This document shows, piece after piece, positions 1 through 64,000 of a stretch of DNA of 64,000 nt (the first letter of the stretch is position 1; each line of letters begins with the position of its first letter). Under the pieces are notes generated by a model. That model worked only from the letters and a program-made list of their open reading frames with translations, did not search any database and was not told the DNA's origin. Source of the DNA: Gemmatimonadaceae bacterium (GTDB lineage: Bacteria > Gemmatimonadota > Gemmatimonadetes > Gemmatimonadales > Gemmatimonadaceae); assembly GCA_020851035.1 (NCBI GenBank), contig JADZDM010000021.1, forward strand, positions 248,001-312,000. The letters run 5' to 3'. A program made the position numbers and the translations under genes.

Positions 1-417
1 CGCGCTGACTCTGAGTCAGGTTCCTCCAGGTACGACACACGAGTCCGACTCTGAGTCGCGATCCGACGATTGACTCGGAGTCCTTTGCCGGTACGGCGTC
101 GGCAGCCCGCCGCATCATTTCCCGGCACGCGTATCGAAATCGTGCTCGATGCGCGCAGGACTCTGAGTCGCGACCGGACGGCTGACTCGGAGTCCTTTCC
201 CAGTACGGAGAACGGGTCCCGCCGCATCAATCCTCGGCAAGAGCATCGAAATCGCGCTCGATGCGCACATGACTCCGAGTCGCGAGCGGACGCCTGACTC
301 GGAGTCCTTTGCCGCACGGCTGTCACCGCGCCTTGGCGCCCACCGACGCATTGACCGCACCGATCGCCCGCCGCTCCGGACGACTCCCGCTGCCGGCGGC
401 CACACCGCCGCCCCCCC
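1..417. repeat. 112-bp tandem repeats carrying GACTCNGAGTC palindromes
   Basis: A tandem array with an exact 112-bp period. Copies start at 47, 159 and 271; the third decays after about 318. Each copy holds two 11-bp palindromes GACTCNGAGTC 25 bp apart (47-57 and 72-82; 159-169 and 184-194; 271-281 and 296-306). One more out-of-register site lies at 7-17. Between the palindrome pairs the copies share a diverged stretch containing ATCGAAATCG. The period is not a multiple of three and the open frames here have no protein-like character, so the block is non-coding. It continues to the window edge, so its full length is unknown. It lies just 3' of the esterase gene. Confidence 0.85.
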
Positions 418-1644
418 CTACCGGAACACCCGCGGCGCAAAGTCCGCCAGGTAGTCCCGCCAGTTCAGCCACGTGTGCCCACCCGCACTCTCGTGGTACC
501 TGTACGTCACCCCCGCCCGGTCGAGCACCGCACGCGTCGGCGCCACGGTGCGGTACAGGAAGTCGTCCGACCCCATCGCGTAGTACACCAGCCGGAACGC
601 CTCCGCCCCTGACGCACCACGGCGCAGCGCCGCCGCATTCCGCGCCTCGTACGCCCGCGCCTGCGTGGTGTCGATCAGCCCCATGCTGAACACGCCCACG
701 TACGCGAACCGGTCCGGGCGCGTGAGGCCGAAGTTCAGCGTGTGCGCGCCACCCATCGACAGGCCCGCCATCGCCCGCTCCGTGCGACCGGTCAGGGCGC
801 GGAAGTTGGCCTCGACATAGGGGATCACGTCGGTGTGCAGGTCGGCACCGAAGTCGGTGTTCACCAGCATGTCGGCCCCCGGGCGCTCCGGCGTGTGCCC
901 GAACGGCATCACCACGATCATCGGACGCGCCGTCCCGGCGGCGATGAGGTTGTCGAGGATGTAGTGCGCATGCCCCACCGAGGTCCAGCTGTCGTCGCTG
1001 TCACCGGCACCGTGCACGAGATACAAGACCGGATACCGCTCGCTGCCACGCAGGTAGCCGGGCGGCGTGTACACATGCGCGCGCCGCTTCACCTTCAGCG
1101 TCGAGGACCAGTACTCCACCGTGCTCACCGCACCGTGCGGTACCGCGGGATCCCACGCCTGGAACGCCCCCGCCGCACCGGGCACCTCGAGCACGGAATT
1201 CGTGCCCCGGTACTCCTCGGAGAATCGCGTCGCGTGCGGATCCGGTACCCGCGCCCCGTTCACGCTGAAGTTGTAGCGGTACGTGCCAGCCCCCACCGGC
1301 ACCGCCGTCGTGCCGCTCCAGAGCCCCAGCGCATCCTTCGTGAGCGACAGGCCCGCTGGACCACCCCCCATCCCCATCGGGATCGCCGGCCCGACGTCGC
1401 TGCTCGTGACCGACACGCTCGCCGCCTCCGGCGCGCAGAGGCGGAACGTCACCCGTCCATCCGCCAGCACCTCCGTGGCGCGATAGGTCGCCGGCGGCGC
1501 GAACATCCCCTGCGGCAGGCAGCTCGCCGCACGTGCCGGCGGTGCCGTGGGCTGGGCGTGCACCGCCGACACGGCGGCGGTCGCGAGCGCACCCAGCAGG
1601 AGACCCAGCACCGGACGACGGGACAACAGCAGCTCGTGCGACAT
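418..1644 (-). CDS. secreted esterase, CBM48-like plus esterase D/feruloyl-esterase fold
   Basis: 408 residues with an N-terminal signal peptide (about 1-31, ending near VHA-QP). Residues about 45-155 look like a CBM48/early-set beta-sandwich, as in bacterial feruloyl and carbohydrate esterases. The C-terminal half is an alpha/beta hydrolase of the esterase D (PF00756) type. The nucleophile elbow is GLSMGG with Ser296; likely partners are Asp360/361 in GSDDF and His390 in GGHTW. It should remove ester substituents from polysaccharide or lignocellulose-like substrates outside the cytoplasm; the substrate cannot be told. The start was placed at the methionine just before the signal peptide rather than at the far upstream end of the open frame. 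It ends at the edge of the tandem-repeat block. Confidence 0.85.
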   Translation of the reverse strand: MSHELLLSRRPVLGLLLGALATAAVSAVHAQPTAPPARAASCLPQGMFAPPATYRATEVLADGRVTFRLCAPEAASVSVTSSDVGPAIPMGMGGGPAGLSLTKDALGLWSGTTAVPVGAGTYRYNFSVNGARVPDPHATRFSEEYRGTNSVLEVPGAAGAFQAWDPAVPHGAVSTVEYWSSTLKVKRRAHVYTPPGYLRGSERYPVLYLVHGAGDSDDSWTSVGHAHYILDNLIAAGTARPMIVVMPFGHTPERPGADMLVNTDFGADLHTDVIPYVEANFRALTGRTERAMAGLSMGGAHTLNFGLTRPDRFAYVGVFSMGLIDTTQARAYEARNAAALRRGASGAEAFRLVYYAMGSDDFLYRTVAPTRAVLDRAGVTYRYHESAGGHTWLNWRDYLADFAPRVFR

Positions 1645-1789
1645 GGTTGGCGCCAGCGGGAATCGAAGTCGGAAGGCGGAACCGCGCGGATCGGCGCGGT
1701 CACGGGAGATGCCTGCACAGTAGTGGCGAGTCCCATTCGGCGGGGCCCGCGCCGGTCGCGCACGGTACGGCCGTCGGACCGAGCCCGCA

Positions 1790-2671
1790 TCACACCAGCG
1801 CGAGTCGCTCCCGCAGCCAGGTCGCGACGCGCGGCGCATCACCCGCCCCGATCCCGTGCGTGATCACGGGTGCCTGCACCCCTGCCCCGGCCAGCGCCTG
1901 GAAGAACGCGTCGAAGTCCACCAGGCCATCGCCCGGCGCCACCACCGACCCGTCGGCACCACGGTCCTTCGCGTGCACCAGCACGATCGCGCCGGCCAGC
2001 AGCTCCACGGCCGCCGCCAGCCGGTCGCGTCGCTCGGCATCCGGCGCCGTCAGCACCGGCCCCACCAGGTTCGCCGGGTCGAGGATGATGCCGATCCTCG
2101 CATCGCCACGCTCGTCGAGCAGCCGCCGCGCCGACACGGCGCCGTCCACCACGTTGCCTGGCTCCGGCTCGATCGCCACCTGCACGCCGTGCGCAGGGAG
2201 CACCGCGAGCACGGCGTCGAGGCTGTCGTGCAGCGCGCGCCACGCCGCCACACCGGCGTTGTCCGGGTGCCAGGCCCACTGGTCCGCCCGGTTCCGGCTA
2301 CCCGAGCAGAGCGTGAGCACGGGAATGTGCAGCGCGCCGGCCACCCCGCCGAGCGTCGAGAGCGCGCGGATGCCGGCGTCCCGCACCGCCGCCTCTGGAT
2401 GGATCAGGTTGCAGGTGGCCGACAGCGCCGCCAGCGACACGCCGGTCCCACGCACGGCCTCCTGCAGCGCGGTCACCGCCGGCGCCGGCACGGACTCCGG
2501 CAACGAGCCGAGTCCGGAACAGGCCATGTTGTACTGCGCACACACGTAGCCTGCCGCGCGCACCTGCCGCAGCACATCGCGCGGCGTGGCGCCGACGAAG
2601 GTCTTCGCGAAGATGCCCAGTGCCGGCACCGTGTTCGCCGCACGCGCCCCACGCGCGTCAGACAGGCCCAT
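1790..2671 (-). CDS. sugar phosphate isomerase/epimerase (xylose isomerase-like TIM barrel)
   Basis: 293 residues, family PF01261 (AP endonuclease 2/xylose-isomerase-like TIM barrel). Typical segments are visible: an early GYVCAQYNM strand, the acidic metal-site segments VAIEPEPGN and IILDPANL, and VHAKDR followed by GLVDFDAFF. The start MGLSDARG overlaps the 3' end of the upstream oxidoreductase gene by 14 nt, so the two are probably co-translated. A Gfo/Idh/MocA dehydrogenase paired with such an isomerase usually handles inositol or modified sugars; the substrate is unknown. It is cytosolic with no signal peptide. Confidence 0.85.
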   Translation of the reverse strand: MGLSDARGARAANTVPALGIFAKTFVGATPRDVLRQVRAAGYVCAQYNMACSGLGSLPESVPAPAVTALQEAVRGTGVSLAALSATCNLIHPEAAVRDAGIRALSTLGGVAGALHIPVLTLCSGSRNRADQWAWHPDNAGVAAWRALHDSLDAVLAVLPAHGVQVAIEPEPGNVVDGAVSARRLLDERGDARIGIILDPANLVGPVLTAPDAERRDRLAAAVELLAGAIVLVHAKDRGADGSVVAPGDGLVDFDAFFQALAGAGVQAPVITHGIGAGDAPRVATWLRERLALV

Positions 2672-3734
2672 CGACCGCGCCCAGGGCCACGCGCCGTCCG
2701 CTGGCCGCCGACTGCATGATGGCGACCATCGCCCGCACCGAGGCCACACCATCATCGATGCCGGCCGCCCCGGTGCCGGTCACGTCACCACCGGCCAGCA
2801 GCGCGTCGGCAAAGGCCTCGAGCTGGCGGCGGTACACGTGGGCATCGGCACCCAGCGGCCGCGTGAACGACGCGTCGTGCTCGCGGAAGATCTCCACCTC
2901 CGATGAGCGGAACAGCCACGGGTTGTGCGTCTTCGCCAGCACGCTGCCGAACTCGCCGTACACCTGCACCCCCTCGTGCCAGTCCATGCGTACCGCCACG
3001 GTGAGGTCCAGGTGGCCGGCGGCGCCGTTCGCGAACTCGGTGTCGATGAACCAGCAGCGCGCGCCGAACTTCTCGGTGAGGCGCGCCGTCACGGCAGTGA
3101 TCTCACCACAGAAGAAGCGCGCCGTGTCCACCAGGTGGCTGCCGTGCGCCAGCATGTGATAGCGCGCCAGGTCCGACTTCGGGTCCACCGCGGGCTTGCG
3201 GGCCAGCGCACTGCGCACGAGCAGCGGCTGCACCGCGTCGGTCACGGCGTAGCGATGGGTGGAGTCACAGTACCAGCCACGGTACGCCAGCATCGCACCC
3301 ATCTCACGCTGCACGAACGCGCGCGCCGCCTGCAGGCCGGGATCGAAGCGCTTCATGTGGCCGACCATCACCTGCCGCCCCTGCATGCGCGCCTCGTCAC
3401 GCAGCGCCAGCACCTCCGCCACCGAGACACCGAGCGGCTTCTCGCAGAGCACGTGCTTGCCGGCGCGCAGCGCCTGGATCGCGGCCGGCACGTGCAGCGC
3501 GTCGGCCACGGCGATGATCACGGCGTCCACCACCGGGTCCGCGAGCATGGCGTCGTAGCTGGTGTAGCCCACCGCTGCGCCATGCGTCGTGGCCATGCGG
3601 GCCACCAGGTCGGGGGCCACGTCGCAGATGGCGTGCAGCGTGGCGTTGCGCGCCTTGGTGCAGCTCTCGAAGTGTGCGGCCTGCGCGATCGGCCCGCAGC
3701 CAAGCACGCCGATGTTGATCCGTCGGGCGCTCAT
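2658..3734 (-). CDS. Gfo/Idh/MocA family NAD(P)-dependent oxidoreductase
   Basis: 358 residues. The N-terminal Rossmann fold carries GVLGCGPIAQ (residues 9-18) for NAD(P), and the family motif EKP is at residues 98-100 (CEKPLGVS). The C-terminal part is the usual alpha/beta substrate domain. It likely oxidises or reduces a sugar, inositol or other polyol in the cytosol. It is first gene of a pair with the sugar isomerase. The start is the ATG immediately before ARRINIGVLG; there is no good Shine-Dalgarno sequence, and a GTG lies one codon upstream. It is divergent from the ABC transporter operon, across 236 bp in which no clear promoter could be picked out. Confidence 0.88.
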   Translation of the reverse strand: MSARRINIGVLGCGPIAQAAHFESCTKARNATLHAICDVAPDLVARMATTHGAAVGYTSYDAMLADPVVDAVIIAVADALHVPAAIQALRAGKHVLCEKPLGVSVAEVLALRDEARMQGRQVMVGHMKRFDPGLQAARAFVQREMGAMLAYRGWYCDSTHRYAVTDAVQPLLVRSALARKPAVDPKSDLARYHMLAHGSHLVDTARFFCGEITAVTARLTEKFGARCWFIDTEFANGAAGHLDLTVAVRMDWHEGVQVYGEFGSVLAKTHNPWLFRSSEVEIFREHDASFTRPLGADAHVYRRQLEAFADALLAGGDVTGTGAAGIDDGVASVRAMVAIMQSAASGRRVALGAVDGPV

Positions 3735-3970
3735 CACGATCGGAGGTGGGCGTGTGGGATCACGCGCGAATCCTACCCCGCCGCGGCCGGCACGCGAACC
3801 TGCGCCCCCCCCGCACGCGAAGACCGACCGAGGAACAGTCGAGCTCGCCTGTGACACCGCCCGCGCGGTGACCCGATGCGCCGCTCGGTCGTTCTGGGAC
3901 GTGCAGGCGCCCACCCGCGCCCGCCGCAGTCGGCTGACGGCCCCACCCGGACGAACCGAGACTCACGGTC

Positions 3971-5623
3971 ATGCGACCCACCCCCCATCGCGCAGTTGCG
4001 CGCGCCGCGGCGGCACTCCTGTGCGCGCTCGCCTTCACGCGCTGTTCCCCGTCCGGCGAGACCTCGTCGGCGTCGCGCAACAGCGTGATCACGATCGCCA
4101 CCGCCGTCGATGCCGACGCGCTCATCCCCCCGCTGGTCGGCAGCACCCAGGGCAAGCAGGCGGTGGACATGCTGTTCGACTTCCTGGCCGAGGCGAAGAC
4201 CCCGATCGTCACCATCGGCGACGCCGGCTTCGGGCCGCAGCTCGCCTCCCGGTGGACCTGGGCCCCCGACTCGCTCTCGATCGCCTTCAGCATCGACCCG
4301 CGCGCCCGCTGGCACGACGGGACCCCGGTCCGGGCGAAGGACGTCGCGTTCTCGTTCGCCCTCTTCACCGACCCGGTCGTCGCGTCCATGCACGCCGGCA
4401 ACTTCACCGGCATCGACTCGGTCACGGTGCGCGACTCGCTCACCGCCGTGGTCTGGTGGCATGCGCGGCACCCGGAGCAGTTCTTCCAGGTCGCGTACAA
4501 CCTCGCCATCATGCCGGAGCACCTGCTGGGCACGGTGCCGCGCGATTCGCTGCTGCGCTCCCCCTTCGCCGACCACCCGGTCGGGTCGGGGCGCTATCGC
4601 TTCACCTCGTGGACGCGCCAGGGCACGCTGATGTTCGAGGCCGACACTGCCAACTACCGTGGCGCGCCGGCCGCCTCCCGCCTGATCTGGGTGGTGGCCG
4701 CAGACCCCACCGCGGCCAGCCTCAGCGTGCTCGCGGGGCAGGCCGACGTGCTGGAGTCGGTGCGCGGGGACGCGTACACACAGGTCCGGAAGTCCACCAC
4801 GGCGCGTGCCGTGGAGTACGAGTCGCTGGACTACGCCTACATGCTCCTGAACCACGAGCGGACGGTGGCCGGCGCGCGGCGGCTCTTCGCCGACCGTGCC
4901 CTGCGCGTCGCGCTCACGCAGGCGGTGGACCGCGCAGCGATCGTCGCCAACGCCCTCGATTCGCTCGGCCGCGTGGCGCTCGGCCCGTTCACCCGGGCCA
5001 CCGATGGCGTGGACACCACGATGCGCCAGATCGCCCTCGACACCGCCGCCGCCGGCCGCGCACTCGATGCGCTGGGCTGGACACGCGCCACCGGTGACTC
5101 CCTGCGGCGCCGGGCCGGTCGGCCGCTGCAATTCACGCTGATGGTGCCGGCCGCCAGCACCACCCGCAAGCGTGTGGCCGTGCTGCTCCAGGCCCAGTTC
5201 CGCGCACTCGGCATTGCCGTGGAGGTGGACGCGGTGGAGGCGCAGGTCTACGCCGCGCGGCTGGGGAAGGGTGACTTCGACGCCGCCCTCAACGCCTGGC
5301 GCACCGACCCGAGCCCGGCGACCATCCGCCAGGTCTGGGCCACCGCGCGCGGCAGCGACGTGCAGGCCAACTACGGCCGCTACTCCAACCCGCGCTTCGA
5401 CGCCGCCACGGACAGCGCCGCTACGACCTTCGATCCGGCCCGGCGGCGCGCCCTCTACCGGCGCGCCTACCAGGACATCGTGGATGATGCGGCGGCGATC
5501 TGGCTCTACGAGCCGCGCAACTTTGCCGCCATCAGCACCCGCGTGACACCGGTCGGGATGCGTGCCGACGCGTGGTGGGCGGCGCTCCCGCGCTGGCAGG
5601 TGTCCGGGGCCGGCGCGCGCTGA
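3971..5623 (+). CDS. ABC transporter substrate-binding protein, peptide/nickel (SBP_bac_5) type
   Basis: 550 residues, the usual length for DppA/OppA-type proteins. The N-terminus is an export signal ending FTRC-SPSGE: a possible lipoprotein site, although Arg at -1 departs from the lipobox consensus. SBP_bac_5 features include FDFLAEAK near the start, WHDGTPVRAKDVAFSF, and VEYESLDYAYMLLN followed by LRVALTQAVDRAAIV. It would bind peptides or similar solutes in the periplasm and deliver them to the two permeases encoded immediately downstream (9-nt gap). No clear Shine-Dalgarno sequence precedes the ATG. Confidence 0.9.
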   Translation: MRPTPHRAVARAAAALLCALAFTRCSPSGETSSASRNSVITIATAVDADALIPPLVGSTQGKQAVDMLFDFLAEAKTPIVTIGDAGFGPQLASRWTWAPDSLSIAFSIDPRARWHDGTPVRAKDVAFSFALFTDPVVASMHAGNFTGIDSVTVRDSLTAVVWWHARHPEQFFQVAYNLAIMPEHLLGTVPRDSLLRSPFADHPVGSGRYRFTSWTRQGTLMFEADTANYRGAPAASRLIWVVAADPTAASLSVLAGQADVLESVRGDAYTQVRKSTTARAVEYESLDYAYMLLNHERTVAGARRLFADRALRVALTQAVDRAAIVANALDSLGRVALGPFTRATDGVDTTMRQIALDTAAAGRALDALGWTRATGDSLRRRAGRPLQFTLMVPAASTTRKRVAVLLQAQFRALGIAVEVDAVEAQVYAARLGKGDFDAALNAWRTDPSPATIRQVWATARGSDVQANYGRYSNPRFDAATDSAATTFDPARRRALYRRAYQDIVDDAAAIWLYEPRNFAAISTRVTPVGMRADAWWAALPRWQVSGAGAR

Positions 5624-5632
5624 CGCGCGGCG

Positions 5633-6619
5633 ATGGCCACCTTCCTCGTACGCCGGCTGCTGCACGCCGTGGCGGTGATGGTCGTCGCGGTCACGCTCGG
5701 CTTCGCGCTGGTGCACCTCGCCCCCGGCGACGCGCTGACGGGGGACGTCACGCAGGCCGGTCGCAGCGCCGAGGCGCAGGCACGCCTGCGCGCCCGTGCA
5801 GGGCTCGACCAGCCGCTGCCGACGCAGTACCGGCGCTTCGTCGGCGCCGCGCTGCGCGGTGACCTCGGCCACTCGCTCATCACCGACCAGCCGGTCGTGC
5901 GCATCCTCGGCGGCGCACTCCGCAACAGCCTCACCCTCGCCGGCTGCGGGCTGCTCGCCGCCGTGGCACTCGGGCTGGTGATCGGCAGTGCACAGGGATG
6001 GCGCCCGCGGCAGCGCACGTTCCGGCTGCTGGGCCGCGCGCTGACGGCGCTCTACGCCGTGCCGGAGTTCGTGCTCGCCATCTCGCTCATCGGGCTGCTC
6101 GCCTACGGCGCACGGTGGTTCCCGGTGGGCGGCATGCACGATCCCGTCACGCACCTCGTCGGCACGCCGGCCGAGCGGCTCGCCGATGCGCTGCGCCACC
6201 TCGTGCTGCCCACGCTGACGCTCGCCCTGGGCTGGGGCGCCGCAGTGGCCCGGCAGCAGCGGGTGGCCGTGGGCGAGTGCGCCGGCCAGGACTTCATCCG
6301 CACCGCCCGCGCCAAGGGACGCAGCGACGTCGCGGTGCTCACGCGCCACGCCCTGCCCACCACGGTGGCGCCGTTCGTGACCGTGATCGGGCTGATGCTG
6401 CCGGCGATGGTGGGCGGGTCGGTGATCGTGGAGGTGGTCTTCGCCTGGCCGGGCCTCGGCGCCGAAGTCGTGCACGCCGTGGCGCAGCGTGACGCGCCCG
6501 TGGTGAGCGGTGCCATCGTCGTCATCTCGCTCCTGGTGGCTGGCAGCAGCCTGCTGATCGACTTCGCCGTGCGCCTGGCCGATCCGCGCCAGCGCACCGC
6601 CGGCGGCAGCGATGCGTGA
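5633..6619 (+). CDS. ABC transporter permease, DppB/OppB type
   Basis: 328 residues with the DppB-type layout: an N-terminal helix (FLVRRLLHAVAVMVVAVTLG), a periplasmic loop, then five membrane helices. The EAA loop that docks the ATPase reads DFIRTARAKGRSDVAVL and is followed by a typical WPGLG segment. It is second gene of the transporter operon and overlaps the next permease gene by 8 nt. It should form the membrane channel as a heterodimer with that protein. Confidence 0.92.
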   Translation: MATFLVRRLLHAVAVMVVAVTLGFALVHLAPGDALTGDVTQAGRSAEAQARLRARAGLDQPLPTQYRRFVGAALRGDLGHSLITDQPVVRILGGALRNSLTLAGCGLLAAVALGLVIGSAQGWRPRQRTFRLLGRALTALYAVPEFVLAISLIGLLAYGARWFPVGGMHDPVTHLVGTPAERLADALRHLVLPTLTLALGWGAAVARQQRVAVGECAGQDFIRTARAKGRSDVAVLTRHALPTTVAPFVTVIGLMLPAMVGGSVIVEVVFAWPGLGAEVVHAVAQRDAPVVSGAIVVISLLVAGSSLLIDFAVRLADPRQRTAGGSDA

Positions 6620-7415
6620 GGCGCGCCTGTCCCGCGGCGCGGTGGCGCTCGTGCTGGTGGCGGCGGCGGCGGCGCTCGCCCCGTGGCTCGCCCCGTACGA
6701 CCCCGCCGCACAACTCGACATCGTGCGCCTCAAGAACGCCGCGCCATCGGCCGCACACTGGCTGGGCACCGATCCGTACGCGCGCGACGTGCTCAGCCGC
6801 GCGGTCTTCGGCGCGCGCACGTCGCTCAGCGTGGCGGCCATCGCCACCGCACTCGCCACCGTGATCGGCGGCCTGTGGGGCACCTGCGCCGCACTGGCGG
6901 GCGACCGCCTCGGCGACGGGCTGATGTCGGTGGTGGACGTGGTGCGCAGCCTCCCCCGGATGCTCCTCTTCCTTGGCGTCGCGGTGCTGCTCGGCCCCCT
7001 CGGGACCGTCACGCTGGCGCTGGTGCTCGGCGCCACCGCGTGGACGGGCACCAGCCGCCTGGTGTACGTGCTCGTGCGCGAGATCAGCGCGCGGCCGTTC
7101 GTGGAGGCAGCGCGGTCGATCGGCGCCTCGCGCTGGCGCCTGCTGCAGCGCCACGTGCTGCCGCAGCTGGTGCAGCCGATGGCGGCGTCGGGGGCGCTCC
7201 TGCTGGCCGACATCCTCGCCGTGGAGTCCAGTCTGTCGTTCATCGGCCTCGGCGTCCGGCCGCCGGCTGCGAGCTGGGGCGGCATGCTGCAGGACGGGCT
7301 GCCCTACCTCCGATCGGCCTGGTGGCTGACGGCGGTCCCCTCGGCACTGCTGGTCGCCACCGTGCTCGGTGCGGCCGCCGTGGCCGACCGCCTGGAACGC
7401 CGCCGAGCGCTGTGA
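6612..7415 (+). CDS. ABC transporter permease, DppC/OppC type
   Basis: 267 residues, a little short for DppC. The typical N-terminal segment LAPYDPAAQ precedes HWLGTDPYARDVLSR, the DppC hallmark. The EAA loop reads PFVEAARSIGASRWRLL, and a C-terminal SFIGLGVRPPAASWG segment matches the family. The start overlaps the DppB stop by 8 nt, pointing to translational coupling. No DppD/DppF-type ATPase gene follows; the next gene is an unrelated signalling protein, so the ATPase must come from elsewhere in the genome. Confidence 0.92.
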   Translation: MREARLSRGAVALVLVAAAAALAPWLAPYDPAAQLDIVRLKNAAPSAAHWLGTDPYARDVLSRAVFGARTSLSVAAIATALATVIGGLWGTCAALAGDRLGDGLMSVVDVVRSLPRMLLFLGVAVLLGPLGTVTLALVLGATAWTGTSRLVYVLVREISARPFVEAARSIGASRWRLLQRHVLPQLVQPMAASGALLLADILAVESSLSFIGLGVRPPAASWGGMLQDGLPYLRSAWWLTAVPSALLVATVLGAAAVADRLERRRAL

Positions 7416-7539
7416 CGGGCACGGCGCGTCGGGAGTCCTTCAGCGGTCGAGACTCTGCCCCGATGCCCCCGGGTGCAGCCGGTTGCCCGCCCCCCCAGGT
7501 GCGACCCGCCGCGCGCACGACCCCGCCCCGTCCCCGCCC

Positions 7540-10500
7540 ATGAACGACACGACCGATCCAGCGCCGGATTTCCGCTCGTCCGGTGCCCATGCACTGGTCG
7601 ACGGGGAACTCGTGGCGGCTGGGGAGACGGAGTCGGTCGAGTCCCTGATCGCCGCCGGGCAGGCGCATGAACAGGGGGGTGAGACGGCGCTCGCGCGGGA
7701 GGCCTACCGGCGGGCGCTGGGCCAGCTCGATGGTGACCTGGAGGCGCGCCGCCGGGTGTCGGTGCTGCGCTGGATCGCGCGCACCCACCAGGCCGACGCC
7801 GCCTATGACCAGGCGCTGGAGTCGCTCGACGCCGCCGAGCAGCTTGCCACGGCGATCGCGGACCGCGCCGGCTTCGGGCACTGCCGCAACGTGCGCGCCA
7901 ACATCTCCTGGCAGCGCGGTGACCTGGACGGCGCTGTGGCGCTCTACACCTCGGCCCTGGACGCGGCCCACGAGGTGCGCGACGCCCACCTCGCCGCCGT
8001 CGCGTCACAGAACCTGGGCGTGGTGGCCAGTGCGCGCGGCGCGTTCGACCAGGCGTTCCACCACTACCGCGCGAGCATCGCGGCCTACCGCTCGCTGGGG
8101 CACCCGCGGGACACCGCGATCGCGCAGAACAACCTCGGGCGGCTCTACCTCGACCAGGGGGACTGCGACGCCGCCGAGGTGGAGCTGACGGAGGCACACA
8201 CGCTGGCGCTGTCGGTGGGCGACGTGAACACCGCCACCATGATCGAGATCAACCTCGCCGATGCCTGGCACCAGCGGGGCGACTGCACGCAGGCGCGTGC
8301 GCTCTGCCGGCAGGCGCAGTCGCGGCTGGCGCCGAACGGCGACACCCACGCCGACGGCGAGGTGCAGAAGCTGCTCGGCGCCATCGCCATCGCCTGCCAC
8401 GATCCCGAGGCGGCGGAGCGGCATTTCGTGCGCGCCGAGGAGATCGCCGCCCGGCGCGAGGACCTGCTGCTGCGCGCACAGATCGCGCGTGAGCGCGCGG
8501 AGCTGTACCGCGGACAGGGGCGCACCCGCGAGCTGCTGCAGTCGCTGAACGGCGCCCACCAGCTCTTCACGCAGCTGCGCGCCAACCAGCAGATGGCGGC
8601 GGTGACGGCGCTGATCCGGCGGCTCGAGCGGGACGTGCTCGAGGTGGTGCGGAAGTGGGGCGAGTCGATCGAGGAGAAGGACGCCTACACGCAGGGGCAC
8701 TGCGAGCGCGTCGCCGACCTTGCCTGCGCCCTCGCCCGCCGCGCCGGCGTGGAGGAGGACATGATCTTCTGGTTCCGCATCGGGGCGCTGCTGCACGACG
8801 TGGGCAAGATCGTGATCTCGTCCGAGATCCTGAACAAGACCGACGGGCTCACCCCCGACGAATGGGACGTCATGAAGCTGCATCCCGGCGCCGGGGCGGA
8901 CATCCTGCGCGAGATCAACTTCCCGTACGACGTGAATGCCATCGTGCGGCACCACCACGAGAACTGGGACGGCACCGGCTACCCCGACGCGCTCGGCGGC
9001 GAGCGGATCCCGCTCTGGGCGCGCATCGTCTGCCTGGCCGACGTGTACGACGCGCTCACCTCCGACCGCAGCTACAAGCAGGCGCTGCCCCACGAGGCGG
9101 CCATCGAGGTGATGCGCAACGACGTGCGCCGGCAGTTCGACCCGGCGCTCTTCGCGCTCTTCGAGGACATCGCGCGCACCTCGGCACCGCGCACGGTGGA
9201 GGGCGCCGCGCCGCGCCGGCCCGACGCACGCGTCACCGACAGCGCCGCGCCGCTGGACGACCTCACCGGCCTCGTGCTGCGCAAGGGATTCCTCGCCCAG
9301 GCCACGCAGGTGCTCGACGAGGCCGCCACGCGCGCGCAGTCGGTGTCACTCGCGGTCATCGACGTCGATCACTTCAAGTCGGTGAACGATACCTTCGGGC
9401 ACCTGCAGGGCGACGACGTCCTCCGGTCGGTGGCGGGACTGCTGCGCGACTCGGTGCGGCGGCAGGACATCGTCGGGCGTTACGCCGGCGACGAGTTCGT
9501 GCTGCTCTTCCCCGACACGCCGCTGGCCGAGGCCCGGCAGCTCGCCGAGCGACTGTGCGAGGCGGTGGCCGCCAACCGGCTCGCGATCCGCGAACGGCGC
9601 GAGGGCACCATCGGCGTCACGCTCTCGATCGGCGTCGCGACCGCGGATGCCGGCGAGTCGGACCTGGAGGCCGTCTTCGCCGCCGCCGACCGCGCGCTCT
9701 ACCTCGCGAAGCGCCGCGGCCGGAATCAGGTGGCGAGTGCCACCGAGGCGGATGGCGAGACCCAGAAGGCGACGCTGCGGTTCGACCGGTTCGTGGGCCG
9801 CGTGCGCGAACTGCGCAGCCTCCTCGCGCAGCTCGAGCATGCCTGCGCCGGCCGGCCGCGGCTGGTGGCGATCGTCGGCGAGGCCGGCATCGGCAAGACC
9901 TCGCTGGTGCGGCAGCTCCAGCCCGAGGTGCGCCTGCGCGGCGGCACGATGGTGTTCGGCCGCTGCCTCGCCAGCGACGTGAAGCCGCCGTACGGTGCCT
10001 GGGCGGAGGTGATCACGGCCATCCACGCCCTCGGCATCGTGCCGCCGCGGGAGTGGAAGGAGTTGCCACGCCTCGTGCCGGCGCTCGGCGCCGCGACCGA
10101 CCAGGCGTCACCGGCGGGCAGCAAGTACGCCCTCCTCGCCGAGGTGGCCGAGTACCTGCGCGAGGCGAGCGCGGTGGCTCCGCTCACGGTGGTGCTCGAC
10201 GACGTGCAGTGGGCCGACAGCTCCACCTGGGATGCCACGGAGTACGTGCGGCACAACCTCAGCGACGAGAAGCTGCTGATCTGCATGACGATGCGGTCGG
10301 AGGACCTGGCCGGCATCGCCGAGCGCCGTCGCCACCTCTCGCGTGACGAGCGGTTCAGCGACCTGGCGCTCAACCGGTTCTCGCCCGACGAGCTCTCGTC
10401 GTGGCTGGAGACGATCCTGCACCAGGGCGAGATCGCCCGCGAGTTCCTGCGCTTCATCCACACCTACACCGAGGGCAACCCGCTGCTGGTGGTGCACGTG

Positions 10501-12327
10501 CTGCGCGCGCTGCAGGAGAACGGCGGCGTGTGGCACGCGGAGCGGCGCTGGCAGTGGAAGGACAACCCCGAGCTCGAGCTGCCGACCGCCGTCTCCGACC
10601 TGATCGATGCCCGCATCGACCGGCTCTCCGAGACGGCGCGCCAGCACCTGACCGTGGCCGCCGTGGTCGGCCGGACCTTCGACGTGGACCTGGTGCTCTC
10701 CGCCGGTGACATGAGCGAGGACGAGCTGCTCGACGCCATCGACGAGGGTGTGGCCGCACACGTGCTGGAATCGGCCGGCGACCGCGCGGCGGATCGCTAC
10801 TCGTTCTCGCACGGCCTGATCGGCGATGCCATCCGGCGCCGCGTGAACCGCCGCCGGCTGGCGCGGATGCATGGCCTGGTGGCGACCGCGATGGAGGCGC
10901 TGCACCCCGACGCGGTCTCCGCCATCGCCGCACACTTCGATGCGGCCGGCAACGGCGAGAAGGCGTACGAGTACGCGATGCGCGCCGCCGAGCGCGCCGT
11001 TGCCGTGTACGCGCACCACGAGGCGGCCGCCTCGTACGCGATGGCGGAACGCCACGCCGCCACCGCCGAAGCCCGCATGCACTGCCGCTTCCGCCACGCA
11101 CTGGCGCTCGAGCTGGCGGGTGCCTACGAGGAAGCCGAGTCCCTCTGCGACCTGATCATCGCCGAGCATGTGTCGATGGGCGAGCCAGGCGCGCTGGTGA
11201 GCGTGCGCCGCGTGCGGGAACGACTGCGCAGCCTGCGCGGTCTGGCCCTCGAGCAGACCTGTGATGCGGTCGAGAAGCTGCTCGCCGAGGCGGTGCAGCT
11301 CGGCGACGAGCAGGAGGAGGTGGAACTGCTCGGCATGCTGTCGCGGGCGCAGGCCCGTCGCGGCGATCCCGCGGAGGCGCGCCGCCTCGCGCGCCTCAGC
11401 CTCGAGGTGGCCGAGCGGGTGGGTGAGCCGGGTGTGCTGGCCAAGACGCTCATGTACCTCGGGTCGTCGCTGCTGGAGACCGAGGTGGACGAGGCGCTGT
11501 CCTGCTATCGCCGTGCGCTGGTGATGTTCGTGCGGATCGGGGACCTCATCGGGCAGGCGCGGGCGCAGATCAACGTGGGCATCGCGCAGTCGCGCCTCGG
11601 CGCCAACGAGGAGTCGGCGCAGGCCTACGCCACCGCGCTGGAGCTGGGCCGCACCACCCACTCCCCCGACATCACCGGCCTCGCCGCCCTCAACCTCGGT
11701 GTGCTGAAGATGAAGGTCGGCGCACTGGACGAGGCCGACGGCTGCTTCACCGAGGCGATGGAACGGTTCGCGCTGCTGAACAACGAGCCGCACCGCCTGG
11801 CCGCGCTCTACAACCAGGCCAACCTCGCCCGCGACCGGGAAGACCGGGAGCGCGCCGTGCGCCTGTACGGTGACGCCGCCGTGGTGGCGACGGCGATGGA
11901 CCAGCTCGACGTGGAGCTTGGCGCACGCGCCGGCCAGGGGCTGGCGTTCCTGGACCTCGGTCGGGTGTCCGACGCGCGCGGCTGCCTGCAATCCTGCGCG
12001 GTGCGCGTGCGCGACCGGGCCACCTGGTGGTTCCAGGGGCGCGAACTGCTGGAGGCGCTCGCGATCCGGGTGCACCTGCAGTGTGGCGACGCCTCCGCCG
12101 CCCGCCAGCGCTTCGAGAGCGGCCTGGCGCTGGCCGAGGCGTCCGACACGTACGGCGCGGCGTGGCTGGTGGCCGACGTCGCCGGACCGCTGGCGGCCGT
12201 GGGAGTGTGCGCCGCACACGACCAGGTGCCACGCTTCGCCGCCCTCGCCGAGGGGCTGGCGTATGCGCCGCTCACGGCCCGGTACGCCGCACTGCTCGCC
12301 CGGCCGCGCACTGACGCAGGGGATTGA
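7540..12327 (+). CDS. TPR/HD-GYP/GGDEF/STAND-ATPase/TPR signalling protein
   Basis: 1595 residues, no signal peptide or membrane helix seen. Order: tetratricopeptide repeats (about 25-340); HD-GYP c-di-GMP phosphodiesterase (about 372-560, with HDVGK near 418 and HHHENWDGTGYP near 470); GGDEF diguanylate cyclase (about 572-735, signature AGDEF near 648, with RxxD as RRQD five residues upstream, the product-inhibition I-site); AAA/STAND ATPase (about 745-1100, Walker A GEAGIGKTS near 780, Walker B VVLDDVQWAD near 884); then more TPR-like repeats to the end. Both c-di-GMP domains keep key residues, so it may both make and break c-di-GMP under control of the ATPase and repeats. The ATPase-TPR half resembles that of large adenylate-cyclase/LuxR-type regulators. 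The ATG chosen lacks a Shine-Dalgarno sequence; a longer GTG-started frame would overlap the permease gene. Confidence 0.88.
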   Translation: MNDTTDPAPDFRSSGAHALVDGELVAAGETESVESLIAAGQAHEQGGETALAREAYRRALGQLDGDLEARRRVSVLRWIARTHQADAAYDQALESLDAAEQLATAIADRAGFGHCRNVRANISWQRGDLDGAVALYTSALDAAHEVRDAHLAAVASQNLGVVASARGAFDQAFHHYRASIAAYRSLGHPRDTAIAQNNLGRLYLDQGDCDAAEVELTEAHTLALSVGDVNTATMIEINLADAWHQRGDCTQARALCRQAQSRLAPNGDTHADGEVQKLLGAIAIACHDPEAAERHFVRAEEIAARREDLLLRAQIARERAELYRGQGRTRELLQSLNGAHQLFTQLRANQQMAAVTALIRRLERDVLEVVRKWGESIEEKDAYTQGHCERVADLACALARRAGVEEDMIFWFRIGALLHDVGKIVISSEILNKTDGLTPDEWDVMKLHPGAGADILREINFPYDVNAIVRHHHENWDGTGYPDALGGERIPLWARIVCLADVYDALTSDRSYKQALPHEAAIEVMRNDVRRQFDPALFALFEDIARTSAPRTVEGAAPRRPDARVTDSAAPLDDLTGLVLRKGFLAQATQVLDEAATRAQSVSLAVIDVDHFKSVNDTFGHLQGDDVLRSVAGLLRDSVRRQDIVGRYAGDEFVLLFPDTPLAEARQLAERLCEAVAANRLAIRERREGTIGVTLSIGVATADAGESDLEAVFAAADRALYLAKRRGRNQVASATEADGETQKATLRFDRFVGRVRELRSLLAQLEHACAGRPRLVAIVGEAGIGKTSLVRQLQPEVRLRGGTMVFGRCLASDVKPPYGAWAEVITAIHALGIVPPREWKELPRLVPALGAATDQASPAGSKYALLAEVAEYLREASAVAPLTVVLDDVQWADSSTWDATEYVRHNLSDEKLLICMTMRSEDLAGIAERRRHLSRDERFSDLALNRFSPDELSSWLETILHQGEIAREFLRFIHTYTEGNPLLVVHVLRALQENGGVWHAERRWQWKDNPELELPTAVSDLIDARIDRLSETARQHLTVAAVVGRTFDVDLVLSAGDMSEDELLDAIDEGVAAHVLESAGDRAADRYSFSHGLIGDAIRRRVNRRRLARMHGLVATAMEALHPDAVSAIAAHFDAAGNGEKAYEYAMRAAERAVAVYAHHEAAASYAMAERHAATAEARMHCRFRHALALELAGAYEEAESLCDLIIAEHVSMGEPGALVSVRRVRERLRSLRGLALEQTCDAVEKLLAEAVQLGDEQEEVELLGMLSRAQARRGDPAEARRLARLSLEVAERVGEPGVLAKTLMYLGSSLLETEVDEALSCYRRALVMFVRIGDLIGQARAQINVGIAQSRLGANEESAQAYATALELGRTTHSPDITGLAALNLGVLKMKVGALDEADGCFTEAMERFALLNNEPHRLAALYNQANLARDREDRERAVRLYGDAAVVATAMDQLDVELGARAGQGLAFLDLGRVSDARGCLQSCAVRVRDRATWWFQGRELLEALAIRVHLQCGDASAARQRFESGLALAEASDTYGAAWLVADVAGPLAAVGVCAAHDQVPRFAALAEGLAYAPLTARYAALLARPRTDAGD

Positions 12328-12718
12328 TCGGCGTCGTCCCGGTGCGCGTCGGGGTCGCCCTGACCGGAAGGAAACGCATGCGATCCGGCCCAGGGCAGTC
12401 GCTGCGGATCGCCAGAACTTCGCAGAATGCACCGCAGGAACGCCTGTTTGCCGGCACGTGGTCCTCACGCTGCCAGTGCAGCGCGGACCGGACACACCAT
12501 GCCGGACGGACGCCGGGGCAAGCCGGCACAACTCCAAGCTGATGTTTCACAACAGCTTAGGCCGATGCGTCGGGGCGCAGCCGCAGCCCATGCCCACGTT
12601 GGCCGGGCCCGGGATTGAGGGGGCGGACGAAATGGTTGGGCTCGGCACATAACGTGCTCATCCATTGGCTCGCGGTAAGTCGACAGACCGCACAATGAAC
12701 CCTCTTGCCCCACATCAC
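12328..12718. other. 391-bp intergenic region without a supported gene
   Basis: Between the large signalling gene and the small lipoprotein gene. No open frame here has protein-like composition. A weak hairpin lies at 12536-12558 (AAGCTG/CAGCTT, 11-nt loop). The region should hold the lipoprotein promoter, but no convincing -35/-10 pair was found. Confidence 0.5.
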
Positions 12719-12970
12719 ATGAAGCCGTTCTCGATCATCGCCAAGCGACTGCTCGTCGCTGGCAGCCTGGCCCTCCTCGCCGCGTGCAGCAGCGATGGCG
12801 TCACCGGGCCGTCCGAAGCCCGGAAGAAGTCCGGGTACCTGACCGTTTCGGCCGCAGTGAGCGCGGCGCCCGCAGTGGCCGCGCCGGCCCCGAAGCCTGT
12901 CACCGGGGTGCGCGGGCCCAAGGCTCCGTCGCAGGTGCAGGGCTCGGGCTACAACGTGCCGGCGAACTGA
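12719..12970 (+). CDS. small secreted lipoprotein of unknown function
   Basis: 83 residues. A clear lipoprotein signal MKPFSIIAKR... ends in the lipobox LLAAC-SSDG (Cys about 23), so the mature chain should be lipid-anchored. The rest is a low-complexity Ala/Pro-rich tail with no recognised domain, ending GSGYNVPAN. An upstream in-frame ATG at 12695 would add eight residues before the signal peptide; 12719 was preferred because it gives a compact n-region. A strong hairpin follows the stop, supporting a monocistronic transcript. The function is unknown. Confidence 0.6.
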   Translation: MKPFSIIAKRLLVAGSLALLAACSSDGVTGPSEARKKSGYLTVSAAVSAAPAVAAPAPKPVTGVRGPKAPSQVQGSGYNVPAN

Positions 12971-13005
12971 CCTGCCCGGGCGGCGGCACCCGTTGCCGAC
13001 CGACA

Positions 13006-13044
13006 CGACGCGGACGCACTGCCCCTGGCGGTGCGTCCGCGTTG
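13006..13044. terminator. 12-bp perfect hairpin between convergent genes
   Basis: ACGCGGACGCAC (13008-13019) pairs perfectly with GTGCGTCCGCGT (13031-13042) around an 11-nt loop, extended by a G-T and a C-G pair. It sits between the converging lipoprotein and DJ-1 fusion genes and could serve both. The T-run is poor, as usual at this GC content. Confidence 0.7.
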
Positions 13045-13090
13045 CATTTCCACCCCGGTGAGCGGCGTCGCGCTGGACACCGCCGGCCCG

Positions 13091-14395
13091 TCACCGCGGC
13101 ATGGCCGGCTTCTTCGTGGGCGCCGGCACGGCCTGGATCGCGAACGGGTCGTTCGTGGAGTCCTCGTGCCAGATGTACTCGAGGCTCTTCGCCAGGTGTC
13201 GCGCATGTTCGCGGCCGTGGTACCGCGCAATGAGGCCAAGGGCCATGTCGGTGCCGGCCGAGACGCCGGACGACGTGATCATCTTGCCGTCCTCCACCCA
13301 CCGCGCGCTCGTGATCCAGTTCACGGTGGGGTCCTGGTCCACCGAGAGCGAGAAGAACGCCTTGTTGGTGGTGGCGCGGTGCCCGCGCAGGATGCCCGCC
13401 TTCGCCAGCAGCGCCGACCCGGTGCACACCGAGGCCGTGAGCTCGGTGCGCTGGTTCTGTGCGCGCAGGTAGTTCAGCATCGCGGGGTTCTCGAGCTGGG
13501 TGTACGTGCCCACGCCCCCCGGCACCATCACGATGTCCAGCGGCGGTGCGGTGGCGAACGAGAAGTCGGTCATGGTGGAGACACCCTGCGCCGAGCGCAC
13601 GGCACCACCGTTCTCGGAGATCATCACGATGTTGAACTCCGGCACATAGGCGAACATCTCCAGCGGCCCATACACGTCCAGGACCTCGAAGCCGGGATAG
13701 AGCACGATGCCGAGCGTCTTCTTCGGCACCGCGGCGGCGGCGGCGGGCGCTGGCGACGCGGCGCTGGTCCCCGCCACGCGCACCGCCGGATCGAGCGCCG
13801 CGGCCACGTAGGCGGCGCGCCCCTTGCCGATCTGCGCCGCGTACTCGGCGCGGTTGCTCACCCCGTCGCCATCGGCATCCCCATCGTGCGCCAGCTTCGC
13901 CCCGACGGCCAGCGCGAGCGTGTAGTCGCCCGTGAGCGGCGCCCCGAACCCCTTCGTCATCGTGCTGAACGCGTCGAACGACAGCTTCCCGAGCATGGCG
14001 TACCCGGCGGCCACGTCGATCGCGGTGGGATAGCGGCCGGAGAGCGCCGCCAGGTCCGCGGTGGCTGAGGCACGCGCCTGCGCGAATGCCGCCCGGATGC
14101 TCGCGTGATCCACGCCGCCGCCACGGCGCAGGTCGAGCGACGGGTTGGCGAGGATCGCCGCCAGCAGCGCGAGTTCATCCGCATCGATCATGCGGTTCCC
14201 GGCCGTGGCGCCGTCGGGGGTGGCGTCGGTGGTGGCGGGGGCGAAGTTCAGCCCGCGCATCGCCGCGTCGAAGTCCACCACCGCGCTGCCGGCACCGGCA
14301 CCCTGCGCTGGCAGCATCTGTGGCAGCAGCGGCGCCAGCGCGAGTGACAGCGCGGCAACACGCGTGCGTATGGCATACGGAACAGAACCTCTCAC
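13091..14395 (-). CDS. secreted EF-hand-like/DJ-1-PfpI fusion protein
   Basis: 434 residues. A signal peptide (about 1-32, cut near LPAQG) leads into an unfamiliar helical domain (about 35-200). That domain ends with an EF-hand/thrombospondin-3-like calcium loop, DADGDGVSNRAE (residues 173-184); an acidic stretch near 68-75 may be a second weaker one. From about 226 it is a DJ-1/PfpI (GATase1-like) domain with nucleophile Cys324 in SVCTGSALL and the RATTNKAFF segment, closest in style to isonitrile-hydratase/AraC-type DJ-1 proteins. The GTG start at 14395 was chosen over a longer frame because AGGAG lies 7 nt upstream. It is 44 nt downstream of the penicillin-acylase gene and probably in the same operon. 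The substrate is unknown. Confidence 0.75.
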   Translation of the reverse strand: MRGSVPYAIRTRVAALSLALAPLLPQMLPAQGAGAGSAVVDFDAAMRGLNFAPATTDATPDGATAGNRMIDADELALLAAILANPSLDLRRGGGVDHASIRAAFAQARASATADLAALSGRYPTAIDVAAGYAMLGKLSFDAFSTMTKGFGAPLTGDYTLALAVGAKLAHDGDADGDGVSNRAEYAAQIGKGRAAYVAAALDPAVRVAGTSAASPAPAAAAAVPKKTLGIVLYPGFEVLDVYGPLEMFAYVPEFNIVMISENGGAVRSAQGVSTMTDFSFATAPPLDIVMVPGGVGTYTQLENPAMLNYLRAQNQRTELTASVCTGSALLAKAGILRGHRATTNKAFFSLSVDQDPTVNWITSARWVEDGKMITSSGVSAGTDMALGLIARYHGREHARHLAKSLEYIWHEDSTNDPFAIQAVPAPTKKPAMPR

Positions 14396-14402
14396 GGACG
14401 CA

Positions 14403-14407
14403 CTCCT
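14403..14407 (-). promoter_or_regulatory. Shine-Dalgarno site fixing a GTG start
   Basis: AGGAG on the minus strand, 7 nt before the GTG at 14395. It supports starting the DJ-1 fusion there, in the gap after the penicillin-acylase stop, rather than at the longer frame's GTG at 14446. Confidence 0.6.
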
Positions 14408-14439
14408 GGCTGAATGGAATCGGGTGGCGACGCGCACGG

Positions 14440-16803
14440 TCACCACCGGATGGTCGGGCCGACCTGCGCGGCGGCGATGTCCGCCGCCGTGAACAACACC
14501 GGCAACCAGCGCTGCGCGGCAAAGGCCGCCGTCATGTCGCCGAAGTGCGGCGAGGCGGTGTTGGTGGACTGCGAGTAGGTCACGATGAACCGGCCGCGCG
14601 GCGGATGGTTGCCGAGCGTGACGGCGTGGATGTAGCTGTCACCGAGGCGCACGTCGGTGATCCCCTTGCCCGGCGTGAGCGCGCCGGGCGAGATCTCGTG
14701 GTAGGTGAAGCTGGCCCCCGACATCGGCAGCCGCTGTCCGGCACGTGTCACGGACTGCACGTCCCCGAGTGGGGCGTCCAGCGCCACGCCGGCCGTCGTG
14801 ATGCGCGCGGCCGCCCGCGACAGCGCGCGACGTGTCTCGTCGGTCACGACGAAACCCGCCGGTGTGCCGACCGGATCCGCCGGATCGAACGGCACCCGCC
14901 AGTACCGCGCGGCGGGCGCGAAGCCGGTCATCGGGATCCGTTCCAGGTTGCGCGCGAACTCGGCGAACAACATCGACCCGCGCGAGTCCAGCCGGTCATG
15001 GCGATCCCACGCCCCCAGCGCGCGGCAGGCGTCGGTGAGGCTGGCGTCGCTGCCGTCCGCGAGACGCACCGTGTGCGTGGTGCGGCAGTCCGCGAGCAGG
15101 TCGTCGAGCACCAGCTCCGCCAGCAGGTTGCGCGAGCTGAAGAACATCGCCTCCCACGACGCCGGCGTGAGCGCGGTGCCGGACGCTGGCGCGAAGGCGC
15201 GGGCGTAGGTGGCCGCCACCCGCGTGCGCTCACCGCGGATGGTCCGCTCGGGGCCGATCACCTTCGGGAAGCCCTCGAGCACCCCGGCCACGTCCAGCGT
15301 GGCGTACCAGTGGCTGTCGTTGGAGTTGAAGGCCACGTCCTGCCGCACGAACGCCGGCCGCAACGCGCCGGGAATGATCCCGGCCTGCGGCGCGCGCGGG
15401 TCGCGCGTCCAGGCGCACGAGGGGTCCGCGCCGTTGAGCACCGTGAGGTCGGCGAGGTTCTCGAACATCCGCGCCGGGCTCGTGACACGGCATCGCTCCA
15501 ACTGGGCGTCGGTGATGAAGCCGGCGACGGAGACGTTCGAGTAGAGCACATTGCCCTGCCGGTCGGCCGCCGTGACGTTCGACCAGGGCGATCCGAGCCG
15601 CGAGCGCAGCGACGCCAGCATCGCCTGCACACTGCCCACCCGTGCGAACGAGAGGAACTGGTCCGCCATCCGCACGTTGCCGCGCTCGGGATCGGCGAAC
15701 GCGTAGGCGCGCTCGCGTGTCCACTCGAGCCCGCGCATCGTCATCACCGGCCCGTAGCGCGTCTCCCAGATCGTGCGCGTCACGGAATCGCGCCCCGCCG
15801 GCACCACGATGTCCACACGTCGCATCGGCTCCGTCACGTCGCCCACCCTGTACCGCGTGGGATCGGTTGGATCGAGCGTGAGTTCGTAGAGCGTGCTGCG
15901 CTTGTCGGTGGTGTGCGTGAGCGACCAGCCCACCGCCGGCGTGAACCCGATCAGCGGCAACGGGATGCCGTACAGCGTGGAGCCGAACACATCCAGCCGG
16001 CCGGGCACCGTGAGGTGCAGGGCGTGCAGCCGCTCGGTGCCGTACCAGGGGAAGTGCGGGTTGCTGAAGCTGAAGCCGCCGTTGCCCCGCCCCAGCACGC
16101 CGCTGCCGGCCGCCCACGCGTTCGATCCGCCGATCGCGGCGCTCGACGGACGGAGCGCCGCCGCCGCGGCATTCCCGTCGCGCGGCACGGCGGTGGTGCC
16201 GGGGGGCCGCGCGGCGGCGATCTCGCGCATCACGATGATCGACGTCTCGATCAGCGGCATCTGCGTGATGCGCCGCCAGACGTCGTCCTCGGTGATCGGC
16301 CGGAACCACGGCGCCCGCCGGCACTCCTCCCCCGGCAGCGCCGCATCGCGCACATGGCGGTTGAAGCCGCGCACGTACCCGCTCACCAGCGCGCGCACGT
16401 CGGCCGACGCCGCGGCACGCACGGCCGCCACCGCCGGCGGCGCCAGCAGGTAGCGATACATGACGTCGTTGTCCACGTTGCCCACGCGCGACCCGAGGAA
16501 GCCGTCCACGTAGCCGCTGTCGGCGCCGAAGGTGCGGCTGCGGTCACCGGCGAGCGTGATGGCGTTGTCCACCATCAGGCAGAGATTGTCACGCGCGAAG
16601 GCCCAGCCATATCCCTCGCCGGCCCCGCGCAGGGTGCCGGCCCGCACGTGCGCCACGCCGCCCTCGGTGAAGCGGACCTCGATTCCAGCGGCGCGCTGCG
16701 CGGCCACCGGTGCAGTGAGCCCACCACAGACGGCAAGGCCGAGGAGCGCGCGCGCCGCCGGCCTGCGGATGGCAACCCTCGGGAGCTGGCCTTCGCTGTG
16801 CAC
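14440..16803 (-). CDS. penicillin acylase family N-terminal-nucleophile amidohydrolase
   Basis: 787 residues, typical of the family (AHL acylase/penicillin G acylase/AculeA type, PF01804). A signal peptide (about 1-36) precedes the alpha chain. Ser227 in IGGSNAWAAGS is the expected autocatalytic cleavage site and catalytic N-terminal serine of the beta chain; NPHFPW follows, as in relatives. It should be a periplasmic enzyme cutting amide bonds of an acylated amine: an acyl-homoserine lactone, beta-lactam or another N-acyl compound. The sequence alone does not decide which. The GTG start has GGAGGA a few nucleotides upstream. A perfect TTGACA lies about 60 nt upstream on the same strand. Confidence 0.88.
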   Translation of the reverse strand: MHSEGQLPRVAIRRPAARALLGLAVCGGLTAPVAAQRAAGIEVRFTEGGVAHVRAGTLRGAGEGYGWAFARDNLCLMVDNAITLAGDRSRTFGADSGYVDGFLGSRVGNVDNDVMYRYLLAPPAVAAVRAAASADVRALVSGYVRGFNRHVRDAALPGEECRRAPWFRPITEDDVWRRITQMPLIETSIIVMREIAAARPPGTTAVPRDGNAAAAALRPSSAAIGGSNAWAAGSGVLGRGNGGFSFSNPHFPWYGTERLHALHLTVPGRLDVFGSTLYGIPLPLIGFTPAVGWSLTHTTDKRSTLYELTLDPTDPTRYRVGDVTEPMRRVDIVVPAGRDSVTRTIWETRYGPVMTMRGLEWTRERAYAFADPERGNVRMADQFLSFARVGSVQAMLASLRSRLGSPWSNVTAADRQGNVLYSNVSVAGFITDAQLERCRVTSPARMFENLADLTVLNGADPSCAWTRDPRAPQAGIIPGALRPAFVRQDVAFNSNDSHWYATLDVAGVLEGFPKVIGPERTIRGERTRVAATYARAFAPASGTALTPASWEAMFFSSRNLLAELVLDDLLADCRTTHTVRLADGSDASLTDACRALGAWDRHDRLDSRGSMLFAEFARNLERIPMTGFAPAARYWRVPFDPADPVGTPAGFVVTDETRRALSRAAARITTAGVALDAPLGDVQSVTRAGQRLPMSGASFTYHEISPGALTPGKGITDVRLGDSYIHAVTLGNHPPRGRFIVTYSQSTNTASPHFGDMTAAFAAQRWLPVLFTAADIAAAQVGPTIRW

Positions 16804-16838
16804 CCTTCCTCCGATCGCTGGCGGCAGTTAACGTATTT

Positions 16839-16853
16839 CTGAATCTCGTTCAG
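16839..16853. promoter_or_regulatory. dyad CTGAA-N5-TTCAG in a divergent promoter region
   Basis: A 15-bp inverted repeat (arms CTGAA/TTCAG) in the 90-bp gap between the penicillin-acylase and MaoC genes, followed by TTTTT. On the minus strand a perfect TTGACA box (16864-16869) lies just upstream of it, so it would sit between -35 and -10 of the acylase promoter. It could be an operator for the TetR regulator encoded in the MaoC operon. That is inference from position and symmetry only. Confidence 0.35.
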
Positions 16854-16893
16854 TTTTTCGCACTGTCAAGCCGCGGCCGGCCGCCCTTCCGTC

Positions 16894-17394
16894 ATGACGC
16901 AGACACCTTCCTCACCGGCGAACTGGACCCCCGGCGCCAGCATCGGGACCTCGGCCTGGCTGCGGCTCGACCAGGCGCGGATCACGGCATTCGGCGCCCT
17001 GACCGACGACCTCGAGCCGCTGCACACCGACCCGGACTGGTGCCGCGCACACAGCCCCGTCGGCCGCACCATGGCGTACGGCTTCCTCACGCTCTCCATG
17101 CTCACCTCGTTCTTCCACGAGGTGAGTGACAACGCACTGGCCGGCACCACGCAGGCCGCCAGCTACCCGCTCAACTACGGCTTCGACCGCATCCGGTTCG
17201 TCTCGCCGGTGCCCGTGGACTCACGCATCCGCGCCCACTTCACGCTGCTCGAGCGCCGCGGACGGCACGACGGCGAGCTGCTGCGCATGGCGGTGCTGGT
17301 GGAGATCGAGGGTGAGGCGCGGCCCGCCCTCACCGCGGAATGGCTCACGCTGTGGGTGGCGGGCAGCCCGGCCGCACCGGCTGCCGACGCATGA
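16894..17394 (+). CDS. MaoC-like hot-dog (enoyl-CoA hydratase-type) protein
   Basis: 166 residues, hot-dog fold of the MaoC/R-specific hydratase type. The catalytic D-x4-H pair is visible as Asp39 and His44 in TDDLEPLHTD, preceded by the usual phenylalanine-rich segment. It probably hydrates an enoyl-CoA or acts on a related CoA thioester. First gene of a tight operon: its TGA overlaps the ATG of the MFS gene (ATGA). Together with the acyl-CoA ligase downstream it points to CoA-linked catabolism of an acid. Confidence 0.8.
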   Translation: MTQTPSSPANWTPGASIGTSAWLRLDQARITAFGALTDDLEPLHTDPDWCRAHSPVGRTMAYGFLTLSMLTSFFHEVSDNALAGTTQAASYPLNYGFDRIRFVSPVPVDSRIRAHFTLLERRGRHDGELLRMAVLVEIEGEARPALTAEWLTLWVAGSPAAPAADA

Positions 17395-18701
17395 CGTCCA
17401 CGCGTTCGTCGGCACCGCCGCCGTGGCCACTGGCGGCACTCCTGATGCTGGCGAACACCTTCTCGTTCATCGACCGCACCCTCCTCACGCTGCTCGTCGC
17501 CCCCATCCGGGCGGAACTGGGTATCAGCGACACGGTCATCAGCCTCCTGCACGGCCTCACCTTCGCCACGTTGTATGCCGTGATGGGCCTGCCGTTGGGG
17601 CGATGGGCGGACCGTGGTGACCGTCCGACGCTCATGGCCGGCGGGGTGGCGCTCTGGAGCGGGATGACGGTGGCGAGCGGCCTCGCGGCCTCGGTGGGCG
17701 GGCTGGCGGTGGCGCGCGCCGGCGTGGCCGTCGGCGAGGCCTCGCTGGCGCCGGCGGCCGTGAGCCTGCTGGCCGAGCGCATGCCACAGCGGCTGGTGGC
17801 GCGGGCGATCGCACTGTTCCAGTCGGGCATCTTCATCGGCAGCGCGTCGGCGCTGTTCATCGGCGGCGCCCTCCTGCGCGCACTGGACGGCATGGACCGC
17901 AGCGTGCTCGGCCCGCTCGCCGGCTTCTCGCCGTGGCGGCTGGTGTTCATGGCCGTCGGCGCGCCGGGGGTGTTGATCGCACTCATGCTGCTGCGGGTGC
18001 ACGAGCCTCGCCGCACCACCACCCGCGCCGACGCGCCGCCCGCGCCGTCGCTGCAGGAGACCTTCGCCTTCATCCTGGCACACCGCCGGCTCTACGGCTG
18101 GCATGTGCTCGCCTTCACCGCGATCACCGTGCTGGCCTACGGTGCGATGGCGTGGATGCCGTCGGTGCTGGTGCGCTCGCACGGCGTGACGACCGCCACG
18201 GCGGGGCTCTGGCTTGGCGGCGTGCTGATGATCGCGGCGCCCGCCGGCGTGATGGCGTCCGGGGCGCTGGTGGACCGCGCACTCGCCCGCGGCGAGGGCG
18301 ATGGTCCGATCCGCGTGGCGCTGGCCGGCGTGGCGCTGCTCGGCGTCGCGGTGCCGGTCTTCGCGCTGGCACCCACGTTCGCCACCGCCATCGCCGCCGA
18401 CCTGCCACTCGCGTTCGGGCTTGGCTTCCCCTACGGCATCGCGTCGGGATCACTCGCGCTGGTCACGCCGGTCCACTTGCGCGGCCAGGTCATCGCGCTG
18501 TATCTGCTGGTCTCGAACCTGATCGGGCTCTCCTGCGGGCCGCTGCTGATCGCGCTTTGCACCGACCACCTCTTTCACCAGGACGCCGCGGTGCGCTACT
18601 CGCTGGCCCTGCTCCCGCTGCTCACGGTGCCGCTGGCGATGGTGGCCCTGCGCCACGCCCGTGCCCCGTTCGCCGACGCCTGGCGCGCGCGGCCCGCATG
18701 A
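17391..18701 (+). CDS. MFS transporter (spinster-like family)
   Basis: 436 residues with about twelve hydrophobic helices. The first helix carries NTFSFIDRTLL; the loop 2-3 MFS signature reads GLPLGRWADRGDR, and a gap of charged residues near the middle splits the two halves. It is likely to import the operon's substrate or export a product. The start overlaps the MaoC stop (ATGA) and its own stop overlaps the TetR start (ATGA), so the three are translationally coupled. The substrate is not predictable. Confidence 0.88.
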   Translation: MTSTRSSAPPPWPLAALLMLANTFSFIDRTLLTLLVAPIRAELGISDTVISLLHGLTFATLYAVMGLPLGRWADRGDRPTLMAGGVALWSGMTVASGLAASVGGLAVARAGVAVGEASLAPAAVSLLAERMPQRLVARAIALFQSGIFIGSASALFIGGALLRALDGMDRSVLGPLAGFSPWRLVFMAVGAPGVLIALMLLRVHEPRRTTTRADAPPAPSLQETFAFILAHRRLYGWHVLAFTAITVLAYGAMAWMPSVLVRSHGVTTATAGLWLGGVLMIAAPAGVMASGALVDRALARGEGDGPIRVALAGVALLGVAVPVFALAPTFATAIAADLPLAFGLGFPYGIASGSLALVTPVHLRGQVIALYLLVSNLIGLSCGPLLIALCTDHLFHQDAAVRYSLALLPLLTVPLAMVALRHARAPFADAWRARPA

Positions 18702-19492
18702 CGCGCGCCCGCACCACCGCCGCCAGCACCGCCACCACCGACGCGCCGCAGGCGTCGGCGTCGCGCCGGTTTCCGGAGTGGGTGGCCGAGCGCCAGACGC
18801 AGGACGGCACGCGGCGCAAGGGTGAGCGCACCCGCGATCGCATCCGGCTCGCCACCGTGCAGCTCCTCGACGAAGTGGGGTATCGCGACCTGACCGTGGC
18901 CGAGATCTGCGCGCGGGCCGACGTCACCGCGCCGGTGCTGTACCTCTACTTCGAGAACAAGCAGGCACTGATGACCGACGTGCTGCGCGAGTTCCTCGAC
19001 GACTTCCTCGCCCGTGGCGAGGTGGCGACTGCCGCCACCGCATTCGAGTCGATCCACTCCGCCAACCGCACCTGGATCGCGCTCGCCCGGGAGAACGCCG
19101 GCTTGATGCGCTGCCTGCTGCAGCTCTCCGACGACGTGCCGGAGTTCGCCGCCCTGTTCGCCAACGCCAGCGATGCGTGGTACCGCCGCATCGCGCGCAA
19201 CGTGGTGCGCCGCTTCCCGAGCGCCGCCACCGAGGAAGCGGGCATCCACCTCATCGCCCATGCGATGGGCGCGATGATGGACGAGGTCACGCGCAAGCTC
19301 TTCTCGGGCAACGACCCGCACCTGCAGGCCCTGGTGGCCACGGTGGCCCCCACCGACGACGACCTGGCGCGGTTCCTGAGCCTGATCTGGCACCGCGCGC
19401 TGTACGCCGCCGACCCCGAGCCGGGCGCCGCACCGCCGGTGGCACCACGGCTGGCGGCCGCCGCCCGTCGCGCCGCACGACGCGCCCCGTAA
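18698..19492 (+). CDS. TetR/AcrR family transcriptional regulator
   Basis: 264 residues. After a Thr/Ala-rich leader, the TetR helix-turn-helix domain spans about residues 42-90 (TRDRIRLATVQLLDE, then LTVAEICARADVTAPVLYLY and FENKQALM). The remainder is the ligand/dimer domain with no close match recognised. It lies inside the MaoC-MFS-ligase operon, so it most likely senses the pathway's substrate or a CoA ester and represses the operon. A candidate operator dyad lies at 16839-16853. The C-terminal tail is Ala/Arg-rich and probably disordered. Confidence 0.88.
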   Translation: MTRARTTAASTATTDAPQASASRRFPEWVAERQTQDGTRRKGERTRDRIRLATVQLLDEVGYRDLTVAEICARADVTAPVLYLYFENKQALMTDVLREFLDDFLARGEVATAATAFESIHSANRTWIALARENAGLMRCLLQLSDDVPEFAALFANASDAWYRRIARNVVRRFPSAATEEAGIHLIAHAMGAMMDEVTRKLFSGNDPHLQALVATVAPTDDDLARFLSLIWHRALYAADPEPGAAPPVAPRLAAAARRAARRAP

Positions 19493-19511
19493 CCGGCGCG
19501 AGCGACACGAC

Positions 19512-20963
19512 ATGCCGGCGATCCCGCTGCTCGCCCACCTCACGGCGTGGGCGGAACGCGCCCCCGGCGATCCGGCGGCGCAGCAGGGTGACGAGGTGTG
19601 GTCGACAGGGGAATTGCTGCGCCAGGCCGATGTCACCGCCCACCTCCTGCAGCGGCACGGCGTGCGGGCCGGCGACCGCGTGGCGTGGCACGGCGGTTCG
19701 TCGCTCGACTTCGCGGCCGTGCTGCTCGCCACCTGGCGGCTGGATGCCACCTACGTCGGCATCAACCCGCGCTACACCGATCGCGAGGTGCGGGACGTGC
19801 TCGCGCGCACGTCACCCGCGGTGGTGCTCACGCCGTCGTCGCTGCGTGACGCACGGCGCCGCACCGATGCTGCCGCCCTGCCGGCCGCGCTGCCCGAGCC
19901 GCGTGGCGACCGCCCCGCCCTGCTGGTGTTCACCACCGGCTCCACCGGACGACCGAAGGTGGCCGTGCTGCCGCACCGCGGCATCGCCGCCGCCTCGGCC
20001 ACGCAGGCGGCCGCGATGCGCAGCCACGCGCGCCGCACCATCAACGCCCTCCCCGCCAACCACATCGGCGGCATCGTGAACATCACCACCGCCACTTGGT
20101 GGGCACACGAGACGGTGGACTTCGTCCCCGTCTTCTCACCGGCGGCGATCATCGAGCGCCTGAACGCGACGTCCGACGTGCGGCTGGCGGCGGTGCCGAT
20201 GCTGTTCCAGCGCTGCCTCGAGGCACCGGACTTCGCCGCCGCCGCGCGCGGGCGGCTGGTGCACGCCCTCTCCGGCGGTGCGCCACTGCCGGCCACGGTG
20301 TGCGAGCGGCTGCGCGCACTCGACGTGACCGTGCAGGGCATGTACGGCCAGAGCGAGGTGTGCGGGTCGGTGTGCTTCACCGGGCTGCAGGACGACACCG
20401 CCACCACCTGCGACACGGTGGGATGGCCGGTCCCCGGCATGGAGCTGCGCCTCGGGCCACTCGACGGCAGCGCGGGCGCGGGAGACGAGGGCGAGGTGCA
20501 GGTGCGCGGGGCGCAGCTGTTCACGCACTACCTCGACGATCCCGGTGCCACCCGCGCCGCCGTCACCGCCGACGGCTGGCTGCGCACCGGTGACCTCGGC
20601 GCGCGCCGGCCCGACGGGGCGCTGCGGCTCACGGGACGCCTGAAGGAGCTGATCAACACCGGCGGGCACAAGGTGATGCCGGGCGAGGTGGAGCGGGTGC
20701 TGATGGCGCATCCGCAGGTGGCTACGGCGGTGGTGCTAGGCACACCCGACGCGGCGTTCGGCGAGACGGTGGCGGCGGCCATCGTCACGCGCGACGGCCG
20801 CAGCGCAGAGTGGCCCGTGCTCGAACGCTGGTGCCGCGACCAGCTCGCGAACTACAAGGTCCCGAAACGCTGGATGCAGGTGGATGCCCTGCCGCTCCTC
20901 GGCGTGGGCAAGGTCGACCGACAGGCGCTCACGGCGCAGCTCACCGCCAACACCCATGACTGA
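19512..20963 (+). CDS. AMP-dependent acyl-CoA synthetase/ligase
   Basis: 483 residues, ANL superfamily (PF00501). The P-loop-like A3 motif TTGSTGRPK is at residues 141-149, followed by the adenine-site region GMYGQSEVCGSVCF, the hinge segment GWLRTGDLGARR, and the C-terminal GKVDRQAL lysine. It activates a carboxylic acid to acyl-AMP and then acyl-CoA in the cytosol. It is slightly shorter than most fatty or aryl acyl-CoA synthetases. The gene follows TetR by 19 nt and overlaps the dimethylformamidase-like gene by 8 nt, so acid made by that hydrolase may be its substrate (inference). Confidence 0.9.
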   Translation: MPAIPLLAHLTAWAERAPGDPAAQQGDEVWSTGELLRQADVTAHLLQRHGVRAGDRVAWHGGSSLDFAAVLLATWRLDATYVGINPRYTDREVRDVLARTSPAVVLTPSSLRDARRRTDAAALPAALPEPRGDRPALLVFTTGSTGRPKVAVLPHRGIAAASATQAAAMRSHARRTINALPANHIGGIVNITTATWWAHETVDFVPVFSPAAIIERLNATSDVRLAAVPMLFQRCLEAPDFAAAARGRLVHALSGGAPLPATVCERLRALDVTVQGMYGQSEVCGSVCFTGLQDDTATTCDTVGWPVPGMELRLGPLDGSAGAGDEGEVQVRGAQLFTHYLDDPGATRAAVTADGWLRTGDLGARRPDGALRLTGRLKELINTGGHKVMPGEVERVLMAHPQVATAVVLGTPDAAFGETVAAAIVTRDGRSAEWPVLERWCRDQLANYKVPKRWMQVDALPLLGVGKVDRQALTAQLTANTHD

Positions 20964-23106
20964 GATCATCGGATACCTGGACCACTGGAGCGTGCGCGCC
21001 GGCGACACGATCACGGCCTTCGTGCACTCGGACCCGTCCCGCGAGGTGACGGCCGACATCGTCGAGCTGACGCGGTTCTCCGGCCACTACGCCACCGGGC
21101 CGGCCGTCGCGGGCACGCCGTCGGCACGCGTCACCGCCGCGCCACAGCACACGGCGATCGGCTCGTTCGCGCGTGCGCCCATCCCGGCCCTCGCCGGCCC
21201 GGCCGGGTGCACGCTGTCGCTGCTCGTGCGGCCCACCTTTGCGCATGCCGGCACCATCGTCGCGATCGCCGGCGATGGTGGTGCGCGGGCGGCGCTGCAG
21301 TGGAACGGCGTGGACGAGGTGCGGCTGCTGGATGCCGATGGTGTGACGCGATGCGTGGCACCGCTGGTCCTCGCCCGCTGGAGCAGTGTGGTGCTCGTGG
21401 TGCAGCGCGACGGCTGCACGCTGACCACCTCCGCACACCGCCGCCGGACGGCCACGGCGCACACCGCGCGCACGCCGTGGGTGCCGCAACTGGATGCCGC
21501 GACCACGCTGTGGCTGGCGGCGGCGCCGGATGTGCACGGCCGGGCCGCCGGCCATTTCGATGGGCTGGTGGATGCCCCCGCCGTCCACCGGACCGCGCTG
21601 TCCGCAGGAGAAGCGCAGGCACTCCACGCGACACCCGGGGCACACGCGGCGGCGCATCCCGCACTGGTGGCCGCCTGGGATGCCTCCCGCGAGTGTGCCA
21701 GCGACCGGCTGGTGGACGTGGGACCGCTGGCGCTGCACGGCACGCTGTTCCAGGGACCCACGCGCCTCGTGCCCGGCGCCTTCTGGACGGCCGGCGTGCT
21801 GGATCCCGCGCGTGATCCGGCGGGGTTCGCCGCCGTGCACTTCCACCAGGACGACCTCCGCGACGCGGGGTGGGGGCCCACCGTCAGACTCACGCTTCCC
21901 GCCACGCTGGCGTCGGGCGTGTACGGGCTGCGCGTGCGGTGCCGCACCAGCGACGACCTGGACGTGATCCCGTTCTGGGTGCGCGCGCCATCGGCGGCGG
22001 CGGCACGCGCACTCGCGTACCTCGCCCCCACGTACACCTACCTGGCGTACGGCAACGCGCCCAATGCCATGCTCGGCCCGCCGTACTGGGGGGCGGATCA
22101 CCCGAGCGAGCACCAGCGCAAGGCGCACCGCGAGTTCGGGCCATCACTCTACAGCCGGCATCCGGACCATTCCGGCGTGTCGCTCGTGTCGCGGCACCGC
22201 CCCATCCTCACCATCCGGCCCGGCGTGCGCCCGTGGGGCTTCGAGTCGGACCGGCTGCTCACCGACTGGCTGCAGCGCCACGCCTACGACTTCGACGTGC
22301 TCACCGACGAGGACGTGGATGCCGAGGGGCTCGCGGCGCTCGCGGCCCATCGCGTGATCGTCACGGGCAACCATCCCGAGTACTGGTCGGCGCGGATGCT
22401 CGATGCGCTGGAGGAGTGGCTGCAGCAGGGGGGCCGGTTGCTCTACACCGGCGGCAACGGGTTCTACTGGAAGATCAGCAGCCTGGCGTCGCTGCCGGGC
22501 GTGATCGAGTGCCGACGGGCGGAAGGGGGCACGCGACCGTGGATCGCGGAGCCCGGGTGCACGCACCACCAGCTGGATGGTGCGCCCGGCGGGTTGTGGC
22601 GCCGGCTGGGGCGGCCGCCGCAGGGTGTGGTGGGGGTGGGTTTCGCGGGGCAGGGGTTCGAGCGGTCGGCGCCGTACCGGGTGCGGCCGGAGGCGCGCGC
22701 CGGGTGGACGGCGTTCGCGCTGCAGGGCGTCGAGGGTGAGCAGATCGGCACCAGCGGCCGGTTCGGCGGCGGCGCGGCCGGCCAGGAGATCGACCGCCAC
22801 GACCTGCGACTCGGCTCGCCGCGCGAGTCGGTCGTGCTGGCGTCGTCCCAGGGGCTGCACGATGCCGTGACGTTGCGCACGCTCGAGGAGCTGCTGTCCC
22901 ACGAGCCCTACGCGCCGGACCCCAAGGTGCGGGCGGATGTGACGCTGGTCCCAGTGGACGGGGGCGGCATGGTGTTCACCACCGGCTCGATGGCGTGGGT
23001 GGGGGCGCTGGACGATGCAGGGGTGTCGCAGGTGATGCGGAACGTGCTGGACCGGTTCCTGGATCCGGCGGCGCTCGTGGCGGGGGTGGGGGCAGCGGAC
23101 GGCTAG
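20956..23106 (+). CDS. N,N-dimethylformamidase large (beta) subunit-like protein
   Basis: 716 residues. The opening GYLDHWSVRAGDTITAFVHS, a LamG/concanavalin-like middle (about 60-290) and the C-terminal catalytic part match the DMFase beta-subunit family. Members form a mononuclear iron site from two tyrosines and a glutamate. Candidates here are Tyr360/362 (PTYTYLAYGN), Tyr399 (SLYSRH) and Glu475 in GNHPEYWS; the spacing is roughly that of the known enzyme. The reaction would be hydrolysis of a small N-alkyl amide or related bond. No small alpha-subunit gene is seen nearby. No signal peptide. Last gene of the MaoC operon; family assignment is fairly sure, substrate unknown. Confidence 0.8.
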   Translation: MTEIIGYLDHWSVRAGDTITAFVHSDPSREVTADIVELTRFSGHYATGPAVAGTPSARVTAAPQHTAIGSFARAPIPALAGPAGCTLSLLVRPTFAHAGTIVAIAGDGGARAALQWNGVDEVRLLDADGVTRCVAPLVLARWSSVVLVVQRDGCTLTTSAHRRRTATAHTARTPWVPQLDAATTLWLAAAPDVHGRAAGHFDGLVDAPAVHRTALSAGEAQALHATPGAHAAAHPALVAAWDASRECASDRLVDVGPLALHGTLFQGPTRLVPGAFWTAGVLDPARDPAGFAAVHFHQDDLRDAGWGPTVRLTLPATLASGVYGLRVRCRTSDDLDVIPFWVRAPSAAAARALAYLAPTYTYLAYGNAPNAMLGPPYWGADHPSEHQRKAHREFGPSLYSRHPDHSGVSLVSRHRPILTIRPGVRPWGFESDRLLTDWLQRHAYDFDVLTDEDVDAEGLAALAAHRVIVTGNHPEYWSARMLDALEEWLQQGGRLLYTGGNGFYWKISSLASLPGVIECRRAEGGTRPWIAEPGCTHHQLDGAPGGLWRRLGRPPQGVVGVGFAGQGFERSAPYRVRPEARAGWTAFALQGVEGEQIGTSGRFGGGAAGQEIDRHDLRLGSPRESVVLASSQGLHDAVTLRTLEELLSHEPYAPDPKVRADVTLVPVDGGGMVFTTGSMAWVGALDDAGVSQVMRNVLDRFLDPAALVAGVGAADG

Positions 23107-23123
23107 GAATTCAGCGAGAAATT

Positions 23124-23251
23124 CGGTGACAGTGCACTCATTTCCGGGAAATCCGGTGACAGTGCACTCAGGGAAATCCGGTGACAGTGCACTCATTGGA
23201 AATGCGGTGACAGTGCACTCATTTCCGGGAAACTCGGTGACAGTGCACTCA
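23124..23251. repeat. five copies of a 17-bp repeat CGGTGACAGTGCACTCA
   Basis: Identical 17-mers at 23124-23140, 23154-23170, 23179-23195, 23205-23221 and 23235-23251, spaced 25-30 bp. Each contains the palindrome AGTGCACT. Spacers are 8-13 nt and share GGAAA; two carry the palindrome TTTCCGGGAAA. The array lies between the converging DMFase-like and PepSY genes. It may be a remnant transposon end with multiple transposase sites (as in IS21-type ends) or a protein-binding array. It is too short and regular in spacer content to be a CRISPR. Confidence 0.85.
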
Positions 23252-23254
23252 TAG

Positions 23255-23277
23255 CCCGGGTCGTGTTCCGACCCGGG
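23255..23277. terminator. 9-bp GC hairpin between convergent genes
   Basis: CCCGGGTCG (23255-23263) pairs perfectly with CGACCCGGG (23269-23277) around a 5-nt loop. It lies just past the 17-bp repeat array and 17 bp before the 3' end of the PepSY gene. It could end transcripts from both sides. Confidence 0.6.
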
Positions 23278-23293
23278 GCGCTGCCGCCCACCC

Positions 23294-23953
23294 TCACGCC
23301 GCCATCATCCCCAGCACCACCACGATCAGCGATCCCGCCAGCAGCGCCAGCAGCCCCGGCACCCGGACCTTCTTCAGGTAGAAGAGCAACCCGAACCCCG
23401 CCAGGGAGAGCAGCACCAGGAACACGCCCACGGCATCGATGAGCCAGGCCCACACGGTCCCCGCGTCACGCCCGCGATGCAGGTCGTTCAGCACGCCGAT
23501 CGCCCCCTGCGACGACACCGTCAGCTCGTATGTGCCGCGCGACAGGTCGATGAAGGTCGCCGCCGTGTAGCCCGGCGCGCGGAACGTCAGCGCCCCCTGC
23601 CGATCATCCTCCGTGCGATCCGCCACCGTGCCGTGTACGCCATGCGTGGTACGCAGGAACTCCGACACCAGCAGCCAGTCGGTGCCCTTCGCCGTGTGCC
23701 ACGTGGCCGGCAGCGTGCCCTTCAGCGTCTCCGTGCGCTCCGTCGCAAGCCAGTCGGGATGGTTGAGCGTCACCCCGGTGACCGCGAAGAACAGCACGAT
23801 CACGAGGTTCACCAGCGACACGTACACGTGCAGCCAATGCAGCACGCCGCGCAGCCGCAGCCGCACGGCGCGCCGCCGACCGATCACCCGCGCCGACCGC
23901 TCCACCACCGCCGCGCCGGCCGCAGGTCTATCGCCGGCGACGGTACTCGACAT
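23294..23953 (-). CDS. PepSY-associated transmembrane protein
   Basis: 219 residues. An N-terminal helix begins LHWLHVYVSLVNLVIVLFF and is typical of PepSY-TM proteins (heme-type His in LHWLH). A periplasmic PepSY-like segment with NDLHRGRDAG and two C-terminal helices complete it. It is expected in the inner membrane, passing electrons across it to or from an extracytoplasmic flavin domain. The start overlaps the DUF2271 gene by 26 nt. It is last gene of the ApbE-DUF2271-PepSY operon, a combination known from extracytosolic flavinylation systems. Confidence 0.85.
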   Translation of the reverse strand: MSSTVAGDRPAAGAAVVERSARVIGRRRAVRLRLRGVLHWLHVYVSLVNLVIVLFFAVTGVTLNHPDWLATERTETLKGTLPATWHTAKGTDWLLVSEFLRTTHGVHGTVADRTEDDRQGALTFRAPGYTAATFIDLSRGTYELTVSSQGAIGVLNDLHRGRDAGTVWAWLIDAVGVFLVLLSLAGFGLLFYLKKVRVPGLLALLAGSLIVVVLGMMAA

Positions 23954-24545
23954 GCGCCCTCCGGATCTCCTCGTTGGTGCCGAGATCGGCCGCCACCGGG
24001 CGCGCGCCGAGCGCCAGCTCCTGCTGCATCACGCCGTAGCCGCCATGCTCGCGCGAGGCCTCGATGTACACGCGGTACGTGCCCTGCAGCACGGGCTGGC
24101 CGCGATCGTCGCGCCCGTTCCAGGTCACGCTGTACTGGCCGGGCAGCCGCGTGGCGCTCGACGTGGTGGCGATCAGGTCCTGGCTCGCGCCATCCACCCC
24201 CGACATCCACCGCCGCAGCTCGCGGATGTAGCGCGGCCCGCGCCCGGTGGTGTTCACCCAGAGACTCAGCGTGCGCACCGGCCGGCCGGTGGCATCCTCC
24301 ACCCACACGGCCACGTACGGCCGGTGGTAGCGAGCGCCCTCCTGCGGCGCGATCTCGAGATCCACCGCCAGCTCGAAGCGGTCGTCCCACACCGGACCGG
24401 CATCACCGGCGCCCCCAACCCGGCCCCGACGGAATGCCGAGAGGCCGGTGGCCGCGAGCAGCAGCCCGGAGAGCTGCACGAGCATCCCGCGACGGCCGAC
24501 GGGCGCCTGCGACAGGAGGTGACGCGAGTGCGTGGCATCGGACAT
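23928..24545 (-). CDS. DUF2271 domain protein, candidate flavinylated partner
   Basis: 205 residues. The N-terminal QAPVGRRGMLVQLSG with its hydrophobic stretch is a Tat-like or membrane-anchoring signal. The DUF2271 domain follows: YVAVWVEDATGRPVRTL, the RYIREL segment, and GQYSVTWNGRDDRGQPV. The region around residues 129-132 (SSAT, before RLPG) aligns with where DUF2271 relatives carry an SGAT-like ApbE flavinylation motif, making Thr132 a candidate FMN attachment site (inference). GGGAG-type ribosome site 6 nt before the ATG. It lies between apbE (2-nt gap) and the PepSY gene. Confidence 0.82.
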   Translation of the reverse strand: MSDATHSRHLLSQAPVGRRGMLVQLSGLLLAATGLSAFRRGRVGGAGDAGPVWDDRFELAVDLEIAPQEGARYHRPYVAVWVEDATGRPVRTLSLWVNTTGRGPRYIRELRRWMSGVDGASQDLIATTSSATRLPGQYSVTWNGRDDRGQPVLQGTYRVYIEASREHGGYGVMQQELALGARPVAADLGTNEEIRRAHVEYRRRR

Positions 24546-24547
24546 GG

Positions 24548-25570
24548 TCAGCTCCCGTGCGTCGTGGCGGTCGCGTGCAGCGGCGTGGCCGCAGCATCCC
24601 AGGTGGCGTTCGTGATCCGGCGCCCGTCGTGCGTGACGAGCAGGCACCCGATGGCCGGCAGCGTGTCCGCGAGGGCCAGGCTCTCGCGTGGTGACATCAC
24701 GCTGAAGGCGGTGGAGAGGGCGTCGGCCGTGGCGCAGTTGGGCGCCAGCACCGAGGCGCTGGCGATGTGTTCCGCCGGCTGGCCGGTGCGCGGGTCCACG
24801 ATGTGCGACACGCGACGCCCGTTGGTGACGAAGCCGCGCCGGTAGCCGCCGCTGGTGGCCAGCGCCGCGTTGTGCAGCCGCACCACCGCGATCGGTGGGG
24901 CGTTCTCTGCCGGCGCGTGCGGATCGGCGATGCCCACCGACATGGTGTCGTCACCGCAGTGCTGGATGTCGCCGCCGATGTTGAGCAGCACGCTCCCCAC
25001 GCCGGCCACGTCACGCGCCCGGGCCGCCGCACGCGCCACGATGTACCCCTTGGCGATGGCATCCAGCGAGATCGCGAGCGGCGTGCGGCGACGCGCCGTG
25101 CCGCGCGCCACGTCCAGGCTCCAGCGCGGGACGTGCATCGCGGACAGCAGCGTGGTGAACGTCTCCTCGTCCAGCGCGCAGTCGGCGTGGTCGCGGAGCA
25201 CCGTGATCACGGCCTGTGCCGCCGGATCGAAGGCGCCGCCGGTGAGCACGCGCCACTGCTCACTGGCCCGCAGCACCTCCACCAGCTCCGGCGACACGCA
25301 GACATCGCAGTCGCGCGTCATGAGCCAGCAGGCCAGCTCGCTGGTGCCCGACCACGCGCTCAGGATCGGCTCCAGCCGGTCCACCTCGGCCAGCGCCGCC
25401 GACTCGGCGCGCTGTGCCGCGCGATAGCTGGCGGCCGTCACCTGCAGCTCGAACGAGGTACCGAGCACCTGCTCGTAGTGGAAGGTGTGGTGCTGGCGGC
25501 GCGAGGCCGACCGGAGCGCCGGCCAGGCGCGCAGGGCCAGGCCGAGTCGGCTGTCCATGAGACTGAGCAT
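24548..25570 (-). CDS. apbE: FAD:protein FMN transferase (ApbE family)
   Basis: 340 residues. ApbE hallmarks are TSFELQV near the N-terminus, a SLDAIAKGYIV segment, VLLNIGGDIQHCG, and the C-terminal RRVSHIVDPRTGQPAEH with the metal-binding threonine/aspartate region. The enzyme moves FMN from FAD onto a threonine or serine of exported proteins, using Mg2+. Here there is no obvious cleavable signal in the chosen frame; the start at MLSLMDSR has only a weak ribosome site. Its likely client is the DUF2271 protein encoded 2 nt downstream. It is a little shorter than classic lipoprotein ApbE. Confidence 0.9.
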   Translation of the reverse strand: MLSLMDSRLGLALRAWPALRSASRRQHHTFHYEQVLGTSFELQVTAASYRAAQRAESAALAEVDRLEPILSAWSGTSELACWLMTRDCDVCVSPELVEVLRASEQWRVLTGGAFDPAAQAVITVLRDHADCALDEETFTTLLSAMHVPRWSLDVARGTARRRTPLAISLDAIAKGYIVARAAARARDVAGVGSVLLNIGGDIQHCGDDTMSVGIADPHAPAENAPPIAVVRLHNAALATSGGYRRGFVTNGRRVSHIVDPRTGQPAEHIASASVLAPNCATADALSTAFSVMSPRESLALADTLPAIGCLLVTHDGRRITNATWDAAATPLHATATTHGS

Positions 25571-25816
25571 GATCCGAATCCGTTGAGGCCCGCGATGCTG
25601 CGGGCGGCGGTCGATCCGTGGCACACCTCCACCTGGATTGCACCCACAGGCGACCGGTGACACGTCCGTTCCCTGATTCGTACAGCGGGCGCTCGGCGGG
25701 CGTTGGCGACTGGACGGTGTGACGCGGTGCTCGAGCGGCCTGAAGGCGGGCACACTCCACCCCGTCGCCTGACACGGAGGGTCGGATGCCGCCCCGCGCC
25801 TGAGTCGACCCGTGGC
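25571..25816. other. intergenic region, promoter side of the apbE operon
   Basis: 246 bp between apbE (reading left) and the 3' end of the glycosidase gene. It has a short hairpin GCCCGC/GCGGGC near 25588-25605 that could end the glycosidase transcript or lie in the apbE leader. No gene is supported and no clear promoter boxes were found. Confidence 0.4.
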
Positions 25817-27334
25817 TCAGCGCCCGACGGAGACGCGCCCGGTGGTGCCCGGCGCGACGACCACCCGTGCCACACTCACCTCACGTCCCGCCGGCAGCAG
25901 CATGGTCGTGGCCTTCACGCTGGCACCATTCACCTGCAGCGTGGTGTGACGCCCTGCGAACGCCGCCTGCCAGACCAGCGCCGGCCCGCGATGGTTGGTG
26001 AAGGCGGTGGAGCGACGGCCCTCATGCCGCACCGTCACGTCGTTGCCACGCACGCCCAGGTGCTGCAGCTCCACGAACGAGGCTGCCGGCGGCAGCTGCG
26101 CAAGTGTCATGATGGCGGGATTGTCGAAGTAGCGCAGCAGCTCCGTCTCGTGGCCCGGTACGACAGGGTCGACACCGATGCCCATCACCCCGGTCACGAT
26201 CGCACCCACCACCGAGAAGCTCACCTCGGGATACTCGCGCCGCGCCCGCGACCCGGCGCTGAGTGACAGCAGCTCGGCGTACGCCTCGGTGGCGGCGCCG
26301 TAGCGGTACAGCACCTCCGGGTGATGCGATTGCTCCTCGATCGGGGCCGGCGGCGAGGTGCGGACCTGCTCCCGCAGCGCCTCCAGTGCACCGAGCGTCT
26401 GCGGCCCCTCTGCCGCCACCGGCCAGTACAACGCAGCCGAGTTCCACGCATTGGGCCCGCGATGCCCCAGCACCTGGCTGGTGGACAGGAAGTCATGGAA
26501 GGTGCGCGTGCGCTCGTCCCACCAGCGGCCGTTCACCAGCGCCTTCACCTCACCGGCCTTCGCCAGCCAGGTGCGCGCGCCGGCCAGGTCACCGCGCACC
26601 TCGCGGATGCGCGCGTAGGCCGCGAATCCCGCGTATTGTGCGGCCAGCAGGTCCAGGCCCACGGTGAAGTCGTCCGTCTCCTCGTTGTAGCCGGGAATGC
26701 CGCGGTTGCCGCTGAAGCGCGCGTCGGGGTCGTTCGCCGTGGGGGCGTTCATCATCCGCGGCCGTGTCATCACCGACTCCGGGCCCAGCTGCCACCGCGC
26801 CACGTACTCGGTGACCGTGCGGTCGTAGAAGTGCAGGAAGGCACCGTCGGTGACGTAGTCGCGGTTGCCCGACCAGAGGTACATGCGCCACGACGCGTCC
26901 AGCAGGTCGAAGTTGGCGGGGAGGTTGTACCAGAAGTCGCGATCGTTGCGGTAGTCGGCGTGCGCGGGCTGGCCGTGGCGATCGATCTCCCAGTAGCCCG
27001 CCCAGTCGCGTTCCGCGCTGATCGACGCGACGAAGCGCCCGAGCATGTTGCGCAGGTGCACCTGCATGCCGAGCGCGTGCGCGCCCACCGCCTGGTGCGC
27101 CACGTCGCGCATGCAGAACGCCGCGCGGCCCGGCAGTGCGGCCTCGAACCACGGCCCCACGGCATCACCGTCGACGGCGTAGGCGGTGGCCTGCGCCCGG
27201 GCCCAGGTGAACGCACCAACGAGGCGCGGGTCGTCGCTGCGGAGCGAGAGCGGCGAGGTGAAGCTGCGGGCCTGCGCCACGACGGCAGCGGACTGCAGCG
27301 CGAATGCGATGCCAAGAAAGAAAAGCCTGCGCAT
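25817..27334 (-). CDS. secreted six-hairpin (alpha/alpha)6 glycosidase-like protein
   Basis: 505 residues with a signal peptide MRRLFFLGI... cut near VAQA. The body reads as a six-hairpin glycosidase of the alpha-L-rhamnosidase/GH15-GH63-like superfamily: FCMRDVAHQAVGAHALGM, DFWYNLPANFDLLDASWRMY, NEETDDFTVGLDLLAAQY, and a late GPNAWNSAALYWPVAAEG repeat unit. Acidic residues in CMRDVAHQ and YNEETDD are candidate catalytic groups. A C-terminal beta-sandwich tail (about 420-505) resembles the sugar-binding module of such enzymes. The specific sugar is unknown. It seems to stand alone as a transcription unit. Confidence 0.75.
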   Translation of the reverse strand: MRRLFFLGIAFALQSAAVVAQARSFTSPLSLRSDDPRLVGAFTWARAQATAYAVDGDAVGPWFEAALPGRAAFCMRDVAHQAVGAHALGMQVHLRNMLGRFVASISAERDWAGYWEIDRHGQPAHADYRNDRDFWYNLPANFDLLDASWRMYLWSGNRDYVTDGAFLHFYDRTVTEYVARWQLGPESVMTRPRMMNAPTANDPDARFSGNRGIPGYNEETDDFTVGLDLLAAQYAGFAAYARIREVRGDLAGARTWLAKAGEVKALVNGRWWDERTRTFHDFLSTSQVLGHRGPNAWNSAALYWPVAAEGPQTLGALEALREQVRTSPPAPIEEQSHHPEVLYRYGAATEAYAELLSLSAGSRARREYPEVSFSVVGAIVTGVMGIGVDPVVPGHETELLRYFDNPAIMTLAQLPPAASFVELQHLGVRGNDVTVRHEGRRSTAFTNHRGPALVWQAAFAGRHTTLQVNGASVKATTMLLPAGREVSVARVVVAPGTTGRVSVGR

Positions 27335-27444
27335 GCCGGACGCTCCGGAGGAGTGGCGCACCGCCGGCACGGCCCGGGAGCCGTGTGGCGAGGATCCCCG
27401 CGAATGTGCGTGGGTGCACCGGGCGCCGCGAGCGGCGCGGCATG

Positions 27445-27475
27445 GCGCCGCCCCGGGACCTGACCGGGGCGGCGC
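27445..27475 (-). terminator. 12-bp GC hairpin 3' of the DUF4136 gene
   Basis: GCGCCGCCCCGG (27445-27456) pairs perfectly with CCGGGGCGGCGC (27464-27475) around a 7-nt loop. It lies 26 bp past the DUF4136 stop in that gene's reading direction. No T-run follows. Confidence 0.65.
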
Positions 27476-27500
27476 GATCAGCGCATCACCGGCGCCGACC

Positions 27501-28067
27501 TCAGGGCTGCGCGCCCGCCGGACCGGCCTGCGGGTAGCGCGAGAGCATCCGACGGATGGACTCGCTCACCCGCTTCTCCATCTCGCGGGGGTTGTCGAGG
27601 AGCCCCGTCACGTCGGTCTGCGACCAGCCGCGCCACACGATCTTCTTCGTCCGGGCGTCGGCCACGTCCAGGAGCAGCGTTCCCTCGTCGAACTCCACCA
27701 CCGTGCTCCCCTGCCGCATCCACGGATCGGTGTAGCCACGCGCCTCGTCCGTCCGCACCACGTCCACCCGCTGGCGCACGCTCACGTGGTAGTGCACCAG
27801 CAGGTCGGGCGACGTCGTGCGGCGCTGCACCCCCTTCGCCGCCATCTCCAGCTCCACGGCTGCGCGCACGCGCGAGTCGAAGAACGGGTTGTTGTCGAGC
27901 CGCACGTCGCCCGCGGGCATCGTATCGCCGGCGCCCCAGTCGAACGAGTGATACTGGTCCAGCCGGATCGCAGGATCGAAATCCGCGCCGGCGCTGACCG
28001 ATGCGCAGGCCGCCAGCACGGCGGTGGACGACACCACGGCGAGGCGTGTGAGACGTGCGAGGAACAT
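27501..28067 (-). CDS. DUF4136 lipoprotein
   Basis: 188 residues. The lipoprotein signal ends in the lipobox VLAAC-ASV (Cys about 21). The mature part is a DUF4136 domain: DFDPAIRLDQYHSFDW, NPFFDSRVRAAVELEMAAKG, PDLLVHYHVSV and the basic GTLLLDVADARTKKIVWRG strand. The family is widespread in Gram-negative envelopes without a known function. GGTGG precedes the ATG. It is framed by hairpins on both sides (27445-27475 and 28087-28118), so it is most likely monocistronic. Confidence 0.88.
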   Translation of the reverse strand: MFLARLTRLAVVSSTAVLAACASVSAGADFDPAIRLDQYHSFDWGAGDTMPAGDVRLDNNPFFDSRVRAAVELEMAAKGVQRRTTSPDLLVHYHVSVRQRVDVVRTDEARGYTDPWMRQGSTVVEFDEGTLLLDVADARTKKIVWRGWSQTDVTGLLDNPREMEKRVSESIRRMLSRYPQAGPAGAQP

Positions 28068-28086
28068 GTTCCACCCGGGAAAGGGG

Positions 28087-28118
28087 AAAAGCGTGTCACC
28101 ACAAGATCGGTGACACGC
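28087..28118 (-). terminator. rho-independent terminator on the minus strand
   Basis: GCGTGTCACC (28091-28100) pairs perfectly with GGTGACACGC (28109-28118) around an 8-nt loop. In minus orientation the hairpin is followed by TTTT (28090-28087). It would end the PEP-CTERM gene transcript before the DUF4136 gene. Confidence 0.8.
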
Positions 28119-28163
28119 ACGCCGGAACCTGTCAGGCGTTCCCCCTGCCGTCAGGGAAATTCA

Positions 28164-28211
28164 GTCCCCGTGGCGCCGGTCCACCGTGCTCACGTGATGT
28201 GCCACGGGGAC
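28164..28211. repeat. 11-bp perfect inverted repeat, 26-nt loop
   Basis: GTCCCCGTGGC (28164-28174) and GCCACGGGGAC (28201-28211) face each other just 3' of the PEP-CTERM gene stop. With the hairpin at 28087-28118 it gives two stem-loops in a row in the untranslated tail. It is probably an mRNA 3'-end structure. Confidence 0.6.
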
Positions 28212-28231
28212 ACCGCGCGAGTGCCACGTAC

Positions 28232-29122
28232 TCAGCGCGCGCCTGCCCGTCGGCGACGTCGCGACAGTGCGCCAAGTCCCGCCAGCCCCGACGCCATCAA
28301 GGCCCAGCTCGACGGTTCCGGCACCGCAGTCAGTGCGAGTCCGTCCAGCCCGCCCGGCGTCCCGACGTCGCCCACCAGCGTGGCCGCACCGGTGCCGAGG
28401 TCGACGGTGTAGAGCTGCCCCGTCATGGCACCGCTCGCCATCGCCGTGAACCAGGCCGTGTTCATCCCGCCGATCGTGACGATGTCGAACCCCGTGATCG
28501 ATGCGCCGGCCGCCAGCCCCAGGCTGCCCACGGTGCTGATGGTGCCACCGTTGGGGTTGTCGATCTTCACGAGCTGGCCGAGCGTCGGGTCGATGCCGTA
28601 CAGCGTGGTGCCGGTGCCCGGATCGGTGTCGGAATTGGTGTACGCCACTGCCGTGAACGACGGCACACGGCCCACGTTCACGTCGCCCATCGCGAAGGTG
28701 TAGCCGCCATCCACCAGCGTGGCGCCGCTCATCGGATTGAGCCGGAAGTTCGTGCCCCCGCTGCCCACCAGCCTGATGCGATCCACCGTGGGATTGAAGT
28801 CGAAGCCGACGTTCCCCGCCGTGTTCGCCACGTCGAACACCTCCGTGGCCGCACCGCTGGTGAGGCTCACGGTGTAGAGCTTGTCGCCATCGTAGCCGTA
28901 GAGCTGGTTGGTGGCCGGCCGGAAGTCGATGCCGGTGAGGCGCACACCGGTGGCACCGATGGTGCTCACGGCGCCCGGTGTGTTCGGATCGAGCCGGACG
29001 AGTTGCTGCACACCACCGGGCGCGGTGGTGATGCCATAGGCCGTGACCTCTGCGGCGGCCGCCTGCGCGGAGGCGAGCAGCAGGACGGCGAGCGGGATGG
29101 TGCGTGTGAGAAGACGAGGCAT
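28232..29122 (-). CDS. DUF4394 protein with PEP-CTERM sorting signal
   Basis: 296 residues. A signal peptide (about 1-24) leads into a DUF4394 beta-propeller-like domain with repeated LTGIDFRPATNQLYGYD, VGFDFNPTVDRIRLVG and AYTNSDTDPGTGTTLYGID strands. The C-terminus is a canonical PEP-CTERM tail: VPEPSSWALMASGLAGLG followed by RRRRR. Exosortase should cut it there and release or anchor the protein at the surface. AGGAG lies 10 nt before the ATG. No exosortase or other PEP-CTERM gene is present in the window. The role of DUF4394 is unknown. Confidence 0.9.
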   Translation of the reverse strand: MPRLLTRTIPLAVLLLASAQAAAAEVTAYGITTAPGGVQQLVRLDPNTPGAVSTIGATGVRLTGIDFRPATNQLYGYDGDKLYTVSLTSGAATEVFDVANTAGNVGFDFNPTVDRIRLVGSGGTNFRLNPMSGATLVDGGYTFAMGDVNVGRVPSFTAVAYTNSDTDPGTGTTLYGIDPTLGQLVKIDNPNGGTISTVGSLGLAAGASITGFDIVTIGGMNTAWFTAMASGAMTGQLYTVDLGTGAATLVGDVGTPGGLDGLALTAVPEPSSWALMASGLAGLGALSRRRRRAGAR

Positions 29123-29298
29123 GGCGCGTGCGCTCCTGACGAGGTGGAGACGGCGACAGCGGACGCGACCAGCCGATTCTCCGTCAGCCGGCGCGCCACG
29201 GCCGCCGTCCGGAAGCCGTTCCCGCCTCTACGCTCCCTGCCATCCATCGGATCTCGCGCGCCGCCGCTGGCGCGCCCGGCACTGGCGCGGCAGCCGGC

Positions 29299-29595
29299 TC
29301 AACCGCCGGCCATCGCACCGATGATCAGCAGCGGCTCCCGGCCACCCGCGACACTCTCCGGCAACGCGTCATCCGGCGACCCGTGCGACAGGTCACGCTG
29401 CTCGGCGAAGAAGCGCACGAACGCGCGGCGCTGCTGCGTGTCATGATCGCGGATGGTGCCCCGCAGCATGGGGTAGCGTGCCTCGATGGCATCCACCACG
29501 GAACGCAGCGTCACCGGCGCCTCCACTGCCACCGTGATCTCCGCGCCGGCCTGTGCCAACGCACGCAGCGGCGACGGCAGCACGACCCGGATCAT
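29299..29595 (-). CDS. MoaD/ThiS-family sulfur carrier protein
   Basis: 98 residues, beta-grasp fold. It ends in the activated diglycine (GAMAGG) that is adenylated by an E1-like enzyme and then thiocarboxylated. Other family marks are [20 protein letters not shown] and the [12 protein letters not shown] segment. The ATG overlaps the TGA of the upstream BNR gene (ATGA), so the two are co-translated. Its E1 partner is probably the MoeB-rhodanese protein encoded divergently at 30868. Whether it serves molybdopterin, cysteine or another sulfur pathway is not decided by the sequence. Confidence 0.85.
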
Positions 29596-30707
29596 GGCAG
29601 CGTCTGCACCTCGACCGACAGCACCGCCGGCAGGTCGCGCACGATCGGCATCCAGGTGTCACCCGAGTCGCTGGAGCAGTAGACCTGCCCACCGGTGGTG
29701 CCGAAGTACACGCCGCACGATGCCATGGTGTCCACCGCCATCGCATCCCGCAGCACGTTCACATAGCAGTCCCGGTCCGGTAGCCCATGGCCCAGCGCCT
29801 CCCACTCGGAGCCGCCGGTGCGGCTGCGATACACGCGCAGCGCACCGTCGGGCGGGAAGTGGTGCGCGTCGCTGGTGATCGGCACCACGTAGATCGTCTC
29901 CGGCTCGTGCGCGTGCACCTCGATCGGGAAGCCGAAGTCGGTGGGCAGGTTGCCGCTCACCTCATGCCAGTGATCCCCCGCATCGTCGCTGCGCATGATG
30001 TCCCAGTGCTTCTGCATGAAGAGCCGCTCGGGGTGTGACGGGTGCATGGTGATGTGGTGCACGCAGTGCCCCACCTCCGAGTCCTGCGCGGGGATCTCGC
30101 CGGAGCGCAGCCCCGTGTTGATCGGCCTCCAGGTCACGCCGCCGTCGTCGGTGCGGAACGCCCCTGCGGCCGAGATCGCGATGTAGATGCGGTCCGGGTT
30201 CACCGGGTCGAGCACGATGGTGTGCAGGCAGAGCCCGCCGGCGCCGGGCTGCCATTGCGCGCCCGAACCGTGCGTGCGCAAGCCGGACAGCTCCACCCAG
30301 CTCGCACCGCCGTCGGTGGACTTGAAGAGCGCGGCGTCCTCCACCCCCGCATACACGGTGTCACGATCGGTGAGTGACGGCTCGAGGTGCCAGACCCGCT
30401 TGAACTCCCAGGGATGCGGCGTGCCGTCGTACCACTGGTGCGTGCCGGGCACGCCGTCGTAGGCGAAGCGGTTGTCCACCGCGGTCCAGGTCAGGCCACC
30501 ATCGTCCGAGCGCTGGATGAGCTGACCGAACCATCCCCCCGACTGCGAGGCCCAGATGCGATCGGGATCGACCGGCGAACCCTTGAGGTGATACATCTCC
30601 CAGCCCGGGAAATGCGGACCGGCGACGTTCCATTGCTTCCGGTCGCCATCGGACGTGAGGATGAATGCCCCCTTCTTCGTTCCGACCAGGACACGTACGC
30701 GGCTCAT
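29592..30707 (-). CDS. BNR/Asp-box repeat beta-propeller protein (sialidase-like fold)
   Basis: 371 residues, no signal peptide. Five or so Asp-box motifs are visible ([41 protein letters not shown]), the pattern of a six- or seven-bladed propeller, as in BNR/photosystem-II-assembly-like or exo-alpha-sialidase-fold proteins. Lack of the sialidase RIP motif argues against a true sialidase. It is translationally coupled to the MoaD-like gene downstream (ATGA). The conserved pairing of such a propeller with MoaD is known in several phyla, but its job is not. Confidence 0.82.
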
Positions 30708-30867
30708 GCTGGTGCTCCGTGGCAGCAGGTTGTCGCAGACATCGGGATCGAGGATCGTGGCGGAGACCGGCCCGTCATGCCCGACAGCCGCACCGCCACG
30801 ATTGCGCCTCACACCACAAGTCGCCAGCCTTGGACGTCATTTCGCCGCGAAACTCATCGTGCCGCCC
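30708..30867. promoter_or_regulatory. divergent intergenic region between BNR-moaD and moeB units
   Basis: 160 bp separates the two start codons (30707 leftward, 30868 rightward). It should hold both promoters and could co-regulate the sulfur carrier and its activating enzyme. No convincing -35/-10 pair or strong dyad was found. Confidence 0.4.
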
Positions 30868-32043
30868 ATGGATCCCGGTCCCGCACCAGCGCCAGACGTG
30901 CTGCCCGCCCTCTCGGCTGACGAGCGGCAGCGGTACGCGCGCCACCTGTCGCTGCCGGGGATCGGCACCGACGGCCAGCGACGGCTGAAGTCGGCGCGCG
31001 TGCTGCTCGTCGGCGCCGGCGGCCTCGGCTCACCGACCGCGCTCTACCTGGCCGCCGCCGGTGTCGGCACCATCGGCCTCGTGGATGGCGACGTGGTGGA
31101 CGTGACCAACCTGCAGCGGCAGGTGCTGCACGGCACGAAGGATGTCGGCCGCCCGAAGCTCGACTCGGCGCGCGACCGGCTGCACGACCTCAACCCCCAC
31201 GTGCAGGTCACGCTGTACCGCGAGTGGCTCACGGCAGCGAATGCGCTGGAGGTGATGCGCCGCTGGGACATCGTGATCGACGGCACCGACAACTTCGCCA
31301 CCCGCTACCTGGTGAACGACGCCTGTGTGCTGCTGGGCATTCCCAACGTGCATGGGTCGGTCTTCCAGTTCGACGGGCAGGCGTCGGTGTTCGCCACGCC
31401 GCACGGACCCTGCTATCGCTGCCTCTATCCCGAGCCGCCACCACCCGGCATGGTGCAGAACTGTGCGGAGGGCGGCGTGTTCGGCGTGCTGCCCGGCCTG
31501 ATCGGCACCATCCAGGCCGTGGAGACGATCAAGCTCATCACCGGCGTGGGCGAGACGCTGGCCGGGCGGCTGCTGATGATCGATGCCCTCACGATGCAGT
31601 TCCGCACCGTGGAGTTCTCGCGCGATCCCGCCTGCCCCGCCTGCGGCACGCGCACCATCGACCGGTTGATCGACTACGACCGGTTCTGCGGCACGCCCGC
31701 CATCGGCAGCACGACCGGTGCCGTTCCCGAGATCACGCCGGCCGAACTGGCCGCCCGCCTCGCCCGCGGTGACGCGATCGACCTCGTCGACGTGCGGGAG
31801 CCGCGCGAGGTGGCGGTATCGCAGATCGCCGGCGCACGCCACATCCCGCTGCGCACGCTCGCCGACGCCGCCCACACGCTGGATGCCTCGCGCGAGATCG
31901 TGCTCGTCTGTCGCAGCGGGATGCGCAGCAGCGAGGGGGTGCGGACGCTGCAGGCCGCCGGCTTCAGCCGTCTGTCGTCGCTGGCGGGCGGGATGGTGCG
32001 CTGGACGGAAGACGTCGATCCGTCGCTGCCTTCGCCAGGCTGA
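30868..32043 (+). CDS. moeB: MoeB/ThiF-type adenylyltransferase with rhodanese domain
   Basis: 391 residues, the MOCS3/Uba4-like layout. The N-terminal E1 domain carries GAGGLG (49-54), DVTNLQRQ and IDGTDNFATRYLVND. A zinc site is formed by Cys182/Cys185 (CYRCLYP) and Cys256/Cys259 (CPACGT). The C-terminal rhodanese domain (about 290-385) has the active Cys348 in CRSGMRS. It should adenylate the C-terminal Gly-Gly of a MoaD/ThiS-like carrier and hand it persulfide sulfur. It is divergent from the moaD-like gene. Its last 80 bp overlap the 3' end of the convergent gene. Confidence 0.9.
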   Translation: MDPGPAPAPDVLPALSADERQRYARHLSLPGIGTDGQRRLKSARVLLVGAGGLGSPTALYLAAAGVGTIGLVDGDVVDVTNLQRQVLHGTKDVGRPKLDSARDRLHDLNPHVQVTLYREWLTAANALEVMRRWDIVIDGTDNFATRYLVNDACVLLGIPNVHGSVFQFDGQASVFATPHGPCYRCLYPEPPPPGMVQNCAEGGVFGVLPGLIGTIQAVETIKLITGVGETLAGRLLMIDALTMQFRTVEFSRDPACPACGTRTIDRLIDYDRFCGTPAIGSTTGAVPEITPAELAARLARGDAIDLVDVREPREVAVSQIAGARHIPLRTLADAAHTLDASREIVLVCRSGMRSSEGVRTLQAAGFSRLSSLAGGMVRWTEDVDPSLPSPG

Positions 32044-32674
32044 TCGCCTCGCGCGCGATCCGGTCGAAGTGGTCGCTGCGCTCGCGTGCCCAGCGCGGCA
32101 GGCTGATGAACGGCGATGCGAGGAGCACCGCGCCGATGGCCGCGGGAATTGCCGCGACGAGGGCCAGGCCAGGCCGCACCGTCCCGCCGGCGGCGAGGGT
32201 CGCCGCGGACATGAACGCGCCGAGCCCGCCGATCAACGGGGCCACCAGCGCGCTCGACTTGCGCGTGGACATGCGCAGCCGGTGTCCGCCGTCGATCGGC
32301 TCCACCGCGATGCGCAGCGCGCCATTGCGCCACTCGCGCACGCTGCCGTCGCGATGTTCGGTGCCTCGCGCGGCGAAGGTGGCACGCATCGTGGAGACGA
32401 GCACGCTCCAGGCCTCGTCGCCGAGCACGCCGGGCAGGAGCACCTCCTTCGCCACACCGACCGGCAGCCCCGCCGAGCGCTCGAGCGTGGCCGGCCGCAG
32501 CGCCCCGCTGGCCGACTCTTCCAGCGCGCGCGTCACGGCATCCGGGGAGAGGCCGACGTCACGCGCGATCTCGTGCACCTGCGCCACCGTCAGCCCCGAC
32601 GACTCGCTCACCTCGGCGGCGCGCGCGAGCACGGCAGACACCTCCGAATCGCTCAGACGTCGCTGGTCGGTCAT
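31964..32674 (-). CDS. two-helix membrane protein of unknown function
   Basis: 236 residues. An N-terminal helical segment (about 1-60, DSEVSAVLARAAEVSES, LSPDAVTRALEES) resembles a small helix-turn-helix or SHOCT-like region. A soluble middle domain follows (about 75-130), then two adjacent membrane helices near 140-185 (APLIGGLGAFMSAATLAAGG and GLALVAAIPAAIGAVLLAS), then a basic tail. No family is recognised with certainty. The 3' end overlaps the convergent moeB-like gene by 80 bp. Confidence 0.65.
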   Translation of the reverse strand: MTDQRRLSDSEVSAVLARAAEVSESSGLTVAQVHEIARDVGLSPDAVTRALEESASGALRPATLERSAGLPVGVAKEVLLPGVLGDEAWSVLVSTMRATFAARGTEHRDGSVREWRNGALRIAVEPIDGGHRLRMSTRKSSALVAPLIGGLGAFMSAATLAAGGTVRPGLALVAAIPAAIGAVLLASPFISLPRWARERSDHFDRIAREAISLAKAATDRRLPSSAPSRPPATTDG

Positions 32675-32792
32675 GCGTGGAACGGTGGCGGGACAGGGCT
32701 GGCCCGCGACGGAACGGGGGCCGGGTGAAAGTTACGACCGCCGTCCCGCAGCCGCCTGCCGTTCGATCGGCCAGTGGCACGCCGGGCAGGCG

Positions 32793-34457
32793 TCACGCGC
32801 CCACGTCGCCCGCGGCCGCGCGGCCCGCAGCCCGGCCGCTGAACAGGCATCCGCCGAGGAAGGTGCCCTCGAGCGCGCGATAGCCGTGCACGCCGCCGCC
32901 ACCGAAGCCCGCCACCTCGCCGGCCGCGTAGAGTCCCGGCATCGGCTGGCCGTCGGCGCCAAGCACCCGTGCCTGCAGGTCGGTCTCCAGTCCGCCGAGT
33001 GACTTCCGCGTCACCACGTGCAGCTGCACGGCCACCAGCGGGCCGTCGGCCGGATCGAGCAGCGGCGCGGGCGGCGCCACCCGCACCAGCCGCTCGCTCA
33101 GCAGTGCCCGTGCATTCCGCACGATGGCGAGCTGCGGGTCCTTGCCGGCCACGTTGTGCACCTGCGCGTCCCGGTCGGTCACCTCGCGGTGCACCGTGTC
33201 GTGATCCAGCCGGCCATCACCCGCCACGGCGCGCATGCCCTCCACCAGCTCGGGCAGCGTGCGCCGCACCACGAAGTCGGCGCCCCGGTCCATGAAGGCC
33301 TGCACCGGCGCCTGCACCGCGCGACCGATCCGGCGCAGCGTGAGCGACAGGCTCTTGCCCGTGAGGTCGGGGTTCTGCTCGCTGCCGGAGAGGGCGAACT
33401 CCTTCCGGATGATCGCACGGTTGAGCAGGAACCAGGTGTAGGGGTGCCCGTGGGTGCCGATGTGCTGCAGCGTGCCGAGGGTGTCGGCACCCGGGATGTT
33501 CGGATACGGAAGTCGCTTGCCTTCGGGGTCGAGCCAGAGGCTGCTCGGCCCGGGCAGGATGCGGATGCCGTGTGCCGGCCAGATCGGGCTCCAGTTGCGC
33601 ACCCCCTCGGTGTAGTGCCACATCCGGTCGGGGTGCACCAGCCGCGCACCGGCGGCGTGCACCGCCTGCTGCAGCAGGCCGTCCACATGCTCCGGCACCC
33701 CCGAGAGCATGAACGACGGCGGTGCACCAAGGCGCGCCACCGGCCAGTGCTGCCGCACCAGCGCATGGTTGCCGCCGATGCCACCCGACGTCACGATCAC
33801 GGCGCCGGCGTGGAGGGTGAAGTCGCCCACCACCGTGCGCGTGCTCGCCGCGCCACGCGCCACCGTCGTGGGCTCGAGCACCTCGCCGCTCACGCCGTGC
33901 ACCACGCCACCGGTCACCTGCAACGCCGTCACCCGGTGCCGGAACCGCAGCTGCACACGCCCCGCGGCCGCGTGGGCACGCACGCGGCGCACGAAGGGCT
34001 CGAGCACGGCCGGCCCGGTGCCCCACGTCACGTGGAACCGCGGCACGCTGTTGCCGGAGGCACCGGCGCCGGCCGCACCACGTTCCGCCCATCCCACTGC
34101 CGGGAACCAGCGCAGGCCCTGTGCATGCAGCCAGGCGCGCTTCTCACCGGCGGCGAAGTCCACGTACGCCGCCGCCCACCGGCGCGGCCAGTGATCGTCG
34201 TCGCGATCGAAGCCCGCCGTGGCCATCCAGTCACGCAGCGCCAGCGCGTGCGAGTCGCGGATGCCAAGGCGCCGCTGCTCGGGTGAGTCAACGAGGAAGA
34301 GCCCGCCGAGCGACCAGAATGCCTGCCCGCCGAGATTCTGCTCCCCTTCCTGGTCCAGGAGCAGCACCGAGCGTCCGGCATCCGCCGCCTCGGCGGCTGC
34401 GACGAGGCCCGCCAGTCCGGCACCGACGATGATGATGTCCGCCACCGACTGCGCCAT
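32793..34457 (-). CDS. FAD-dependent dehydrogenase (KstD/fumarate-reductase flavoprotein type)
   Basis: 554 residues. The dinucleotide-binding motif IIVGAGLAGLVAAAEAADAG is at residues 9-28, followed by LLLDQEGEQNLGGQAFWS. The C-terminal FAD-contact region reads GLYAAGEVAGFGGGGVHG and LEGTFLGGCLFSGRAAG, as in 3-ketosteroid delta1-dehydrogenase-like and COG3573 FAD-binding dehydrogenases. It likely desaturates or reduces a small organic substrate; which one is unclear. The start chosen is the ATG directly before the FAD motif; the open frame upstream is not protein-like. Confidence 0.85.
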   Translation of the reverse strand: MAQSVADIIIVGAGLAGLVAAAEAADAGRSVLLLDQEGEQNLGGQAFWSLGGLFLVDSPEQRRLGIRDSHALALRDWMATAGFDRDDDHWPRRWAAAYVDFAAGEKRAWLHAQGLRWFPAVGWAERGAAGAGASGNSVPRFHVTWGTGPAVLEPFVRRVRAHAAAGRVQLRFRHRVTALQVTGGVVHGVSGEVLEPTTVARGAASTRTVVGDFTLHAGAVIVTSGGIGGNHALVRQHWPVARLGAPPSFMLSGVPEHVDGLLQQAVHAAGARLVHPDRMWHYTEGVRNWSPIWPAHGIRILPGPSSLWLDPEGKRLPYPNIPGADTLGTLQHIGTHGHPYTWFLLNRAIIRKEFALSGSEQNPDLTGKSLSLTLRRIGRAVQAPVQAFMDRGADFVVRRTLPELVEGMRAVAGDGRLDHDTVHREVTDRDAQVHNVAGKDPQLAIVRNARALLSERLVRVAPPAPLLDPADGPLVAVQLHVVTRKSLGGLETDLQARVLGADGQPMPGLYAAGEVAGFGGGGVHGYRALEGTFLGGCLFSGRAAGRAAAGDVGA

Positions 34458-34600
34458 GCATGCACCCCGGGCAGGAGACCGCGCGCCGGCGACGGCCGCG
34501 TTGCCGGTCCGCCTGCGCACCGGAGTATACGGGCGCGCCAGCGGCCGCGAGCGGTGGCATGTGCGTGCTGGCTCACCGGCACCAGGCCCCGGCGAACACC
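34458..34600. other. upstream region of the FAD dehydrogenase gene
   Basis: 143 bp between the FAD dehydrogenase start and the inverted-repeat element. No gene or convincing promoter boxes were seen. With the element and its right flank it forms a 380-bp stretch without a supported protein gene. Confidence 0.4.
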
Positions 34601-34762
34601 AGCGGCGTGTAATCGAAGTTCCGGAAGCAGTCGCCGGTCGGAGCATTCCGGCTGGCGGCGTTGAAGATCCTCTCTATACCGCCGGTATTGCTGCGGTTTT
34701 CGCCTGGCCAACCAGGCGCCCCATCCGGCTGTGTGCTCTCCGAACTTCGATTGCACGCCACT
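34601..34762. mobile_element. 162-bp element with 21-bp imperfect terminal inverted repeats (MITE-like)
   Basis: The left arm (34601-34621) and the right arm (34742-34762, reversed) share AGYGGCGTGYAATCGAAGTTC with two mismatches in 21 bp. Inside are a CGCCTGG/CCAGGCG hairpin (34701-34718) and an ATACCG/CGGTAT dyad. The element is less GC-rich than its surroundings and holds no convincing gene. No target-site duplication was seen. It looks like a short non-autonomous element or a remnant, placed between the FAD dehydrogenase and a small unknown gene. Confidence 0.5.
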
Positions 34763-34837
34763 AGATTTCACGGGATCGACGCTGCCGGGACGGCGCGCGC
34801 CCAGCGTGCCCGACGACGGCACAGAGGAGAGACACCG

Positions 34838-35113
34838 ATGTCGATGGCGTTCCTGAGGGACGACGCGGAAGGGGAGATGCCCCGCCGCCACTACGACCTG
34901 CCCGACCGCGACGATCCGGGCTTCGACCGCGCCGCTGCGCGCGCGCTGCTGGAAGCCACCCGCGTGGACGAGACGCAACTCGCCGAGCGCGCCACCGGTT
35001 ACTACTGGGGCGAGCCGAAGCTGCGCCCGTATGCCGAGGAGATCCGGCAGGCGGCCGAGCTCGCAGGCGATGAGCGGATGGAGCAGCTCGCGCGTCGGTT
35101 CCAACGGCAATAG
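34838..35113 (+). CDS. small conserved-looking protein of unknown function
   Basis: 91 residues, highly charged and soluble: SMAFLRDDAEGEMPRRHYDL, FDRAAARALLEATRVDETQL, then GYYWGEPKLRPYAEEIRQAA. It ends with a helix-rich stretch (DERMEQLARRFQRQ). AGGAG lies 8 nt before the ATG, a good ribosome site, and the codon use matches its neighbours, so it is probably real. No domain is recognised. It precedes the metallohydrolase gene by 27 nt and may be co-transcribed with it. Confidence 0.65.
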   Translation: MSMAFLRDDAEGEMPRRHYDLPDRDDPGFDRAAARALLEATRVDETQLAERATGYYWGEPKLRPYAEEIRQAAELAGDERMEQLARRFQRQ

Positions 35114-35140
35114 GCGCGGTGCGCCGCAACAGCATCGCGC

Positions 35141-36352
35141 GTGGCTGACCGGCCGCCACGGCGCTGGCGACGACTTCTCGGGCGTATCGCGGCCACACTC
35201 CTGCTCGCAGGGGGCGTGGCCGTCGCCAGCGCATGGCAGTCGTTCGGCGACGGCGCCGAGGGGGCACGGCTGTCGCACATGACGCAGTCCCCGCAGTGGC
35301 ACGACGGCCGGTTCCACAATCCAGGGCCGATGTGGAACGACATGGGCGGCGCCATCTCGCGCCTGCTCGATCCACCACCCGCCACCGTGCCCGACAGCGC
35401 CGGCGTGCCGGTGGTGCATCCGACCCGGTCCTCGCTGCTGGCGGTCCCCGCGTCGGGACTGCGCGTCACCTGGTTCGGCCACTCGTCCAGCCTGATCGAG
35501 ATCGACGGCGTGCGTTTGCTCACCGACCCGATCTGGAGCACACGTCCGTCACCGGTCACCTGGGCAGGACCGCAACGCTGGTTCCCGCCGGTGATCGCGC
35601 TCGACAGCCTGCCGCCGATCGACGCCGTGCTGATCTCGCACGACCACTACGACCATCTCGATCGCGCCACCATCCAGGCGATGCGTGGCTGGACCACGAT
35701 GTTCATCGTGCCGCTGGGCATCGGGGCGCACCTCGAGTCGTGGGGCATTCCGCCTGCACGCATCGTGGAACTGGACTGGTGGCAGCCGGTGCGCGTCGGC
35801 GCGCTGGAGATCGTGGCGACACCCGCGCGCCACGCCTCCGGACGCCTGTCACCGCAGTCCGATCAGACGCTCTGGGCGGGCTACGCCATACTCGGTCCGG
35901 CGCACCGTGCCTTCTATTCGGGCGACACCGGCCTGCACGAGACGCTCGGCGAGATCGGCACCAGGTACGGCCCGTTCGACGTGGCGCTGATCGAGTCGGG
36001 CCAGTACGACGCCGCCTGGCCGGACTGGCACCTGGGACCGGAGCAGGCCGTCGAGGCGAGCCGCCGCGTGCGGGCGAAGGCGATGATCCCGGTGCACTGG
36101 GCGCTGTTCAAGCTCGCGAGCCACGGCTGGACGGAACCCGCCGAGCGCGTGCTGGCCGCCGGCCGCTGTCTGGGCGTGGCCATCATCACGCCGCGACCCG
36201 GCGCGAGCGTCGAACCCGCGAGCCTCGCCGGCGATGACGCGGAGCGCTGGTGGCCGACGCTGCCGTGGTCCACCGCCAGCCAGGCCCCCGTGATCGCGAC
36301 GCGACGCGGCGATCCCGCCGATCGCGTGCCGCCAGCGCCCTGCGTGCGCTGA
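35141..36352 (+). CDS. membrane-anchored metallo-beta-lactamase-fold hydrolase (NAPE-PLD/UlaG-like)
   Basis: 403 residues, GTG start. A basic start and hydrophobic helix (RRLLGRIAATLLLAGGVAVA) anchor or export it. The MBL fold shows WFGHSSSLIEIDG, the metal motif HDHYDHLD, a TPARHASGR strand, SGDTGLHE and the late IPVHWALFKL histidine, a set typical of the N-acyl-phosphatidylethanolamine phospholipase D-like subfamily. It is likely a zinc phosphodiesterase acting on lipids or similar compounds in the envelope; the substrate is not certain. It converges on the DsrE gene with only 9 nt between stops. Confidence 0.85.
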   Translation: MADRPPRRWRRLLGRIAATLLLAGGVAVASAWQSFGDGAEGARLSHMTQSPQWHDGRFHNPGPMWNDMGGAISRLLDPPPATVPDSAGVPVVHPTRSSLLAVPASGLRVTWFGHSSSLIEIDGVRLLTDPIWSTRPSPVTWAGPQRWFPPVIALDSLPPIDAVLISHDHYDHLDRATIQAMRGWTTMFIVPLGIGAHLESWGIPPARIVELDWWQPVRVGALEIVATPARHASGRLSPQSDQTLWAGYAILGPAHRAFYSGDTGLHETLGEIGTRYGPFDVALIESGQYDAAWPDWHLGPEQAVEASRRVRAKAMIPVHWALFKLASHGWTEPAERVLAAGRCLGVAIITPRPGASVEPASLAGDDAERWWPTLPWSTASQAPVIATRRGDPADRVPPAPCVR

Positions 36353-36361
36353 CGCGTCAGG

Positions 36362-36973
36362 TCACCAGGGGATGTACCGGAATCCCTGGGACTGCAGGAA
36401 GTCCAGCGCGGTCATCGCCGACAGCGCCACCGTCACGCCGGGCAGCAGCTCCTCGCGCTTCACGCCGGCGCGACCCGCCGTCTGGCCGCAGAGCACCAGC
36501 TGGGCACCGTGCTGCAGCAGTTCCTCCACCAGGCGGCGGCTCGGATTCGGCTTGCCGCCGAAGCGGGCGGCGAAGGCCGCGTCGCTGAGCAGAGCGGTCC
36601 ATCCGCTGCCGTGGAAGACGGCGGCGGCCTGCACCTGTCGCTCGGCGTAGCCGTGCCGTACGTGCAGGTTGTAGAAGCGCGCCGCGGTGACGAGTTGCTC
36701 GTTGACCTTCACCGTGTCACCGCCGCCCACGCGGATCTCGAAGACCGCCTTGAACTCGTGGCTGGCCGGCACGACGAAGGTCGGGTCATCCACGCGGAAC
36801 GACGGCCCGGCGCTCTGGATCACGGGACCGGACGGCTGTGCGCCCGGCGCGCCGGCGCCCTGCGCCGCGGCGGCACCGGGGAACGTGAGCGCGGCAACCA
36901 GGATCGTGAGCGCGGCGTACAGGGTGCGCGGGGTGCGCGGGGTGCGCGGGGTGCGCGGGGTGCGTGGAGGCAT
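36362..36973 (-). CDS. exported DsrE/DsrF-like family protein
   Basis: 203 residues. The N-terminus holds five Thr-Pro-Arg units from a 9-bp tandem repeat, then a signal peptide (YAALTILVAALTFPGAAAAQ). The mature part is a DsrE-like domain: FKAVFEIRVGG, NLHVRHGY, VQAAAVFHGSG and the cysteine-bearing LVLCGQTAGRAG. DsrE proteins bind or relay sulfur; secreted versions with one cysteine are common and uncharacterised. It lies 35 nt downstream of the thioesterase gene and probably shares its transcript. Confidence 0.82.
   Translation of the reverse strand: MPPRTPRTPRTPRTPRTLYAALTILVAALTFPGAAAAQGAGAPGAQPSGPVIQSAGPSFRVDDPTFVVPASHEFKAVFEIRVGGGDTVKVNEQLVTAARFYNLHVRHGYAERQVQAAAVFHGSGWTALLSDAAFAARFGGKPNPSRRLVEELLQHGAQLVLCGQTAGRAGVKREELLPGVTVALSAMTALDFLQSQGFRYIPW
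36922..36968. repeat. 9-bp tandem repeat in the DsrE gene leader
   Basis: About five copies of GTGCGCGGG (plus-strand unit), the last one changed to GTGCGTGGA. In the gene's direction it encodes Thr-Pro-Arg repeated before the signal peptide. Copy-number change would keep the frame. Confidence 0.85.
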
Positions 36974-37008
36974 GCGGGTCACGGTGCGGCAGGGTGGGTG
37001 AGGGGCGC

Positions 37009-37476
37009 TCAGGCGGCCGTCGCGGGCGGGGTGGCGACCGCGGTGGCGCGCACCAGCTCGAGCGCGGCACGCACCGGGGCGGGGATCGGCACCGGGCGCC
37101 GCGTGGCACGATCGACGTACACGTGCACGAACCGGCCCGCCGCGCAGGCGAGGGGCTCGTCGTTGCGCCAGAGCGCCAGTTCGTAGCGCACGCTGCTGGT
37201 GCCGATGTGCACCACGCGCAGGCCGACGGTGACCCGGTCGGGGAAGGTGACGGGGGCAAAGAACCGGCAGGCCGTCTCGACGACCAGCCCGATCACCGGG
37301 CTCCCTGCCACGTCCAGCAGCCCCTGCTCCACCAGCCAGCGGTTCACGGTGGTGTCGAACAGGCTGTAGTGCACGACGTTGTTCACGTGCCCGTACGCGT
37401 CGTTGTCCATCCACCGGGTGTCGATGGTGGTCAGGTACCGGTAGCGGTCGCGGGTCTCGGGGGCGTCGGGCACCAT
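37009..37476 (-). CDS. acyl-CoA thioesterase, 4-hydroxybenzoyl-CoA thioesterase-like hot-dog
   Basis: 155 residues. The active-site region reads TRWMDNDAYGHVNNVVHY, the 4HBT/YbgC-type signature with the catalytic Asp, followed by FDTTVNRWLVEQG and a RYELALWRNDEPLACAAGRF strand. It should hydrolyse a short- or branched-chain acyl-CoA in the cytosol. The start at MVPDAPE avoids a long basic non-family extension. It is divergent from the ArsR regulator (196 bp) and upstream of the DsrE gene. Confidence 0.85.
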   Translation of the reverse strand: MVPDAPETRDRYRYLTTIDTRWMDNDAYGHVNNVVHYSLFDTTVNRWLVEQGLLDVAGSPVIGLVVETACRFFAPVTFPDRVTVGLRVVHIGTSSVRYELALWRNDEPLACAAGRFVHVYVDRATRRPVPIPAPVRAALELVRATAVATPPATAA

Positions 37477-37629
37477 GCGGGCGTCGGGAGTCGGAGGACC
37501 GGGGTGCGGGTCGCGTGCGCATCGGCGCCGGCCGCGGCTGGCGCGCCCTGAGAGACGTAGCGTCACCGGGGAGGTTCGGCAACCGCCCGCCCGTCGTCGC
37601 CCCCCTCTGCCGCCGGGCGCCGGGGCCTA

Positions 37630-37672
37630 TATATTCATGCCTACGCATGTATGCACTCACGTGGAGGTGGGA
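37630..37672 (+). promoter_or_regulatory. ArsR promoter/operator region
   Basis: An AT-rich island within very GC-rich DNA. A TATATT box (37630-37635) is followed by a CATGC-ctac-GCATG dyad (37636-37649) that overlaps GCATGTATGC (37645-37654). GGAGG precedes the ArsR ATG. The dyad fits autoregulation by the ArsR protein (inference); no clear -35 box is seen. Confidence 0.5.
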
Positions 37673-38005
37673 ATGGCGACCAAGCGGATGGGCCCCGAAC
37701 TGCTCGACCTCGTCGCGGACCGCTTCAAGGCACTCAGCGACTGCGCGCGGCTGCGCCTGCTGCAGGAGCTGCGCGGCGGCCCGCGCACCGTGAACGAGCT
37801 GGCGGCGGCAACGCAGATGGCGCAGGCGAACGTGTCGCGACACCTCGCGGTGCTCTTCGGCCACAACCTGGTGGCACGCGAGAAGGACGGCGTGTACGTG
37901 CACTATTCCCTCGCCGACCGCGACGTGCTGAAGCTCTGCGAGCTGGTCTGCGGCCGGCTGGAAAGCGAGCTGGCGGAGCGCCGGAAGGTCATCGCGGGGC
38001 GCTGA
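37673..38005 (+). CDS. ArsR family transcriptional regulator
   Basis: 110 residues with the ArsR winged helix: FKALSDCARLRLLQEL, TVNELAAATQMAQANVSRHL (recognition helix) and the wing KDGVYVHYSL. The classical ELCVC metal motif of alpha-3 is absent. Cysteines are at 24, 89 and 93, so the sensor may be thiol- or persulfide-based rather than arsenic-type. A strong hairpin terminator follows the stop. It converges on the RND efflux operon, whose last gene encodes DUF2892; regulators of this type often accompany such genes. Confidence 0.88.
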   Translation: MATKRMGPELLDLVADRFKALSDCARLRLLQELRGGPRTVNELAAATQMAQANVSRHLAVLFGHNLVAREKDGVYVHYSLADRDVLKLCELVCGRLESELAERRKVIAGR

Positions 38006-38039
38006 CCCCGCGGCGCCACGGCGCCGGGATGCAGACACG

Positions 38040-38075
38040 ACGCGGGGCGGTGAGCTGTTGCTCACCGCCCCGCGT
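38040..38075. terminator. 16-bp perfect hairpin, bidirectional terminator
   Basis: A 16-nt arm (38040-38055) pairs perfectly with 38060-38075 around a TGTT loop; one G-T and one C-G pair extend it. It sits between the converging ArsR and DUF2892 genes, 34 bp and 17 bp from their stops, and is the strongest hairpin in the window. Confidence 0.85.
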
Positions 38076-38091
38076 TGCCTTGCAGCCGATC

Positions 38092-38281
38092 CTACCGGCT
38101 GCTGCAGCCGAACAACCGTCCGGCGCCGAGCATCCGCTCCAGCGGGCAGAACCCGGTGAAGCTCGACTGCAGCAGGTTCAGGCCGACGAAGGCCGTGAAG
38201 CCGTACCAGCCGGGGTGCACGAACCACCCCAGCGCCACCGACAGCAGGATGAACGTCCCGGCGAACCGCCGGATCACCTTG

Positions 38282-38292
<11 letters not shown>
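38092..38292 (-). CDS. DUF2892 (YgaP-type transmembrane) small protein
   Basis: 66 residues. It begins MCNDKVIRRFAGTFILLSVA and has two membrane helices (TFILLSVALGWFV and WYGFTAFVGLNLLQSSFTGF), ending with the CPLERMLG motif usual in DUF2892. Family members occur as the membrane half of rhodanese proteins and beside RND pumps. It overlaps the RND pump gene by 11 nt and is last in the efflux operon. The function is unproven. Confidence 0.88.
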
Positions 38293-41460
<3,168 letters not shown>

Positions 41461-41464
<4 letters not shown>

Positions 41465-42576
41465 TTCGCCGCCTGCGGCACGACGATGGTCTCACCGGCC
41501 GTCAGGCCGCTGGTCACCTGCACGAGGTCACCGCGCGCGGTCCCGAGCCGCACCCAGCGCAGCTCGTCGCGCGTGGCACCGCGGACCATCACCCCGGTCA
41601 GGTCCCCGTCACGCACGATCGCGCGCGCCGGCACCAGGAGCCCGCGCTGCTCGGCGCCGGCGATGCGGAGCACGGCGCTGCTGCCGGCACGACGGGTGGC
41701 CGACGGGTTGCCCACCAGCGCGTTCACGCTGAAGAGGTTGCCCACCGATCCCGGCACCACCCCCTCGACGGTGGCACTCACCGGCTCACCGGCGATGGTG
41801 GCGCTGAGCACCTGCCCGCGGCGCACCGTCCGCACCACGTCACCACCGGCACTCGCCGTGATGCGCAGCGACGAGACGTCCTGCACCACCAGCAGCGGTG
41901 CACCCGGTGCCGCGAAGGCGCCGGGATCCGCCATCCGCGACGTGACCACGCCGCCGAACGGCGCCCGCACCGTCGCGTAGCTCCGCATCGCATCCACTTC
42001 CGCCACGCCGCCCTCGGCGGCGCGCACGGCGGCGGCGGCGCGGGCCAGCCCCGTCTGCGACGCATCGAACTGCGCCTGCGTGGCCGCGCTGTCGGCGTAG
42101 AGGGCGCGTATCCGCGCGGCCTGCGTGCCGGCGTCGGCGTGCATCGCGCGCGCATCGGCCAGCGCCGCGGCAGCCTGCGTGGCACGGGCCGAGAGGTCGC
42201 GCGCGTCGATGTCCAGCAGGGCCTGCCCCTGCCGCACCACGTCACCCTCACGCACGTGCACCGCCATGACGGTGCCCATCAGCTTCGAGGAGAGCATGGC
42301 CTGCCGCATCGGCTCGGCCACGCCGGTGAGTTCCACCACGCCGGCGATCATCGTGTCGCGCACGGTGAGCGCCGCGCCGGCCTGGCGCGCCGGCGCAGCG
42401 GCCGCGTCAGGGGCGTGCGCCGTCTCGGGTGCCTTGGAGCAGGCGGCGAGCGTGGTGGCGAGCAGGAGGAGCGTGCCGCCGGTGCGGGCGAAAGCAGTGC
42501 GATGTGTCATCGGGCCGTGGCCGTGGGCAGGGTGAGGTGTGGCGGCGTGTGGGGAGGGCATGGCAGCGGCGCTCAT
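41461..42576 (-). CDS. RND efflux periplasmic adaptor (membrane fusion) subunit
   Basis: 371 residues. A lipoprotein signal (LLLLATTLAAC-SKAP) anchors it. The core shows the barrel-sandwich VREGDVVRQGQALLDIDARD and its return half RAPFGGVVTSRMADPGAF, with a coiled-coil hairpin between (about 115-190, Ala-rich). The start at 42576 overlaps the TolC stop (ATGA), favouring it; an internal ATG at 42510 would give a more usual signal-peptide length and remains possible. Confidence 0.9.
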
Positions 42577-43955
42577 GGGGTGGCGACGAGTGAGGCGAGG
42601 GCGCCGGGATCGGCACCGATGGCAAGGCGGCGTGCCGCGATGGCGTCGATCACCGCGAAGCGCGCGGCGGCGTGGGCGAGCGTGGACTGCGTCGCGCCCG
42701 CGGTGGCGCCGAGCAGCTCCGCCACCGTGGCCAGGCCACCGGCGTAGCGTCGCGCGACCAGTCGCTGCGCCTCGCGCGCCTGCACACCGGCCTGCGCCGC
42801 GAGATCCAGCCGCAGCAGTGCCACCGTCAGCGCACGCTGCGTGGCGTCGGATTCCAGGCGTGCCTGGGCCAGCGCCGCATCACGGCCGGCGGACGCACTG
42901 CGCGAACGCGCGCGTGCCGCCTGCACCTCGGCCAGCTCCCCGCCCATCGACGGCAGCGACCAGGAGGCCATCACGCCGAGGGTCCAGCTGGCCTTGCCGC
43001 CGAACGGCGTGCTCGGCGTGAACCAGTCGGAGCGGGCGAAGCCGTTCAGGCGCGGCAGGAAGGCACTCTGCGCGCGCTGCAGGTCCACCGACGCCGCCTG
43101 CACACCGTCCAGCGCCGCGCGGACGTCGGTGCGCTGCGTCGCGCCGGCGGCGGGCCCCGTGTCGCGGGCAGCGAATGCGCGGAGCGCGCTGTCGGACGGC
43201 AGCGCGCCGGTGATCGCCGGCGCCGCCTGCGTGCTGCGGCCCAGCAACATGCCGAGGGCAGCGCGGGCCGTGACGGCGGCATCCGCGGCCGCGAGGCGCT
43301 GCGCGGTGAGGTCCAGCTCGTGCACCGAGGCCTGCAGTGCATCGGCCTTGGTCACGACGCCCTGGCGCACCATCGACTCCACCTGCTGCGTGGCGGCATG
43401 CGCCGCCTGCTGCGCGGCGTCGAGCGTGCGCACCTTCTCGTCGGCGAGGAGGGCGCCGAACCAGGCGCGCACGACGTCGGCGCGGATGGTGCTGGCGGTC
43501 CACGCGCCACCCGACTCCGTGGCGCTGACGGCGGCGCGGGCCGCGCGCCGGCCGAGCCAGGCGTCGGCGTTGAAGAACGGCATCTCGACCACCAGCGCGC
43601 CCTGCACGGTGCTCACCGGGGCCGGGGCGTTCAGGCGCGCCGGATCAAAGTTCGCAGCGCTGATGCTGCGCTGGCGCAGCGTGGCCCCGAAGGCGCCGAT
43701 GGGGTCGGTGGTGCGCACCAGTCCCGACTCCACGCGCGCGCTGGGCAGGATGCCCTTCAGCGGCAGGCGGGCGCCGGCGCGGCGCTGGTCGGTGGCGGCG
43801 GCGGCGAGGCGGTTGCCGAAGGCGTGCCCGTCGGCCTCCCGCAGCGCATCGGCGAGCGAGAGCGGTGCAACCGGTGCCGTCGGCGCCGCCTGCGCGCGGG
43901 CCAGGCCCGGCAGCGCGACGAGGGCGGCGAGGAGGAGCACGGGTGAGCGAGGCAT
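42573..43955 (-). CDS. TolC family outer membrane efflux protein
   Basis: 460 residues with a signal peptide (RSPVLLLAALVALPGLARAQ). Two internally repeated helical halves match the outer-membrane-factor family; examples are SLADALREADGHAFGNRL and LVVEMPFFNADAWLG in the first half and SAFLPRLNGFARSDWFTPS in the second. It forms the exit duct of the tripartite pump with the following two genes. GGAG is 6 nt upstream of the chosen ATG; longer starts (including GTG at 44030) run into the promoter region. Confidence 0.88.
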   Translation of the reverse strand: MPRSPVLLLAALVALPGLARAQAAPTAPVAPLSLADALREADGHAFGNRLAAAATDQRRAGARLPLKGILPSARVESGLVRTTDPIGAFGATLRQRSISAANFDPARLNAPAPVSTVQGALVVEMPFFNADAWLGRRAARAAVSATESGGAWTASTIRADVVRAWFGALLADEKVRTLDAAQQAAHAATQQVESMVRQGVVTKADALQASVHELDLTAQRLAAADAAVTARAALGMLLGRSTQAAPAITGALPSDSALRAFAARDTGPAAGATQRTDVRAALDGVQAASVDLQRAQSAFLPRLNGFARSDWFTPSTPFGGKASWTLGVMASWSLPSMGGELAEVQAARARSRSASAGRDAALAQARLESDATQRALTVALLRLDLAAQAGVQAREAQRLVARRYAGGLATVAELLGATAGATQSTLAHAAARFAVIDAIAARRLAIGADPGALASLVATP

Positions 43956-44033
43956 TGCGGACTCCGGGGCAGCAGCGAGGGGGTGCATCCGGCGCCACCC
44001 AGGGGCGGCGTCCAGCTCAATTACGTTCACATA

Positions 44034-44062
44034 TACATATAGACGAATATATTGGACGTCAA
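44034..44062 (-). promoter_or_regulatory. predicted promoter of the tolC-RND operon
   Basis: On the minus strand TTGACG (44062-44057) and TATGTA (44039-44034) are separated by 17 bp. They lie in an AT-rich island that stands out sharply from the flanks, about 80 nt upstream of the TolC start. The alternating ATATAC/ATATATT tracts between the boxes could also hold an operator. Divergent from the M20-like gene. Confidence 0.5.
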
Positions 44063-44174
44063 GTCACGCCCGGCGTTCGCCCACCGTCCGGCCCGCCGCA
44101 CACGCCAGCGCCGGCCCGGCACCACTCGTAGTATCGGCACTACGCCCCACCCCACGACCCCACCTGGAGCAGGC

Positions 44175-45725
44175 ATGCCCACGAACCATGCTGGACCGCA
44201 GGACGATGCGCACGCGGAGGTCACCCGGCGCGATTTCGTCGCCGGAATCCTCGCGAGTGCCGCCGCCATCTCCCTCGGCGCCACCCCCGTCCTCGGCATG
44301 GACGGCCCCGACCAGGACGCCGTCGCCGCCCAGATCCCTCGCCAGCACGACGCGACGGTGAAGATGCTCCAGGACTGGATCGCGCTTCCGGCCATCGCCG
44401 CCGAGAACCGCGGCTATCCGCAGGGCGCCGAGTACATGGCCCAGCTCGCGCGGAACGCGGGGTTCCAGCGCGTCGAGCTCGTGCCGACAGCCGGCAAGCC
44501 CGGCGTGTTCGCCACCTTCGACGTCGGTGCTCCCACCACGCTCGGCGTCTACTTCATGTACGACGTGAAGCAGTACGACCCCGCCGAGTGGAGCTCGCCG
44601 CCGCTGGAGGGACGCCTGGTGGACCGACCCGGCGTGGGGAAGATCTGCGTCGGCCGCGGTGCGACGAACACCAAGGGGCCGCAGACGGCATTCCTCGCCG
44701 CGCTGCATGCGTTCCGTGCGGCCGGAAAGACGCTGCCGGTGAACATCACGCTCGTCTGCGAGGGCGAGGAGGAGATCGGCTCACCGAACTTCCCGCAGGT
44801 GGTGAACCGCCCCGACGTGCTGGCCGCGCTGAAAAAGTGCGTGGGCATCATCATCCCGCTCGGCAGCCAGTCGCTGGATGGCGCAGTGGAGGTGAACCTC
44901 GGCGCGAAGGGGATCGTGGAGCTGGAGCTGGTGTCCACCGGCGAGAAGTGGGGCCGCGGGCCGCGGCTCGACGTGCACTCCAGCCTGAACGCGCAGCTCG
45001 ACAGCCCAGCCTGGCACCTCGTGCAGGCCCTCAACACGCTGGTGCAGGCCGATGGCCACACGCCGGCGGTGGAAGGGTTCTTCGACCGGGTGAAGCCCCT
45101 CACCGCGCCGCAGCGCGCGATCCTCGAGGCCTCGATCCCGAAGAAGAACGAGGCGGGGACCAAGCGGGCCCTCGGCGTGCAGCACTGGTTCGCCGACGAA
45201 TCGTGGCACGATTCGCTGGTGCGCCTCGTCTCGCAGCCCACCATCAACATCGAGGGATTGGTGGCGGGCTACACCGGCCAGGGCGGCAAGACCATCCTGC
45301 CGCACCGCGCCGTCGCGAAGATCGACATGCGGCTGGTGCCGGACATGACGGCCCTCGGCACGCTGGCGCTGGTGAAGGCCCATCTCGCGAAGAAGGGCTT
45401 CGGCGACATCGAGGTGAACATGAGCGGTGGCTACGATCCCACGGAGACCGACCCGGCCTCGAAGCTGGTCCAGGCGCAGCTCGCGACGTACCGGAAGTCC
45501 GGTGTGGATCCGCTGCTCTGGCCGCGCCTCGCCGGCAGCTGGCCTGGCGTGACGTTCACCGGGGCACCGCTGAACCTGCCCGCCGGCCAGTTCGGACTCG
45601 GCCACGGCGCCGGCGCGCATGCCCCGGACGAGTACTGGCTGATCGAGTCGGCCAATCCCAGGGTGGCCGGCATGGATGGCGCCGTGAAGTCGTACGTGGA
45701 CCTGTTCTACGCGCTGGCGTCGTAG
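44175..45725 (+). CDS. Tat-exported M20-family peptidase-like protein with altered metal ligands
   Basis: 516 residues. A twin-arginine signal TRRDFVAGILAS (17-28) ends near VLG. The fold is M20 (carnosinase/CNDP type): ARNAGFQRVELVP, the GRG-x3-KGP region, EGEEEIGS (196-203), a DVHSSLN dimer histidine and a late GAGAHAPDEYW histidine. Compared with active relatives, the first HxD pair is MYD (Met128, Asp130), the bridging Asp in the GRGxxDDKG motif is Asn165-Thr166, and the ISDN aspartate is replaced around IIIPLGS (225-231). Three of five usual ligands are changed, so it may use metal differently or be inactive. GGAG precedes the ATG. Confidence 0.8.
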   Translation: MPTNHAGPQDDAHAEVTRRDFVAGILASAAAISLGATPVLGMDGPDQDAVAAQIPRQHDATVKMLQDWIALPAIAAENRGYPQGAEYMAQLARNAGFQRVELVPTAGKPGVFATFDVGAPTTLGVYFMYDVKQYDPAEWSSPPLEGRLVDRPGVGKICVGRGATNTKGPQTAFLAALHAFRAAGKTLPVNITLVCEGEEEIGSPNFPQVVNRPDVLAALKKCVGIIIPLGSQSLDGAVEVNLGAKGIVELELVSTGEKWGRGPRLDVHSSLNAQLDSPAWHLVQALNTLVQADGHTPAVEGFFDRVKPLTAPQRAILEASIPKKNEAGTKRALGVQHWFADESWHDSLVRLVSQPTINIEGLVAGYTGQGGKTILPHRAVAKIDMRLVPDMTALGTLALVKAHLAKKGFGDIEVNMSGGYDPTETDPASKLVQAQLATYRKSGVDPLLWPRLAGSWPGVTFTGAPLNLPAGQFGLGHGAGAHAPDEYWLIESANPRVAGMDGAVKSYVDLFYALAS

Positions 45726-45765
45726 GGCCGGCGCGGCACCCGCGCACAGTGACGGAAGCAACCAG

Positions 45766-45801
45766 GCTGCCCCGGCCGGCGTCCAACGCCACCGGGGCAG
45801 C
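45766..45801 (+). terminator. 10-bp GC hairpin 3' of the M20-like gene
   Basis: GCTGCCCCGG (45766-45775) pairs perfectly with CCGGGGCAGC (45792-45801) around a 16-nt loop, 40 bp past the stop. A weak T-pair follows only, so rho-independent action is uncertain. Confidence 0.55.
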
Positions 45802-45894
45802 GCCGGTTGCGGGATCCCCGTGAACGGCATTCTGTTTTCCCGGCGAGCCCTGCGCTCTGTCACCACCCCGCCTTCCTCCCCGATCCGACATCGT

Positions 45895-47661
45895 ATGCGT
45901 TCCTCACGAACCCGCCTCGCCACCGCAGCGACGCTCACCCTGCTGCTGGCCTCCGGTGCCTTGGCGCAGGTGCCGCGCACCGGCCGCCAGGCACCGTCAC
46001 GGCGTGCCACTGCGGTGCGTGCGCCATTGCCGCGCACGTACGTCGGCCCAGCCACCGTGCCGGCCATCGTCCCCGGCGACCTGATGACGCGGCTCTACCG
46101 CTTCGCCGATGACAGCATGATGGGTCGCGAGGCCGGGACGGCCTGGAACGACAAGGGCACCGACTTCATCGCGGCCGAGCTGCAGAAGCTGGGCCTGGAG
46201 CCGGCGGGCGAGAACGGCACCTGGTTCCAGTCGGCGCTGATGACGCGTGCGATCGCCGGCACGTCGTGGCTGCGCGTCGGCACGACCATGTACGAACTGT
46301 GGAAGGACTGGGCGCCACGCGACCAGGGTACGGTCGCGCGCCCGCTGGCCGGTGCCCTCGCGATCTATGGCGGCACCTTCGGTGACACGGCGTCGTACCT
46401 CGCCCCGCACCTGGCCGAGGGACGCGTGGTGGTGATGCGCACCGGCCGCGATGCCAGCGGCAAGCCTGGACACCTCCTGATCAACCGCCAGATCCTCACC
46501 CGGCGCTACTTCACCGCCGCCGCCATCGCAGTGGTGAGCATGGATTACGCGCCTCCCGGTTTCGTGGACGCGAATTACCGCGGCTCGCTGGTGATGCCGA
46601 AGGGTGCTCCCGACACCACCCGCGTGCCGTCGTACCTCTACATCAGCACCGGCATGGCCCGCGCGATGCTCGGCGTGGACGTGGACTCCGCGCGCACCGG
46701 CCAGGCCGGCGCGGCGGTGGAGGGCCAGGTGCTGGTGGACATGCAGGATGCGCCGGGCCGCAACGTGATCGCGATCCTGCGCGGGTCGGACCCGGTGCTG
46801 CGCAACGAGTACATCGCGATCGGCGCGCACAACGACCACGTCGGCACCACCGACCAGCCGGTCGACCATGACTCGCTCTACGCGTTCATGCGGATCGCCG
46901 CGCCGCAGGGCGCCGACAACCGCCGGCCCAACCCGACTGCCGCCGACTGGGCCCGCATCAACGCCATGAAGGACTCACTGCGCGCCGTGCGCGGCGCCCG
47001 CCTCGACTCGATCTACAACGGCGCCGATGACGACGGCTCGGGGTCGATGAGCGTGCTGGAGATCGCGGAGCGCTTCGCCACCGCCCCCACGCGCCCGAAG
47101 CGCTCGATCCTGTTCGTCTGGCACGTGGCCGAGGAGATGGGGCTGTTCGGGTCGGCGTACTTCACCGACCATCCCACGGTGCCGCGCGAGTCGATCGTCG
47201 CGCAGCTCAACATGGACATGGTGGGCCGCGGTGGGGCCGGCGACTTCACCGGCGTCACGAAGGCCGGCGAGCCGATCCACGGTGGTCCCGGCTACGTGCA
47301 GCTCGTCGGCGCACGGCGGCTGTCCACGGAGCTCGGGGACATGGTGGAGCGCGTCAACCTTCGCGACCGCCTGGGACTGCGCTTCGACTACAGCATCGAC
47401 GCCGACGGGCACCCGCAGAACATCTACTGCCGCAGCGACCACTACGAGTACGCGCGCTACGGCATCCCGATCGTCTTCTTCACCACCGGCGGCCACGCCG
47501 ACTACCACCAGGTGACCGACGAGCCGCAGTACATCGACTACGACCGCATGACGCAGATCTCGCGCCTCGTCCACGGCACCGCCACGGCGCTCGCGAACCT
47601 GGACCACCGCGTGGTGGTGGACAAGCCGAAGCCGGATCCGCGGGGGCGGTGCGTGCAGTGA
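45895..47661 (+). CDS. secreted M28 family zinc aminopeptidase
   Basis: 588 residues with a signal peptide (MRSSRTRLATAATLTLLLAS...LAQ). A PA-like insert (about 105-260) precedes the M28 domain. All metal ligands are in place: GAHNDHVG, NGADDDGSGS, the catalytic EEMGLFGS, LNMDMVG and the final GGHADYHQ. It should release N-terminal amino acids or act on short peptides outside the cytoplasm. The start was set at the methionine opening the signal peptide. It converges on the serine hydrolase gene. Confidence 0.9.
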   Translation: MRSSRTRLATAATLTLLLASGALAQVPRTGRQAPSRRATAVRAPLPRTYVGPATVPAIVPGDLMTRLYRFADDSMMGREAGTAWNDKGTDFIAAELQKLGLEPAGENGTWFQSALMTRAIAGTSWLRVGTTMYELWKDWAPRDQGTVARPLAGALAIYGGTFGDTASYLAPHLAEGRVVVMRTGRDASGKPGHLLINRQILTRRYFTAAAIAVVSMDYAPPGFVDANYRGSLVMPKGAPDTTRVPSYLYISTGMARAMLGVDVDSARTGQAGAAVEGQVLVDMQDAPGRNVIAILRGSDPVLRNEYIAIGAHNDHVGTTDQPVDHDSLYAFMRIAAPQGADNRRPNPTAADWARINAMKDSLRAVRGARLDSIYNGADDDGSGSMSVLEIAERFATAPTRPKRSILFVWHVAEEMGLFGSAYFTDHPTVPRESIVAQLNMDMVGRGGAGDFTGVTKAGEPIHGGPGYVQLVGARRLSTELGDMVERVNLRDRLGLRFDYSIDADGHPQNIYCRSDHYEYARYGIPIVFFTTGGHADYHQVTDEPQYIDYDRMTQISRLVHGTATALANLDHRVVVDKPKPDPRGRCVQ

Positions 47662-47690
47662 CAGCAACCGCAGCGGCATGACGCAACGGA

Positions 47691-49091
47691 TCAGGGCTTG
47701 CGCTTCCCGGTCCAGCCGACGGAGTCAGGACGGCCAAACGTGAGCGCCGCCGCCTTGCCGCCGTCCATGGTGATCGTCAGGCGGACATCCTTGTTGAATG
47801 TCACCGCGAAGGTGTCGTTGCCGAGCGGGATGAGCAACTCCGGGGTCTGGACGTCCATCATGCCGTACAGCTTCCCGTCCTGCACGTAGATCTTGAACAC
47901 GTGCGGGCCGTCGATGGTGACGTCGAACTCGCCGGTGTACGATGCGAGTGCGGCAGCGGTGAGCGTCACGCCGCGGGGCGGCACGTCCAGCGGCAGGCCG
48001 AGCGCGGCGCGCACCAGCTGCTTGGCCAGCGGGTCGGGGTTCCGGAAGTCGCCGTTCGTCAGCACGGTGACCGACAGCTGCGCCTCGGGCACCCACATGT
48101 TGGCGGTGAGCGCACCGGGGATGCCGCCGCTGTGCGAAATCACGCGATGGCCGTCGACCGAATCCACGCCGAGCCCGAAGCCGTAGCCGCGGGGCACGGC
48201 GGAACCGGCGGGCGTCGTCATCGCGGTGTAGCTCGCCGGCGTCACGACCGTGCCCCCATGCAGCGCCCGGTTCCACGTCAGCATGTCGCCAATCGTGGAG
48301 CAGAGCGCGCCGGCCGCGGCCGGCTGCGACATGGCCAGGTAGCGCGCATTGACCCACTCGTCCTTCTCGTTTCGCGAGTACCCCGCCGCACGACCCGCGA
48401 TCAGCGGCTGCACCTCGCAGTAGCGCGTGCGCGTCATGCCGAGCGACGTGAAGAAGCGGCGCGTGAACTCGTCGCCCCAGCCGTGCCCCATGCGCGCCTC
48501 GAGCAGCATGCCGAGCAGCACGTAGCCGGTGTTGTTGTACTTCCACGAGGTGCCCGGCGCGAAGTCGAACGGCTTGTCTGCGGTCAGCGCGACGATGTCG
48601 GCACCCGTCATCTCCTCGCCCCAGCGCTTCATCCACGACTCACCGGCCTCGGTGTAGCTCGGGATGCCGCTGGTGTGGTTGAGCAGCTGCGTGATGGTGA
48701 TCGGTCGCCAGGTGGCCGGCAGGTTCGGCACCCACTGCCCGATGGAATCGGCGAGCGACAGCGTCCCGATCTCCACCAGCTGCATCACGGCCGACGCCGT
48801 GAACTGCTTGGTGACCGACCCGACGCGGAACACCGAGGTCACGGCCACCGGCACGCCGAGTTCCAGGTTCGCGCTGCCGTAGCCGTGGAACAGCAGCGTG
48901 TCGGTGCCGCGCACGATGGCGATCGCCGTGCCTGGCGCATCGTTGTGCGCGATGAAGGCGCGGGCCAGCGAGTCGGCCACGCGGCGCACCTGCGCGGCGG
49001 CGGGCAGGCGCGCGGCCTGTGCCTCGAGCAGCGCGGGGGCGCACAGCGAGAGGGCCAGCAGCGGCGTGCGGAAGGTCGGGCGACGGGTCAT
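47691..49091 (-). CDS. secreted serine hydrolase, class C beta-lactamase/DD-peptidase-like
   Basis: 466 residues with a signal peptide. The beta-lactamase (PF00144) domain has the SxxK nucleophile motif SVTKQF, a YNN (Y-x-N) motif in WKYNNTGY, and the HSGG segment replacing the KTG box (SHSGGIPGAL). A C-terminal beta-barrel-like domain (about 360-466, YTGEFDVTI) resembles DUF3471-type tails. Probably a D-aminopeptidase, esterase or penicillin-binding-like enzyme rather than a resistance lactamase. GGAG lies 6 nt before the ATG. Confidence 0.87.
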   Translation of the reverse strand: MTRRPTFRTPLLALSLCAPALLEAQAARLPAAAQVRRVADSLARAFIAHNDAPGTAIAIVRGTDTLLFHGYGSANLELGVPVAVTSVFRVGSVTKQFTASAVMQLVEIGTLSLADSIGQWVPNLPATWRPITITQLLNHTSGIPSYTEAGESWMKRWGEEMTGADIVALTADKPFDFAPGTSWKYNNTGYVLLGMLLEARMGHGWGDEFTRRFFTSLGMTRTRYCEVQPLIAGRAAGYSRNEKDEWVNARYLAMSQPAAAGALCSTIGDMLTWNRALHGGTVVTPASYTAMTTPAGSAVPRGYGFGLGVDSVDGHRVISHSGGIPGALTANMWVPEAQLSVTVLTNGDFRNPDPLAKQLVRAALGLPLDVPPRGVTLTAAALASYTGEFDVTIDGPHVFKIYVQDGKLYGMMDVQTPELLIPLGNDTFAVTFNKDVRLTITMDGGKAAALTFGRPDSVGWTGKRKP

Positions 49092-49196
49092 GACGGGCTC
49101 CAGGTCGAGGGCGTCCACCGGCGGTACTGAGCTCGGTACGCCCCGGGGAACGGGTGAGTTTCGCGGCATTCCCTTCCCGACGCCACTCGGTACGGC

Positions 49197-50893
49197 TCAG
49201 CCCTGCAGCTGCGCCGCCAGCCCGCTCGTGCGTCGCACCACCTGCGCGGCTGCCGCGCGCACTGCCGCCTCGGTGCCCAGCAGCGTGACGCAGCGCCGCG
49301 CGCGCGTCACGGCGGTGTAGAGCAACTCGCGGCTCATCACCCGGCTTTCGTCCTGCGGCAGCACCACCACCACGTCGTCGAACTCCGAGCCCTGCGACTT
49401 GTGGACGGTCATCGCCCAGGCCGTCTCGACCGACGGCAGGCGCCCCGGCGCGACCTTGCGGATCACGCCATCGATGCCGCGGAAGTGCACGGCCACGTTC
49501 CCGTCCTCCTTCCACGTCACGCCGATGTCGCCGTTGAACACGCGCGTGGCGTAGTCGTTGGCGGTCACCAGCACCGGGCGGCCGTGGTACCACGCCTCGG
49601 TCACCGGGCGACCATGGCGCGCCAGCCATCGCTCCACCGCCACGTTCAGCGCGCGCACCCCCAGGCGCCCCTCGCGCTCCGGCGCGAGCAGGCGGAACGC
49701 CTCCAGCGCATCCAGCGCCGCTTCCACCGTGGTCGCCGCCAGGCAGCGCTCGAGGTGCGGGATCACCGGCGCGATCAGCGCATCGCGCACGCTCGCGGGC
49801 TCGATCAGGTCGACGTCGCCGTGCGCCGCGTCGCGCGCCGCGTGGACCGCCGCACCACCATCACCGTCGAGCAGCGCCGTCGCCATCGCGCCGATTCCCG
49901 CCTGCGACGCGAACCGCCAGCTGGTGGTGAGGCGCGTCACGGCATCGTGCAGCGGGGCACCGGGCCCCGCCTCCTCCGCCGCACGACAGAGCACGCCAAG
50001 CACATCGCCCGCCTCGACACTCGAGAGCTGGTGATGGTCGCCCACCAGCATCAGTCGCGCCCCGGGACGCAGCGCGTTCAGCAGCGCGTCGAGCATCAGC
50101 ACGTCCACCATGCTCGCCTCGTCCACGACCACGAGGTCGTGCTCCAGCGGCTCGGCGGCGTTGCGACGGAAGGTGTCACTGTCGCCGCTGTAGCGCAGCA
50201 ACCGGTGCAGCGTGCTGGCCTCGAGGCCCCCCAGCGCGCGCAGCACGGCGTCGTCGGCCTGCAGCGCTGCGCCAGCGGCGGCGACCTGCAGGCGGATCGA
50301 CTCGGTGAGTCGCGCGGCCGCCTTGCCGGTGGGAGCGGCGAGGGCCACGCGCACGCCCGGCCGCTGCTGCACCATCGCCACCAGAGTCCGCGCGACCTGC
50401 GTCGTCTTGCCGGTGCCGGGACCGCCGGTGATGATCGAAAACGCAGGCACCCCGTCCACCAGCGGTTCACGCAGCAGCCGCACGATCGCGCCGCCGATCC
50501 GCTGCTCGGCGGCGTAGTAGCGATGCAACTGCAGCAGGGCGCCGTGCAGCACCAGCGGCGCGCGGGTGGTGCCATCGCCGACCAGCGGCGACGCGCCGAG
50601 CTGTGCGCGCCACCACGACTCGTCGCGCAGCGGCAGCGCGGCCAGCCCCGCATGACCAGCCGCCCCCTGCAGGTCGCCCGCCTGTCGCGCGAGCTGCGGC
50701 AGCGTGATCGCGCTGTGCCCGTCGCGCAGCGCGCGGCTCACCAGCAGCGCCGCCAGCAGGATCGCGACCCCGCGCTCACCCGACTCGGCACCACGCCGCA
50801 CCAGCGTGCCGGCCAGCTGCGCATCCGCCGGGTCCACGTCGGGCAGCTCGCGCAGCAGCACCAGCGCGTCGGGCACGGTCACCGTCTCGTCAC

Positions 50894-50897
<4 letters not shown>
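49197..50897 (-). CDS. recD: exodeoxyribonuclease V alpha subunit
   Basis: 566 residues, 5'-3' helicase of RecBCD. Motifs in order: Walker A GGPGTGKTT (about 159-167), APTGKAAARL, VVDEASMVDVLML (Walker B), GDHHQLSSVEAGDV, the late AMTVHKSQGSEFD and LLYTAVTRAR. The length fits RecD. ATG overlaps the RecB stop, so recD is last in the recC-recB-recD operon. It unwinds duplex DNA from the 5' strand during double-strand-break repair and phage defence. Confidence 0.95.
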
Positions 50898-54165
<3,268 letters not shown>

Positions 54166-54169
<4 letters not shown>

Positions 54170-57100
54170 GCCACGCCTCCCGGGAGGCGCGGTCCGAACA
54201 GCGTCGTCACCAGGTGCTCGAACTCGTGCCAGCGCTCGTCCAGCGGATCTTCGCCGCGGAAGCACAGGTCCACGTGCACGTCGGCACTGTCGCCCGGCAG
54301 GCTGTACTCGTCATTGCGCGAGTACGCGGCCACCGCATCCTCGCGCGCGTTGCGCTCGGTGCGCCGCTTCGGGTTGGCGTTGTTGACGTACGCCGCCAGC
54401 CACGCCGCTCCGGCGTTCGGAAAGAACGGCAGCGGAAACTCGCGCCCCTGCCGCGCACACTCCACCAGCTCGGCCAGCAACGCCGTGGCCTCCGGGACCG
54501 CGGCGAAGCGCTCGAACTCGCACCCCTTCTTCTTCTCCACGCCGAGCAGCACCGTCTCCTGCGGGATCGCGCCGCCGACCCCCTGCTCGGCAGCGGCGCA
54601 CATCACGATGTGCTCGATCCACGCGCGGATCTCGTGCTTCGCGCGGAACTCGCCGGCACGCAGCAGGTACCGCACGTCGCCGCGCACACCGTCCAGCGTG
54701 CCGCTCACCCGCCAGTCAGCATACGCCACCGACACCGGCATCACCTGCACCGGGTAGCCCACCGGCAGCATCGCCAGCACCTCCTGCACCGGCTCATGCA
54801 ACGCCGCGCCCCACGCCGTGCCGAGCGCGCCGGGTGGCAGTCCACCGGCAGCCTGCAGCAGGCGGATGTGCTGGTCGGCGTCCGCCTCGTCAGAGAGCGC
54901 CACCTTCAGCATGTCCGATCGGATCGTGCCCTGCTCCATCCGGTCCGGCATCAGCATCTCGTCGTCACCGGTCTCGTCGCCGTCGTCGGCGCCGATGGTG
55001 AACCCCAGCGCATGCCGGCAGAAGTAGCGCGACGGATCGCACCAGCATTCCGCCAGGTCACGGATCGACAGCTCGAAGGTCGCGGTCGCGGCCGGCGGCG
55101 GCATCACGATCGGCGCCGTCACGAACTTCGGCTCGGTCTGGCGCTCCTGGCGGCTGGCCTGCGCGCTGCGGGCGTGCGCCGTGGAGAAGGTGAAGAGTCG
55201 CGGATCGCGCCCCGCCTCGAAGTAGCGGTGCGAGAACGGCTGCAGCGGATGCTCCACGCGCACCACCTGCCGCGCGGCACCACCCGAGCGCCGGTCGAGG
55301 TGGTCGAGCAGTTCGTCCAGCACCACCGACGACGCAGACGGGGTGTTGTCGCTCACCGCCCGCCCCGTGTATGACAGGATCATCCGGTCCTGGGTCGCCA
55401 GCAGCAGGTCCAGGAAGAGCTGGCGATCGTCGCTGCGCAGGTCGCGGTCGCCGGCGCGATGCTCGTGCTCCAGCATGTCGAAGGCCGTGCGACGCTCGCG
55501 GCGCGGAAAGATGCCCTCGTCCAGCCCCAGCACCGCGATCACGCGGAACGGCAGGCTGCGCATCGGCTTGAGCGCAGCCACCGTCATGCCGCCGGTCAGG
55601 AAGCCGCTGCCAAAGCCATCGCCCTCGAGCTCCTGCTGCAACCAGTCGCGCACCACGCCGAACGGCACCACGTCGTCGTAGCTCGCACCGTCCGTCACCT
55701 GGTCCAGGCGCAGCAGCAGCGACAGCACCGACGCGATGGCCTGCGGGTCATCCTCGGCGGCTGGGCCCATCGTGAACGCCACCGCCTCGCGCATCGCCTC
55801 GACCCACGCCGCCACCGGCCGCGACGCGTTCCACCCGTCGAGCATCAGGGCCAGTCGGTCGATCCACGCGGCCAGCCGCGCCACGGCACCGGCATCACCC
55901 GCCGTGTCCCCCGCCGACGGCAGCACGCCAAGCACCAGGTCGTCCACCTGGCCCATGGCCATGCCCAGCACGAGTCGGTCGAGCGACGCGCGCCAGGTGG
56001 CCTCGTCGTACGCCGGCAAGCCGACTGACGTGCGCGCCGTGGCGTCGTAGCCCCAGCGCACGTTCGCGCGCGACGTGAGCGTGCGCAGCGCATCCACCTG
56101 CGCCTCGGTCAGTCCCGCCGACTCGTGCACCAATGCACGCGACAGCAGCTCGAACACCTCGGTGTGCCCGAACCGCGACCCCTGCAGCTCGAGCAGCATC
56201 CCCAGCGCCTCGGCCGCAGGGTCCTCACCGCGCGCCGGGCGATCGGCGATCCGGTACGGAATGCGCGGGACATCCGCATCCGTCACGCCGAACACCGCAT
56301 CCACCAGCGGTGCCCACAGTGCCGCATCGGGCACCAGCAGCAGCAGGTCGTGCGGCCGCAGGGTCGGGTCGGCCGCGAGGGCATCGAGGAGCTGGTCACG
56401 CACGATCTCGAGCTGCCGCACCTCGCCATGCGCGCTGTGGATGCGCAGCGACGGGTCGTCGGCACGCAGCACCAGCGGCGCCGTGCCATCCCCGCCGCCG
56501 GCGAGCTCCCACTGCAACCGGCCGAGCAGCCCCATGGTGTCGGGACTCGCGTCGGGCAGCGCCACGTGCGTCGCGCCACGCTCGCGCAGCATCCCCACGA
56601 ACTCGCGGCCCTGCATGCCGAGTGACGTGGCCACCGGGTGCGGGGTATCGGGAGTGAGCGATGCGGAGCAGATCGTGACCGGCACGTGCTCGGCGAGCGT
56701 GGCCAACAGCTCGAGTAAGATCGGCGGCAGCGTGCTCACGCCGAACACCGTCACGCGACGGATCCCGCGCGGTCCACCGGCCTCCAGCCGGCGCAGCGCC
56801 TCGTGCAGGCGCGCACCGGCGTGCCGGGCACCCTCGCCCGCATCCCGGCAGAGCGTGCGCCAGAGTGCGGCCTGCCAGGCGGCGTGCGCCGTGAAGGGGG
56901 TGTCGTCGCCCGATTCCCACGCCGCCAGCAGGTCGGCGCGATAGAGCTGGTAGTCGTCGAAGCGACCGGCGATGCGCTCGGCCAGCCCGAATCGCGCCCG
57001 GTCGTCGCTCCCGCGCAGGTACGCCTGCAACGGGGCGAACACCGCATCGTCGGGGAGCTCGCGCAGCGCGGCATCGATGCGCCAGGTCATCACGTCGCGC

Positions 57101-57381
57101 GCGAATTCGTCCTGCGGTCCGCGCGTCGCACCGTCGGCGCCGAGGCGGGTGGCGAGGTCGTGCATGAACGCGGCAGGGAACGGCATGTCGATCGAGCCCG
57201 CACACCCCTGCAGGTCGGCCAGCTGCAGCGTGAGCCAGCGCCGCATGCCCTGACTCTGGACGACGATGATCTCGCGTTCCAGCGGCGACAGCGGATCGGA
57301 GGCCAGCAGGTCCGCCACGTGGTGCAGCAGCGGCGTCAGGCGCCGCGCCGTCACGAGGGTCAGGCCGGGTGCAGGAGACAC
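54166..57381 (-). CDS. recC: exodeoxyribonuclease V gamma subunit
   Basis: 1071 residues. The N-terminal RecC region shows IIVVQSQGMRRWLTLQLAD and GSIDMPFPAAFM; HDLLLLVPDAALWAPLVDAV and KPMRSLPFRVIAVLGLDEG follow in the inactive helicase-like part. It recognises Chi and holds the complex together. The start is GTG at 57381 with no Shine-Dalgarno sequence; the first residues (TLVTARRLTPLL) match the family. First gene of the recCBD operon. Upstream is a short gap to the CotH-like gene's 3' end. Confidence 0.92.
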
Positions 57382-57478
57382 GAGGAGCGGGGGCGCGGGA
57401 GGGGCCGGACGCGGCAGGCAGATGGTTCCCGGAAGCTACCGGTCCCGCGCCGCCCCGGCATCGCGTCGGTGTCGCCGG

Positions 57479-58513
57479 TCAGTTCCCCTCGGGCAGGCAG
57501 GTGCTGCCAAGCGCCCGCTGCGCCAGCTTCGGGTCACTGATCGTGCGGTAGAACTCGCCGAGATACGCCCGCATGGTGCGCGCACGCTGCGGGTCGAGGC
57601 CGGGCAGCGAGTCGTACACCGCCTCGATGGCCGGCCGCGCCGCGAGGAAGCGCGCGAGCGTCGGCCGCCACGCGGCCGCATCGAGGCAGGGCCCGCGATA
57701 CAGGCGCACCGTGGTGCTCTGGATCTCGAGGCGCGCGTCGGGCCTGGCATACCGCGCATTCACCGCGCCGCTCCAGTCGAAGTCGAACGCCACCGGGTGG
57801 ACCTGGCCGGTGGAGTCGCGCAGCAGCGAGACATTGTGGAGCGCGGAGATCGACCAGTCGGTGTTGGCGACCAGGTACTGGAAGAGCGACGTGATCGCGA
57901 GCTGGCGCGGCTCGAGGTCACGGAACAGCGCCCCCCGGCTCGTGTCCACCACGCTCGCAAACCGCTTCGCCACCTCACGGTCCTCTTCCACGAAGAACGC
58001 CCACGACACCACGTCGTCACTGGCCCGGGTGCTGTCGTGGTAGGTGATCCGCGCCAGCCGGGTGCGGAAGTGCCGCGGACTCACCGCCTGGTAGTGCCGG
58101 TACAGCGCGTACTCGGCCAGCACGTACTGCTCGTAGTCCGCACTCCCCGGCCGGCAGGTGGTGGCGATCTTCAGCTCGTCGTTGCCCTGGAAGAGTGTGG
58201 TGCGGGCGTCGGCGCGCGCGAACTCCAGCTTGAGCGGCGGGAAGCCGCAGTTGCGCGCCTGCCGGCGGAAGTGCCCGCGGGCGCGCAGCGTCACCGGGAA
58301 GGATCGCGGCGGCGACGTGGAATCGGTGCGATAGGTGAGCGTGGCCGGATGCGGGGCGAACTTCGTGCTGTCCCGGTCGCGCACCACCGCGCGCAGGTCG
58401 GTGGTGATCGTCACGAGCAGCGGCTTCGTGTCGCGGAAGAGGCCCTGCGCCTGCGCGGTCGCGGCCAGCACCACGCACAGCAGTGCCAGCCGGCGTGCCA
58501 CCGCCCACCGCAT
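57479..58513 (-). CDS. secreted CotH kinase-like protein
   Basis: 344 residues with a signal peptide (RWAVARRLALLCVVLAATAQ). The order of segments resembles CotH-type atypical kinases: TLRARGHFRRQARN (basic RG turn), PPLKLEFARAD, then YVLAEYALYRHYQAVSP, and the late NVSLLRDSTG with AFDFDWSG, where CotH has its metal-binding aspartates. Similarity is at motif level only, so this is moderate. It lies 11 nt after the DUF4956 gene, and CotH-DUF4956 pairing is common. CotH proteins phosphorylate surface proteins; the target here is unknown. Confidence 0.6.
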   Translation of the reverse strand: MRWAVARRLALLCVVLAATAQAQGLFRDTKPLLVTITTDLRAVVRDRDSTKFAPHPATLTYRTDSTSPPRSFPVTLRARGHFRRQARNCGFPPLKLEFARADARTTLFQGNDELKIATTCRPGSADYEQYVLAEYALYRHYQAVSPRHFRTRLARITYHDSTRASDDVVSWAFFVEEDREVAKRFASVVDTSRGALFRDLEPRQLAITSLFQYLVANTDWSISALHNVSLLRDSTGQVHPVAFDFDWSGAVNARYARPDARLEIQSTTVRLYRGPCLDAAAWRPTLARFLAARPAIEAVYDSLPGLDPQRARTMRAYLGEFYRTISDPKLAQRALGSTCLPEGN

Positions 58514-58524
58514 GATCCCGGCGG

Positions 58525-59544
58525 TCACTTCTTCAGCTCCACGGCGCGCACGTCCGCGGTGGGGATCTCGCGCAGCGCCTGCGCCACCACCGCCGGCGTG
58601 ACGTCCTCGCGCATCGCGACGCCGTACTCCAGCACCTTCAAGCCGTCGCCCCCCTTGGCGCGGCCCATGTACTTCCAGCGCGTGAAGAGCGTGGCGAACT
58701 CCGCCTCGCACCCGCCGCGCGTGCCCTCCACGTCGCTGGTGTGCACGCGCAGCATGTGGGTGTACTCGGGACGCTCGTCCCCGTCCGCGTCCGGGGCATT
58801 GCGCTTGCGGCGGCGCCAGGCGCGATCGGCGAGCGCCTCGAGCTGCTCCGGCGCCAGGTCCTTCAGCACCTCGTCGTCGAGCTTCGCGACGAACATGCCG
58901 GTGCGATTGGCATGCTGCAGCACGCGATCCAGCCGCTGTCCCGCCAGCCGTCCTTCGAGGGCGGGGGCGCGCCCGAAGTCGGACGCCCAGAGCCAGAGGA
59001 TGAGCACGTTGTAGATCACCGAGATCGCGAACGCCACCGTCGGGTCCACCGCCGCGGCGAGGCCGATGCCCGTCACCACGAAGATGTTCGCCGCATCCTT
59101 GCTGTCGTCGAGCGTGGTGCGGAAGCGCACCGCGGTGACGATCCCGCCCAGCGAGAAGGCGAGCGCCAGCGAGTGCTTCACCAGCACGACGATGCCGGCC
59201 ACGATCACCGGCAGGATCAGGAAGGTCTGCACCACCGACTGCTGGAAGCCCTTCTTGTGTCGCGTGTACGTGTAGATCCACGTCACCGGCAGCGCCGTGG
59301 CGAAGGCGGCGAGCATCGCCACGACCGTCGGCACGAGGGCCGGCCCCGACTCCTGGCCGGTGGGCGCGATGGCGCCACGGCCGGCGCCGCCCAGCAGTGC
59401 GCCCAGTTCGTTGCCGCCGAGCAGTCCCCAGTCCACCGGGGCGTAGCGGCCGATGGCCCACCACGCGGCGGCCGTGGCGACGTACCAGGCCACGACCCGG
59501 ATCACGACCCGCAGGAGTGGACGTTGGGCGTCTTGCTCGATCAT
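58525..59544 (-). CDS. DUF4956 membrane protein
   Basis: 339 residues. An N-terminal helix (LLRVVIRVVAWYVATAAAWW) is followed by a block of helices (PTVVAMLAAFATALPVTWIY, FLILPVIVAGIVVLVKHSLA, FVVTGIGLAAAVDPTVAFAI). The family motif FSLGGIVTAVRFRTTLDDSK is clear. A soluble C-terminal tail (about 215-339) carries many charged residues. DUF4956 proteins often neighbour CotH and VTC (polyphosphate polymerase-like) genes; a VTC gene is not present here. The role is unknown, possibly envelope phosphate or polymer handling. Confidence 0.85.
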   Translation of the reverse strand: MIEQDAQRPLLRVVIRVVAWYVATAAAWWAIGRYAPVDWGLLGGNELGALLGGAGRGAIAPTGQESGPALVPTVVAMLAAFATALPVTWIYTYTRHKKGFQQSVVQTFLILPVIVAGIVVLVKHSLALAFSLGGIVTAVRFRTTLDDSKDAANIFVVTGIGLAAAVDPTVAFAISVIYNVLILWLWASDFGRAPALEGRLAGQRLDRVLQHANRTGMFVAKLDDEVLKDLAPEQLEALADRAWRRRKRNAPDADGDERPEYTHMLRVHTSDVEGTRGGCEAEFATLFTRWKYMGRAKGGDGLKVLEYGVAMREDVTPAVVAQALREIPTADVRAVELKK

Positions 59545-59649
59545 CGGCCGCACCGGAGCTGGGGTGGATCTGTCCGCCGAAGCTGTGCGGTGCGCTGGGT
59601 GAGGGCAACCGGCAGCCCCTTCCGCCCCCCTCCGGTGTACCGTTCTCCC

Positions 59650-61263
59650 ATGATCCGCCGAATCCTCGCGACCGCGCAGGCGGTCACGCTCCTGCTCGCG
59701 CCGGCCGCCTGCGCCCGCGCGCAGGCCACCAGCGCCCCTGCCGCACCGCCGGTGCCGAAGCCCACGCTGGTGGTCTTCATCACCATCGACCAGCTCCGCG
59801 GCGACTACTTCACGCGCTTCGGACGCCAGTTCACCGGCGGGCTCCACCGCTTCGACGTGGCCGGCGCACACTTCACCAACGCCATGCACGACCATGCCAA
59901 CACCGAGACGGCGCCAGGCCACGCCGCCACGATGTCGGGCCGGTTCCCCGTGCACACCGGCATCGCCGCGAACAGCGCCGGCGTCAACGACCCGGGAAGT
60001 CCGCTGATCGGCAGCACCGACCCCGGTGCCTCCCCGTTCCGCTTCCGCGGGACCACGCTGCTCGACTGGATGCGTGCCACGAACCGCGACACGCGCTTCC
60101 TCTCCGTCTCGCGCAAGGACCGCGCCGCCATCCTGCCGATCGGGCGCGCGAAGGGGAACGTCTTCTGGTACGCCAGCAACGGCACCTTCACGCAGAGTGC
60201 GTACTACGGGAGCACGCTGCCGAAATGGGTCCGGGCGTTCAATGCGAAGCAACACCCGCTGGACTACGCCGGCACCTCGTGGACGCCGCTGCTCGCCGAC
60301 TCCGCCTACGCAGAGCCCGACAGCGTGCCGGCCGAGGCGATGGGGCGTGAGGTCACCTTCCCGCACCCGATCCCCGAGGACCCGACCATGGCGGCGGGCA
60401 TCCTCGCGAACTTCCCGATGATGGACGAGCTCACGCTGCGCTTCGCACTCGCCGGCGTGCGGGAGCTGCAGCTCGGCGGCGACCCGCGCCGCACCGACCT
60501 GCTCGCGATCTCGCTCTCCAGCACGGATGCCATCGGCCACCGCTACGGGCCCGAGTCGAAGGAGCTCCACGACCAGCTGCTGCGCGTGGACCGCTACCTC
60601 GGCGCATTCGTCGACTCGCTCTTCGCGCTGCGCGACTCCACGCGCGTGATCCTGGCCCTGACGGGTGACCACGGCGTCTCGCCGTTCCCCGACGGCCGCT
60701 CCACCGTCACCCCGAACCCCGGCGCGAGACACGTCAGCATCGCGGCCCCGTTCACCGCCACCCTCGCCCGGCTCGCCGCGCGCGGCGTGGACACGCTGCA
60801 GGTGGCCCTCGCCGACGGGGGCCTGATGGTCGGCGACACGACGAGCTTCGTCACGGCCGGCCTGTCGGTGGACTCGGTCGCCCGGGCCCTCGCGGCCGAG
60901 CTGCGCGCGATTCCCGGCGTGAACCGGGTGGACATGCTCAGCGACCTCGCCACCGCCGACACCGTCCGCGACGACCTCGCCCGCCGCTGGCTGCACATGT
61001 ACCGGCCCGGTGGCCCCGTGCGCTTCGTCACCACGCTCGACCGCTTCAACTACTGGGCCGGCGTGAACTACGCCACGCACGGCACCCCGTGGGACCAGGA
61101 TGCGTGGGTGCCGGTGATCTTCTGGGGCGCACCGTTCACGCCGGGCAAGTACGCTGACACGGTGCGCGTCGTCGACATGGCGCCCACGCTTGCCGACGTC
61201 CTCCGCATCACGCCGCTCGAGGTGCTCGACGGCGTCGTCCTGCGACAGTTTCGGCATCGCTGA
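59650..61263 (+). CDS. PafA-like alkaline phosphatase (phosphodiesterase/nucleotide pyrophosphatase superfamily)
   Basis: 537 residues with a signal peptide (cut near ARAQ). The nucleophile is Thr87 in NTETAPGHAATMSG; metal residues appear in FITIDQLRGDY, SSTDAIGHRYG and LTGDHGVSPF. The Lys156-x-Arg158 pair in SRKDRAAI is the phosphate-binding signature of PafA-type phosphatases, supporting a broad monoesterase releasing phosphate in the periplasm. It stands alone, divergent from the DUF4956 gene, and its stop borders the nested inverted-repeat element. Confidence 0.88.
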   Translation: MIRRILATAQAVTLLLAPAACARAQATSAPAAPPVPKPTLVVFITIDQLRGDYFTRFGRQFTGGLHRFDVAGAHFTNAMHDHANTETAPGHAATMSGRFPVHTGIAANSAGVNDPGSPLIGSTDPGASPFRFRGTTLLDWMRATNRDTRFLSVSRKDRAAILPIGRAKGNVFWYASNGTFTQSAYYGSTLPKWVRAFNAKQHPLDYAGTSWTPLLADSAYAEPDSVPAEAMGREVTFPHPIPEDPTMAAGILANFPMMDELTLRFALAGVRELQLGGDPRRTDLLAISLSSTDAIGHRYGPESKELHDQLLRVDRYLGAFVDSLFALRDSTRVILALTGDHGVSPFPDGRSTVTPNPGARHVSIAAPFTATLARLAARGVDTLQVALADGGLMVGDTTSFVTAGLSVDSVARALAAELRAIPGVNRVDMLSDLATADTVRDDLARRWLHMYRPGGPVRFVTTLDRFNYWAGVNYATHGTPWDQDAWVPVIFWGAPFTPGKYADTVRVVDMAPTLADVLRITPLEVLDGVVLRQFRHR

Positions 61264-61500
61264 ACCGCTTCAACGCAAAGGCGCGAAGCGGCCTGCGGCC
61301 GCCGCAAAGGAGCGCAACGGTCTGTGCGCTGCTCCGGCGCCTGCCCGTCGCGAAATTGAAGCCTTTGGGGAACTGCTGTTGCCGTGGCAGTTCCCAACGC
61401 ATTCCCTTGGCCACACGCTACGCAGAGCGCTGCCCAGCGCGCACGGCGTCGGCTTCTTTGCGGCGGCCGCAGGCCGCTTTGCGTCCTTGCGTTGAAGCTG
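61264..61500. repeat. nested inverted-repeat element between convergent genes
   Basis: 42-nt arms at 61268-61309 and 61456-61497 are inverted copies with three mismatches (39/42); both carry AGCGGCCTGCGGCCGCCGC and GCAAAG ends. A second dyad lies inside: GGGAACTGC (61368-61376) with GCAGTTCCC (61387-61395). The whole 237-bp block fills the gap between the phosphatase and GH97 stops. It could fold as one long cruciform and look like a MITE, an interspersed extragenic repeat or a bidirectional terminator. Confidence 0.8.
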
Positions 61501-61502
61501 TT

Positions 61503-63554
61503 TCAGTTCACGGCACGAAGACGGACTGCCTGCCCGCCACCAGGCGCCAGCACGACGCGCAGGCGTGAGGCAGCATTGACGGGACGCGAGGAGATGGTCA
61601 CCGGCAGCGGGTTGGTGAGCCAGTCCGCCTGCGGCCCGTCGGCGTAGATCTCGGCGACGTAGCGCCTGCCCGGCGTGAGGAACGTCAGCGCCACGTCGAA
61701 GGTGCGTGCGTGCTCGTCGCTGATCGCGCCGAGGTACCAGTCCGCCGTGCCGCGCGCCTTGCGAGCGACGACCACGAAGTCGCCGATCTTCCCGTCGATC
61801 ACGCGCGTCGTGTCCCAGTCCACCGGCACGTCGCGGATGAAGCGGAAGGCGGGCTGGTCGGCGTAGTTCTCGATCACGTCGGCCGCCATCTGCACCGGCG
61901 AGTACAACACCACGTACAGCGCGAGCTGCTTGGCGAGCGTGGTGCGCACGCGCGGCTGGTCGGCGGTGCGCGGCCTGCCGGTGGGACGCTGCAGCAGGAT
62001 GTCGAAGATGCCGGGCGTGTAGTCCATCGGACCGCCGAGGAGCCGCGTGAAGAACAGCACCGACTCGTGCTCGGGGATGTTGCCGCCATCGGGGCCGCCG
62101 GCGTTGTACTCACCGCCGCGCGCCCCCTCGCGGCTCACGACGTTCGGCCAGGTCCGGCGCTCGCCGGTGTCCTTGATCGGCTCATGCGCGTTCACCGTCA
62201 GTCCGTACCGCGCCGCCACCTCGGCCACCTTCCGGTAGTGGCGCACCATGTACTGGCCCGTGTGCGAATGGCCCTCGGGCGTCAGGTCGTTCACGTACCC
62301 CGTCTTGACGTCACGGATGCCCAGGGCGCGGTAGAGGGCGAAGGCGCTGTCGAGCTGGCGCTCGTAGTTCTCGATGCCCATCGCCGTCTCGTTGTGCATG
62401 ATCAGCATCACCCCCTTCGCCTTCGCATACGCCGCCACGCCGGCCAGGTCATAGTCGGGAAAGGGCTGCGTGAACGAGAAGTTCGCGTTGCCGATCCAGT
62501 CGCCGTTCCACCCCTGGTTCCACCCCTCCACCAGCACGCCACCGAGGCCGTTGGCCGCCGCGAAGTCGATGTACCGCTTCGCATTCGCCGTCGTGGCCCC
62601 ATGGGTCGGTCCCTCGGGCCAGGTGTAGAGCCCCGCGTGCATCCCCCACCAGATGCCGACGTACTTCATCGGCGTGATCCAGTGCGTGTCTGCGATGCGG
62701 CTGGGCTCGTTCAGGTTCAGGCCGATCACCGACGGCACCAGGCCGGCCACCCTGTCCGCGAGCTGGATCGTGCGCCACGGCGTCACGAATGGCGTGCGCC
62801 CGCGCACCTTCACCCCGTCGGCCCACGGCTGCAGCCACGGGCGCAGCGTGCGCTCACCCACCCGCGCGAGGTCCATCGTCGCGTAGTCCACCAGCGCCGC
62901 CTCGTGGATGGCGATGTGCAACCCGCGGTGTGTCTCCAGCACCAGCGGCGTGTGCACCGAGTCGATCATGCTCAGCGGCGAGTTGTTGTAGAGGAACTCG
63001 TAGCGGTCCATCGCCTTCCGGTTGGCCGGGATCCACCAGGTGTGCGCGTTGTCGGCGAAGGTGAACTCGGTCAGCTCCTCGCTGATCTCGAAGTCGCGCA
63101 GCGCCGGCTGCTCCGGCAGCTCGTAGCGGAAGCCGACGCCGTCGTCGAAGGCGCGGAACACCACCGCGAAGCGGCGCCCGGGCGGCCCGGACTCGGACAC
63201 CTGCACCCGCAGCTCGCGATGATGGTCGCGCACCCGCGCCACCTCGCCCCACGGCTGCGTCCAGGTCGCGTCGTGCTCGGCACGCGTGGTGTCGGTGATG
63301 CGCAGGCTGTCGCGCAACGCCGGTGCGCCGCGAAACTCGAAGCCGAGCCGCGACGGCGTGATCACCGGCACGCCGTCGCGCGCGATGGCGTAGGTCAGCG
63401 CACCACCGCCGACCGCGACGGTGACGACATTGCGGCCGTCCGGCGACGCGAGCTGGAGGGACACCTGCGACAGCGCGGCGGCTGGCATGAGGCCGCTGAT
63501 TCCAGCGACGGCGGCGATGCGGCGCGCGGCGCGCAGCGAGGCGGTGAGGGGCAC
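61503..63554 (-). CDS. glycoside hydrolase family 97 enzyme
   Basis: 683 residues, GTG start and signal peptide (cut near ALSQ). The N-terminal beta-supersandwich (about 35-280) precedes a TIM barrel: LVEGWNQGWNGDW, KAKGVMLIMHNETAMG, RALGIRDVKTGYVND, then VNAHEPIKDTG and PEHESVLFFTRLLGGPMDYT, the GH97 glutamate-bearing segments near the calcium and catalytic sites. A short C-terminal beta domain ends it. Family enzymes are alpha-glucosidases (inverting) or alpha-galactosidases (retaining); which one is not settled. The GTG was chosen because it opens the signal peptide; no Shine-Dalgarno sequence. Confidence 0.87.
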   Translation of the reverse strand: MPLTASLRAARRIAAVAGISGLMPAAALSQVSLQLASPDGRNVVTVAVGGGALTYAIARDGVPVITPSRLGFEFRGAPALRDSLRITDTTRAEHDATWTQPWGEVARVRDHHRELRVQVSESGPPGRRFAVVFRAFDDGVGFRYELPEQPALRDFEISEELTEFTFADNAHTWWIPANRKAMDRYEFLYNNSPLSMIDSVHTPLVLETHRGLHIAIHEAALVDYATMDLARVGERTLRPWLQPWADGVKVRGRTPFVTPWRTIQLADRVAGLVPSVIGLNLNEPSRIADTHWITPMKYVGIWWGMHAGLYTWPEGPTHGATTANAKRYIDFAAANGLGGVLVEGWNQGWNGDWIGNANFSFTQPFPDYDLAGVAAYAKAKGVMLIMHNETAMGIENYERQLDSAFALYRALGIRDVKTGYVNDLTPEGHSHTGQYMVRHYRKVAEVAARYGLTVNAHEPIKDTGERRTWPNVVSREGARGGEYNAGGPDGGNIPEHESVLFFTRLLGGPMDYTPGIFDILLQRPTGRPRTADQPRVRTTLAKQLALYVVLYSPVQMAADVIENYADQPAFRFIRDVPVDWDTTRVIDGKIGDFVVVARKARGTADWYLGAISDEHARTFDVALTFLTPGRRYVAEIYADGPQADWLTNPLPVTISSRPVNAASRLRVVLAPGGGQAVRLRAVN

Positions 63555-63675
63555 GGGACGGAGTGTGGAAGTCGGGGCACGCGGCACGCGCTGGACTTCG
63601 TTCGCGCTGCCGCTAAGTCTCTGGTACGATAGCCCGCCGCGACGTCCCTGCCCACTCCGCCCCACCCCGCCGCGC

Positions 63676-64000
63676 ATGCGCCCCAGCCGCTGGTTCGCGA
63701 TCGTCACGCTCATCGTCGCGCTGCCCCTCGGCGCGCAGGACGCCCCGCCACGCTTCGACCCCGCGCAGTACACGCGCCGCGTCGAGGACATCCGGATGCG
63801 CGACGGCGTGACACTGCACACGGAGATGCTGGTCCCCGCCGGCGCCACCATGCCGCTGCCCATCCTCTTCCGGCGCACCCCCTACGGCGTCGCCGACGCC
63901 ACGCCGCAGATGCTGATGGCCGGCATGAAGGAACTGGCCGAGGAGGGGTACATCTTCGTGATGCAGGACATCCGCGGGCGGTACCGGTCGCAGGGCGGCT
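63676..64000 (+). CDS. CocE/NonD family hydrolase, truncated by the window edge
   Basis: The first 108 residues only; the gene runs off the end. A signal peptide (RPSRWFAIVTLIVALPLGAQ) leads into the X-Pro dipeptidyl-peptidase/CocE N-terminal strand pattern: VEDIRMRDGVTLHTEMLVP, PILFRRTPYGV and EGYIFVMQDIRGRYRSQGG, a hallmark of the alpha/beta hydrolase just before the nucleophile elbow. It would act as a secreted acyl-ester or peptide hydrolase. Divergent from GH97. A TACGAT box at 63625-63630 is a weak -10 candidate without a matching -35. Confidence 0.85.
   Translation, partial: MRPSRWFAIVTLIVALPLGAQDAPPRFDPAQYTRRVEDIRMRDGVTLHTEMLVPAGATMPLPILFRRTPYGVADATPQMLMAGMKELAEEGYIFVMQDIRGRYRSQGG

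Follow-up and report, generated by a model that had tools for sequence, protein, structure and literature searches.

A Met/Asn clade of M20-fold proteins with an apparently dismantled second metal site

INTRODUCTION

One paper on M20 (and M28) metallopeptidases holds that their metal ligands are strictly conserved across all classified members (PMC4012986). In the carnosinase CN2 (carnosine dipeptidase 2; PMC6271292), metal 1 is bound by His445, Asp132, and Glu167 and touches the backbone carbonyl of the inhibitor; metal 2, coordinated by Asp132, His99, and Asp195, contacts the hydroxyl and the N-terminal amine of bestatin. A description of human glutaminyl cyclase, which is of the M28 type, places one zinc on Asp159, Glu202, and His330 and leaves the second site empty (PMC11312887), and GPAA1, which has Pro in place of the site-1 His, is argued in PMC7522609 to be a single-zinc protein. 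In di-zinc DapE, second-metal occupancy is given as 50 to 85% in most structures (PMC11270798), and the second zinc of DapE and ArgE sits on the triad equivalent to the site that is kept in the protein described here (PMC4012986 and PMC4320195).

Our literature search, which took in a minority of subscription papers, returned no report of M20 members without these ligands. The main text of a review of inactive metallopeptidase homologs does not contain the term "M20" (PMC11266112), and passages on M20 members in a fungal degradome paper mention no such ligand loss (PMC11241649). A sequence-only reading of a 64,000-nucleotide stretch of Gemmatimonadaceae DNA (the whole stretch, referred to here as the window) had pointed to an M20 homolog missing three canonical metal ligands, either a new activity or a pseudoenzyme. 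Here we compare this protein with its relatives and with the systems above.

RESULTS

The gene (P0001; Table 1) is one uninterrupted frame from ATG 44175 to the stop codon at 45723-45725. There is an in-frame TTG upstream of this ATG, at 44052, but the twin-Arg motif comes after the ATG. A Pfam scan of the protein to E 1 returned only Peptidase_M20 (PF01546; 47.3 bits, cutoff 24.6), M20_dimer (PF07687; 30.1 bits, cutoff 21), and TAT_signal (13.9 bits, under its cutoff of 22.7). The protein is therefore an M20 family member by profile score, and the same scan gave no M28 match. Scores for the NCBIfam models of dipeptidase PRK08201 (182.6 bits, cutoff 441) and subfamily PRK06446 (215.6 bits, cutoff 369) fall below threshold.

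Table 1 Features of the window and coordinates of three plasmid-borne relatives (positions are those of the window unless a plasmid is named)
Feature	Position	Strand	Codons, evidence, or remarks
AcrB-, HlyD-, and OEP-type efflux gene cluster (AcrA/AcrB/TolC-type)	38282-44030	-	Divergent from the M20 gene
M20-fold protein gene (P0001), family A of the Met/Asn clade	44175..45725	+	516 aa
Arg18-Arg19 of Tat-type export signal (TRRDFV)	44226..44231	+	Sequence
Met128, replacing HxD His (CN2 His99, metal-2 ligand)	44556-44558	+	ATG; alignment
Asp130, HxD Asp, kept	44562..44564	+	106 of 106 covered relatives; all groups
Asn165-Thr166, replacing metal-bridging Asp and next Asp (CN2 Asp132-Asp133)	44667..44672	+	AAC (44667-44669), ACC
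Glu199-Glu200, catalytic Glu and metal-1 ligand (CN2 Glu166, Glu167), kept	44769-44774	+	GAG-GAG
Pro228-Leu229...Gln232, loop that in canonical enzymes supplies the acid of metal 2 (CN2 Asp195)	44856..44870	+	Pro228-Leu229, CCG-CTC (44856-44861)
GEKWGRGP insert, residues 256-263, marker of the wider clade	44940..44963	+	
His268, dimer His, kept	44976-44978	+	CAC
Arg386, pocket Arg (RLVP motif), kept	45330..45332	+	107 of 107 covered relatives; all groups
His482, C-terminal metal-1 ligand (CN2 His445), kept	45618-45620	+	CAT
Following gene, M28 peptidase	45820..47661	+	Pfam Peptidase_M28, 124 bits; neighbor only
Beta-lactamase-family gene, then RecD-like and UvrD-like helicase genes	47691-54265	-	
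L206 relative	4977-6458		Haloarchaeal plasmid
L207 relative	4983-6470		Haloarchaeal plasmid
L208 relative	4974-6437		Bosea plasmid; HxD His present, Ala for bridging Asp, broken Glu pair

In alignments to solved M20 proteins (Sso-CP2 4mmo, 2pok, DUG1, and CN1), the HxD His falls opposite Met128 and the bridging Asp opposite Asn165, and no shifted ligand turns up close by; together with the codons, these alignments bear out the earlier assignment of Met128 and of Asn165-Thr166 to these sites. The acid of the ISD loop aligns either to Pro228 (Glu in 4mmo and 2pok) or to Leu229 (Asp in canonical relatives). This part of the alignment is slightly ambiguous, and neither Pro228 nor Leu229 is a predicted ligand in the window protein. 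Two of the five CN2 metal ligands (His99, Asp132, Glu167, Asp195, and His445) are kept. The Glu pair, the dimer His, and the C-terminal His had also been listed as retained, and codons and relatives alike agree (Glu199-Glu200, His268, and His482). Judged from these alignments, the loss is orderly: the ligands private to metal 2 are gone, the shared bridge is now Asn, and both ligands private to metal 1 are kept.

The collection scan retained the 80 best-scoring of at least 593 relatives, and its patterns were taken from the query, so this set is biased toward it. An intact protein row was recovered at 79 of these 80 loci (L035 is split across two frames), and every family row among the best 80 of at least 593 has Met, Asn, and Pro at the three sites. 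The only exceptions in the alignment table, L002 and L003, are canonical paralogs from the window's own genome and served as its comparison pair. That genome has 30 PF01546 loci; a regular expression for the canonical motif matched two loci and that of the window gene (L171), proved too strict, and was left unused.

Profile searches gave a sample with less bias; they covered 60 relatives, 200 genomes of the phylum, 8 genomes reached via the loci, and the genomes surrounding a Caulobacter (249), an acidobacterium (199), and a verrucomicrobial genome (96). Scores in the search of 60 relatives fell in three steps (at least 609 bits, about 440 to 520, and at most 185). Pooling all distinct rows at least 55% identical to the query, a threshold chosen once the gap was apparent (the following row has 44%), gave 108 family A relatives, with the window protein excluded and copies identical over the last 400 residues merged. 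Within family A, Met128 is present in 106 of 106 covered relatives, and Asn165, the catalytic Glu199, Glu200, Pro228, and Gln232 are each present in 107 of 107; the dimer His268 and His482 are found in all 108. Homologs sharing the replacements, for which the sequence-only reading had called, are thus the rule at this level of identity, and the normal residues that might have overturned it occur in no close relative (His128, 0 of 106; Asp165, 0 of 107). The single open frame and the identical residues across more than 100 distinct relatives already refute decay, an assembly error, or a miscalled frame, a reading for which we found no supporting point and to which we assign practically no weight.

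Two positions next to the fixed sites vary in family A. Position 166 is Gln (83), Thr (16), or Ser (8), and position 229 is free across the 107 covered rows (Ser 28, Glu 23, Leu 21, Ala 13, Phe 7, Met 5, Asp 4, and others, including Thr, Tyr, and Gly). The claimed absence of the ISDN-type Asp therefore stands for the window protein, with its Pro228-Leu229, and does not extend to the whole family, in which 27 of 107 rows have an acid at 229. Those rows would suit an ordinary M20 di-metal hydrolase with an unusual metal preference, its second metal held by Met128, Asn165, and sometimes an acid at 229; Met and Asn are both able to coordinate metals. Such a site is improbable in our judgment, since the window protein has Leu at position 229, most rows have a nonacidic residue there, and Pro228, which stands opposite the Glu of Sso-CP2, is invariant.

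Three sister groups, B (9 rows), C (2 rows), and D (10 rows), are 31 to 44% identical to the query and carry the same pattern. Met occupies position 128 in 9 of 9, 2 of 2, and 9 of 10 rows, respectively (one group D row has Gln); Asn occupies position 165 in 8 of 8 readable rows, 2 of 2, and 10 of 10; and both Glu residues are kept in every row (9 of 9, 2 of 2, and 10 of 10). The group B row L187 has Met in the alignment, but letters near the sites are unread (X). In the same order, 8 of 9, 2 of 2, and 10 of 10 rows retain the C-terminal His, the group B exception (L130) having an odd C terminus. Across groups A to D, Gln232 is present in 46 of 49 rows and Pro169 in 49 of 49. By comparison, the three sites read His, Asp, and Asp in ten canonical rows. 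All ten also have gaps at Gly256, Trp259, and Gly260, where 45 to 48 of the 49 A-to-D rows have residues; the GxxWGxGP insert recurs in group E and in L204, L206, and L207, and the part absent from the canonical rows is 256-260. Neighboring pairs of group D proteins, possibly heterodimers, were seen in three genomes: L188/L201 (G584:C70), L199/L202 (G663:C44), and L193/L200 (G533:C8).

More distant relatives depart further. In group E (L194, L195, and L196), position 128 is Asn, the bridge position is mixed, Gln replaces Glu200, and Phe or Tyr replaces His482. Group F (L197 and L198) has His at HxD and Asn at the bridge position but lacks the Glu199/Glu200 pair. L206 and L207, from haloarchaeal plasmids (Natronosalvus and Natrialba), have Met for the HxD His and Lys for the bridging Asp and lack the C-terminal His. 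L204 has the full Met/Asn/Glu-Glu/His pattern and is the only one of the plasmid-record relatives L204 and L206 to L208 with both Met and Asn.

These further losses bear on the main rival explanation, a pseudoenzyme, that is, a metal-free M20-fold protein that binds peptides or amides for scavenging, sensing, or presenting and does not turn them over. Three of the five CN2 metal-binding residues are replaced in the window protein; group E and L206 to L208 lose remaining ligands too and keep the dimer His and the Arg; and several related lineages lie near ABC transporter genes. Pure binding, however, would need none of Glu199, Glu200, and His482, which are invariant in groups A to D except in L130, and the Pro228/Gln232 loop is fixed along with Met/Asn, as in a working site. 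We regard a pseudoenzyme as a serious possibility.

In a tree built without the ten ligand columns, groups A to E lie on one side of a branch that separates them from the canonical rows and group F (support, 99/96). A second tree included plasmid-record rows and retained 12 of the first tree's 28 family A rows; L209, L210, and L212, which are canonical, were used as the outgroup. In this tree, the wider clade of groups A to E plus L204, L206, L207, and L208 has support of 100/99. Support for groups A to D as a clade is 46/11 in the first tree and 96/94 in the second, with more rows. L204 groups with E (100/99) despite its Met/Asn pattern, and a clade of groups A to D plus L204 alone was rejected (p-AU, 0.0025), so that Met/Asn either was ancestral to the wider clade or arose repeatedly. 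The simplest reading looks to be an ancestral Met/Asn pair that changed later in group E and L206 to L208, with multiple origins as the alternative; the His of L208 may have been retained or regained, and the deep branching order is unsure because of the long branches of L208 and group E. Overall, we take the window protein to belong to an old, maintained clade of M20-fold proteins whose metal-2 site was apparently dismantled early, a real departure from the canonical M20 pattern.

In the collection scan (80 relatives retained of at least 593), the record titles of family A members name Gemmatimonadetes, Acidobacteria, Proteobacteria, and Verrucomicrobia. Within the phylum of the window's genome, 27 of 200 genomes, the window's own included, have a match at E 1e-70 (19 in family A and 8 in sister groups). 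With the central genome counted in each set, matches were found in 4 of 249 genomes around the Caulobacter, in 2 of 96 around the verrucomicrobial genome, and, at E 1e-60, in 25 of 199 around the acidobacterium (12 in family A, 2 in group B, 6 in group D, 3 in group E, and 2 in group F). Plasmid records yielded one family A member, L205 (NZ_CP007130.1), on the 1.04-Mb plasmid 2 of Gemmatirosa kalamazoonensis KBS708, as well as L204, a less closely related Met/Asn protein from Bacillota, on a Cytobacillus plasmid. The family profile found no relative on viral contigs. The L056 and L066 stretches each hold two different family A copies, which are side by side in L066.

With genes called by longest open reading frame and then by codon usage, no conserved operon for family A was apparent in 80 loci. 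The commonest neighbor cluster, present at 7 of 80 loci, begins like an acyl-CoA ligase by eye, and an M28-like neighbor cluster, also identified by eye, is present at 3 of 80 (the best 80 of at least 593). The plasmid-borne relatives have distinct surroundings: L204 lies downstream of two M14 or aspartoacylase-type genes and upstream of an oligopeptide ABC transporter, L208 shares a 4-base overlap with the end of a preceding ABC transporter permease operon, L207 lies between an ABC transporter and an agmatinase-family gene, and L206 is preceded by an M32 carboxypeptidase gene and an aminotransferase gene. PADLOC gave no match, and no tRNAs were found in the window.

Twin Arg residues are present in most relatives. 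The expression RRx[FL] matched at 58 of the 80 loci retained by the collection scan, the wrong stretch having been scanned in many of the other 22; by eye, about nine have Sec-like leaders and no Tat-like motif (L052, L053, L058, L060, L062, L068, L072, L082, and L084). Leaders in groups B and D are of the lipoprotein or Sec-like type, and the Bacillus-group relative L204 has no visible signal. The idea that the Tat signal hints at a bound cofactor is accordingly weak, and we set it aside. A further reading is a soft-metal (e.g., copper) site around Met128 and His482 in an exported protein. The envelope is the workplace of copper proteins, Met128 is fixed, and the window protein has a Tat-type export signal. 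The invariant residues include no Cys, however, leaving only Met128, His268, and His482 from which to build a site, L204 has no visible export signal, and Tat is not general; we consider a soft-metal site very unlikely.

An AlphaFold2 model built from 56 sequences has a mean pLDDT of 88.2 and a pTM of 0.85, with the ten-residue blocks that contain the site residues at about 83 to 96 pLDDT. The best VIA matches of this model are 4mmo (Z, 39.7; 432 residues; root mean square deviation, 2.7) and CN2 2zof (Z, 36.6), with which Foldseek agrees. The predicted fold thus comprises both the catalytic and the dimerization (lid) domains, matches to 4mmo and 2zof spanning 432 to 450 residues. Glutaminyl cyclase is not among the 50 VIA rows listed, which says nothing about the fold. 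A profile search found no solved structure inside the clade, its best match being 4mmo (242 bits).

DISCUSSION

The Met/Asn clade is a clear exception to the statement that metal ligands are strictly conserved across classified M20 metallopeptidases (PMC4012986), and it is, by our literature search, an unstudied branch of the family. One annotated Met/Asn record is labeled simply M20 metallo-hydrolase; for many genes, the peptidase activity predicted from such plain annotation may be incorrect or only partly right. In addition, the clade supplies a ready-made series, from canonical enzymes through one dismantled site to two, for probing the role of each metal in a dinuclear peptidase.

Whether such a protein has a new activity or is a pseudoenzyme was the right question, given the fixed replacements and the invariant rest of the pocket; the description "three ligands missing" gave way to a more orderly loss. 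We tentatively favor, with a probability of about 0.45, an exported enzyme, dimeric, that holds a single metal or none and uses Glu199 as its base. In this proposal, the metal-2 site (His, bridging Asp, and Asp/Glu) would have been dismantled early in the clade; the ligands of metal 1 (Glu200 and His482) are kept, as are the catalytic Glu199, the dimer His268, and, in the pocket, Arg386 and Ser455. The exported homodimer would bind at most one metal, at Asn165-Glu200-His482, and this metal, or the metal-free site, would polarize an amide carbonyl held by Arg386, Ser455, and His268 of the partner subunit, residues whose substrate-binding roles we presume from CN2 and DapE; Glu199 would act as the general base. 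Because the metal that holds a free N-terminal amine in CN2 would be gone, the substrate should be an amide whose amine is blocked or otherwise held (an N-acyl amino acid, an internal amide, or a cyclic peptide) rather than a free dipeptide.

Several observations support the one-metal reading: fixation in 108 relatives, sister groups with the Met/Asn pair, the clade itself, the fold, and the precedent of glutaminyl cyclase and GPAA1 in the related family M28. The neighbors of L204, which include M14 peptidase-like genes and an ABC transporter for oligopeptides, fit the catabolism of peptide-like compounds. Other observations argue against it. The kept site is the weaker, lower-occupancy one in DapE and ArgE, and Asn is a poorer ligand than Asp. 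Group E, L206/L207, and L208 have lost more ligands, so that some members cannot use the kept site at all; the acid at 229 in a minority of family rows suggests that metal-2 chemistry is not fully erased everywhere; and family A has no conserved gene partner.

Comparison with the known systems places the window protein nearest to Sso-CP2 (4mmo), a PRK06446-like M20 dipeptidase-carboxypeptidase and its best sequence match (170.9 bits with the single sequence and 242 with the profile). The two share the domain order, the Glu pair, the dimer His, and the C-terminal His. Unlike the window protein, Sso-CP2 has the canonical His and Asp, places a Glu opposite Pro228, and is gapped at the GxxWGxGP insert. 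A more distant structural match of the model is 5-nitroanthranilate aminohydrolase (5k8m-5k8p), with an M20-like fold at a Z of about 27.9, whose chemistry is other than peptide hydrolysis. With CN2 (2zof), the window protein shares the predicted fold, the catalytic Glu, and the metal-1 Glu and His; CN2 has all five ligands, and its metal 2 holds the free amine of bestatin, whereas the ligands private to that metal are absent here. DapE and ArgE are M20 enzymes that have also been seen with a single zinc, yet they keep all of their ligands.

Glutaminyl cyclase and GPAA1 would resemble the window protein in placing one metal at the metal-1-equivalent Asp/Glu/His triad and leaving metal 2 unused, and GPAA1 has likewise lost the first His. 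In the window protein, the Glu and His of this triad are kept and the Asp is Asn. Glutaminyl cyclase belongs to a different peptidase family, and the human enzyme keeps its metal-2 residues as well as the triad Asp that is Asn here. By analogy, the Met/Asn clade could be the M20 counterpart of these proteins, a one-metal type that evolved independently within M20 by removal of the amine-binding metal; we think this unlikely. Were it true, an amine rather than water would attack the carbonyl, and the reaction would be a cyclization, a transamidation, or peptide-bond formation in the envelope.
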